Source of the DNA: a virus
Strand: one strand, 5' to 3'
DNA length: 36,051 bases
IMG/VR virus record: IMGVR_UViG_3300008453_000575
Span: 1 to 36,051 of that record
In this document: one piece after another, positions 1 through 36,051 of the stretch
Position numbering within the stretch: position 1 is the stretch's first letter
How the letters are laid out: every line of letters starts with the position of its first letter
The notes under the pieces: generated by a model
What the model was told of the DNA's origin: nothing
Seen by the model: only the letters and a program-made list of their open reading frames with translations
Database searches by the model: none
Position numbers and translations under genes: made by a program

Positions 1-1
1 A

Positions 2-157
2 TTTGACACAAATGATTGTATAGAAATATGCGATAATTTTGCCATTAAATTTGCAGAATGGTTAGTAATTCAATATAATGAAGATATAATATATACCGAA
101 TATAACACTAAAGAATTATTAGAAATATTTAAAAAATCTTATAAAAACGAATCGTAG
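2..157 (+). CDS. Hypothetical protein, 5'-truncated by window edge
   Basis: The window opens inside a reading frame of 52 codons that ends in TAG at 155-157. The visible C-terminus is acidic and aromatic and ends KKSYKNES. I do not recognise a family and see no catalytic motif. Composition and the absence of hydrophobic stretches suggest a small soluble protein. It is followed after 8 bases by a TATAAC...GTTATA palindrome, the same layout as the other cassette-like genes in this window, so it is probably the cargo of a cassette that begins outside the window. Its start and full length cannot be seen. Confidence 0.6.
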   Translation, partial: FDTNDCIEICDNFAIKFAEWLVIQYNEDIIYTEYNTKELLEIFKKSYKNES

Positions 158-165
158 CTATTTCT

Positions 166-246
166 TATAACGGTTTCGGGCTTGGCGAAGTGGCTTTTAG
201 CGTTGGCTTGTGTGTCGGAAAGCCATTTTGCCAAACCCGTGTTATA
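166..246 (+). repeat. attC-like imperfect palindrome, site A
   Basis: TATAAC at 166-171 pairs with GTTATA at 241-246. Inside it, CGGGCTTGGC in the left arm pairs with GCCAAACCCG in the right arm, and TGGCTTT pairs with AAAGCCA. The left arm has extra unpaired bases, as integron attC sites do. It lies directly after one gene and before the next. Five similar sites occur in the window. Assignment as attC is inference; this could be another Bacteroidetes palindromic repeat. Confidence 0.65.
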
Positions 247-315
247 TGAAGTGCCGACTTATTTAGCACAAAAAATAAATTGAAAAACTAAACAGAAAAA
301 CAAAAGAAAAAAGCG

Positions 316-480
316 ATGGAAGATTTAAAAGAATTTATTTTAGTTTACGATAGTGGGTATAAAGAAATGACACGCCACTATAATATAAAAGAAGTTGAAA
401 AATGTTATTTAAATAAACAAGTTAGAAGTAATAGAGGTACACTTGAAATTTGCGTAAAAGTATTAGAAAATGGAAATTAA
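316..480 (+). CDS. Small hypothetical protein (54 aa)
   Basis: An ATG at 316 opens a 54-codon frame ending in TAA at 478-480. The protein is charged, with DSGYKEMTRHYNIKEVEKCY in its middle, and has no signal peptide or membrane segment. No family is recognised. Its last 11 bases overlap the start of the ABC-ATPase/GNAT gene in another frame, so the two are probably translationally coupled and share one cassette between palindromes A and B. The name is left open; the main support is the overlap and the intact frame in an otherwise gene-free 310-base gap. Confidence 0.55.
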   Translation: MEDLKEFILVYDSGYKEMTRHYNIKEVEKCYLNKQVRSNRGTLEICVKVLENGN

Positions 481-1618
481 ATTAAAAACAAAAATATTGA
501 ATGATAAATACACCGAGTATGTGTATGAAGCTTTTGATATTCAGAACAAAGAAGAAACATCTGTATCTATTCCTATGAATTTAGGGGAAGCTAAAAACTT
601 TGATTGGAATATCGGAGTTATTTTAGGAGGAAGTGGTAGTGGGAAAACTACTATCTTAAAAAAGATGGGCGATGTAAAAAAAGTAAACTTTGATGCAGAG
701 AAACCATTGATAAGTAACTTTGATTGGTTAGAACCAAAAGACGCTACATTAGTTTTAACTTCAATGGGATTAAGTTCTGTTCCTACTTGGTTAAGACCAT
801 TTCACACATTAAGTAATGGTGAACAATATCGAGCAACATTAGCTTACTTGGTTGCATCTGCAAAAGATGGTGAAGTAATTTTAGTTGATGAATATACTTC
901 GGTTGTAGATAGAGATGTAGCAAAGGCTATGAGTTTTGCTTTGCAAAAATACATTCGTAGAGAAAATAAAAGGATAATAGTTGCATCTTGCCATTACGAT
1001 ATATTAGAATGGTTGATGCCTAATTGGACTTGTTCACCACAAAAAGGAGGCGTACTCGAAAGAGGCGAATGGCTTCGGCAAGGCAGACCACAAATCACAT
1101 TACAAGTTAGTAGGGTTGAGGCTGAAACTTGGGACTTCTTCAAAAAACATCATTATTTAACAGAGGAACTGAATAAATCAGCACAATGTATTTTATTTGA
1201 ATGGAATGACAAACCTATTGGAATATGCTGTGTGCTTAATACACCGAGAAAAGGTATGGGAGAGGCAATGGCTATATCAAGGATTGTAATATTGCCAGAC
1301 TATCAAGGACTTGGGTTAGGTAGCAAATTATCATCTTTTATTGGTGGTGCTTACAAACTAAGAGGGAATAGGATGTTCATAAAAACAGCTAATCCTGCAC
1401 TTGGAGAGTATTTTAATAAGAACACAAAAGAATGGAGAGGAACTTCAAATAATGGTAAAGGTAAACCTGCATCTTCTTTTGACACCTTGAAGTATAAAAA
1501 TAGATTAACAAGGGTATCTTATTCACACGAATATATAGGAGAAAGTATAAATGGTTACGAAGATTTATTATTACCAATAAACGAAATGAGAAGTAAAAAT
1601 GAAATTACATTATTTTAA
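470..1618 (+). CDS. ABC-type ATPase fused to GNAT acetyltransferase domain
   Basis: This 382-residue soluble protein has an ABC-type ATPase in its first half. Walker A is G53-GSGSGK-T60, an LSNGEQ signature sits at 114-119, Walker B ends in D140-E141 and a switch histidine is H175. There are no membrane segments, so it is not a transporter subunit by itself. Residues about 215-330 look like a GNAT acetyltransferase, with the acetyl-CoA loop region QGLGLGS after a beta strand VILPDY. ABC-ATPase/GNAT fusions of this kind are known from phages and mobile elements, but their substrate is not established to my knowledge. The gene overlaps the small upstream gene by 11 bases and is followed by palindrome B. 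A role in nucleic-acid handling or defence is only inference. Confidence 0.8.
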   Translation: MEIKLKTKILNDKYTEYVYEAFDIQNKEETSVSIPMNLGEAKNFDWNIGVILGGSGSGKTTILKKMGDVKKVNFDAEKPLISNFDWLEPKDATLVLTSMGLSSVPTWLRPFHTLSNGEQYRATLAYLVASAKDGEVILVDEYTSVVDRDVAKAMSFALQKYIRRENKRIIVASCHYDILEWLMPNWTCSPQKGGVLERGEWLRQGRPQITLQVSRVEAETWDFFKKHHYLTEELNKSAQCILFEWNDKPIGICCVLNTPRKGMGEAMAISRIVILPDYQGLGLGSKLSSFIGGAYKLRGNRMFIKTANPALGEYFNKNTKEWRGTSNNGKGKPASSFDTLKYKNRLTRVSYSHEYIGESINGYEDLLLPINEMRSKNEITLF

Positions 1619-1691
1619 AAATGCGGTGGCTTTTTACTTTTTGTTTTTCCTTCACGAAACTTCAATTAGAAACGGTCAGCAAGGCATTTCA

Positions 1692-1789
1692 TATAACGTT
1701 TTGCGGCTTTGTGTCTGTTTGCCCTTTGCACAAAGTTTCAATTTTACCACAAATGTTGATGGGGCAAATAGCACAAAACCGCTGTTATA
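1692..1789 (+). repeat. attC-like imperfect palindrome, site B
   Basis: TATAAC at 1692-1697 pairs with GTTATA at 1784-1789. The inner arms pair GCGG..TTGTG with CACAAAACCGC, then TTTGCCC with GGGCAAA. As in site A, the left arm carries extra bases and the right arm is compact. It fills most of the 190-base gap between the ATPase gene and the first methyltransferase. No real gene is seen in this gap on either strand. Confidence 0.65.
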
Positions 1790-1811
1790 GGCAGTAGGGA
1801 TTTTTAGCAGA

Positions 1812-2888
1812 ATGTTTAATCGAAGCACTAAAGAAAAAATTAAAATAAAAAAAAGCGTGGGAAAAAATATATTGTATAATGGAGATTGCTTAATTGAAAG
1901 CGATAAAATTGAAAGCGGAACGGTTGATTTGATATTAACTGATTTGCCTTTTGGCACAATGAAAGGATTAGATGCAGAGCCAATAAAAGGAGATAATGAT
2001 AAAAATTATGTTGCTGGCGGTGGATATAAAAAAGGATATGAATGGGATGCTATAATTGAACCTAAAAAAGTTTATGAAATTGCAAATCGAATACTAAGGA
2101 AAAACGGCAGGATGGTTTTATTTTGTCAAGAACCATTTACAACACTTTTGATAAATGAAGCAATGCCAAACGTTCCATTTAATTACCGTGCTATTTGGGA
2201 AAAAAACGACTTTGCAAATTGTTTGTTTGCTAAAAAAGCAATGGTTAATTATTATGAGGATATTTTAATATTTAGCAAAAAGGCTTGTTATGAAGCAAAG
2301 CACCCATTAAAACCTATATTCTTTGAGATATACCAAAAGCACGGCAAGGATATATGCCTAAATGCAATACGAACAAGCGGCAGATTTTCAAGTGAACAAA
2401 GCATAAATTTTCATACATCAATAAAGTTTGGCTATGGAGATGGGATGGTATTTGAATTAATGGTTGAAGAATTATTTAACCACTGCAAACAGACTATTGA
2501 TATACCTTTTGAATATGAATATTTAAAGGGAATAGATGAGCAGTATAAAAAAGAATTTGCAAGCACTTTTAACCTTTGGGAAGGCAACAAATACAAAAGC
2601 AACATACTGAAATACAAAAAGGATTACAACGGCTACCATCCCACTCAAAAACCTATTTTATTGCTTGAAGATTTGATAAAGACCTTCAGTAATGAAAATG
2701 ATTTGGTAGTGGATTTAACAATGGGAAGCGGAAGCACTGGAGTGGCTTGTAATAATACCAACAGAGATTTTACAGGAATTGAAATGAGTGAACAATATTT
2801 TAACATAGCACAAAAGCGAATTAATGGAACGGAATTTAAACCAAACGGTTTTGAAAAAACCGAAGAGCGTGGGCTTTTTTTATTTTAA
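1812..2888 (+). CDS. DNA methyltransferase, beta class (N6-adenine/N4-cytosine)
   Basis: A 358-residue member of the N6_N4 DNA methyltransferase family. The order is the beta class: the catalytic motif IV comes first (DLILTDLPFGT, about residues 39-49) and the SAM-binding motif I comes late (DLTMGSGSTGVA, about residues 299-310) after the PTQKP segment. Motif IV is DLPF rather than the usual DPPY/F, a change also seen in phage members of the family. The middle insertion, about residues 130-260, is probably the target-recognition region. No restriction enzyme gene is adjacent, so it is an orphan or anti-restriction methyltransferase. It lies between palindromes B and C as a single-gene cassette. 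The target sequence cannot be predicted from here. Confidence 0.85.
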   Translation: MFNRSTKEKIKIKKSVGKNILYNGDCLIESDKIESGTVDLILTDLPFGTMKGLDAEPIKGDNDKNYVAGGGYKKGYEWDAIIEPKKVYEIANRILRKNGRMVLFCQEPFTTLLINEAMPNVPFNYRAIWEKNDFANCLFAKKAMVNYYEDILIFSKKACYEAKHPLKPIFFEIYQKHGKDICLNAIRTSGRFSSEQSINFHTSIKFGYGDGMVFELMVEELFNHCKQTIDIPFEYEYLKGIDEQYKKEFASTFNLWEGNKYKSNILKYKKDYNGYHPTQKPILLLEDLIKTFSNENDLVVDLTMGSGSTGVACNNTNRDFTGIEMSEQYFNIAQKRINGTEFKPNGFEKTEERGLFLF

Positions 2889-2934
2889 TTTTTTCAAACG
2901 AAATGTTGAAACGAAGAACGTCTGCCCTATTGCC

Positions 2935-3057
2935 TATAACGTTTTCGGGCTTGGCGAAGTTGCCGAACCGAAAGCTAAATTGAAAAACAAATGTTGAAAA
3001 TTATGGATAAAGTTGAATTAAAAGACGAAACGGCAATTTTGCCAAACCCGTGTTATG
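2935..3057 (+). repeat. attC-like imperfect palindrome, site C, overlapping the next gene
   Basis: TATAAC at 2935-2940 pairs with GTTATG at 3052-3057. Inner arms CGGGCTTGGC and GCCAAACCCG are nearly the same as in site A, and TTGCCG pairs with CGGCAA. The loop is longer than in the other sites and contains both possible ATG starts of the next methyltransferase, so the right arm is protein-coding. Confidence 0.65.
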
Positions 3058-3836
3058 TGCAGTGCTGTGATAATTTGGAACTCCTAAAATCACAGCCGAA
3101 TGAAAGTGTAAATATGATTTATTGCGATATACTTTATGGCACAGGTAGAAACTTTGGCGATTACCAAGATTTAAAGCCAATACGAAGCGAAATTGAAAGC
3201 CACTACTTACCAAGACTTATTGAAATGAAACGAGTGCTAAAACAAAACGGCTGTATTTATTTACAAATGGACACACGAATTAACCATTGGATGCGGATTT
3301 TAATGGATGATGTTTTTGGGTATGATAACTTCCGAAATGAAATTGTATGGTGCTATAATTCGCAAGGTAAAACAACAAAACATTGGAATAAAAAACACGA
3401 TGTAATATTATTTTACTCCAAAAGTGATACGTTTATTTTCAATTCGGATATTGTGAAAGACAGTATATCTGATTTAACATACAGAAGATTTAAGAAAGAA
3501 ATTGACACTTTTGGTTATTATACTGTTTTGAAAAATGGTAAGCGAACACAATATTCATTAGCCGATGGAAGTTTACCAAAAGATTGGTTTGAAGATGTTA
3601 CATACATTAGTAGAGATAACAAAGAATTGACAGGTTATCCTACCCAAAAACCAAAGGAACTAATAAGCCGTTTTGTTTTAGCTTCCACAAATGAAGGTGA
3701 TGTAGTGGCTGATTACTATTTGGGTAGTGGCACAACCGCCAAAGTTTGTCAGGAATTAAACCGAAATTTTATAGGCTGTGATTTGAACCCGAAAGCTATT
3801 GAAATAACGAAAGGTCGTTTGAATGGTGGTAGGTAG
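2991..3836 (+). CDS. DNA methyltransferase, beta class, second copy
   Basis: A 281-residue N6_N4-type DNA methyltransferase. Motif IV is CDILYGTG near residues 45-52 (DILY in place of DPPY), PTQKPKELI lies in the C-terminal half, and motif I is DYYLGSGTTAKVC. It is shorter than the first methyltransferase and only distantly similar to it, so the two are probably not a recent duplication. ATG codons at 2991 and 3003 are both possible starts, and both lie in the loop of palindrome C. Residues up to about 23 are therefore written in the palindrome's right arm (ETAILPNPCY). It has no restriction partner and is the last gene before the phage-like region. Likely role: host mimicry or protection of DNA. 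Confidence 0.8.
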   Translation: MLKIMDKVELKDETAILPNPCYVQCCDNLELLKSQPNESVNMIYCDILYGTGRNFGDYQDLKPIRSEIESHYLPRLIEMKRVLKQNGCIYLQMDTRINHWMRILMDDVFGYDNFRNEIVWCYNSQGKTTKHWNKKHDVILFYSKSDTFIFNSDIVKDSISDLTYRRFKKEIDTFGYYTVLKNGKRTQYSLADGSLPKDWFEDVTYISRDNKELTGYPTQKPKELISRFVLASTNEGDVVADYYLGSGTTAKVCQELNRNFIGCDLNPKAIEITKGRLNGGR

Positions 3837-3843
3837 CATTGCA

Positions 3844-3870
3844 CATAACTACCCGCTAACAGCGACTAAC
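3844..3870 (+). repeat. Lone left half of an attC-like palindrome
   Basis: Immediately after the second methyltransferase stop, CATAAC at 3844-3849 is followed by TACCCGC, the position and form of a left arm in the other sites. A matching right arm (GCGGGTA then GTTATG) is not present downstream before the phage genes start. It may be the left edge of the inserted phage, or a decayed site. Confidence 0.4.
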
Positions 3871-3881
3871 GTATTACAATT

Positions 3882-4061
3882 ATGCAAATATACACGAAAA
3901 CAAAAGTAATCCGAGTTACACCTATACAACTAGCCACACTCCAAAAAATGAAGTCTTACAATGTCGATGTTGGGCATTTCATTAGAGAAGCCATAGCTGA
4001 GAAAATCAAAAGAGAGTACAAAGATTTAATACCTAAAGAAAAAAATAATTGTCCTTTTTGA
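3882..4061 (+). CDS. Small ribbon-helix-helix-like DNA-binding protein
   Basis: A 59-residue protein starting at ATG 3882. A short strand (TKVIRVTP, residues 6-13) is followed by two helices, the second reading VDVGHFIREAIAEKI. This is the usual form of Arc/MetJ-type ribbon-helix-helix proteins, which bind operators as dimers of dimers. Its stop codon lies inside the palindromic operator of the next promoter (4056-4084), so it could be an autoregulator or the regulator of the phage promoters; this is inference from position. It could also belong to the last cassette rather than the phage. The tail KEKNNCPF has no known role. Confidence 0.65.
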   Translation: MQIYTKTKVIRVTPIQLATLQKMKSYNVDVGHFIREAIAEKIKREYKDLIPKEKNNCPF

Positions 4062-4100
4062 ATAAAAGTATTGTTTAATCAAAATAAAGTATTATATTTG
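4056..4100 (+). promoter_or_regulatory. Early promoter P1 with palindromic operator
   Basis: The promoter is TTG at 4071-4073, exactly 19 bases, then TATATTTG at 4093-4100, a perfect match to the Bacteroidetes consensus. Over the -33 element lies a 29-bp imperfect palindrome: left arm TTTTGAATAAA (4056-4066), spacer AGTATTG, right arm TTTAATCAAAA (4074-4084), with 10 of 11 arm positions paired. The same palindrome occurs at three other promoters in the window. It should drive 4117-5539 and perhaps further. Confidence 0.8.
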
Positions 4101-4116
4101 TAAAAAAATTAATCAA

Positions 4117-4257
4117 ATGGAACAACTAACAGATTACCAAACACAGAGAATTGAAGCATTGGAGAGAGAAAATGCCAAACTTCAAAGCCAGTTAAACGAG
4201 GCAAAGGAAATTTTAACACAACTACTAAAAGAATTACAAGATGGGAGCGAGCAGTAA
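4117..4257 (+). CDS. Small coiled-coil protein (46 aa)
   Basis: This is the first gene after promoter P1, with a leader of about 10 bases from the predicted transcription start. The 46-residue product is nearly all helix. Leucines or isoleucines recur in heptads through IEALERENAKLQSQLNEAKE, so a leucine-zipper dimer is likely. There is no basic region before the zipper, so DNA binding is not evident. It overlaps the next gene by 17 bases. Function unknown; it resembles small zipper peptides common near the recombination genes of flavobacterial phages. Confidence 0.65.
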   Translation: MEQLTDYQTQRIEALERENAKLQSQLNEAKEILTQLLKELQDGSEQ

Positions 4258-4687
4258 CACATTTTTAGAATTAAGAGAACAGGACTTTGTATCGATGTAT
4301 GATGCAACTTTTACAAAAAAACAGGCTATCCTAACAGGAAAAAGAATGGTAGATAATCTACTAGAAAGCGGTAAAGTAGATACGATGCAATTTACTGCTA
4401 ATCTAGCACGTTTAAATGAGGTTATAAGCACTGCACTAACCGAGATAAGGAAACATATTCCTGAAGAAAAACAGACTGTTTTAGGGGTTGAATTTACGCC
4501 TGTTAATGGTGGTAATACTTTGAACTACTCAGATGATGAGGTTTACAATGTTTTGAAGTCGGATTTAGATGCTAGGGTTGAATTGTTAAAATTAGCGCAA
4601 AAACAAAGTGTTTTGGATACTTACGGCAATGAAGTACCGAAAGTATCGACTACACCTAGAAAATCAAGTATAACTATAAAATTTTAA
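4241..4687 (+). CDS. Conserved phage-type hypothetical protein upstream of ERF
   Basis: A 148-residue soluble protein, mostly helical in its first 85 residues (MVDNLLESGKVDTMQFTANL is typical) with a basic C-terminus, RKSSITIKF. I know no function for it. It overlaps the zipper peptide and ends four bases before the ERF gene, so it is in the same operon as the annealing protein and the SSB-like protein. A part in recombination, perhaps as a partner of ERF, is plausible from position only. The start ATG at 4241 is supported by the coupling overlap. Confidence 0.7.
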   Translation: MGASSNTFLELREQDFVSMYDATFTKKQAILTGKRMVDNLLESGKVDTMQFTANLARLNEVISTALTEIRKHIPEEKQTVLGVEFTPVNGGNTLNYSDDEVYNVLKSDLDARVELLKLAQKQSVLDTYGNEVPKVSTTPRKSSITIKF

Positions 4688-4691
4688 GGAT

Positions 4692-5186
4692 ATGAAAAAT
4701 ATAGCTATTGCCTTAATTAAATCTCAATCAGAGATGTCAGACGCTAAAAAAAACGCTGTAAATCCTTTTCTAAAAAATTCATACGCTGATTTGAATGCTA
4801 TTAGGGAGGTTATAATACCAGTTTTAAATCAAAATAACATAGCCGTATTACAACCAATGGTTGAAATAAACGGAGAAATGTACATTAAAACTCTTTTACT
4901 ACACGAATCAGGAGAAACTATTGAAAGTGTAACTAAAATAATTGTATCAAAAATAAATGATGCTCAATCTCAGGGTAGTGGAATAACATACGCTCGTAGA
5001 TATGGACTTCAAAGTTTATTAAATGTGGGAGCTATTGATGACGATGGTAACAAATCTTCTAATAATGTACAACCTAAACCAATGGCAACCGCTGAAATAT
5101 TAGCAAAAGCAAAGGCAACTAACGCAACAATGGCGCAAATTAAGACTAAATACAGCGTAACTGCTGAACAAGAAAAAAACTATTAA
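4692..5186 (+). CDS. erf: ERF-family single-strand annealing protein
   Basis: A 164-residue protein of the ERF recombinase superfamily, which anneals complementary single strands and replaces RecA in phage recombination. The typical segments are seen in order: NPFLKNSYADLNAIREVI near residues 22-40, a central beta part (MYIKTLLLHESGETIES), then the diagnostic GSGITYARRYGLQSLLNVG near residues 97-116. The C-terminal tail is rich in Ala and Lys and is probably flexible. The likely partner is the SSB-like protein encoded next. A terminator-like hairpin lies between the two genes and may lower expression of the second. The nuclease partner may be the VRR-NUC protein at 11962, but that is inference. 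Confidence 0.88.
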   Translation: MKNIAIALIKSQSEMSDAKKNAVNPFLKNSYADLNAIREVIIPVLNQNNIAVLQPMVEINGEMYIKTLLLHESGETIESVTKIIVSKINDAQSQGSGITYARRYGLQSLLNVGAIDDDGNKSSNNVQPKPMATAEILAKAKATNATMAQIKTKYSVTAEQEKNY

Positions 5187-5195
5187 TAAATAAGC

Positions 5196-5231
5196 AGTGA
5201 GGGTAGTACTGCAACTTACTACCCACTTTTT
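5196..5231 (+). terminator. Hairpin with T-run between ERF and SSB-like genes
   Basis: AGTGAGGGTAGTA (5196-5208) pairs with TACTACCCACT (5217-5227), 11 pairs with one bulged A, then five T. It sits within an operon with no promoter of the usual form after it, so it may act as a partial terminator or attenuator. Confidence 0.65.
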
Positions 5232-5245
5232 AAATATATTTTATT

Positions 5246-5539
5246 ATGGCATTAAATTTTTATGGTTCAATCGATTTTTCTAAATTATTAGAAATGGCAA
5301 AAGCGGGACACAAAGCATTTTCAAAGTCCGAAAAAAACGGACGTATTTACTTGAATGTAGATGTTTATGTTAAAGATGAGGTGGGGCAATATGGCGACAA
5401 GGCGAGTATTAGAGGTACTTTTAAGGGAGCGACAAAGGAAGATAAATTTTACTTTGCAAACTTAAAAGAAAGCGCACCTTTTACGGAATCACAACCAGCA
5501 ATGGACGAGATACCAACTATTGATGATTTACCATTCTAG
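5246..5539 (+). CDS. SSB-like single-stranded DNA-binding protein with acidic tip
   Basis: A 97-residue protein. The body has OB-like beta strands (GRIYLNVDVYV, DKASIRGTFKG, KFYFANLKE), and the end is MDEIPTIDDLPF, matching the acidic C-terminal tip (DDxPF) by which SSB binds its partner proteins. It is shorter than bacterial SSB (about 110 residues for the core alone) and lacks a recognisable SSB core signature, so it is either a much reduced SSB or a phage analogue with a converged tip. Its position after ERF fits a recombination or replication role. The tip is the strongest evidence; the fold is inferred. Confidence 0.7.
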   Translation: MALNFYGSIDFSKLLEMAKAGHKAFSKSEKNGRIYLNVDVYVKDEVGQYGDKASIRGTFKGATKEDKFYFANLKESAPFTESQPAMDEIPTIDDLPF

Positions 5540-5549
5540 TAACCAAAAA

Positions 5550-5575
5550 AACCGCCTTATTAATTTAGGGCGGTT
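5550..5575 (-). terminator. Hairpin, terminator-like only on the minus strand
   Basis: AACCGCC (5550-5556) pairs with GGCGGTT (5569-5575), a perfect 7-bp stem with a 12-base loop. On the + strand the stem is followed by A, not T. Read on the minus strand it ends in a T-run, so it is a better minus-strand terminator, yet no minus-strand gene is nearby. It may instead block antisense transcripts or protect mRNA ends. Confidence 0.5.
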
Positions 5576-5588
5576 AAAAAAATAGATT

Positions 5589-5804
5589 ATGAAAGAAATA
5601 AACACTCCTAGCCACTACGATAATAGTAAAGGTAGTTTATACCAATTTGCAGAACAACAAGGCTTAAACGCTTGGGAATTTGACGTTTTAAAACGTACGG
5701 TTCGATGCAGAAAAAAAGGGAACTTTGAGGAGGACATAAAAAAGACTATTGCAGTTTTAGAACTTTATTTAAAAGAATATGAGCAAACTACAAAGAATAA
5801 CTAA
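5589..5804 (+). CDS. DUF3310-like small protein
   Basis: A 71-residue protein that resembles DUF3310, a family common in phages and often labelled nucleotide kinase-like without proof. It has the opening NTPSHYDN, the aromatic middle WEFDVLKRTVRCRKKGN and the closing helix DIKKTIAVLELYLKEY, in the usual order. It is soluble and near neutral. It sits between the SSB-like gene and a MazG-like gene and overlaps the next small gene by 26 bases, which fits nucleotide metabolism. A short gene at 29389 carries a helix similar to its last one. True activity of the family is not known. Confidence 0.7.
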   Translation: MKEINTPSHYDNSKGSLYQFAEQQGLNAWEFDVLKRTVRCRKKGNFEEDIKKTIAVLELYLKEYEQTTKNN

Positions 5805-5895
5805 GGTACTAGAGTACTACTACAAAAAAGGACACAACTCCGAAAGAATTAATAATTTATACCACAAAATACTGAAAGATGCAGAAAAAAGTTAA
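5779..5895 (+). CDS. Small basic protein (38 aa), overlapping both neighbours
   Basis: An ATG at 5779 opens 38 codons ending in TAA at 5893-5895. The product is basic and aromatic (YYYKKGHNSERINN). It overlaps the DUF3310-like gene by 26 bases and the MazG-like gene by 17 bases, each in another frame. Without it the 74 bases between those genes would be empty, which is unusual in this tightly packed region. No family recognised. It resembles short phage peptides that bind nucleic acid or host proteins, but nothing more can be said. Confidence 0.55.
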   Translation: MSKLQRITKVLEYYYKKGHNSERINNLYHKILKDAEKS

Positions 5896-6244
5896 AGATT
5901 TTATGACTATTGGGCGACAACTTGTTAACGAATCGCCAAGCCTTACAAAATACAATGATTATACATTACGCTATAATCTAATGAAAGAGGAGAATAAGGA
6001 GTATTTACAAGCGTGCCACGATCACGATAAAGTAGAAATACTCGATGCTTTAGTAGACCAAGCGTATGTGCTAATCGGAACGATACACCAGCACGGAATG
6101 AGTGATATATTCGAAGAAGCATTTAACCGAGTTCACGAGAACAATATGAGTAAATTTCCAAATGGTCAAATATTACGAGATGCTGAGGGCAAAATATTGA
6201 AACCCGACGGATTTAAACCCGTTGATTTAAGCGATTTAGTATAA
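5879..6244 (+). CDS. MazG-like nucleotide pyrophosphohydrolase
   Basis: A 121-residue all-alpha NTP pyrophosphohydrolase of the MazG/PRA-PH type. The metal-binding pattern is visible: E37-E38-x-x-E41, then E53-x-x-D56 with D60 one turn later. The C-terminal KPDGFKPVDLSDLV is typical of phage forms. Such enzymes hydrolyse (d)NTPs to monophosphates and may shift nucleotide pools or lower (p)ppGpp during infection; which substrate applies here is unknown. The gene closes the operon: a terminator follows 9 bases after the stop, then a new promoter. Confidence 0.82.
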   Translation: MQKKVKDFMTIGRQLVNESPSLTKYNDYTLRYNLMKEENKEYLQACHDHDKVEILDALVDQAYVLIGTIHQHGMSDIFEEAFNRVHENNMSKFPNGQILRDAEGKILKPDGFKPVDLSDLV

Positions 6245-6253
6245 TTATAAATT

Positions 6254-6284
6254 AACCCAGCCTTAAAAAGTTGGGTTTTTTTTT
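6254..6284 (+). terminator. Rho-independent terminator after MazG-like gene
   Basis: AACCCA (6254-6259) pairs with TGGGTT (6272-6277), with a G-T wobble inside, followed by a run of nine T. It ends the first early operon. Confidence 0.8.
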
Positions 6285-6290
6285 CACTTA

Positions 6291-6334
6291 TTTTGATTAA
6301 AAGTTTTTTTTATTCAAAAATAGCTTTATATTTG
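6291..6334 (+). promoter_or_regulatory. Promoter P2 with palindromic operator
   Basis: TATATTTG at 6327-6334 is the -7 box. The -33 position (6305-6307) is TTT, not TTG. The operator palindrome has left arm TTTTGATTAAA (6291-6301), spacer AGTTTTT and right arm TTTATTCAAAA (6309-6319), with 10 of 11 positions paired. Its distance to the -7 box is one base shorter than in P1, P4 and P5. Confidence 0.72.
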
Positions 6335-6369
6335 TACCAGCAATAAAGATAAAAGAAAAACAACAAACT

Positions 6370-6534
6370 ATGAAACAAAAAAAAGACGGTAGCTATAAAC
6401 GTAGCGGAGGTAGTAGGGTAAACGCTGGGCGTAAGCCTTTAGAAATTCCCACAAAAAAAGTAACATTTAGTGTGCGTTACGACTTAGTAAAACAACTTAA
6501 AGAAATGGTTAAAGAATGGAAAACATCGAACTAA
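6370..6534 (+). CDS. Small ribbon-helix-helix-like protein (54 aa)
   Basis: The first gene after promoter P2, starting at ATG 6370. Residues 1-25 are basic, with GGSRVNAGRKP, a motif also found at the start of small terminases and many phage DNA-binding proteins. Residues 29-50 (KKVTFSVRYDLVKQLKEMV) have the strand-helix form of a ribbon-helix-helix domain. It therefore probably binds DNA as a dimer and could act on the palindromic operators next to P1, P2, P4 and P5; that link is inference. It overlaps the following gene by 19 bases. Confidence 0.65.
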   Translation: MKQKKDGSYKRSGGSRVNAGRKPLEIPTKKVTFSVRYDLVKQLKEMVKEWKTSN

Positions 6535-6887
6535 CAAAAGAGCAGTACATAGGTTATAACGTTGTTGAATTAAGCGTACTTTTCCAGCGTTCTATTGAAA
6601 TATTAGACGAGCTTAAAAGGATAGACCATAAATTCAAAAACAAAGCCTTACAAAGCCAATTAACAGCAATCTATCCAAGTTTGGACAAGCAAACTAAATT
6701 ATACAATGAGTTTTATAATGTATCAACTGAGGGTATAAATGCTTTTTACGATGTAACCAAAAAAAATGCTGAGTACATTATGAACTATAACATTTTAGAC
6801 AAGGCTTTAATTTGTAATTTTTTAATGGCGCACGAGAAAGACCCGAAATCAGTAGAGGGAATAATCACTAAAGTATTGAAGAAATGA
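6516..6887 (+). CDS. Hypothetical protein (123 aa)
   Basis: A soluble, mainly helical protein with no motif I can name. It has a long helical first half (VVELSVLFQRSIEILDELKR) and ends in a Lys-rich helix. The start at 6516 is supported by overlap with the ribbon-helix-helix gene, and its stop overlaps the next gene as ATGA, so it is the middle member of a three-gene operon under P2. No paralogue seen in the window. Confidence 0.7.
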   Translation: MENIELTKEQYIGYNVVELSVLFQRSIEILDELKRIDHKFKNKALQSQLTAIYPSLDKQTKLYNEFYNVSTEGINAFYDVTKKNAEYIMNYNILDKALICNFLMAHEKDPKSVEGIITKVLKK

Positions 6888-7093
6888 AAACAACTAAACA
6901 AATAGCCGATATGTGCGGAGTAACAACTAATACGATTAATAATTTATTAAGAACAACGCATATAAATAAAGTAATTGACAACGGTAACTCTTGTTTTTTA
7001 GATGAAGATGCAGAAATTATTATAAATAAATTAATCAGTTTGGGTAAGGTAGAATATTTAATATTAGAATCTAAAATGAATAATGTAAAATAA
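6884..7093 (+). CDS. Small HTH protein, excisionase/MerR-like
   Basis: A 69-residue protein with an N-terminal helix-turn-helix, TTKQIADMCGVTTNTINNLLR (about residues 3-23), then a wing-like segment and LDEDAEIIINKLI. This layout is that of excisionase and MerR-type winged HTH proteins, which bend or read DNA. In a lysogenic phage it could be a directionality factor, but no integrase is present, so a transcriptional role is as likely. It starts by ATGA overlap with the preceding gene and ends before a hairpin terminator. Confidence 0.68.
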   Translation: MKTTKQIADMCGVTTNTINNLLRTTHINKVIDNGNSCFLDEDAEIIINKLISLGKVEYLILESKMNNVK

Positions 7094-7139
7094 ATTACTA
7101 TATTTGTAACTCTCTCTTTTAGTTGTGATTCATTTTTGA

Positions 7140-7169
7140 ACCCGTTATGAAAATAGCGGGTTTTTTTTG
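7140..7169 (+). terminator. Rho-independent terminator after HTH gene
   Basis: ACCCGTTAT pairs with ATAGCGGGT (nine pairs, one wobble) around a short loop, followed by eight T. It separates the P2 operon from the replication promoter P3, whose TTG overlaps the end of the T-run. Confidence 0.85.
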
Positions 7170-7199
7170 TTGGTTATTTAAAAAAAAGTTTTATATTTG
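7170..7199 (+). promoter_or_regulatory. Replication promoter P3 (no palindromic operator)
   Basis: TTG at 7170-7172, exactly 19 bases, then TATATTTG at 7192-7199: a perfect Bacteroidetes promoter. Unlike P1, P2, P4 and P5 it lacks the TTTTGA...TCAAAA palindrome, so it is probably regulated in another way. Transcription should start near 7205, just before a structured leader. Confidence 0.82.
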
Positions 7200-7206
7200 T
7201 ACTTGT

Positions 7207-7295
7207 AGTTACGGTTTGGCGACATAGTAACTTAAAGAAATTATATAACCCTACAAGGATAAAGAACGCCAAACCTCTTTTGAATTGTGGGGTTT
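7207..7295 (+). ncRNA. Structured 5' leader, possible pseudoknot switch
   Basis: AGTTAC (7207-7212) pairs perfectly with GTAACT (7227-7232). The loop of this hairpin holds GGTTTGGCG (7213-7221), which pairs perfectly with CGCCAAACC (7267-7275), giving an H-type pseudoknot. Part of that distal strand (7271-7277) can instead pair with GTGGGTTT-like bases at 7289-7295 in a second hairpin. The two structures exclude each other. The leader of about 110 bases begins at the predicted transcript start, while other leaders here are about 10-35 bases. No known riboswitch class recognised. Confidence 0.55.
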
Positions 7296-7316
7296 ACTTA
7301 TTTAATAATATATATT

Positions 7317-7571
7317 ATGAAAAAAACAAAAACTAAAGAAATCTTATCAGTAGATTTGAGTACTTGGAACGAAAGTATTAAAAGTAAAATTGAGTCTGTT
7401 ACATTAGATTCAGTTACTTTAGACGTATTTAAGGAGGGAGTAGAAGAATTGTATTTTACTGTTTGCTTTAAAGAATCAAATGAGTTTAAAGGAGAAGTGA
7501 ATTTAAGAAAAAAGATAGAGCGTCTTTTAAAAACAAATAAAGTTATCTACTTTTATAATTTACCTTTTTAA
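7317..7571 (+). CDS. Hypothetical protein (84 aa) preceding primase
   Basis: I chose the ATG at 7317 (MKKTKTKEILSVD). A frame extension to 7287 would start inside the structured leader and add a hydrophobic stretch that does not fit. The protein is alpha/beta, charged and soluble, ends in VIYFYNLPF, and has no recognised domain. It is the first gene after promoter P3 and its stop lies 9 bases before the primase-helicase start, so it is probably a replication accessory factor. The final LPF may be chance, although it resembles the SSB-like tip. Confidence 0.68.
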   Translation: MKKTKTKEILSVDLSTWNESIKSKIESVTLDSVTLDVFKEGVEELYFTVCFKESNEFKGEVNLRKKIERLLKTNKVIYFYNLPF

Positions 7572-7580
7572 AAAATAATT

Positions 7581-9875
7581 ATGAAAATGGAGGTAAACAA
7601 AATAAAATTATTTCACGATAACTTTAGTATAATTACGGTTTCGGATAATAAAGTTCCAAACTTTTCATGGAAAAAAAGCCAAACTGAAAAAATAAGTTTT
7701 GATGAATTTTCTAAAAACTATAATTACAAAGGCGGAATATTTAGAAAAGATGGAACTGAAATACCAGCTACTACTAATTTCGGTATTGTAACAGGATTTG
7801 ATGACTTAGAAGTAATAGATATTGATTTAAAAGTATTTAGTACTGCTAAAGAACAAAAGGAGTTTTGGGATGAATATTTAGGATATTTGAAAGATAATAT
7901 TTTAGACTTTGATGAAAAATTTGTAATCTATAAAACCAAAAATGCTGGGTATCATATTCTTTATAAATCAAAAAGAGTAGAGGGAAATCTTAAATTAGCA
8001 AAACTTAAAGGTCATAAAGAAGCTGTGATTGAAACACGAGGAAAGGCGGGTTATGTTTTTGCATATCCTGATAATAAAGTTTCAAAAAATTCATACCATC
8101 AAATAGATTATATTTCAGATAACGACCATTTTACTTTGATGTCATTTTCTAAAATGTATAACTACGTTGAAGAAATTCCAATCGAGCCAAAAAAAAACAA
8201 ACAAGAGTTTCAAGAAAATGAGATTGCGTGCTGGGATGACTACAATGATAAAACAGATATTTTTGATGTTATAGGTTCTGACTTTAAAGTAGTGGCTAAT
8301 CAATCTAAAAAGTACATTATTAAAAGACATGGTTCTACTTCTCCGCATAGTGGTTATGTGTATAAAGAGGATAATAGAATGTTTCTTTTTAGCACAGGTA
8401 CTATTTACCCACACGAAAAACAAATAACTCCTTTTATAGCTTATACTTGGAAATATCATAACGGAGATTTTTCAGCAGCATCAAAAGACATTTATCAAAA
8501 AGGTTATGGTTCTCGTTTAAAGTCAAAAATAAACGAACTTAAAGAAGATATTCACATCCAAACTATTATTAAAAAAGAGGACTTAGTATTCCCTATTGAT
8601 ATATTTCCTATTGATATACAAAATTATATTTTAGAATGTAACTCAAAGTTAGATAGTTCTATTGAATATATGGGATGTTCTTTACTTTGGCTTATTTCTG
8701 TATGTGTTGGTAACTCTATTGATGTTGAGGTTAAAAAAGGATGGAATGAAAATTTATCTATTTGGTTATCTATTGTTGGTAAAGCTGGACTTGGTAAAAC
8801 TCCGAGTATTAATAATATTATTTATCCATTAGCAAAAATAAACGCTAAAGAGATAAAAAACTTTATGAAAGAAAACGAAAAGTATGAATATTATATTAAA
8901 TTAAGCGAAAAAGATAAAAAGGAACATAGCGAAGTTTTAAAACCATCAAAAACACAATTTATAGCAAACGATATTACATTAGAAGCATTAGTGGATTTAC
9001 ACCAAGAAAGTGATAATTGTGTAGGAGTTTTTAAAGATGAGCTTGCTGGCTGGCTTAAAGATATGAATAAGTATCGTGAGGGTTCGGATTTAGAATTTTG
9101 GCTAAGTACTTGGAGCGGTAAAAGTGTAAACTTTAATCGTAAAACGGCTAAGAGTTCATTTGTAGAAAAACCATTTATACCAGTTCTAGGGGGTATTCAA
9201 CCAAGTATTTTTAATACTTTTTATACTGATGAAAATAAAGATAACGGTTTTATGGATAGGATGTTACTTTGTTATCCTGATTTAAAAATTGATTATTATA
9301 ATGAAAATGAAATTGAAGATGCTATTTTAAGCTGGTATAAAGAAAGTGTTATATCTTTTTACGATACAATTAAAAGCATTATCAAACGTGATGAAGATGG
9401 CGATATAATAACTCTAACTGCTAAATTCTCAGAGGATGCAAAAATTGAATGGAAGCGTATATTTAATGAAATGACCGATGTACAAAATAATGAAGAAGAA
9501 AATGAGTACTTAAAATCTATGTTTCCTAAGCAAAAGTCTTACATACCTCGTTTTGCTTGTTTATTGCACGTTTTTAACGAGTTTTTTAGTGAGGGTGGTA
9601 ATACATTACTAATATCAAAAGAAAGTATCTTAAACGCTGAGAAATTAAGTAAGTACTTTATCGCTACGGCTAAAAAGATAAAGGTTAATTCAGTTGAGGT
9701 TTCAAAGATTAAAAATACCATAACACTTAACAAAGGTAAAAATGAAAAAGAAAAGCTATTTGAAATATGGAAAGTAAATAAAAAATTCAATAGAAGTGAA
9801 ACAGCTGAACTTTTAGGTATAAGTAGGAGAACATCACAAAACTGGATTAAAGAGTTTGAAAGTGCGCAAAAGTAG
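7581..9875 (+). CDS. Primase-polymerase/helicase (PrimPol + DUF3987)
   Basis: A 764-residue replication protein. The N-terminus is an archaeo-eukaryotic-type primase/polymerase domain, with D80-I-D82 as the metal site and H125 in YHILYK as the second motif. From about residue 340 it is a DUF3987-type SF3/RecA-like helicase, with Walker A G400-KAGLGK-T407 and KDELAGWLKDM and LGGIQP motifs further on. Residues about 738-764 (NRSETAELLGISRRTSQNW) form a C-terminal helix-turn-helix. The iteron cluster starts in its last codons, so this helix-turn-helix may recognise the origin; that is inference. It should both prime and unwind phage DNA. The methionine at 7587 is an alternative start. Confidence 0.88.
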   Translation: MKMEVNKIKLFHDNFSIITVSDNKVPNFSWKKSQTEKISFDEFSKNYNYKGGIFRKDGTEIPATTNFGIVTGFDDLEVIDIDLKVFSTAKEQKEFWDEYLGYLKDNILDFDEKFVIYKTKNAGYHILYKSKRVEGNLKLAKLKGHKEAVIETRGKAGYVFAYPDNKVSKNSYHQIDYISDNDHFTLMSFSKMYNYVEEIPIEPKKNKQEFQENEIACWDDYNDKTDIFDVIGSDFKVVANQSKKYIIKRHGSTSPHSGYVYKEDNRMFLFSTGTIYPHEKQITPFIAYTWKYHNGDFSAASKDIYQKGYGSRLKSKINELKEDIHIQTIIKKEDLVFPIDIFPIDIQNYILECNSKLDSSIEYMGCSLLWLISVCVGNSIDVEVKKGWNENLSIWLSIVGKAGLGKTPSINNIIYPLAKINAKEIKNFMKENEKYEYYIKLSEKDKKEHSEVLKPSKTQFIANDITLEALVDLHQESDNCVGVFKDELAGWLKDMNKYREGSDLEFWLSTWSGKSVNFNRKTAKSSFVEKPFIPVLGGIQPSIFNTFYTDENKDNGFMDRMLLCYPDLKIDYYNENEIEDAILSWYKESVISFYDTIKSIIKRDEDGDIITLTAKFSEDAKIEWKRIFNEMTDVQNNEEENEYLKSMFPKQKSYIPRFACLLHVFNEFFSEGGNTLLISKESILNAEKLSKYFIATAKKIKVNSVEVSKIKNTITLNKGKNEKEKLFEIWKVNKKFNRSETAELLGISRRTSQNWIKEFESAQK

Positions 9876-10127
9876 TGCGCAAAGTGTAAACTGCGCAAAT
9901 CAAATTGCGCAGTAAAAACTCAATAAAATCAATACTTAACAAGCTAAAGTGCGCAATTTGCGCAGTACCTAAAGAATAATTAAAAAAATAAAAAATAAAA
10001 AAAATAATAATTTTTATAAGCAAGTGCGCAATTTGCGCAGTAAAACGTTCTAAAGCCTTATAAACATTGATAATCTACTGCGCAAAAGGTGCGCAAAAAG
10101 TGCGCAAAACAACTGTGCAAGTGCGCA
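9863..10127 (+). other. Probable replication origin: TGCGCA iterons around an AT-only tract
   Basis: Twelve exact TGCGCA hexamers occur in 265 bases, starting at 9863, 9876, 9892, 9906, 9950, 9959, 10025, 10034, 10079, 10090, 10101 and 10122. A thirteenth, TGTGCA, is at 10114. Two pairs form the larger palindrome TGCGCAATTTGCGCA. Between the clusters, about 9975-10017 is almost only A and T, like a DNA-unwinding element. It lies directly after the primase-helicase gene. An operator cluster is the alternative. Confidence 0.8.
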
Positions 10128-10146
10128 GTAATAAAAAGATATAAAA

Positions 10147-10749
10147 ATGAAAGAATTAATTAAAAGAATAGAAAAAGATAAGTTATATTTTTATTGTGAT
10201 GTTTTTAAAGAAATAGATTTATTTATGAAAAACCATCCTGATTATTTATATAAAATTAAAGATGGTCATAATGGATATATTTATTCTAACAATCCTACTT
10301 GGGGGAAAAATAACTTTTGCTTTTATATATTAAATGATAATAATGAAAAAATACCAATATCACATACTTTTAGTTTAGTTAAGGATTTAAAAAAACAGGA
10401 AACATTAAAAGCTTTTAGAACTTCTATAGATTCTGAAATAATTAAATTTAAAAATGATTTTAAGCCAAATATTACTAAATGTGCTATTACAGGAGAAATT
10501 ATAAAAAGTTTATCTAACTTACACGTTGACCATCATAACCAAGATTTTTCAGTTGTAGTTGAATTGTTTTTAAAAAAATATAATAAAACATATTCAGATT
10601 TATACAAATATGTTATAGTAGTAAATACAAAAAGATTCTTTAATAATAAACACCTTATTGATTATTTTATTGAATTTCATAATCAAAACACAACATTAAG
10701 ATATACTACTCAATTTGCTAATCTTAGTAAAAAAAGACAAAAATTATAA
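10147..10749 (+). CDS. HNH-like protein of the DUF3223 type
   Basis: A 200-residue protein. Residues 1-105 are alpha/beta and not recognised. The C-terminal half has the pattern C112-x-x-TGE ... H126-VDHHNQDF (His at 126, 129 and 130) and then FHNQNTTLRYTTQFANLSKKR, as in DUF3223 phage proteins, which look like HNH endonucleases with one Cys-His metal site. A second CxxC pair is missing, so metal binding may be reduced. It lies between the origin and the helicase and shares one base with the latter. Nicking at recombination or replication intermediates is plausible but not shown. Confidence 0.7.
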   Translation: MKELIKRIEKDKLYFYCDVFKEIDLFMKNHPDYLYKIKDGHNGYIYSNNPTWGKNNFCFYILNDNNEKIPISHTFSLVKDLKKQETLKAFRTSIDSEIIKFKNDFKPNITKCAITGEIIKSLSNLHVDHHNQDFSVVVELFLKKYNKTYSDLYKYVIVVNTKRFFNNKHLIDYFIEFHNQNTTLRYTTQFANLSKKRQKL

Positions 10750-11987
10750 TGGATTTAAGACTATATCAAGTAGAATTATCAGACAAAGGAACTGAAATAC
10801 TAAAAAATAAAAAGTTTGTTTACTACTCAATAGAGCCTAGAGTAGGCAAAACACTTATAGCACTCCAAACGGCTCAAAATATTGGTGCAAGTAATGTTTT
10901 GTTTATTACTAAAATTAAAGCATTTAGCAGTATTGAAAATGATTATGAGGATATGGAGTATGATTTTAAACTAACAATCATAAACAAAGAAAGTATTCAC
11001 AAGCTAGATACTTATAATTTTGACTTAATTATTTATGATGAGGCGCACGGATTATTTTCAACCTATCCAAAGCCTAATAACTTTTATAAATTCGCAAAAG
11101 CTAATTTTAGTAAAATACCAGCTATTCTTTTAAGTGGTACTCCAGCAGTTGAAAGTTACTCACAAATATTCCACCAATTTAATTTTAGTATTCATTCGCC
11201 TTTTAAAGAATACATTAATTTTTATAAATGGGCAAAGGATTATGTGATAGTAACACAAAAGAAGCTAGGATATGGTTTAATAAATGATTACTCAAATGCA
11301 AGGATAGATTTAATACTTAATAAAATTAATTCCTATATGATTAAATTCACGCAAGCAGAAAGCGGATTTACATCAAAGGTAAATAAACAAGTTTTGTATT
11401 GCGATATGAAGCCAGTAGTTAGTTCTTTGATAAAAAAATTATTAACTGATAATATTATCGAGGGTAAAGATGAGGTTATAATAGCTGATACATCCGTTAA
11501 ACTACAACAAAAAATACACCAACTAGGAAGCGGAACTATAAAGTTTGAAAGTGGTAATAGCAAAACAATAGATAATTCAAAAGCCGTTTTTATTAAGGAT
11601 CATTTTAAAGATAAAAAGTTAGCAATTATATACTACTTCAAAGAAGAACTTAAAATGTTGCAAGAAGTATTTAGCGATTCAGTTACTACCGATTTAAACG
11701 AATTTAATACAACAGATAAACATTACATAGGGCAACAAGTAAGCAGTTGCGAGGGAATTAATTTATCAAAAGCGGATTGTTTAGTGTTTTTAAATATAGG
11801 TTTCAGTGGCAAAAATTTTGTTCAAGCTATTGATAGACTAACCACAAAAGAACGAACTGAAAACAATGTATATTTTATTTTGTCTAAAGATGGAATTGAT
11901 AAAGAAGTATTTAACCGAGTGAGTAAAAAAGAAACGTTTAATAATTCACATTTTAAAAAATATGCAAGAGAGCAAACTACAAAGTAA
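10749..11987 (+). CDS. Superfamily 2 DNA helicase (phage SNF2/DEAH type)
   Basis: A 412-residue helicase. Motif I is PRVGKT (residues 30-35), motif II is D97-EAH-100 and motif III is LSGTP. The second RecA domain carries GQQVSSCEGINLSKADCLVF and the arginine-finger segment FVQAIDRLTTKERT. An N-terminal Q-motif-like YQVE precedes motif I. It resembles the compact SF2 helicases of siphophages that work beside a primase and a VRR-NUC nuclease in branch migration or fork restart. The start shares one base with the HNH gene and the end overlaps the nuclease gene by 26 bases, so the three are coupled. Confidence 0.85.
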   Translation: MDLRLYQVELSDKGTEILKNKKFVYYSIEPRVGKTLIALQTAQNIGASNVLFITKIKAFSSIENDYEDMEYDFKLTIINKESIHKLDTYNFDLIIYDEAHGLFSTYPKPNNFYKFAKANFSKIPAILLSGTPAVESYSQIFHQFNFSIHSPFKEYINFYKWAKDYVIVTQKKLGYGLINDYSNARIDLILNKINSYMIKFTQAESGFTSKVNKQVLYCDMKPVVSSLIKKLLTDNIIEGKDEVIIADTSVKLQQKIHQLGSGTIKFESGNSKTIDNSKAVFIKDHFKDKKLAIIYYFKEELKMLQEVFSDSVTTDLNEFNTTDKHYIGQQVSSCEGINLSKADCLVFLNIGFSGKNFVQAIDRLTTKERTENNVYFILSKDGIDKEVFNRVSKKETFNNSHFKKYAREQTTK

Positions 11988-12243
11988 GATAATAAATTAT
12001 GCAAAACTAAAAGGATGGTTATACATTAAAATCATTAAAGCATCCGAATCAGGGCACTCAGACTTAATATTTTTTAAAAATGGAATTACTTTATTTATAG
12101 AGGTTAAAAAAACAACTGGAGGAGTTAAAAGTGAATTGCAAAATTACAGACAAAAACAATTTCAAAACAATAATTTTACTTGGGAGTTTATAGATAACTT
12201 TGATAATTTTAAAATACTGCTAAATGAAAACAATCATCAGTAA
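11962..12243 (+). CDS. VRR-NUC family nuclease (PD-(D/E)xK)
   Basis: A 93-residue minimal VRR-NUC nuclease. The PD-(D/E)xK active site is seen as D34 in SGHSDLIFF and E47-V-K49 in TLFIEVKK, and the following KSELQNYRQKQFQ helix is the usual continuation. Stand-alone phage VRR-NUC proteins of this size act on branched DNA such as Holliday junctions or flaps. Paired here with the SF2 helicase, it probably resolves replication and recombination intermediates before packaging. It overlaps the helicase by 26 bases and the next small gene by 20 bases. Confidence 0.85.
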   Translation: MQESKLQSKIINYAKLKGWLYIKIIKASESGHSDLIFFKNGITLFIEVKKTTGGVKSELQNYRQKQFQNNNFTWEFIDNFDNFKILLNENNHQ

Positions 12244-12376
12244 AGATTCTAGACCTCTTAGACTTTCAGCTATATTTAACGATAACGGCAAATGGAAGAT
12301 AAAAATTATATATCTTGATACCCTTGAATTTCAAGACATTACATACTCCGAAGAAACTATTTTAAAATTAATTTGA
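12224..12376 (+). CDS. Small hypothetical protein (50 aa)
   Basis: ATG at 12224 opens 50 codons ending in TGA at 12374-12376. The product looks beta-rich (LRLSAIFNDNGKWKIKIIYL) and ends in a short helix. It overlaps the nuclease gene by 20 bases and its stop lies within the left arm of the P4 operator. It closes the replication operon. No clear terminator lies between it and promoter P4, so read-through into the next operon is likely. No family recognised. Confidence 0.6.
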   Translation: MKTIISKDSRPLRLSAIFNDNGKWKIKIIYLDTLEFQDITYSEETILKLI

Positions 12377-12415
12377 AAAAAAGTATTGTTTAATCAAAAG
12401 TAGTTTGTATATTTG
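12371..12415 (+). promoter_or_regulatory. Middle/late promoter P4 with palindromic operator
   Basis: TTG at 12386-12388, 19 bases, then TATATTTG at 12408-12415. The operator has left arm ATTTGAAAAAA (12371-12381), spacer AGTATTG and right arm TTTAATCAAAA (12389-12399). Spacer and right arm are identical to P1. It is the only consensus promoter ahead of the gene block that runs to 34422. Confidence 0.78.
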
Positions 12416-12448
12416 TCAAACAAAAACAATCACAAAACATAAATAGAG

Positions 12449-12688
12449 ATGACAAATTCACAAGTAATTAAAGCAAACGGATTCAAAACTAAGAGAATTG
12501 AATCAGACCTTAAAGGAGTATTTGGTGGAAACTGTAACCACGTTATTGCGTTATTAAATGCAAATAATGAAGTATTATGCTTTGAAGGTAAACCTTACTT
12601 TCCTGCTGGTAGAGATAATGCTTTTGCTAGCTTAATTAAAAGCGGAGATATAAACGCTGAATGTTTCACCTTTAAATCATTAAACTAA
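12449..12688 (+). CDS. Hypothetical protein (79 aa)
   Basis: First gene after promoter P4. A small alpha/beta protein, with HVIALLNANNEVLCFEGKPY in its centre, no signal peptide, no membrane segment and no known motif. Its single-base overlap with the next gene (TAATG) shows it belongs to the chain of small coupled genes that leads to the sigma-like factor. Its position directly after a regulated promoter suggests an early or middle host-takeover function, but that is only a guess. Confidence 0.68.
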   Translation: MTNSQVIKANGFKTKRIESDLKGVFGGNCNHVIALLNANNEVLCFEGKPYFPAGRDNAFASLIKSGDINAECFTFKSLN

Positions 12689-12909
12689 TGAAAACACCAA
12701 TGCAACAATTATTTAGCCAATTAGAATTGGAACGCCCTGAACTATTTAATACAAAAACTTTAGAGGGTAGAAAATTTATAAACGATTATTATAAGTTTTT
12801 TGAAATGGAAAAGGAACAAATTATGGAATCCTATTCCGCTGGAGTTATGTCTCAGTTTGATTTGAGTATTGAAACAGGAGAACATTATTACAATAAAAAT
12901 TTTAAATAA
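12688..12909 (+). CDS. Hypothetical protein (73 aa)
   Basis: A small acidic helical protein (QLFSQLELERPELF at the start, FDLSIETGEHYYN near the end), with no recognised family. It begins on the last base of the preceding stop and its own stop is followed directly by the next start (TAAATG at 12907-12912), so translation probably passes from gene to gene. No membrane segments or metal sites. Function unknown. Confidence 0.65.
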   Translation: MKTPMQQLFSQLELERPELFNTKTLEGRKFINDYYKFFEMEKEQIMESYSAGVMSQFDLSIETGEHYYNKNFK

Positions 12910-13068
12910 ATGGCAACTAAACCACAGGAAACAATTTTCGAGTACGAGCAGAAAATTAAAAGAAATGCTAGTGAAGTGCTAGCATTAGCAAAAAAACAAG
13001 AACTAAAAAAACGTAAAACCCATGTTTGGGTAACGGAAGGTAAAACATCAATACTAAAGAAATTATGA
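12910..13068 (+). CDS. Small basic protein (52 aa)
   Basis: A 52-codon frame from ATG 12910 to TGA 13066-13068. The product is rich in lysine (LAKKQELKKRKTHVW) and has a helical middle, so it may bind nucleic acid. It starts one base after the preceding stop and overlaps the 18-codon frame downstream by ATGA. The unbroken overlaps on both sides are the main support. No family recognised. Confidence 0.6.
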   Translation: MATKPQETIFEYEQKIKRNASEVLALAKKQELKKRKTHVWVTEGKTSILKKL

Positions 13069-13121
13069 AACTATTTGAAAACCTTGCAATTAAATTAGCA
13101 AACTTAATATTTAGATTATGA
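13065..13121 (+). CDS. Micro-ORF, 18-residue amphipathic peptide
   Basis: Eighteen codons, MKLFENLAIKLANLIFRL, ending in TGA at 13119-13121. It begins with ATGA shared with the preceding gene and ends with ATGA shared with the next, so it exactly fills the gap between two coupled genes. The peptide forms an amphipathic helix with Leu, Ile and Phe on one side and Lys/Arg on the other. It may be a membrane-active peptide or only a coupling device that carries ribosomes to the next gene. Confidence 0.45.
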   Translation: MKLFENLAIKLANLIFRL

Positions 13122-13303
13122 AACCAGCAAACGAGAAAGCAAAAGAGTTAGTCAGACAATATTGGGATTTAGATATGAATATTGAATTTGCCAAACTATT
13201 TGCTTTAATAGCAATTCAAGAAGTACTAAGATGCGCGTTATTTGCAACCGATGAAATTTATAATTATTATTTAGAAGTTAAAATTGAAATAGAAAAGTTA
13301 TGA
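13118..13303 (+). CDS. Hypothetical protein (61 aa)
   Basis: A short helical protein (FAKLFALIAIQEVLRCALFA, about residues 22-41) with a moderately hydrophobic centre that is interrupted by charged residues, so a true membrane span is doubtful. It overlaps the 18-codon frame before it and the 142-codon gene after it, both as ATGA. No family recognised. It belongs to the small coupled genes between promoter P4 and the sigma-like factor. Confidence 0.62.
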   Translation: MKPANEKAKELVRQYWDLDMNIEFAKLFALIAIQEVLRCALFATDEIYNYYLEVKIEIEKL

Positions 13304-13728
13304 GCCCACAAGAAATGAAAGACTTATTTAAAGTCGATATAAGAGAGAAAAACTGCAAAAGGTATATGAGTTACCTTAAATGGTTATTAATTGAACAGGA
13401 GTTAAAAAAAGGGCGTGATTTAATGGAAGTAGCTATAGATGTAAATATGTCTTACTCACAAGTTACAAAAAATAGCAAAATGTTACAACAAGTGAAAAAT
13501 GGCGAAGTCTTTATAAAAGTAAAAAAAGCATTTGAAACAAAAGATGCAAAGCTATTTGAAACCTTAAAAGATTTTAGCAATACACCTAAAGCCGAACCCA
13601 AAGCTAAAAAGAAATGGAGTGTTGAAAAGATTATTAATACCTTGCGAAAAGATAACGGCCACCCACTATGGGATAAACAAATTTGCAATTTTACCGACGA
13701 AGATTATAATATATTACAAAAATTGTAG
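13300..13728 (+). CDS. Hypothetical protein with possible HTH (142 aa)
   Basis: A basic 142-residue protein. Residues about 40-62 (DLMEVAIDVNMSYSQVTKNS) read like a helix-turn-helix. A Lys/Ala/Pro-rich linker follows (TPKAEPKAKKK), then a C-terminal domain with WSVEKIINTLRKDNGHPLW. This two-domain form suggests a DNA-binding regulator or a replication accessory protein. It starts by ATGA overlap with the preceding gene, and the sigma-like gene follows 12 bases later. It could work with that factor in switching to late genes, which is inference from order. Confidence 0.62.
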   Translation: MSPQEMKDLFKVDIREKNCKRYMSYLKWLLIEQELKKGRDLMEVAIDVNMSYSQVTKNSKMLQQVKNGEVFIKVKKAFETKDAKLFETLKDFSNTPKAEPKAKKKWSVEKIINTLRKDNGHPLWDKQICNFTDEDYNILQKL

Positions 13729-13740
13729 TACATTTGGTAA

Positions 13741-14184
13741 ATGATAAAAAAGTTAGCTGTAAATCATAAGCAATGGATTAACTACGCTTTAAAAGTGTGT
13801 GGAAACCTTGACGACGCTAACGACCTTGTGCAGGATATGTATTTAAAAATGCACACTATCGATAAAGAAGTTAATAGCTCATACATTTATTGCGTAATCA
13901 AAAACATATACCTTGACCAGTACCGAAAGAATAAAGTAAGGGAAAAAACAATCTTTATTCAAGAAGAATTTGAAGAACAAAACGAGGATATAGATTTGAC
14001 TATTGCATACGATGAAGCACTAAATGAACTGAAAACCTATAAGCAACTTATAGTTAATTTCTCTACTAAAGACGGAGTTAATAACTTCGCTAAAGAAAGC
14101 GGAATATCTAGGGCAACGGTAATAAGAATTAGAAACGAATTTAAAGCGATACTATGGCAAAAAGTAAAGGGATTGGAGATGTAA
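13741..14184 (+). CDS. Sigma-70-like (ECF-type) transcription factor
   Basis: A 147-residue protein resembling small sigma factors. Residues about 10-65 match region 2: WINYALKVCGNLDDANDLVQ is the core-binding helix pair, and IYCVIKNIYLDQYRKNK resembles the -10 recognition helix. An acidic linker (EEFEEQNEDIDL) leads to a C-terminal helix-turn-helix (NNFAKESGISRATVIRIRN) in place of region 4. Placed just before the terminase genes, it may direct host RNA polymerase to late phage promoters, which would explain why no consensus promoter is seen upstream of the structural genes. No anti-sigma gene is evident. It overlaps the next gene by 31 bases. Confidence 0.72.
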   Translation: MIKKLAVNHKQWINYALKVCGNLDDANDLVQDMYLKMHTIDKEVNSSYIYCVIKNIYLDQYRKNKVREKTIFIQEEFEEQNEDIDLTIAYDEALNELKTYKQLIVNFSTKDGVNNFAKESGISRATVIRIRNEFKAILWQKVKGLEM

Positions 14185-14441
14185 TAGCTAATGTGACCAA
14201 AGCTATCGGTATTGAGCATTGTAAGGGTTGCGAGAAACGAAAGGATTTATTAAATAGATTGTTTCCTTTTAAGAATGTAAAGCAACCTACGGAATTACAA
14301 AAAGAATTAATTAAAAGCAATCCAACAGACGAACAACTTATTGAACTTTATAACGATATATTCAATAGTTCACTAGACAAAGAATCATTCACAATTAACA
14401 TTAAAACAAAAGTAATTAACGACTTAAACAAAACATTATGA
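14154..14441 (+). CDS. Conserved phage hypothetical with CxxC motif
   Basis: A 95-residue protein with a hydrophobic/Gly N-terminus (GIGDVIANVTKAIGIEHCKG) and the compact motif HCKGCEKRKDLLNRLFPF at about 22-39. Proteins with this CxxC-RK-LN-LFPF pattern are frequent near packaging genes of Bacteroidetes phages, but I know no tested role. The two cysteines with the nearby histidine may bind zinc. It overlaps the sigma-like gene by 31 bases and shares ATGA with the lipoprotein gene. Confidence 0.7.
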   Translation: MAKSKGIGDVIANVTKAIGIEHCKGCEKRKDLLNRLFPFKNVKQPTELQKELIKSNPTDEQLIELYNDIFNSSLDKESFTINIKTKVINDLNKTL

Positions 14442-14680
14442 GAGCAGAGATATTAGGATTATTAGCGGGAATATTATTAGTAGGGTGTAGTAAAGATGAT
14501 AACGCATCAGCACCAGAGCAAGATTGTAATTGCAATAGAGTAGTTGAGGTTGCTAGTTTCAATATGCCAGATAGAAGCGTGTTTGGAACGTACACTACCA
14601 AGAACGATTGTACAGGTAAAATATATCAAGGTAGTTGGACAGGAGCGAGTAACCAACCAAAAAAAGGTAGTTGTTATTAA
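14438..14680 (+). CDS. Small surface lipoprotein, possible superinfection exclusion
   Basis: An 80-residue precursor. Residues 1-16 form a short type II signal peptide with a hydrophobic core and lipobox L14-V-G-C17. The mature protein starts C17-S-K-D-D-N, fitting the lipoprotein export signal (Lys followed by two acidic residues) that sends flavobacterial lipoproteins to the outer face of the outer membrane. The mature part is about 64 residues with four more cysteines (CNC near 31-33, one at 58 and one at 79), so disulfides are possible. In T5 and lambdoid phages small lipoproteins block receptors or DNA entry; the same role is an inference here. The glutamate at position 4 is unusual in a signal peptide. 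Confidence 0.72.
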   Translation: MRAEILGLLAGILLVGCSKDDNASAPEQDCNCNRVVEVASFNMPDRSVFGTYTTKNDCTGKIYQGSWTGASNQPKKGSCY

Positions 14681-14703
14681 TTGAATAATCAAATTTTTTC
14701 AAT

Positions 14704-14973
14704 ATGGCATTAGGAGGAGCAAGAGAAGGGGCTGGTCGTAAGAGCAAAGCCGAAGAACAAAACTTAATAGAAAAGCTAAGTCCTTTAGAGGATTTGGCTT
14801 TTACTGCATTAACCTCAGCAATTAAAGACGGTAAAGATTGGGCAGTTAAAATGTATTTCGAGTATATGTATGGTAAGCCTAAACAACAAACAGACATAAC
14901 TTCTATGGGTGAAAAAATCCAAAATGTTATTAATTTAGGTACAGGAATTAATCCAAATGAAACTATTAGTTAA
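14704..14973 (+). CDS. terS: Terminase small subunit
   Basis: An 89-residue protein with the typical small-terminase opening, GGAREGAGRKSKAEE, then a helical region (EDLAFTALTSAIKDGKDWAVKMYFEYMYGKPKQ) ending in the YGKPxQ motif common in small subunits. It should recognise phage DNA and feed it to the large subunit encoded next, which it overlaps by 17 bases. It is short for the family (often 120-180 residues) and has no separate N-terminal HTH, so DNA recognition may depend on the basic start and on oligomer form. Confidence 0.78.
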   Translation: MALGGAREGAGRKSKAEEQNLIEKLSPLEDLAFTALTSAIKDGKDWAVKMYFEYMYGKPKQQTDITSMGEKIQNVINLGTGINPNETIS

Positions 14974-16252
14974 ACAAGAACACGCTACTTATTATCTAAA
15001 CGATAAAGACACTGAAGAAGTTTTATACGGTGGAGCAGCTGGAGGTGGTAAATCTGCTTTCGGCTGTTTGTGGCTTATATCAATGTGTCAAACATATCCA
15101 GGTACTCGTTGGTTAATGGGTAGGTCAAAACTAAAAACACTAAAAGAAACTACACTAAATTCATTCTTTGAACTTTCAGCTAAATTAGATATTAGTAATG
15201 AATTTAATTATAATGCACAATCAAATATTATTTACTTTCACAATGGTAGTGAGATAATTTTAAAGGATTTGTTTTTATATCCAAGCGACCCAAACTATGA
15301 TAGTTTAGGTTCGTTAGAAATTACAGGAGCATTTATTGATGAGTGTAATCAAGTTGTTTACAAAGCGTGGCAAATTGTAAAGTCAAGGATTCGATATAAA
15401 TTAACTGAGTTTGATTTGATGCCTAAAATGTTAGGTACTTTAAATCCAGCAAAGAATTGGACTTACAAAGAATTCTACCAACCATCAAAGAACGGAACTT
15501 TAAAACCTTACAGAAAGTTTATCCAAGCATTACCACAAGATAATCCACACTTACACCCTAGCTATTTAAAATCATTATTGCAATTAGATAATAATTCAAA
15601 GCAAAGATTATATTATGGGAATTGGGAATACGATGACGACCCTAGTACCTTAATTGATATGGATGCAATCTTAGATTATTTTAATCCAGTACATTTAACT
15701 AAAGAGAATAAATTTTATCTAACTATTGACGTTGCTAGAAAAGGAAAAGATACAACCGTTTTTAGAGTTTGGAATGGTTGGGTATGTATTGACGTGGTAA
15801 TATTTGCAAAGAATACAATAGTAGAAGCATTTGAAGAAGCGCGTAAACTACAATCTAAATATACAATTCCAAATAGTCAAACTATTGCCGATGAAGATGG
15901 AGTAGGTGGTGGACTTGTAGATATGTTAAGATGCTCAGGATTTGTAAATAATAGCAAAGCATTAAGGGGAGAGAATTACGAGAACCTAAAAAGTCAATGC
16001 AGTATTTTAATGGCTAAAAAAATACAAAGTAGAGAATGTGGTGAAGAAACTAAAAGCATTTCTATTCGTGATTTAGTAAGCGAAGAAATGGAACAAATAA
16101 AGCAAAAAGAAATAGATAAAGATACTAGACTAGGTATAATACCAAAAGATACTATTAAAGCAAATATAGGGCGTTCTCCTGACCATTGGGATAGTATTAT
16201 GATGAGGTATTATTTTGAGTTGAATAAAAAAGGAAATACCATTTTAGGATAA
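14957..16252 (+). CDS. terL: Terminase large subunit (packaging ATPase/nuclease)
   Basis: A 431-residue terminase. The ATPase has Walker A GGAAGGGKS at 25-33 and a Walker B ending D128-E129. The RNase H-like nuclease has acidic residues D258 (LTIDVARKGKDTT), D312 with E313 and D314 (IADEDGVGGG) and D412 in SPDHWDSIMM. All parts needed to pump and cut DNA are present, and the length is normal. It acts at the portal vertex, with the small subunit encoded upstream. The portal gene lies 11 kb downstream, not next door, which is unusual. The start at 14957 overlaps terS by 17 bases. Confidence 0.92.
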   Translation: MKLLVKQEHATYYLNDKDTEEVLYGGAAGGGKSAFGCLWLISMCQTYPGTRWLMGRSKLKTLKETTLNSFFELSAKLDISNEFNYNAQSNIIYFHNGSEIILKDLFLYPSDPNYDSLGSLEITGAFIDECNQVVYKAWQIVKSRIRYKLTEFDLMPKMLGTLNPAKNWTYKEFYQPSKNGTLKPYRKFIQALPQDNPHLHPSYLKSLLQLDNNSKQRLYYGNWEYDDDPSTLIDMDAILDYFNPVHLTKENKFYLTIDVARKGKDTTVFRVWNGWVCIDVVIFAKNTIVEAFEEARKLQSKYTIPNSQTIADEDGVGGGLVDMLRCSGFVNNSKALRGENYENLKSQCSILMAKKIQSRECGEETKSISIRDLVSEEMEQIKQKEIDKDTRLGIIPKDTIKANIGRSPDHWDSIMMRYYFELNKKGNTILG

Positions 16253-16267
16253 AAACGTTATACTTAT

Positions 16268-16924
16268 ATGAAGATTAAAATACCAACATCATTAAGCGAC
16301 ATAAGACTAGAACAATTTGTTTTGTTTAATAAAGTCTTAAAAGAAAGTCAAGAGAATAACTTTGTTAAATTAGCAACCGTTACTATCTTTTGCGATATAT
16401 CAGTAGAGCAAGCAAAGAATATTGAAGTTACAGACTTTGAAGCGATTGTAAACGATATTACAAAAGTATTAAGCCAAGAGCCTAGATTTATTCAGAGGTT
16501 TATTCACGATGGTAAAGAGTACGGATTTATTCCGAACCTAGACGAAATGACCGCTGGCGAGTACATAGATTTAGAATCATTTTTAAAAGATGAAATGACT
16601 TATAACAAAGCTATGAGCGTACTTTATAGACCTATTTTAAACAAGCGTAAAGACTTATATAATATTGAAGAGTACAAAGGCTCGCATACGGAATTTAATA
16701 CGCTTAATTTGGATATTGTTTTAGGTTCTATGCTTTTTTTTTGGAGTTTAAGCAACGAATTATTGAAAGCTACGAGGGATTATTTAGCACAACCACAAAA
16801 CAAGATACTTTTAACTCAGGCTTTGGCGACAAGTGGGGTTGGTATCAATCAATTTATACGGTCGCTGGAGGACATATCTTTGACTTTGAAAGGACAACTA
16901 AGCTACGGCTTCACGAATTCTTAA
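16268..16924 (+). CDS. Tail assembly chaperone, G-like product
   Basis: A 218-residue helical protein in the position and style of a tail assembly chaperone. Its frame crosses a run of nine T at 16734-16742, and from there a second open frame runs at -1 to 16989, exactly to the next gene. This is the arrangement of lambda G/GT. Chaperones of this type coat the tape measure protein during tail assembly. The 0-frame continues 60 codons past the slip site, so about 180 bases are read in two frames; both products look like real protein. It lies far from the tape measure gene (21906), which is unusual. The family assignment rests on the frameshift layout and neighbours. Confidence 0.62.
   Translation: MKIKIPTSLSDIRLEQFVLFNKVLKESQENNFVKLATVTIFCDISVEQAKNIEVTDFEAIVNDITKVLSQEPRFIQRFIHDGKEYGFIPNLDEMTAGEYIDLESFLKDEMTYNKAMSVLYRPILNKRKDLYNIEEYKGSHTEFNTLNLDIVLGSMLFFWSLSNELLKATRDYLAQPQNKILLTQALATSGVGINQFIRSLEDISLTLKGQLSYGFTNS
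16734..16742 (+). other. T9 slippery run, probable -1 frameshift site
   Basis: Nine T preceded by C and followed by GGAG. In the 0-frame the codons are CTT TTT TTT TGG. After the TTT at 16739-16741 a one-base slip back continues as TTG GAG TTT. The tRNA can re-pair fully, as expected at a slippery site. A sequencing or length error in the homopolymer is the alternative. Confidence 0.62.
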
Positions 16925-16989
16925 TGTTTTTGGAGTTCAAAGTCGATTTAGCAAATGAAAGCAACAAGCAAATAAAAAAGTATGAATAG
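16741..16989 (+). CDS. Tail assembly chaperone, -1 frame extension (GT-like)
   Basis: This open frame has no ATG at its start; it begins at the T9 run. Read by a -1 shift it joins residues 1-158 of the upstream frame to 82 further residues, giving a fused product of about 240. The extension contains FGDKWGWYQSIYTVAGGHIFDF and HEFLMFLEFKVDL, which look like a folded domain rather than an out-of-frame shadow. Its stop overlaps the next gene by 8 bases, whereas the 0-frame stop leaves a 57-base gap. As in GT proteins, the extension would bind the tail tube protein. Confidence 0.6.
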   Translation: MEFKQRIIESYEGLFSTTTKQDTFNSGFGDKWGWYQSIYTVAGGHIFDFERTTKLRLHEFLMFLEFKVDLANESNKQIKKYE

Positions 16990-17425
16990 TTTTTACCAAG
17001 TAATCGGATATTTAAAAGACCAACTATCAAATGATATTGATGTTAATACGGTAGTACACGGAGAAGCACCTGAGAATAAAAAAGACTTATTCCCTTTGGC
17101 TCATTTAATGGTTACTAATGGCGCGATAGGTCAAGGCGTATCTGTATTTACTTTTACCGTTCAAGTTTTGGATATTAGAAACCTATCAAAGAAAGCTAGT
17201 TCGGATAAATTCCTAAAGAATGATAATGAATTGGATAACTTAAATACTTGTTTCGCGGTGCTTAGTAGGTTGATTACGGATTTAAAGTTGCAACGTAATG
17301 ATTTGGATATTGAGTTGTTAAATGAACCATCTTTGATTCCTGTTATTTATGAGTTCAAAGATACCCTTGACGGTTGGACAACTGAATTACAGCTATCTAT
17401 TACTAACAATGTATCGGTATGTTAA
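16982..17425 (+). CDS. Probable tail completion/terminator protein
   Basis: A 147-residue alpha/beta protein with the general form of tail terminator proteins (lambda gpU-like or phage tail completion): an N-terminal helix (FYQVIGYLKDQLSND), strands with FTFTVQVLDIRN, a long helix (LNTCFAVLSRLITDLKL) and a last strand pair around GWTTELQLSITN. Such proteins cap the tail tube and fix its join to the head. It lies just before a gp10-like gene, as in many siphophages. Overlap with the next gene is 7 bases. The call is from fold impression and order. Confidence 0.55.
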   Translation: MNSFYQVIGYLKDQLSNDIDVNTVVHGEAPENKKDLFPLAHLMVTNGAIGQGVSVFTFTVQVLDIRNLSKKASSDKFLKNDNELDNLNTCFAVLSRLITDLKLQRNDLDIELLNEPSLIPVIYEFKDTLDGWTTELQLSITNNVSVC

Positions 17426-17949
17426 AGAAAGAAGAAACATTAAGTACACTCGAAGCCTTTAATAAGTACGTTATTCAGCAAGCGAGAACGAACCTTACTA
17501 AAAAGGATAAAAATGTTTCTAAGAAATTATACGATTCGTTAAAGTCAAAGACAAAAGTAAACCCCAACTCTATTGAGAATTATATCGAAATGGAGGAGTA
17601 CGGTCAGTATTTAGACTTAGGGGTTAAAGGTAAAATAAGTTCGGCTAAAGCTCCAAATAGTCCGTTCAAGTTTGGTAGTGGCACAGGGCGCAAAGGTGGA
17701 CTTACAGAGGGTATTCGGGGCTGGGTAAAGGCTAGACGTTTTCAGTTTAGAAATAGAGAGAATGGAAAGTTTATGAGTTTTGAGCAGACGGCGCAATTAA
17801 TTACACGTTCTATTTATTTAAAAGGAACTAAGCCAACGCTATTCTTTAGCAAACCATTTGAGAAAGGTTTTGAAAGATTACCTGATGAATTAATAGAAGC
17901 CTACGGATTAGATTTAGAATCGTTTATAAAATTTACACTTAAAGAATAA
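17419..17949 (+). CDS. HK97 gp10-like neck/tail component
   Basis: A 176-residue basic protein. Residues about 30-62 (KLYDSLKSKTKVNPNSIENY) and EYGQYLDLGVKGK resemble the gp10-like neck proteins, in which a loop with DxGV faces the tube. Residues 95-115 hold a Gly/Arg-rich segment (GGLTEGIRGWVKARRFQFRN). The C-terminal half (LITRSIYLKGTKPTLFFSKPFE) is well conserved among Bacteroidetes phages in my memory. Probably located at the head-tail joining region. It overlaps its neighbours by 7 bases and 1 base. Confidence 0.6.
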   Translation: MLKKEETLSTLEAFNKYVIQQARTNLTKKDKNVSKKLYDSLKSKTKVNPNSIENYIEMEEYGQYLDLGVKGKISSAKAPNSPFKFGSGTGRKGGLTEGIRGWVKARRFQFRNRENGKFMSFEQTAQLITRSIYLKGTKPTLFFSKPFEKGFERLPDELIEAYGLDLESFIKFTLKE

Positions 17950-19424
17950 TGGCACAAAAGATAACATTTACTTTTCCAACGAGTACGATAACAGGATTAA
18001 ATAGTAGGGTTTTAAGATTCTATATTGATTCTATAAATTTTTCTAACAAAATAGTTAACTTTACTCCTAATATTATTAATGGAACAGACCCTTATACGCC
18101 TGAAACAGACGGGTATCAGTATAATGAAGTGGTTAAAGGTGCAAGTATTAACAACTTTGCAAATAATTTTTATCTTTACCTTAATGACGCTTTAATTATC
18201 TCGGGGTTTTACTTTGAAACTTCAATAGTAGGTAATGTAGTTGAGTTGATTTGGGGAAATAATGGGCAAGTTAATACTTTTGCATTAGAAGATATATGGT
18301 CAAATACTCATACGGATGCTTGGTTAACTTATACGCAAGAAGCCTACACAATACCCACACCATCTGTTCCCGAAGTATTGCCTGAACAAATAATACTTTC
18401 AAGAAGTCCGTTTCATTTTAAAGTTAATCCCAGCGTTACCTTTGACGAAATTACGGCTGAGGTTTTTATTTATAGAGGTCATAAAGTCGATGACCTACCA
18501 GCAGTGTCTAACTTTCAATTAAGTAAGACAGTTGTACAAGTAGGTCAAGAAGCTATTAGCTTTGACGTACATAAATTAGTTAATGATTACGTAAAGAATA
18601 AATATACTACTATTGGTTTAGGCGGTGGTGCGTTTACTACTTCTACTTTGGATAGTGTTTGGGTTTATATTGATTCAAAGATAAGACTAGCAGGAGTTGA
18701 ACAATACCAAGTTAATCAAACACTTTTAGCAGTAGATGGATTTGGTTATCATACAGAATTATACAATCCTTTAATCGGTAAAAAAGTATTGAGCAGTATA
18801 AATACGCATACGGTTTATAATAGTTCCGTATATCCTTTGTATTTCATTACAGAGGGATTAACAAGCATTGTAGGTGATGGCGATACCATACCATTTACAT
18901 TTAGTCAAAACTATTCTAACCAAAAGATTGGATATATTGAAGCTTCTACTTACTCAAATATAATATTTACCTATGGGGATGAGGTTATTACGCACGTTTT
19001 CAACCAAAAAGACGAGTGTAAATACCCACTTATTAACTGCATTTTTAAAAATAAGTACGGATTTTGGCAAACTATTCCATTTAATAGACTATCAAAAAAG
19101 GCTCAGGACTTTACAAACGAAAGTTATAATGGATTGATTAGTAATTATGGTAGCTATTCGCTTAACCAACACGAAAAACAGACTTTTAATGTTAACGGAA
19201 AAGAGAAAATAACGGTTAATACTGACTTTATAAGCGAAGAATATAACGCATTATTCACTGAATTAATGCTATCCGAGTTCATTTACCTTGAAGAAAACGG
19301 TCAAGTATTGCCAGTTAATATTACTAAAAATAGTTTTGAAAAGAAAACAAAACTAATTAATAAATTGATTCAATACTCTATGGATTTCGAATATAGCTTT
19401 AACCTTTTAAACGATGTACTTTAA
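17949..19424 (+). CDS. Tail structural protein (491 aa), function unassigned
   Basis: A large beta-rich protein. It has no signal peptide or enzyme motif. The sequence mixes strands with Asn/Thr-rich turns throughout, as in tail-tip and baseplate hub proteins. An early FTFPTSTITGLNSRVLRFY and a middle FHFKVNPSVTFDEITAEVFIY suggest repeated beta-sandwich domains. It shares one base with the next large tail gene and both lie between the tail completion genes and the tape measure. In related Bacteroidetes phages similar pairs occur near the tape measure; the exact role is unknown. Confidence 0.6.
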   Translation: MAQKITFTFPTSTITGLNSRVLRFYIDSINFSNKIVNFTPNIINGTDPYTPETDGYQYNEVVKGASINNFANNFYLYLNDALIISGFYFETSIVGNVVELIWGNNGQVNTFALEDIWSNTHTDAWLTYTQEAYTIPTPSVPEVLPEQIILSRSPFHFKVNPSVTFDEITAEVFIYRGHKVDDLPAVSNFQLSKTVVQVGQEAISFDVHKLVNDYVKNKYTTIGLGGGAFTTSTLDSVWVYIDSKIRLAGVEQYQVNQTLLAVDGFGYHTELYNPLIGKKVLSSINTHTVYNSSVYPLYFITEGLTSIVGDGDTIPFTFSQNYSNQKIGYIEASTYSNIIFTYGDEVITHVFNQKDECKYPLINCIFKNKYGFWQTIPFNRLSKKAQDFTNESYNGLISNYGSYSLNQHEKQTFNVNGKEKITVNTDFISEEYNALFTELMLSEFIYLEENGQVLPVNITKNSFEKKTKLINKLIQYSMDFEYSFNLLNDVL

Positions 19425-21778
19425 TGAATATAGCACTTTACATACAAGGTCAAAGAGTAGATTTGTTTAAAGATGAGAATATTGAAATTAATCTTACCTC
19501 AAAAAACATTTCAGACATTACAAAAATCTTTGCTGAGTTTTCACAGGGGTTTTCGGTTCCTGCAACGCCTAGCAATAACGCTATCTTTTCACATTGGTAT
19601 GATGCAACTGTTGATGGTACATTTAATGCAGTTACTAGAGTTGATGCGTATCTCGAAGTAAATACTTTACCTTTTAAATACGGAGTTATTCAATTAGACA
19701 ACTGCAAGTTAAAAGGAGGTAATATCTATTCTTATGAATTAACTTTTTATTCTAAGGTGGTAGGGCTTTCCGACCTTATGGGTAACTTAGAATTGAAAGA
19801 TTTAGATTTAACCGATTACGACCACGCTTATAGTATTAGTAGCGTTACCGATGCGATGTACAAAGATACCATTGCAAATGGTGATGTATATTATCCTTTA
19901 ATTTGCAATACAAAGAATATTGATTATGGTAATGGAACTACGAACGATATAAAATTAAGTAGCAATACTTTAACATACAAAGACTTTAAACCCGCCTTAC
20001 GATTGGTTAGAATTATCGAAGCAATGGAGCAAAGGCTTGGAGTTACTTTCTCACGTGATTTCTTTGGGCGTTCGGTGTTTCATAATTTATTTATGTGGTT
20101 GCATAAAGACGTAAATAAAATTGATAATCGTGGAAGTAGGCAATTGGTAAATTTTACAAGTAAAGGAGACCTAGAAGATTTAAGTGGTGTTTCAGTAGAT
20201 TTAACAGACGAATCAATTATTATTGATAGCAATTTCTTTAATATGTTTATGTATATTGAGGTAACTCCATCATCTGGTTACAGCGATGTTAATTATAAAT
20301 TAGAAGTAGAAAAAGATGGTGTTTTAATTAACTCTTTTGATTTAACTGGGAATACAGAGAGTTTTTTTGCAGTAAATAAAAGTACTGATAAATATAAAAT
20401 TTATTTAAATAGTACAGATGAATTTAAATTTACTACTAAATTAAGTTTGAAATATAGATTAGTTACTGTATTTCCTATTGGGATAAGTCCATATTATACT
20501 TTAACCGCTACATTTTCAGAGCAAACGATTACTAGTAATTTATCTATTTCAGCTAACGCACCCGCAATAAAATTAAAAGATTTATTCAGCAGCTTAATTA
20601 ATCAATTTAATCTTATAATTATTCCTACAGCTTCAAATAGTTTTTATATTGATACCCTAGATAATTGGTATAGTAAAGGCGATACGTTCGATATAAGCCA
20701 CTTAATTAATATTGACGACATAACTATTAAAAAACCCGACGTTAAGAAGCTAATCGAGTTTAAATACGAGCCAGCGGGCGCAATACTTGGAAAACAATAC
20801 TTAGATAGTAACGGAATAGGATATGGCGACCTTAGCGCAAAATACAATGATATTGCAGGCGATGATATGAGTATAAAAGTAGGTTTTGAAAACTTACTAT
20901 TTGAAAGATTACAAGACGTAAGCGCTACGCCAAGCGTTACCACTAATCTACAAATAGGACAATCAATTGATTTAAAACTAGAGCCTTATGTCGGTAAGCC
21001 TTTTATTTTTTATAAGAACGGATTGATAGATTTAGAAGATACAATTTATATAAATGGAGTTGCTTTGGACAAAGTATTTTTAACCGCTACTGAGGACAAT
21101 TCACTACTTGAGCAAGTAACCAATAGTTTAAACTTTGGCTCAGATATATCGACTTATTTTTTTAGTCCTATTCAAAAATCATTATACTTTAACTTTTGGA
21201 AAACTTATATAGAAGATTTATACAACCAAAAAACAAGAGTACTAAATTTAAAATGCAAGTTACCTATTTCGATTTTAACTAAACTATCCTTGAATGATAA
21301 ATTTATAATCAATAAAAATAAGTACAAAATATCAAATGTAAAAGTAAATTTAATTAACTCACAAGCGGATATTGAAGTGTTTACTGATTACTCTTTACCA
21401 GCCGATACAATAGCGAATGAAATTCCTTTAACGGTGGATAGAACGGATATAACCGTTGATACTGATACCATTACCGTAGATAGAATAAGTACTTACGATG
21501 CCTTATATTCATTTATTACTAATGGAATAAGTAGAACTACTTACACGGCTACAACTGCAAAAGAATACTTTGAGGTTAAAGTAAATGCAAACACTACTTG
21601 GAGCGTTACAAAGGTAGATACAGGCGATGGCGTGGCTTGGTTTGGAGTTGATAAAACGGTGGGTAATAAATCCGATTACACGATGGTAAATGTGAATTCA
21701 AATAGTGGTAGTACTAGAAGCGGAGTTTTGCGTTATATAATAGGTGGTACTAATTTTGACTTAACAATTATACAATGA
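19424..21778 (+). CDS. Large tail protein with C-terminal BACON-like domain
   Basis: A 784-residue virion protein. The N-terminus (MNIALYIQGQRVDLFKDENI) and the segment FSQGFSVPATPSNNAIFSHW are typical of tail-tip proteins of Bacteroidetes phages. The middle is beta-rich. The last 85 residues or so read as a BACON-like domain: a conserved WSVTKVDTGDGVAWFGVDKT followed by strands ending GVLRYIIGGTNFDLTIIQ. BACON domains occur on Bacteroidetes glycan-binding proteins and on some phage tail proteins, so this end may bind surface glycans or mucin. A small gene starts within its stop codon. Whether it forms the tip or a side fibre is not clear. Confidence 0.68.
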   Translation: MNIALYIQGQRVDLFKDENIEINLTSKNISDITKIFAEFSQGFSVPATPSNNAIFSHWYDATVDGTFNAVTRVDAYLEVNTLPFKYGVIQLDNCKLKGGNIYSYELTFYSKVVGLSDLMGNLELKDLDLTDYDHAYSISSVTDAMYKDTIANGDVYYPLICNTKNIDYGNGTTNDIKLSSNTLTYKDFKPALRLVRIIEAMEQRLGVTFSRDFFGRSVFHNLFMWLHKDVNKIDNRGSRQLVNFTSKGDLEDLSGVSVDLTDESIIIDSNFFNMFMYIEVTPSSGYSDVNYKLEVEKDGVLINSFDLTGNTESFFAVNKSTDKYKIYLNSTDEFKFTTKLSLKYRLVTVFPIGISPYYTLTATFSEQTITSNLSISANAPAIKLKDLFSSLINQFNLIIIPTASNSFYIDTLDNWYSKGDTFDISHLINIDDITIKKPDVKKLIEFKYEPAGAILGKQYLDSNGIGYGDLSAKYNDIAGDDMSIKVGFENLLFERLQDVSATPSVTTNLQIGQSIDLKLEPYVGKPFIFYKNGLIDLEDTIYINGVALDKVFLTATEDNSLLEQVTNSLNFGSDISTYFFSPIQKSLYFNFWKTYIEDLYNQKTRVLNLKCKLPISILTKLSLNDKFIINKNKYKISNVKVNLINSQADIEVFTDYSLPADTIANEIPLTVDRTDITVDTDTITVDRISTYDALYSFITNGISRTTYTATTAKEYFEVKVNANTTWSVTKVDTGDGVAWFGVDKTVGNKSDYTMVNVNSNSGSTRSGVLRYIIGGTNFDLTIIQ

Positions 21779-21924
21779 TAAAAGAGGTTATACAATTACT
21801 AAAACTTGACGATTGGCTAAATGGTGGCGAATGTATCGAGATTGCAAAAGGGAAATATCAATTACCAACAACGTTCAAAGGAGCAACTAAAAAAATAAAA
21901 AGGCAATGGCAATCGAAAAGGTAG
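21775..21924 (+). CDS. Small protein (49 aa) before the tape measure gene
   Basis: ATG at 21775 overlaps the stop of the large tail gene (ATGA). Its 49 codons end at TAG 21922-21924, after the start of the tape measure gene, so it overlaps both neighbours. The protein is basic at its end (KKIKRQWQSKR) and helical at its start (KEVIQLLKLDDWLNGGEC). It may be a small tail assembly factor. No family recognised. The exact fit between genes is the main support. Confidence 0.58.
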   Translation: MIKEVIQLLKLDDWLNGGECIEIAKGKYQLPTTFKGATKKIKRQWQSKR

Positions 21925-23768
21925 TTAATTTAAAGGTTAATGATGACATACAAGATACTACAAAAAATGTAGTATCTCTTAAAACGGAATTAAGGCAAGC
22001 ACAAAACGAGGTTAACGAATTAAGTAAAAAGTTTGGAGCGACTTCCAAGGAAGCAGTTGAAGCGGCTAAGAAAGCGGCTGAACTTAAAGATGCTATAGGC
22101 GATGCAAAAGCCTTAACCGATGCCTTTAATCCAGATGCTAAATTTAAGGCTCTTACTTCCACGCTTGGAGGAGTAGCGGGTGGATTTAGTGCGGTGCAAG
22201 GTGCGATTGGTCTTATGGGTAAGGAAAGTGAGGACGTAGAGAAAATGATTCTTAAAGTTCAAAGCGCAATGGCTATTTCACAAGGCGTGCAAGCTATTGG
22301 TGAGAGTGTAGATTCATTTAAGCAACTTGGAGCGGTTATTCGTTCTACTACTTTATTCCAAAAAGCTTTAAGCGCTGCTACTGCTATACAAACTTTTGTA
22401 ACGAATGGTGCGACTTTATCGGCTAAGGCTTTAAGAGGTGCGTTAGTTGCAACTGGAGTGGGTGCGTTAGTGGTTGGTATTGGCTTACTTATTGCGAACT
22501 TTGACAAGGTTAAAAAAGTCGTACTTAATTTAGTTCCACAATTAGCGATGGTCGGCGATGTGGTAATGAGTATCGTTAATGCCGTTACTGACTTTGTAGG
22601 TGCTACTAGTGAAGCAGAAAGGGCAAACGATAGACTTATGAAAAGTGCTAAAAATTCAATAGCATTAAACAAAAAGTATTTAGCGGAACACGGCTCACAA
22701 CTTGATGAATTTACAAAACAGAAAATAGCCGCTAAAGATAAATACAACGAAGCCATCCAAGAAGAAAATGCGGATAGAGTGGCACTAGCAAAAGAATTGA
22801 ATAGAGAACTTGCAAATATAGACAAGGCAAGGCAAGACGAAAGCGATAAAAAAAGAAAAGAGGAGCAAGATAAAATTGATGCTAAAAATAAAGAAGCTAG
22901 GGATAAAAGAATAGCAAAAGCAGAGGAGGAAGCTAAACGCCTTGACGATATTAAAAAGAAGCAGTTAGAAGCTGATATGGAATCGGCAAAAAAAGCTTTA
23001 GAAATAGTTAACCAATTAAAAGAAAATAACGAAACTCCAGCCCAAAAAGAGCAAAGGGAATACGAAGAAAAGAAAGCCGTATTAGAGGCTAATAATGTAA
23101 GTACGGAAGAATTAGATAGACAACATAAAGCCGTTTTAGCACAAGCGGAAATGGATTATTGGGCAAAAGAATCTGAGGAGTCTAAAAAAAGACAAGAAGA
23201 AAATGATAGGATAGCCGCCGAAGATATTGCTAGAGAACAAAGAGTTGCGGAAGAAAAAAGGAACATAAATAATTTAGCAATTCAATCCGCTCAAGGCGTT
23301 GTTTCTATTATAGCTAGTTTAGGTGAAAAAAATAAAAAGATTCAAAAGGTTGCCTTAATTGCAAATGGTGCTTTGTCTATTGCGGAAATTATAAACAATA
23401 CTAATGTAGGTTCTTCTAAAGAGGTTGCGACAAAAGGTATATTTGGATTAACAACATCAGCAGTACTATACGCAAAAATGGCTTTAAGTATTGGGTCTGT
23501 TATTGCTTCTACTGCAAAAGGTTTACAGGCGTTGGGCGGTGGTGGCTCGGTGGGTAGTGGCTCGCAAGGTGGAAATAATAGTGGAGGAGGTCAAGCGCCA
23601 GCACCGCCACAATTCAACATAGTAGGTCAAAGCGGAACAAACCAATTAGCGCAAACAATAGCAGGAAAACAAAACCAACCTATTGAAGCGTTCGTAGTGA
23701 GTTCAGCTGTAACGACTAGCCAAGCATTAGACAGAAATAGAGTAAAGACTGCGACTTTTGGCGGTTAA
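21906..23768 (+). CDS. Tail tape measure protein
   Basis: A 620-residue protein, short for a tape measure, so the tail should be short for a siphovirus (roughly 90 nm at the usual 0.15 nm per residue; an estimate, not seen). Residues 1-110 are helical with an Ala-rich coiled coil. A hydrophobic segment with Gly, about 175-202 (LVATGVGALVVGIGLLIANF), is the usual membrane-inserting part. A long Lys/Glu-rich coiled coil follows at about 285-455, then a second hydrophobic region and a Gly/Ser/Gln-rich end. The order is typical. It sits before, not after, the head genes. Its start overlaps the 49-codon gene. Confidence 0.85.
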   Translation: MAIEKVVNLKVNDDIQDTTKNVVSLKTELRQAQNEVNELSKKFGATSKEAVEAAKKAAELKDAIGDAKALTDAFNPDAKFKALTSTLGGVAGGFSAVQGAIGLMGKESEDVEKMILKVQSAMAISQGVQAIGESVDSFKQLGAVIRSTTLFQKALSAATAIQTFVTNGATLSAKALRGALVATGVGALVVGIGLLIANFDKVKKVVLNLVPQLAMVGDVVMSIVNAVTDFVGATSEAERANDRLMKSAKNSIALNKKYLAEHGSQLDEFTKQKIAAKDKYNEAIQEENADRVALAKELNRELANIDKARQDESDKKRKEEQDKIDAKNKEARDKRIAKAEEEAKRLDDIKKKQLEADMESAKKALEIVNQLKENNETPAQKEQREYEEKKAVLEANNVSTEELDRQHKAVLAQAEMDYWAKESEESKKRQEENDRIAAEDIAREQRVAEEKRNINNLAIQSAQGVVSIIASLGEKNKKIQKVALIANGALSIAEIINNTNVGSSKEVATKGIFGLTTSAVLYAKMALSIGSVIASTAKGLQALGGGGSVGSGSQGGNNSGGGQAPAPPQFNIVGQSGTNQLAQTIAGKQNQPIEAFVVSSAVTTSQALDRNRVKTATFGG

Positions 23769-23815
23769 TGATACCAATAAATAACAATAACGTTAAACAT
23801 TAAAATAAAGTAATT

Positions 23816-24148
23816 ATGGGAAGTATTAAAGGGATTAAATTCGAGTTAACAAAATTAAGCGACGATGCTATAAAAACTATGGATTCTTTTATGAATGGAG
23901 AATTACAAAAAGGTTATGATGAAAAAGATAATTTGATTAAATTAATATCTGAATATAATAAAAAATTAAATTCCATAAAAACAAAATTTAAAAATATAGA
24001 AAATACAAAGTATTTAGTAGCATATAACGACATTGATACAAAAGCAAAAGAATTAGGAGTTGCATCAAGCGAAATACAAGGATTAAAAGATTTGGATAAA
24101 AAATATTTCTTTGTTAAAAGTAAAGTTTCAGAATTAGAAAATCTATAA
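23816..24148 (+). CDS. Coiled-coil hypothetical protein (110 aa)
   Basis: A Lys/Glu-rich, almost fully helical protein (MNGELQKGYDEKDNLIKLIS; KKLNSIKTKFKNIE), with no cysteines, signal or known domain. It lies between tape measure and protease genes, 47 bases after the former and 3 before the latter, so it is a late gene. It may be a small virion or assembly protein. The gap before it, 23769-23815, holds nothing recognisable. Confidence 0.62.
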   Translation: MGSIKGIKFELTKLSDDAIKTMDSFMNGELQKGYDEKDNLIKLISEYNKKLNSIKTKFKNIENTKYLVAYNDIDTKAKELGVASSEIQGLKDLDKKYFFVKSKVSELENL

Positions 24149-24151
24149 CAA

Positions 24152-25219
24152 ATGGAAACATACGAAGTAATATTTAACAAAGATGAAACCGATGGAGTAT
24201 TCGGTATATCCTTAGTGGAAAGTCCCGCTATGGAGTCTGAATTTATTGCTTTATCTGAACAAAAAGAAATCCAACTAAAAGCTATTGATACTGAAAAGCG
24301 TATCTTATTGGGTGCAGTTTTAATTCCTGAAAAAAAAATATACAGAAATCAGGGGGGCAAAGAGTTTAATATTGTTTTCTCTGCTGAAACAATTAGACTA
24401 TCAATGGAAAACTTTTTTGAGCAAGGTTATCAAAGTCAATCGACTTTAGAACACGACGAAAAGCAAGTAATAAAAGATGTAACCTTTGTTGAGAGTTGGA
24501 TAAAAGAAAGTGAAACAGATAAATCAGTTCACTACGGATTAAATGAACCTGTTGGAACTTGGTTCGCAAGTATGAAAGTGAATAATGATGATATTTGGAA
24601 TGACTTTGTAAAGACTGGCAAAGTAAAAGGATTCAGTATTGACGGATTCTTTGACCTAGAACGTATTAATTTAAAAACCGAGAATATGAATGTAGATTTA
24701 ATTTTAAGCGCAATTAAGGAGGGCTTTGCTTCACTAACTAAAAGCAAAGTAGAACTTGGAAGCGTTAAAACCCAAGATGGTGCGGTAAGCATCGACTTTG
24801 AGGGTGATACATTAGCAGTTGGATTACCGCTAACTATCAAAAACGAAAATGGCGAAGCTATGCCTTTACCTGACGGAGAGTACATTTTAGAAAATGGAAT
24901 GACTTTAACTGTTGCAGGTGGTTTAGTATCTGAATTATCAGAGGCAAAAGCTGAAGAAGTAGAAGAAGAAATGCCGGCAGAGCTTGAAAAAGAAACTCCA
25001 AGCGGTGTGAAATCTGAGAAACACACGCAAGAGATTTTTTACCAACTAGCGCAAGAGTTCGGGAAGCAATTAGAGTCTTTAAAGATGGAATTGAAAGCCG
25101 ATTTTGAAGCTAAAATGGAAGAACAAAAAGAAGTAATTTCTTTGACAAAAAACAAACCAGCTAAAGAAAAATCATTTGAAGAAATGACTGCTTTAGAAAA
25201 ATTTAGACTAACCAAATAA
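24152..25219 (+). CDS. Prohead protease (XkdF-like) fused to scaffold-like tail
   Basis: A 355-residue protein. Residues 1-175 match the XkdF-like prohead serine protease: SLVESPAMESEF near the start, H101 in STLEHDEKQV, VESWIKE and S162 in KGFSIDGFF, a herpes-protease-like pair. Residues about 270-340 are a charged coiled coil (AEEVEEEMPAELEKE, then LAQEFGKQLESLKMELKADF), as in scaffolds, and the end EEMTALEKFRLTK is typical of scaffold C-termini that bind capsid protein. Protease and scaffold are thus one chain, and the protein probably digests itself on maturation. The capsid gene follows after 11 bases. Confidence 0.8.
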   Translation: METYEVIFNKDETDGVFGISLVESPAMESEFIALSEQKEIQLKAIDTEKRILLGAVLIPEKKIYRNQGGKEFNIVFSAETIRLSMENFFEQGYQSQSTLEHDEKQVIKDVTFVESWIKESETDKSVHYGLNEPVGTWFASMKVNNDDIWNDFVKTGKVKGFSIDGFFDLERINLKTENMNVDLILSAIKEGFASLTKSKVELGSVKTQDGAVSIDFEGDTLAVGLPLTIKNENGEAMPLPDGEYILENGMTLTVAGGLVSELSEAKAEEVEEEMPAELEKETPSGVKSEKHTQEIFYQLAQEFGKQLESLKMELKADFEAKMEEQKEVISLTKNKPAKEKSFEEMTALEKFRLTK

Positions 25220-25230
25220 AACAATAAATT

Positions 25231-26253
25231 ATGGCGATTACTTACAACCAAGTAGCTTACAGAGGTGTAGCTGCTGAACCGATTACGGAAGAATTATTAT
25301 TCGAAAATCAAACTATTGCGAAGTCTTTAGTTACATTTGAAACAGATGTAAAAGCGGAAACTATCTTTACAGAAGCTACTGCAAGTGCAACTTTACAAGC
25401 GTACACAAGTGGAGTGCCAACAAGTGCGGGTTCTTTAACTGCTTTTGATGTAGTGGTAACTCCTACTAAAGTACAATTTTACCAAGAGTTTGACCCTAAC
25501 ACATTGCGTTTTTCTCGCTTCAAAAGAGATATGAAGCCAGGAGCTTGGGAAATTATGTCAAACGAATTTGAGCAACTTGTTATTGGTGGACTTTATGCTA
25601 AACAAGTATCTTTAGCTGCTGAGTTTGAGTTTTGGAATGGTGCAAAATCCGCTACTAAAACGGCTGTTGCTGCTTTAACTGCTGGTACTGCTAATACTGC
25701 CGTAGGTGCTGCTGAAAAGACTTTAGTCGCTTCTTTAACTGCTGCGCAAACTGATGGTATAGTTGTTAAAATGATTTATAACGATTCTAACGCCACTGCA
25801 ACTGCTGGAGTGGGGACACGTATTAAAGTAGCTGGTACAACTATTACAGCTTCTAACATTAAAGATGAGTACGATAAAATTTATGCTGCTATTCCTGCAG
25901 AAACATTAGCTGGTACTGAGCAACCAATTTTATATGCTCCACGTTCTCATAAGCAGTTTATTATTGCAGCGAACAACGTAACTACTGACTACACTAAACC
26001 GTTTGATGTTGACGCTTCGGCTGCTAACATTTACTTTAATGGGTTAAGAGTTGAGTTCGTTCCGATTCCTGAGAAAGTTGTTATTTGCGCTTTGAAATCT
26101 CACTTAGTCTGGGCTACTGATTTAGCATCTGACATTAACTTACTTCAATTGGATAAAATTGCTAACAACAGAGAGGACATGTTTATTAAACACAACATGA
26201 CATTAGCCGCTCACGTTGTTAACCAGAAATTTAACGTTTTATACGTAGGATAA
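25231..26253 (+). CDS. Major capsid protein
   Basis: A 340-residue protein right after the protease/scaffold gene and before a terminator, the standard place for the major capsid protein. An N-terminal helix (EELLFENQTIAKSLVTFETD), an extended loop region (FYQEFDPNTLRFSRFKRDM) and a C-terminal part with AAHVVNQKFNVLYVG fit an HK97 fold. A Thr/Ala-rich section at about 145-205 may be a surface insertion. Codon use looks even, with many GCT and ACT, as in highly expressed genes. A hairpin terminator 12 bases after the stop suggests the level of this mRNA is set apart from downstream genes. Confidence 0.8.
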   Translation: MAITYNQVAYRGVAAEPITEELLFENQTIAKSLVTFETDVKAETIFTEATASATLQAYTSGVPTSAGSLTAFDVVVTPTKVQFYQEFDPNTLRFSRFKRDMKPGAWEIMSNEFEQLVIGGLYAKQVSLAAEFEFWNGAKSATKTAVAALTAGTANTAVGAAEKTLVASLTAAQTDGIVVKMIYNDSNATATAGVGTRIKVAGTTITASNIKDEYDKIYAAIPAETLAGTEQPILYAPRSHKQFIIAANNVTTDYTKPFDVDASAANIYFNGLRVEFVPIPEKVVICALKSHLVWATDLASDINLLQLDKIANNREDMFIKHNMTLAAHVVNQKFNVLYVG

Positions 26254-26264
26254 TATTAATCAAG

Positions 26265-26292
26265 ACCGCTCTTTAACTAGGGCGGTTTTTAA
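26265..26292 (+). terminator. Terminator after major capsid gene
   Basis: ACCGC with T-G and C-G extensions (26265-26271) pairs with GGGCGGT (26280-26286), followed by five T. Stem GC content is high for this window. It probably gives partial termination, since late genes continue. Confidence 0.75.
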
Positions 26293-26304
26293 TAAAATAC
26301 AGAT

Positions 26305-26823
26305 ATGGCTTGTGATATATTAAAAGGTAGAACCTTATCTTGTAAGGATTCAAGAACAGGGATTAAATACGTGGATTTTGCTGTTTACGATGGTACGACT
26401 TACACTGTTACAGCTCAAGAAATTGCCACTTTGCCAGTTGCTTTAACTGAGGTTTTCAGATATGAAGTTAAAGGTGCTGGGAATTCGTTAATTGAAACTG
26501 CAACGGTAAATACTGATAACCGAACTACTGAGATAGTTCAAGCATTAGCTTTGAATTTACAAAAGTTGGGTAAAGAAACAGAAGTGGAATTACAATCTTT
26601 ACTTTATGGTCGTGTGGTTGCATTTGTAACTGACTACAACGGAAATGTTAAAGTAGTAGGTATTGATAGCGGAATGGACGCCACAACTTCGGTAATGAGT
26701 ACTGAGGTTAGTGGCTATACAGTAGCATTGGAAGCAAAAGATAAAGTTTTTGCTCCATTCTTATCTAGTTCAGCAAAGACTGCTTTACTAGCTTTAATTT
26801 CAAACGATGTAGTAACGCCTTAA
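26305..26823 (+). CDS. Probable tail tube-like virion protein (172 aa)
   Basis: A beta-rich protein starting MACDILKGRTLSCKDSRTGIKY. Proteins with the same MACD...GR...CKD opening are widespread in Bacteroidetes phages, and their pattern of strands (FRYEVKGAGNSLIETATV; then VVAFVTDYNGNVKVVGIDSG and SGYTVALEAKDK) recalls tail tube folds. It could equally be a minor capsid or decoration protein given its place between capsid and portal. Terminators lie on both sides, so it may have its own expression level. No catalytic motifs seen. Confidence 0.55.
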   Translation: MACDILKGRTLSCKDSRTGIKYVDFAVYDGTTYTVTAQEIATLPVALTEVFRYEVKGAGNSLIETATVNTDNRTTEIVQALALNLQKLGKETEVELQSLLYGRVVAFVTDYNGNVKVVGIDSGMDATTSVMSTEVSGYTVALEAKDKVFAPFLSSSAKTALLALISNDVVTP

Positions 26824-26847
26824 AAAGAAAGGAGAAACAATCTTATC

Positions 26848-26874
26848 AAACCCACTTTAATAGGTGGGTTTTTT
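26848..26874 (+). terminator. Terminator after tail tube-like gene
   Basis: AAACCCAC (26848-26855) pairs perfectly with GTGGGTTT (26864-26871), an 8-bp stem with an 8-base loop, followed by further T. Second terminator in 600 bases within the head genes. Confidence 0.82.
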
Positions 26875-26911
26875 ATTTGATACCAAACCAACAAAAAAGC
26901 GTTTAATAAGT

Positions 26912-27175
26912 ATGAAGATATTTGACCCAACCGATACAACTCACACCTTGCAAATTATACCACGTGAATACGTGAGTACTGCAACTATGATTTTAAGGAA
27001 TGAATTAAGGCAAATCGAAACAACTCACAACCTAACTTGTACAAATGTAAACGGATATTTAACCGCTACATTTACACACACAATGACAGAGGGGCAAAGT
27101 TTCGAGTTTGAAGTTTACGATACTAACGATGTTTTACTTTATAGGGGTAAGGCGTATGCAACTGAAAATATATGA
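26912..27175 (+). CDS. Small beta-rich virion-type protein (87 aa)
   Basis: I chose ATG 26912 (MKIFDPTDTTHTLQI). An in-frame start at 26864 would lie inside the terminator hairpin. The product is a compact beta protein (TATMILRNELRQIET; FEFEVYDTNDVLLYRGKAY). The ending VLLYRGKAYAT is common in short genes near the portal of flavobacterial phages, so it is a phage structural or adaptor protein of unknown function. Its stop overlaps the portal start (ATGATA at 27172), so the two are translationally coupled. Confidence 0.68.
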   Translation: MKIFDPTDTTHTLQIIPREYVSTATMILRNELRQIETTHNLTCTNVNGYLTATFTHTMTEGQSFEFEVYDTNDVLLYRGKAYATENI

Positions 27176-28860
27176 TACTAGAAAAATTACAATTAAGCAA
27201 CTACTTTAGACCTGAGATTAAAGAAGTAGCTTCTAAAGATTACGTTTTAAATGGCGATAAAAATAGTTTTTATACTGAAATTATAGACCGCTATAATGGT
27301 AGTCCAACCAATAGGGCAATTATAGACGCTTATTCCCAGTTCATCTATGGTAAAGGATTAACTTCTAAACAACAAGCCTTAAAACCTATCCAATTTGCAA
27401 CGGTGGTATCAATCATTAGTAAAAAGGATTTAAAGAACATTTGCCACGACTTCGAGTTATTTGGAGAAGCGTCTGCTGAGATTATCTTTGATAAAGGTAA
27501 GTTAAAGCAAATTAAACACGTACCTAAGAATACTATCGCACCTAATAAAATGGATGAGAATGGCGATATAAATCTTTATTGGTATTCTCGTAATTTTGCC
27601 GACACTAGAAAATATGAGCCTTTACCTATTGATGCTTTAGACTTGTCTAAAATGCCTAAGAGCGGAAGTGCAATCTATATCTTTAAAGATTACCAAGTAG
27701 GTAAAAATTATTATTCAGACCCTAGTTATATATCTTCTTTGCCTTACTCTAAACTAGAAGAAGAAATAGGTAACTATTGCGTTAACCATATTCAAAACGG
27801 ATTATCTTTTGGTCATATCATTAATATAAATGACGGTGCGGATAGAACCGACGAGCAAAAAATAGAAACACTAGCAAGTTACCGTGAAAAGTTAAGTGGC
27901 TCTAATAACGCTGGTAAGTTCCTTTTGGCTTATAACGACAATAAAGATAGTGCTATTACGGTGGAATCTTTACAAGTTAGTGAAGCGCATAAACAATACG
28001 AGTTCCTAAGTTCGGAAGCTACTCAAAAAATTATGTTATCGCATAGGGTAGTAAGTCCTATTCTTTTCGGGATTAAAGATAATACAGGATTTGGAAATAA
28101 TGCCGATGAAATGCAAGTAGCATTTGACGAATTAATGATTAATGTTATTCAACCAAAAAAAGAAACAATACTTGACGGCTTAATGGAAATCTTTAATGCT
28201 TGCGGTATTAATATTGATTTGGATTTTATCCCGTTAAGAACTAAAGCGGTTGAAGCGCAACCTACACAATTAAGCGCACAAAGTAACCACGAACACGCAG
28301 ATGATATTTTAGCTGATGAATTAGTAGGTTTAGGCGAATCAATCGATTTAGACGAATGGGAATTGATAGACTCAAGAGAATCGGATAACGACGACCCGAT
28401 AACTGAAACGTCATTTAAATTAGCTTATGCGCCTTCTAACTTCCCTGAAAGAGATAGTGAACAAGATACAACCTTGTTTAAAATACGTTATTCTTATGCT
28501 GGTAATCCAAACCCAGAAAGAGAGTTTTGCCGTAAAATGATGCAAGCTAATTTAATGTATCGTAAAGAGGACATTATCGCAGCAGGTAACAAATCGGTTA
28601 ATAAAGGATTTGGTGCTGAGGGCGCAGACAAGTACTCAATTTGGTTGTATAAAGGTGGTGCTAGATGCCATCATTTCTGGATGCGTAATATCTACATTAA
28701 GAAAAATAACGACAAAATTACTGCTAAAAAGGCACGTGAACTACTTAACGAACTTGACCCGTCACTAAGAAAAGAGGCGAACTTTGAACAAAACGATGCT
28801 TTAGTAGCTAAAATGCCGAACGATATGCCTAATAATGGATATTTAAAACCTCAAAACTAA
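27172..28860 (+). CDS. Portal protein with extra C-terminal domain
   Basis: A 562-residue protein. Residues 1 to about 365 are a portal: opening IDRYNGSPTNRAIIDAYSQF, the wing/stem part FGEASAEIIFDKGKLKQIKH, then IMLSHRVVSPILFGIKDNTG and FDELMINVIQPKK typical of portal crowns. After an acidic linker, residues about 415-562 form a second domain (REFCRKMMQANLMYRKEDI, then YKGGARCHHFWMRNIYI and PNDMPNNGYLKP). This extension is conserved among Bacteroidetes phage portals and takes the place of a separate minor head protein; its role is unknown. The Cys-His-His group may bind metal. The portal forms the DNA channel for TerL. Confidence 0.78.
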   Translation: MILEKLQLSNYFRPEIKEVASKDYVLNGDKNSFYTEIIDRYNGSPTNRAIIDAYSQFIYGKGLTSKQQALKPIQFATVVSIISKKDLKNICHDFELFGEASAEIIFDKGKLKQIKHVPKNTIAPNKMDENGDINLYWYSRNFADTRKYEPLPIDALDLSKMPKSGSAIYIFKDYQVGKNYYSDPSYISSLPYSKLEEEIGNYCVNHIQNGLSFGHIININDGADRTDEQKIETLASYREKLSGSNNAGKFLLAYNDNKDSAITVESLQVSEAHKQYEFLSSEATQKIMLSHRVVSPILFGIKDNTGFGNNADEMQVAFDELMINVIQPKKETILDGLMEIFNACGINIDLDFIPLRTKAVEAQPTQLSAQSNHEHADDILADELVGLGESIDLDEWELIDSRESDNDDPITETSFKLAYAPSNFPERDSEQDTTLFKIRYSYAGNPNPEREFCRKMMQANLMYRKEDIIAAGNKSVNKGFGAEGADKYSIWLYKGGARCHHFWMRNIYIKKNNDKITAKKARELLNELDPSLRKEANFEQNDALVAKMPNDMPNNGYLKPQN

Positions 28861-29417
28861 TGGAAACGATACTATTAACCGATAATCAAATAACAGAAAG
28901 TACTCTATTGGGTGGCAATATCGACGTAGATAGATACAAATTTTGTATTATAGACGCTCAAATATCTAAATTAGAAGAAAGTTTAGGGGAAACACTATAC
29001 GAAAAGATAAAAATAGACTTTGAAAATGGCGATTTAACAGGCGATTATCTTATATTACATACAAAGTATATCACGCCTTTTTTAATCCATCAAAGCGCAA
29101 TGGAATACCTTAAAATCGGGGCGTACCACGTTAGTAATGGAGGGATTTATAAGCACACTCCAAACAATGGAACTGCTATTGATAAGAATGAAGTTGATTT
29201 TTTAGTCGAAAATCAAAGAGTAAAGGCTGAAATGTATATGCAAAGGATGGAAAAATGGTTATCTTTAAACAGAATACCTGAGTATTATTCTTATGTATCA
29301 GGTACGGTAGTTCCATCACGTAAACAAAGTATGGGGAGCTGGTTCTTTGAGGGCATAAATCATAGTAATAAACGAAATAAAAGCGATAATGACAACGACG
29401 AAGACTTCGGATACTAA
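28860..29417 (+). CDS. Head-tail connector-like protein (185 aa)
   Basis: A helical protein overlapping the portal gene by one base. The pattern is that of head-tail connectors of the gp6/DUF6712 style: an early LLTDNQITESTLLGGNIDV, then a helical bundle (ISKLEESLGETLYEKIKIDF and TPFLIHQSAMEYLKIGAYHV), a variable loop and a C-terminal helix with VKAEMYMQRMEKWLSLN. The acidic end (SDNDNDEDFGY) overlaps the next small frame. It should form the ring under the portal that stops DNA leaking and accepts the tail. Confidence 0.65.
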   Translation: METILLTDNQITESTLLGGNIDVDRYKFCIIDAQISKLEESLGETLYEKIKIDFENGDLTGDYLILHTKYITPFLIHQSAMEYLKIGAYHVSNGGIYKHTPNNGTAIDKNEVDFLVENQRVKAEMYMQRMEKWLSLNRIPEYYSYVSGTVVPSRKQSMGSWFFEGINHSNKRNKSDNDNDEDFGY

Positions 29418-29499
29418 AGAAAAACAAGAGCGTGAGGCTAAAAAAACTATTGCGAAATTAGAAATCTATTTAAAAAAGAATGGCACAGCAAATAATTAA
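29389..29499 (+). CDS. Very small protein (36 aa) with DUF3310-like helix
   Basis: A 36-codon frame from ATG 29389 to TAA 29497-29499, overlapping the connector gene by 29 bases and the fibre gene by 20 bases. The helix AKKTIAKLEIYLKKN closely resembles IKKTIAVLELYLKEY at the end of the DUF3310-like protein (5589-5804), and both end in NN. It may be a partial copy, or a small coupling gene. Its reality is uncertain because two-thirds of it or more lies alone in the 62-base gap. Confidence 0.42.
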   Translation: MTTTKTSDTKEKQEREAKKTIAKLEIYLKKNGTANN

Positions 29500-32014
29500 C
29501 GTAGGAGCAAGCGCAAACGACGGAACAGGCGATACTTTAAGGCTATCACAACAAAAAACAAACGATAACACAACTGAACTATACAATAGTAAGTTAGAAT
29601 CCGTTGTAGCTGGCACTAATGTAACCGTAGATAATACCGACCCTTTAAACCCTATTGTAAGCGCAACGGGTGGAGGTGGTGGCACACTTCAAGAAGTTAC
29701 TGATTTAGGCGCAACTACAGACAACGCTATTACGGTTCAAGGCGTAACTATTAGTGGGAATACTACTTCTTCATTAATTAATATAGGTCAAAATGCGGGT
29801 GATAGTAACTTAGGTACTAATGTGATTAATATAGGTATTACAACTGGTCTAAATAATACTGGAGATTTTGCAACCAATATAGGTACAGGTGCGGGAACTG
29901 ATAATACAGGTAGTTCAGTAACCAATATAGGATATTCTTCGGGCGGTAATAATTCAGCAAACAACGTAACTAATATAGGTCAAGATTCAGGATTTAATAA
30001 TACTGGTAATTCAGCTACCAATATAGGTCAAGATTCAGGATATGCAAATACATTTGATAATGTAATTAATTTAGGTCAAGGCTCTCAATCAACTGCAACT
30101 AATCAATTATCTTTAAATACAGGAATTGCAAATACGGCAATTAACTTACCTAATACTGCTACTGAATTAATATTAAGAGATAGCGCAATTGTTGAAACAA
30201 TAGCTTATTTAAGTGACATTACTGCTGGCGAAACAGACCTATCGTACACCGCAAGTCCGACAAATGGAATAGTAGTAAGTTCGACGGGTACAGATGCTAC
30301 TTTACCTTTAGCCGACGGAACAAATGCAGGGTTAATTTTACTTGATTCATTTGGCGATATTATTATTGATACTGATTTTATAACTGCACCTACAATCGGA
30401 ACAATAACGCAACCTACATTAGTTACCCCTACTGGTAGCGTAATTTTAAATGGATTGCCTACCGCTGATTGGGTAATAACTGAAACACCTACAACGTCGG
30501 GATTAACAGGATTAACAGGTAATACTTCAACAACTACAATAACAGGATTAACAGACGATACTACCTATACATTTAAAGTAACAAGCGATGGGGAAACCTC
30601 AGTCGATAGTGCAAATGTAGTTATTGACCCACAACCAGTACCAGCAGAATACTTTGTAAGACCATTAGGTACTACTTATGGCGATAGTAGCGGAACTAGT
30701 TTTGCAAATGCTTGGACAGGTTTTAGCGGTGTAAATTGGGCGGTATTAAATACAAAAACGCTAAATGTAGTGGGTACGCATCTTGAAGAATTAAACGTAC
30801 AACAAAGCGCAGTTACTATTGTAGGTAATCATGTAAGCGGTGCAGGTATCATTAACGCTCAGAGTATAAGAGTTTGTTTAAGGATTAATGGTTATAACAA
30901 TATAACTGTTAACAACCTAAGTATGATTAATGGACAGACTTCTAACGCTCATAATATGCTTACTACAGGAACTATTTACAACGATTGTATATTTGATACA
31001 TCAGGAAACCAAACAGTACAGCACGAGGGTAATGTAATTACCGATGTAATATCAGTTACCTATAATGGATGTACTTTTAAAAATGGTACGGATGACGGAG
31101 TTTCTTTACACGGAAATAATACAACCGTTGTATTAAATAACTGCTCAATGGAGAACAACTCACAAGGGGTTAACGCTATTAATACAGGTATTTGTACTAT
31201 TAATGATTCTAATTTCTTGAACAATACAGTAGATGTACAACCTGATTCTAGTTCAGATATTACTGTTAATAGAAGTACGTTTAGAAGTCAACTTTCCGCT
31301 AATAGCTCAGTTGCTTTAAAAATTAACAACTGTACAATGTTATCAGGTGAAACAGTTATTACTTCGCTAGGTTCTATTGAAGTAAGTGATACTAAGTACT
31401 TGGGATTATCTAAGATAACTAGTAACCAAACTGATATTGCTAAAGTTAAAATTAGACGTTGTTATTTTGAAGTTAGTACAATCGCAAAAGTAACCTCAAC
31501 TGGTAATGCTGTTTATGATTTGAATTACTCAATATTCAAACACATTTCAGGAACTAACGTTTATGCAATTTCTACCGTAAACGGTGGAACAGGAACATCT
31601 ATCGTTAATAACTGTACATTTGTAGGCTCATCTTCAACCGGTAGAGGTATAGCTGCAGGAAGTAGAATTACAGTAAAAAATACTATTTTTCAAGGGCTTA
31701 ACTTAGTTGTAAATCCAAATGGAGCATTAGCAATAGTTGTGTTTGACAAATGTTGTACTTATCTTAATACCACAATAAATGTAAATCAAAATGGAGGTAC
31801 ATTTACCAATACAAATAGTATAACTACTAATCCTTTAATTACCGATATTGTAAACTTAGACTTCTCTTTACAGTCGGGTAGTTCATGTTGGAATACAGGT
31901 GCTACTTTAACGGATGCGGTAGGTATATTAAGTGCAAATTGGGTTACAGGTATGCCAACTGTAACAACCAAAACGCAACCGGCAACGTGGGATATTGGAG
32001 CATACATTCACTAA
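29480..32014 (+). CDS. Tail fibre/spike with repeats, FN3 and beta-helix
   Basis: An 844-residue adhesin. Residues 1-35 carry the attachment opening INVGASANDGTGDTLR, used by many phage spikes to bind the virion. Residues 100-195 are six 16-residue repeats (xNIGxxxGxxNxxxxx). Residues about 305-385 look like a fibronectin type III domain (GLTDDTTYTFKVTSDG). From about 390 to the end, a right-handed parallel beta-helix is suggested by stacked motifs (NITVNNLSMINGQ; VVLNNCSMENNSQGV; KNTIFQGL), as in spike depolymerases. It probably binds and may cleave a host capsule or exopolysaccharide. Catalytic residues cannot be named. Confidence 0.75.
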   Translation: MAQQIINVGASANDGTGDTLRLSQQKTNDNTTELYNSKLESVVAGTNVTVDNTDPLNPIVSATGGGGGTLQEVTDLGATTDNAITVQGVTISGNTTSSLINIGQNAGDSNLGTNVINIGITTGLNNTGDFATNIGTGAGTDNTGSSVTNIGYSSGGNNSANNVTNIGQDSGFNNTGNSATNIGQDSGYANTFDNVINLGQGSQSTATNQLSLNTGIANTAINLPNTATELILRDSAIVETIAYLSDITAGETDLSYTASPTNGIVVSSTGTDATLPLADGTNAGLILLDSFGDIIIDTDFITAPTIGTITQPTLVTPTGSVILNGLPTADWVITETPTTSGLTGLTGNTSTTTITGLTDDTTYTFKVTSDGETSVDSANVVIDPQPVPAEYFVRPLGTTYGDSSGTSFANAWTGFSGVNWAVLNTKTLNVVGTHLEELNVQQSAVTIVGNHVSGAGIINAQSIRVCLRINGYNNITVNNLSMINGQTSNAHNMLTTGTIYNDCIFDTSGNQTVQHEGNVITDVISVTYNGCTFKNGTDDGVSLHGNNTTVVLNNCSMENNSQGVNAINTGICTINDSNFLNNTVDVQPDSSSDITVNRSTFRSQLSANSSVALKINNCTMLSGETVITSLGSIEVSDTKYLGLSKITSNQTDIAKVKIRRCYFEVSTIAKVTSTGNAVYDLNYSIFKHISGTNVYAISTVNGGTGTSIVNNCTFVGSSSTGRGIAAGSRITVKNTIFQGLNLVVNPNGALAIVVFDKCCTYLNTTINVNQNGGTFTNTNSITTNPLITDIVNLDFSLQSGSSCWNTGATLTDAVGILSANWVTGMPTVTTKTQPATWDIGAYIH
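29777..30064 (+). repeat. Six 48-bp tandem repeats in the fibre gene
   Basis: Six in-frame units of exactly 48 bases encode (I/T)NIG-xx-(S/A/T)G-xx-N-type 16-residue repeats, and a partial seventh starts at 30065. The fourth and fifth junctions share the run ATATAGGTCAAGATTCAGGA. Such units stack into a left-handed roll or stalk and can be gained or lost by recombination. Confidence 0.8.
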
Positions 32015-32030
32015 TATTTAATTTATAACA

Positions 32031-33341
32031 ATGAAAAAAATACAAGCTACACACATTAAAAATAACCCACCGACCAGCGCTCAAAATATTAGCGCTGGTT
32101 ATAATGTAGGTCAATGGTGGGAAGATACCGTTACAGGGTGTAAATACTACCATAAAACAGATGGAGTATGGGAGTTAGTCATCTCAGAAAATCATCCTAC
32201 ATTTGTAGAAGTTAATGATTTAACTGATTTGCCTACTCCTGTAAGTGGAGTGATTACTTTAGTTGCAAACTATACATATCTATTTTTAAAACATATTGAT
32301 TTACTAGGCTCTCGTTTAGTATGTGGTCAAAATACTGTAATAGTAGGTTGGAGTTCAGAGAATTGCTCAATTAGTTCAACAGGTTTAAGCGGTGCTACTG
32401 CTTTAATTACTTCTACTTATTCACTACCTATTAGAAGCATCTCATTTACTCACGCTTTAGTGTTTAATTTACAAGGCGATATAACCACTACTGCTTTGGA
32501 TTGGTTCGGAGTTAATCTTTTGAATTGTACAAGTGGTGGAACTATTAAAGACTATGCTAATTTTGTAATGAGTGACTGTGCTTTTTTAAATAGTGGAGGT
32601 TTTAACTTTGACGGAACGATTGGAACTATTGGATTTAGTAATTGCCTTTTTAATACTGCAACTGGAACTACTGCAATTAATATATTATCTACTTGTAATG
32701 TAAGCCGTCGATTAAGAGTTATTTACTCTTCATTCGTTATCGGTAGCGGGGAAACAGGTGTAAATTTTAGCACTTCGGCAACGGTTGGCGATGAAAAGTA
32801 TATCTTAGATACGATTAACTTCTCAGGTGGTGGAACTTATACAAGTGGGGTTTTAAATACTTCAAATAAGGCTTTATTTGTGAACTGCGTAGGTATTGCG
32901 AATACTGCAACGCGTGGATTTATGTATATGATTAATAACGCAACCGATACTACTATAGGTGCAGGAAATGTTAACGTATGGGTAAAGGCTCTAGGTACTA
33001 CAACAGCCGACACGGCAAACTCTAAGTTTGACCACGCTAGTAACAGACTAACGTACACAGGAGCGTTTAATACTTCTTTTTTAGTAACCGTAAATACAGC
33101 GGTTAGGTCAGGTAGTACCAATCAAAATATTAGTATTGGAGTTGCCAAGAATGGAACTATTTTGGCTAATTCAGAAATGACTATTAGAACGTCAACGGCT
33201 AATCAAGAACATCCAGGCAGTACACAATATGTAATTGATTTAGTTGCTAATGACTATTTAGAATTATTTGTAAAAAACTCGCAGTCGCCTGATGTTAGAG
33301 TTTCAGATTTAAATTTTTCAATAATTAAAATACCATCATAA
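32031..33341 (+). CDS. Second tail spike/fibre (436 aa)
   Basis: A beta-rich adhesin. The N-terminus has YNVGQWWEDTVTGCKYYHKT, a fold seen in many phage fibre and baseplate adaptors. The middle has stacked strands of a beta-helix (ALDWFGVNLLNCTSGGTIKD; GTIGFSNCLFNTATGTTAIN). The last 120 residues (FNTSFLVTVNTAVRSGSTNQ to SDLNFSIIKI) resemble a C1q/TNF-like jelly roll that ends trimeric fibres. It follows the first fibre after 16 bases. It is likely a second receptor-binding protein or an accessory chain of the same fibre. No chaperone gene is apparent. Confidence 0.68.
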   Translation: MKKIQATHIKNNPPTSAQNISAGYNVGQWWEDTVTGCKYYHKTDGVWELVISENHPTFVEVNDLTDLPTPVSGVITLVANYTYLFLKHIDLLGSRLVCGQNTVIVGWSSENCSISSTGLSGATALITSTYSLPIRSISFTHALVFNLQGDITTTALDWFGVNLLNCTSGGTIKDYANFVMSDCAFLNSGGFNFDGTIGTIGFSNCLFNTATGTTAINILSTCNVSRRLRVIYSSFVIGSGETGVNFSTSATVGDEKYILDTINFSGGGTYTSGVLNTSNKALFVNCVGIANTATRGFMYMINNATDTTIGAGNVNVWVKALGTTTADTANSKFDHASNRLTYTGAFNTSFLVTVNTAVRSGSTNQNISIGVAKNGTILANSEMTIRTSTANQEHPGSTQYVIDLVANDYLELFVKNSQSPDVRVSDLNFSIIKIPS

Positions 33342-33361
33342 AAAAGCATATCTTTGTAATT

Positions 33362-33790
33362 ATGAAAACATTATCCTCTTTATTAATAGCCATAAGCCTT
33401 TTTTTGTTACCGATAAAAGGATTAATTTTAACAATGATACTTTTTATATCATTAGATACTTGCACCGCTTTATACGTCACAATTAAGTTAAATGGTTGGA
33501 AGTCTTTTCAAAGTACAAAGTTTTTTAATATAGTAGTAAAATCTTTTTTTTATTTAGCTTCTATTATCCTAGCTTTTAGCATAGATATTTATATATTTGA
33601 GGGTTCGATAATGGGTATAAAATTACTACTCGCAAAATCAATGACTGCCGTATGGGTATTTAATGAAATTAAAAGTTGTGATGAGAATAGTGTAAAGCTA
33701 GGTAATAAACCATTTTTTGATATTATCAAATCTTTACTTTCAAAAATGAAACAATTAAAAAAAGACTTAAACGAAATAACAAATGGATAA
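33362..33790 (+). CDS. Holin (phage holin 4-like)
   Basis: A 142-residue membrane protein with three or four hydrophobic spans: about 2-17, 18-40 (GLILTMILFISLDTCTALYV), 58-80 and 85-105. The C-terminus is a Lys-rich cytoplasmic helix. It resembles the holin_4 family, which opens the inner membrane at lysis. The endolysin gene overlaps it by 8 bases, as in classic holin-lysin pairs. A TATCTTTG box lies at 33349-33356 just before the start but without TTG at 19 bases upstream, so a separate promoter is uncertain. Confidence 0.8.
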   Translation: MKTLSSLLIAISLFLLPIKGLILTMILFISLDTCTALYVTIKLNGWKSFQSTKFFNIVVKSFFYLASIILAFSIDIYIFEGSIMGIKLLLAKSMTAVWVFNEIKSCDENSVKLGNKPFFDIIKSLLSKMKQLKKDLNEITNG

Positions 33791-34259
33791 AATAACACTT
33801 GAAAGAATTGCATTAGCACACCCAAAGATTAGGGAGGAGTTAATGGTTTATTACAAAGAATGTAATAATAAGCTACCTAAGTACGTAAGGCTACGTTTTA
33901 GCCACGTTTATCGAAGTCCAGCAGAGCAACACGCTTTATTCTTAAAACGTCCTAAAGTAACGAATGCGGATTCGTTTCAAAGTATGCACAATTACGGCTT
34001 AGCTTTTGACATTGTATTATTATACGATAAAAATGGTGACGGTAATTTTGAAAGTGCATCTTGGATAATAGATGAACATTGGAATAAAGTAGCTGAGTAT
34101 TTTAAAGGTAAAGGTTATGAGTGGGGCGGTGATTGGAAAAAATTTAAAGACGCGCCACATTTTCAGAAAACATTTGGTTTTGATTGGAAAACTTTAAAAA
34201 GTAGATTTGACAAAGGAATAATTATTACTAACAACGGGATAACATACCCAAAAATTTAA
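33783..34259 (+). CDS. Endolysin, M15-family peptidase (VanY/L-Ala-D-Glu type)
   Basis: A 158-residue zinc peptidase. Zinc ligands are H69 (SMHNYGLAFDIV), D76 and H126 (DAPHFQK), with the usual SxHxxGxAxD spacing and the following WGGDWKKFKDAPH. It should cut peptidoglycan cross-bridge or stem peptides, so it is the phage lysin. No signal peptide is present; it needs the holin, encoded just upstream with an 8-base overlap, to reach the periplasm. Length and layout match phage M15_4 endolysins. No separate spanin is obvious, though the next small gene might serve. Confidence 0.88.
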   Translation: MDKITLERIALAHPKIREELMVYYKECNNKLPKYVRLRFSHVYRSPAEQHALFLKRPKVTNADSFQSMHNYGLAFDIVLLYDKNGDGNFESASWIIDEHWNKVAEYFKGKGYEWGGDWKKFKDAPHFQKTFGFDWKTLKSRFDKGIIITNNGITYPKI

Positions 34260-34263
34260 AATT

Positions 34264-34422
34264 ATGGAAAAAGAATTGATTGAAAACTTATTAACTAACG
34301 CTGCTACAAAGTACAGCCAAAGTCCAGCAACTACCAACGCAGGTAGAATTTTAAGATTTATTGCAAAGATAGTTCCTGTTGGAGTTGTTGTGAAATTATT
34401 TGCACATAAATTAAGTAAATAG
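34264..34422 (+). CDS. Small basic membrane-type protein (52 aa)
   Basis: ATG at 34264, 52 codons, stop TAG at 34420-34422. Residues 28-50 (ILRFIAKIVPVGVVVKLFAH) form one moderately hydrophobic span with positive charge on both sides. It directly follows the endolysin gene by 4 bases and precedes two terminators, so it is the last lysis gene. It could be an accessory holin, antiholin or spanin-like factor, but no lipobox or long periplasmic coil is present. The role is unknown. Confidence 0.6.
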   Translation: MEKELIENLLTNAATKYSQSPATTNAGRILRFIAKIVPVGVVVKLFAHKLSK

Positions 34423-34423
34423 A

Positions 34424-34465
34424 ACTTATAAGGCTTCCCGATGACCAGCGTATAAGTCTTTTTTT
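34424..34465 (+). terminator. Late operon terminator 1
   Basis: ACTTATA (34424-34430) pairs perfectly with TATAAGT (34451-34457), with a 20-base loop and then seven T after one C. It starts one base after the stop codon of the last lysis gene. Confidence 0.7.
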
Positions 34466-34520
34466 AAACAAAGTGCCCAACTATTCAATAGCTTTAGTGC
34501 TGCACTCTAAAAAAGTAAGC

Positions 34521-34550
34521 AACCGTTAATTAAGTTTAACGGTTTTTTTT
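34521..34550 (+). terminator. Late operon terminator 2 (strong)
   Basis: AACCGTTAA (34521-34529) pairs perfectly with TTAACGGTT (34536-34544), followed by T-run to 34550. The stretch 34466-34520 between the two terminators has no gene. Two terminators in series give a tight end to the 22-kb late block. Confidence 0.88.
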
Positions 34551-34557
34551 ATGTTAA

Positions 34558-34602
34558 TTTTGAAAAAAAGTTTTTTTAATTCAAAAGATAGTTTTATATT
34601 TG
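34558..34602 (+). promoter_or_regulatory. Promoter P5 with palindromic operator
   Basis: TATATTTG at 34595-34602. At -33 (34573-34575) the bases are TTT, as in P2. The operator has left arm TTTTGAAAAAA (34558-34568), spacer AGTTTTT and right arm TTAATTCAAAA (34576-34586). Spacing to the -7 box equals P1 and P4. It drives the two small genes at the right end. Confidence 0.72.
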
Positions 34603-34634
34603 TACCCAGATAACAATTAAAAAAGAGAGAAAAT

Positions 34635-34901
34635 ATGAAATCACTACTATTCAAATCGGCTTGGGCAATATTCAAAATGAAAAACGTATCTTTTTCAGAA
34701 GCCTTAAAACTAGCTTGGAAACATTTAAAATCAGGTTTAAAAGCTAATATTGTAAAATTCAATACATTAGTAAAATCTAAAGGTTTAGGTTATGAAACAG
34801 TATTTTATAATAAATTAATGATTACGGATATTGAAACACAAAGCAGCATTTACGATAACGAAGTAGCCTACAAATCAATGCACAAAACTAAATACTTTTA
34901 A
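34635..34901 (+). CDS. Small basic protein (88 aa) under P5
   Basis: First gene after promoter P5. The N-terminal half, with SAWAIFKMKNVSFSEALKLAWKHLK, matches a short helical motif (FSEALKxAW) common in small phage and plasmid proteins of Bacteroidetes; no function is established to my knowledge. It is basic and might bind DNA or RNA. The next gene begins one base after its stop, so the two form an operon. Sharing an operator with the early promoters suggests early expression, apart from the late block that ends just before it. Confidence 0.65.
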   Translation: MKSLLFKSAWAIFKMKNVSFSEALKLAWKHLKSGLKANIVKFNTLVKSKGLGYETVFYNKLMITDIETQSSIYDNEVAYKSMHKTKYF

Positions 34902-34902
34902 T

Positions 34903-35187
34903 ATGTGTATATTCCCTAAAAAATGGCAAGGAAGATTGATACCAACTCACAATATTCCTAAGTACTACATAAAAAACGGAGAAATTCACGAAACAAAAAC
35001 TAATATGAAAACAGAAACTAAAAAAATTGAGAACCTTTCAGAAGCATTAGCAACTGAAAATTTGCATGAAATTAATAAAATTAGAAACGAAATTATAGAC
35101 GAACTATGGAAAGTTCACGAAGTACTGAAAGTTACAGGTCACGGAATGAAAGGCAGAATAGAAGCTATAATTGAGAAAATGATGTAA
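34903..35187 (+). CDS. Hypothetical protein (94 aa)
   Basis: Second gene of the P5 operon. Residues 1-30 are basic and aromatic (FPKKWQGRLIPTHNIPKYYI). After that comes a charged helical part (IENLSEALATENLHEINKIRN, then IIDELWKVHEVLKVTGHGMK). An in-frame ATG at 35005 would give only the helical part (about 60 residues); the tight spacing to the preceding gene favours the longer form. No family recognised. It is the last gene before the hairpin and the half palindrome, so it is probably the last phage gene. Confidence 0.6.
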   Translation: MCIFPKKWQGRLIPTHNIPKYYIKNGEIHETKTNMKTETKKIENLSEALATENLHEINKIRNEIIDELWKVHEVLKVTGHGMKGRIEAIIEKMM

Positions 35188-35203
35188 TATTTACAACTTA
35201 AAT

Positions 35204-35227
35204 GTCCCCGACATTGATGTCGGGGAC
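35204..35227 (+). other. Perfect 10-bp hairpin
   Basis: GTCCCCGACA (35204-35213) pairs perfectly with TGTCGGGGAC (35218-35227) around TTGA. It is far richer in G and C than its surroundings. No T-run follows on either strand, so it is not a clear terminator. It lies 16 bases after the last phage gene and may mark the phage end or a processing site. The stretch 35228-35298 has no gene. Confidence 0.6.
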
Positions 35228-35298
35228 AAAATAAAACAACAAAGTCAACAAATACAAAGGAAGTTTAGATATTTCCGAATTAAAATTAAATAAAACCC

Positions 35299-35330
35299 AA
35301 GCCTGCCACTGATGGCAAACACTTGTTATA
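35299..35330 (+). repeat. Lone right half of an attC-like palindrome
   Basis: GGCAAACACTT followed by GTTATA (35325-35330) and TGATGGC has the form of the right arm in the complete sites (for example site A: GTTATATGAAGTGC). A left arm starting TATAAC with GTGTTTGCC is absent upstream as far as the phage genes. A small TGCCA/TGGCA hairpin is next to it. It does not pair with the left half at 3844. Confidence 0.45.
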
Positions 35331-35354
35331 TGATGGCTTTAAATTAGAATTATT

Positions 35355-35591
35355 ATGAGAAAATCAATTATGTATGGAATATCAACAAAAGAATTAGATA
35401 AAAATGGAATTGAAATATTTTTTGAAACAACAAAGTTAAAAATGCCTGATGGGAAAATAGGTTTTTTATCTTTTGACGATGGTCAGTTGTCTGCTTATTT
35501 TTCAGACGAAAAAGGGTATTGTATTTCAGAATTAGAAGGTGTAAATAATTGCAATTCTCATTATCTACGTGATTGTGTGGCTATCGTATAA
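35355..35591 (+). CDS. Hypothetical cassette protein (78 aa)
   Basis: A soluble alpha/beta protein (IEIFFETTKLKMPDGKIGFL; DDGQLSAYFSDEKGY), with no signal or known motif. It starts 25 bases after the half palindrome, and its stop codon TAA lies within the TATAAC of palindrome F, so gene and palindrome are physically joined, as in integron cassettes. It has no promoter of its own. Nothing in its sequence suggests a phage function. Confidence 0.62.
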   Translation: MRKSIMYGISTKELDKNGIEIFFETTKLKMPDGKIGFLSFDDGQLSAYFSDEKGYCISELEGVNNCNSHYLRDCVAIV

Positions 35592-35651
35592 CGTTTACAG
35601 CTATACGTCAGGTTTTGTTTTTCACAAAACTTGCGTATGGGTGGTGTTATA
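35587..35651 (+). repeat. attC-like imperfect palindrome, site F
   Basis: TATAAC (35587-35592) pairs with GTTATA (35646-35651). ATACG pairs with CGTAT and GTTTTGT pairs with ACAAAAC near the tip. At 65 bases it is the shortest complete site. The stop codon of the preceding gene overlaps its first bases. Confidence 0.65.
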
Positions 35652-35694
35652 CGTTCGGTTTGCGTGGGTAGATTAACGAGTTAAAATTAAATAT

Positions 35695-35892
35695 ATGATA
35701 CAAACATTTACAGTTTCAGGAAAGCGATTTCATTGTAAACACAAAACAGGGTGGTTTAAGACCGTAAGAATTAAAAAATGGTGGTTTGAAGTTTCGGCTA
35801 AGTATTTTTTATGTTTAGAATGTGAGGACTTAGTACCAATAGATGAGTATGAAAACGTACAGCGTGCGGAGGCAAAGCAAACTGACGTATAA
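35695..35892 (+). CDS. Hypothetical cassette protein with Cys pairs (65 aa)
   Basis: A small basic protein: RFHCKHKTGWFKTVRIKKWW then SAKYFLCLECEDLVPIDEYE. The Cys-x-His early and Cys-x-x-Cys later (LCLEC, about residues 40-44) could bind one zinc ion, as in small zinc-ribbon proteins. It lies alone between palindromes F and G, and its TAA stop overlaps the TATAAC of site G. No promoter seen. Function unknown. Confidence 0.62.
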   Translation: MIQTFTVSGKRFHCKHKTGWFKTVRIKKWWFEVSAKYFLCLECEDLVPIDEYENVQRAEAKQTDV

Positions 35893-35963
35893 CGTATCGG
35901 TGCTTGTAGATGCCAGCCTACAAGCATAGTATATTCGGCTGGTAGATACAAACACCTGTTATA
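35888..35963 (+). repeat. attC-like imperfect palindrome, site G
   Basis: TATAAC (35888-35893) pairs with GTTATA (35958-35963). GGTG..TTGTA pairs with TACAA.CACC, and CCAGCC pairs with GGCTGG. As in the other sites, the left arm has extra bases and the right arm is followed by a purine-rich AGAAGTAG. Confidence 0.68.
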
Positions 35964-35992
35964 AGAAGTAGTGGGTATTAAAACTAAATATT

Positions 35993-36051
35993 ATGGAATT
36001 AAAAGACAAGTTTGAAAAAGTATTAAAAAATTCTAAACCTCATTTTTTAAA
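35993..36051 (+). CDS. Hypothetical protein, 3'-truncated by window edge
   Basis: ATG at 35993 opens a frame that runs off the window (MELKDKFEKVLKNSKPHFL). It starts 29 bases after palindrome G, like the other cassette genes. A charged helical start is all that can be seen. It shows the cassette array continues to the right. Confidence 0.5.
   Translation, partial: MELKDKFEKVLKNSKPHFL

What the first reader, a model, noticed from the sequence alone, without database searches (positions are those of the whole stretch)
14438..14680. Phage lipoprotein with a flavobacterial surface-export signal
The lipobox Cys is followed by S-K-D-D-N, matching the export signal that places lipoproteins on the cell surface in Flavobacteriia. 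A surface lipoprotein made next to the terminase genes is likely to act on receptors and block superinfection, as T5 Llp does, but with a Bacteroidetes-specific route. I know of no described example of an export-signal phage lipoprotein.
Basis: partly seen in the sequence, partly recalled or inferred. Interest (0 to 1): 0.6.

Follow-up and report, generated by a model that had tools for sequence, protein, structure and literature searches.

The report
Flavobacterial phage lipoprotein with surface-export signal
A phage that probably infects flavobacteria carries a small cysteine-rich lipoprotein whose start matches the host's tag for sending lipoproteins to the cell surface; it is one of 45 related phage proteins found here, and it probably changes the infected cell's outer membrane, perhaps to keep other phages out, although no function has been tested.

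Summary
The 80-residue ORF at 14438-14680 is a lipoprotein (lipobox LVGC) followed by SKDDN, an exact fit to the Capnocytophaga export signal C-X-K-(D/E)2-X, a signal of this type also shown to work in Flavobacterium johnsoniae. I assembled 45 distinct relatives from viral contigs. All keep the lipobox and four further cysteines, and residues 30-80 are predicted to fold confidently as a small beta domain. The strict KDD-type signal is not a family trait (11 of 45, 4 of 15 groups), but an acidic start is (36 of 45 net negative). Several of the same phages also encode a spanin-like lipoprotein that starts C[GA]SRKV, net positive, which argues that the acidic start sorts this protein differently and that it is not the spanin. 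Among near-identical sister phages the signal region is conserved while the exposed body has been exchanged, as has the terminase module. Superinfection exclusion is the best mechanistic guess, but unproven. The T5 Llp analogy needs correcting: Llp works from the periplasmic face, and no sequence relationship to Llp was found. Unrelated phage lipoproteins with KDD starts also exist. Verdict: a real, uncharacterised phage lipoprotein family; surface location likely; function open.

The parts
14438..14680 (+). lipoprotein gene, 80 aa (64 aa mature, counted from the lipidated Cys17)
   Evidence: 45 distinct relatives
14438..14485 (+). signal peptide, residues 1-16, MRAEILGLLAGILLVG
   Evidence: sequence; (hydrophobic core, only convincing lipobox ORF in the window)
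14477..14488 (+). lipobox L-V-G-C; Cys17 is the predicted lipidated +1 residue
   Evidence: Cys invariant in 45/45 members
14489..14503 (+). export-signal match S-K-D-D-N at +2 to +6
   Evidence: rule C-X-K-(D/E)2-X in PMC5080379; conserved across synonymous changes in close relatives
14525..14677 (+). exposed body, residues 30-80: three-stranded beta domain with C30, C32, C58, C79
   Evidence: AlphaFold2 pLDDT 92-96 over residues 31-80; cysteines invariant
14438..14441 (+). ATGA overlap with the stop of gene 14154-14441 (translational coupling likely)
13741..14184 (+). sigma-70 region 2 protein, first gene of the recurring order sigma / 14154 / lipoprotein / terS / terL
   Evidence: PF04542 34.7 bits, cutoff 24; order in distant relatives
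14154..14441 (+). conserved upstream neighbour, unknown function
   Evidence: phrog_32048 E 6e-11
14704..14973 (+). terminase small subunit candidate (by position and synteny)
14957..16252 (+). terminase large subunit
   Evidence: PF04466 E 2e-12; PHROG 2
12386..12424 (+). Bacteroidota-type promoter-like repeat (TTG...TATATTTG), nearest repeat copy upstream of the gene; inferred

Best explanation
The gene encodes a small phage lipoprotein made late or in mid infection with the packaging genes. The signal peptide and lipobox send it through lipidation to the outer membrane; the acidic SKDDN start then directs it to the outer face by the host's surface-lipoprotein pathway. There the disulfide-stabilised beta domain binds an outer-membrane partner, most likely a phage receptor such as a TonB-dependent transporter or its partner surface lipoprotein, and lowers adsorption of further phages and of progeny to debris. 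Shown: gene, lipobox, signal match, family, conserved cysteines, confident predicted domain, body exchange, and that it is not the spanin in phages that carry both. Inferred: surface location, disulfides, timing, partner and exclusion effect.
For: Exact match to the minimal export signal, which works in F. johnsoniae. Lipobox in 45/45 relatives and five invariant cysteines. D/E fraction 31% at +2 to +7 against 9% in the body; 36/45 net negative. Spanin-like lipoproteins of the same phages are C[GA]SRKV, net positive in all. Signal region conserved while the body is exchanged between sister phages (residues 33-80 dS mostly above 1, neighbours 0.2-0.4) yet under purifying selection (dN/dS about 0.1-0.3): what a binding domain under diversification would show. 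Accessory: found upstream of terL in 15 of 77 terL loci, of which five come from the window's own type, and at other places in other phages. No relative found in about 85,000 prokaryote genomes by the narrow pattern scans, fitting a lytic-phase role. Small lipoproteins are the known means of exclusion at outer-membrane receptors.
Against: No experiment; no receptor or partner known. Strict signal in only 4 of 15 groups, and three members (C[KN]KQSVQ) have no acid at all. An acidic start is common in Bacteroidota lipoproteins (16/29 with two or more acids in the rough control). The two exclusion lipoproteins with solved complexes that I read about act from the periplasm. No sequence relation to Llp: only the signal peptide aligns and the mature part scores within shuffles (98/2000). 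Body exchange coincides in part with terminase-module exchange and could be ordinary mosaicism.
Confidence: 0.38

Rival explanations
1. Periplasm-facing exclusion lipoprotein: it stays on the inner leaflet of the outer membrane and jams a receptor from below, like T5 Llp or Rtp45. The acidic start is not a functional export signal in most members.
For: Both structurally characterised cases act from the periplasmic face. Strict signal is not conserved. Acidic starts are frequent anyway.
Against: The window's own clade keeps CSKDDNA through synonymous change and the motif suffices for export of a reporter. Contrast with C[GA]SRKV lipoproteins of the same phages.
Confidence: 0.2
2. Surface or outer-membrane lipoprotein with another role in infected cells: modifies envelope, vesicles, nutrient uptake or conjugation entry, without blocking phages.
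For: No functional evidence points specifically to exclusion; unrelated KDD-type lipoproteins occur in other phage contigs, so phages may use this route for several purposes.
Against: Small size, accessory distribution and body exchange fit an exclusion or specificity factor better.
Confidence: 0.25
3. Outer-membrane spanin subunit of the lysis system.
For: Small phage lipoprotein; weak PHROG matches to Rz-like spanins in a few members. No other lipoprotein found in the window.
Against: Phages such as those of L300, L119, L122 and L306/L307 carry both a family member and a separate lipoprotein with a C-terminal membrane helix; in phage 11b that type follows the endolysin. Here the gene is 19 kb from holin and endolysin, with no membrane helix in the body.
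Confidence: 0.06
4. A lipoprotein picked up from a host, carried as a passenger without benefit to the phage.
For: Looks like a typical Bacteroidota lipoprotein N-terminus.
Against: 45 distinct phage relatives, purifying selection, none found in the genome scans.
Confidence: 0.04

Closest known systems
Bacteroidota surface lipoproteins with a lipoprotein export signal (LES; Lauber 2016, PMC5080379)
   Same: SPII lipobox then C-X-K-(D/E)2-X at the optimal position
   Different: Phage-encoded, 64-residue mature protein, not part of a transporter system; surface location untested
T5 Llp (lytic conversion lipoprotein, PDB 8a60; PMC9586334)
   Same: Small phage lipoprotein of about 80 aa; Llp has one disulfide; second-ranked PDB sequence for the family profile but at E 0.45
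   Different: Only the signal peptide aligns, mature part not above shuffles; Llp start CSTFGPK has no export signal and the protein is periplasmic
Cor / Rtp45 exclusion lipoproteins (PHROG 1119; PMC12685063)
   Same: Small cysteine-containing phage lipoproteins; 5 of 45 members match PHROG 1119 weakly (best E 0.0047)
   Different: Rtp45 acts from the periplasm on an enterobacterial receptor; the PHROG match is weak, starts at the signal peptide and misses the window protein
Unimolecular spanins of flavobacterial phages (PMC8776804; phage 11b gp49)
   Same: Phage outer-membrane lipoprotein
   Different: Have a C-terminal membrane helix and a C[GA]SRKV start; separate gene in the same phages
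PHROG 8801 and PHROG 902 (unknown function)
   Same: Weak matches over more than the signal peptide; 16 and 10 of 45 members at E up to 0.1, best 6.5e-4 and 1e-4
   Different: Below any safe cut-off for the window protein (E 0.022 both); no function known
BFVD A0A6J7X3E3, 'Lipoprotein', uncultured Caudovirales phage
   Same: Foldseek E 1.7e-4, 37% identity, 77 aa: very likely a member already in UniProt, named only lipoprotein
   Different: Uncharacterised

Membership tests
LES surface lipoproteins of Bacteroidota | SPII signal peptide with lipobox | tested here: met
   LVGC, invariant Cys in 45/45
LES surface lipoproteins of Bacteroidota | C-X-K-(D/E)2-X directly after the lipidated Cys (window protein) | tested here: met
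   CSKDDN against the rule in PMC5080379
LES surface lipoproteins of Bacteroidota | strict signal conserved across the family | tested here: not met
   11 of 45 members, 4 of 15 groups; acidic net charge in 36 of 45
LES surface lipoproteins of Bacteroidota | exposure on intact cells | not testable with these tools
   needs labelling or protease shaving
T5 Llp / Cor exclusion lipoproteins | sequence homology of the mature domain | tested here: not met
   hhalign aligns residues 1-22 only; mature profile scores Llp 1.6 bits, 98/2000 shuffles as good
T5 Llp / Cor exclusion lipoproteins | periplasmic location at the receptor | not testable with these tools
   sequence suggests the opposite face
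T5 Llp / Cor exclusion lipoproteins | blocks adsorption of related phages | not testable with these tools
   no experiment
Phage spanins (o-spanin or u-spanin) | gene in the lysis cassette | tested here: not met
   holin 33362 and endolysin 33783 are 19 kb away
Phage spanins (o-spanin or u-spanin) | C-terminal membrane helix (u-spanin) | tested here: not met
   no hydrophobic segment in the body; beta domain
Phage spanins (o-spanin or u-spanin) | is the only spanin candidate of its phage | tested here: not met
   separate spanin-like lipoprotein with C-terminal helix in several phages that carry a family member; in the window itself no other lipoprotein was found

The most novel reading that the evidence does not exclude
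A family of phage exclusion factors that act from outside the cell: the phage borrows the Bacteroidota surface-lipoprotein pathway to display a swappable disulfide-bonded domain that masks receptors on the outer face, unlike the periplasmic Llp/Rtp45 type.
Probability: 0.25. Interest if true: 0.65.

Novelty: new variant of a known kind. Interest (0 to 1): 0.4.

Why it matters
If true, phages of an abundant phylum use the host's surface-lipoprotein pathway, whose flippase is still unknown (PMC12578637), to remodel the surface of infected cells. That would give a second, outside-facing mechanism of lipoprotein superinfection exclusion. The natural contrast within one phage, acidic start on this protein and SRKV start on the spanin-like lipoprotein, is a ready-made test of how lipoproteins are sorted to the two faces of the outer membrane.

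Tried and rejected
Pfam and NCBIfam gave no family for the window protein. Known phages and plasmids hold no tblastn relative of the three members tried (window and L073 types in phages; L143 type in both collections). Two genome-contig scans confirmed no relative, though the peptide patterns were narrow. A search by profile in Flavobacteriaceae genomes was not possible because no genome handle could be obtained. PDB fold searches gave only weak small-barrel matches (best Foldseek E 0.15, best Z 5.0), which I do not interpret. L085 and L093 were drawn in by profile drift and dropped (no lipobox); L159 is a fragment. The PDB rank-2 hit to T5 Llp was tested and rejected as homology. Spanin was considered and rejected. 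An earlier wish to read the body divergence as positive selection was dropped: dN/dS is low and the high dS points to exchange of a diverged allele.

Full report
What is there. The window is an IMG/VR virus record of 36,051 bases, 32% G+C, with terminase, portal, holin and endolysin genes. The ORF at 14438-14680 encodes 80 residues: MRAEILGLLAGILLVG^CSKDDNASAPEQDCNCNRVVEVASFNMPDRSVFGTYTTKNDCTGKIYQGSWTGASNQPKKGSCY. It is the only convincing lipoprotein in the window. Its start codon overlaps the stop of the upstream gene, and the nearest upstream copy of the phage's repeated Bacteroidota-type promoter sequence is at about 12386-12424, so it is probably co-transcribed with the terminase genes. 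That is inference.

The signal. Lauber et al. defined the C. canimorsus export signal as K-(D/E)2 or Q-A-(D/E)2, with C-X-K-(D/E)2-X as the optimal form, sufficient to expose a periplasmic reporter (PMC5080379). CSKDDN fits exactly. The F. johnsoniae consensus inferred there was different (SDDFE), but the C. canimorsus signal on the same reporter is exposed in F. johnsoniae too (PMC11885536). In the close relatives the motif is unchanged although its codons differ synonymously.

The family. Viral-contig searches and iterated profiles gave 45 distinct full-length members after removing two drifted hits and a fragment. All have a lipobox; C17, C30, C32, C58 and C79 are invariant. The body has the form DCxCxRVVEV...TINDCTG.Q....KxGxCK. 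AlphaFold2 predicts residues 31-80 at pLDDT above 90 with three strands. No Pfam or NCBIfam family covers it; PHROG 8801 and 902 may be distant relatives. One BFVD entry, named only lipoprotein, is very likely a member.

Is the signal a family trait? The strict form is in 11 of 45 members and 4 of 15 groups at 60% identity. Others begin with CTATDID, CTLSKED, CTPEENL, CSSEEEN and similar; 36 of 45 are net negative over +2 to +7, with 31% acidic residues there against 9% in the body. Members C[KN]KQSVQ have none. A rough background from other Bacteroidota plasmids had 0/29 strict and 16/29 with two or more acids, so an acidic start alone says little.

An internal control. Four loci or records in this set (G001 with L300, L119, L122, and G004 with L306/L307) encode both a family member and a second lipoprotein with a C-terminal membrane helix; L120 and L121 carry the same second type by its start, although the helix fell below my threshold there. 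In Flavobacterium phage 11b the same type directly follows the GH19 endolysin, as expected of the unimolecular spanins reported in flavobacterial phages (PMC8776804). These proteins begin C[GA]SRKV and are net positive. Their job requires facing the periplasm. The opposite charge on the two lipoproteins of one phage is the best sequence evidence that the acidic start has a sorting role, and it makes the spanin explanation unlikely.

Position and exchange. The order sigma-like gene, gene 14154, lipoprotein, terS, terL recurs in relatives whose sigma-like gene is only 24-41% identical, but members also stand before DNA-methyltransferase or recombination genes (L106, L107, L113, L116). Of 77 terL loci with enough upstream sequence, 15 have the gene; five of these are the window type itself and some others are repeat fetches. 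Sister phages L003, L004, L005 and L007 share the flanks at roughly 88-96% DNA identity but carry a different terminase between window 14707 and 16228. In L004, L005 and L007 residues 1-32 of the lipoprotein are nearly the same as in the window while residues 33-80 have dN about 0.3 and dS above 1, against dS 0.2-0.4 for neighbours. So the body has been exchanged behind a constant signal region. dN/dS is low, so the body is functional.

How it may work. Small phage lipoproteins that prevent re-infection are well established: Llp of T5 binds FhuA (PMC9586334) and Rtp45 binds LptD (PMC12685063). Both act from the periplasmic side. If the present protein is displayed outside, it would block a receptor directly or through a partner, which is a different mechanism from Llp. 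I put surface location at about 0.6 and an exclusion role, from either face, at about 0.55-0.6.

Relation to Llp. The family profile ranks Llp second among PDB sequences at E 0.45, with cysteines that partly line up, but profile comparison aligns the signal peptide only and the mature part is matched or beaten by about 5% of shuffled sequences. It is not filed as an Llp or Cor member.

Not unique. A sample scan for GC-(S/T)-K-D-D found nine true lipoproteins in 80 contigs, including an unrelated family of about 125 aa in L191, L194, L227 and L235. Other lipoproteins in related phage records begin CSSDDSN, CSNDDSQ and CSKDELT. No paper in the library joins the terms lipoprotein export signal and phage in a relevant way. 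The literature search was limited to open-access text.

Noticed in passing
window 14707-16228; L003, L004, L005, L007: Terminase module exchange: near-identical sister phages carry an unrelated small and large terminase at the same place, with HNH-type ORFs inserted in L003 and L007.
   Followed up: partly
L300:4375, L307:13060, L119, L122, L120, L121, L297:1630: Spanin-like lipoproteins with an almost invariant C[GA]SRKV start, a possible periplasm-retention counterpart to the acidic export signal.
   Followed up: partly
L191:4511, L194:7862, L227, L235:434: Second, unrelated family of phage-contig lipoproteins (about 125 aa) with C[ST]KDD starts and a body resembling NSVGIKLQT...IKIFDI...KVYTSALPSSAYRI.
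   Followed up: no
window 4057-4108, 6311-6337, 7176-7202, 12372-12423, 34559-34610: Repeated promoter-like sequence TTTGAAAAAAAGT...TATATTTG ahead of gene clusters, Bacteroidota type.
   Followed up: partly
window 13741-14184: Phage sigma-70 region 2 protein just before the packaging genes; may be a late transcription factor.
   Followed up: no
window 158-254 and 2927-3065: Two short stretches about 90% alike, the second just before a methyltransferase gene, like the remnant of a duplication.
   Followed up: no
L026:895-1122: A different small lipoprotein (CTKKYTCKTTTT...) occupies the position just before terS in a related phage.
   Followed up: no
window 470-1618: Protein with ABC-ATPase-like and acetyltransferase-like parts, strong match to PHROG 11143 of unknown function.
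   Followed up: no
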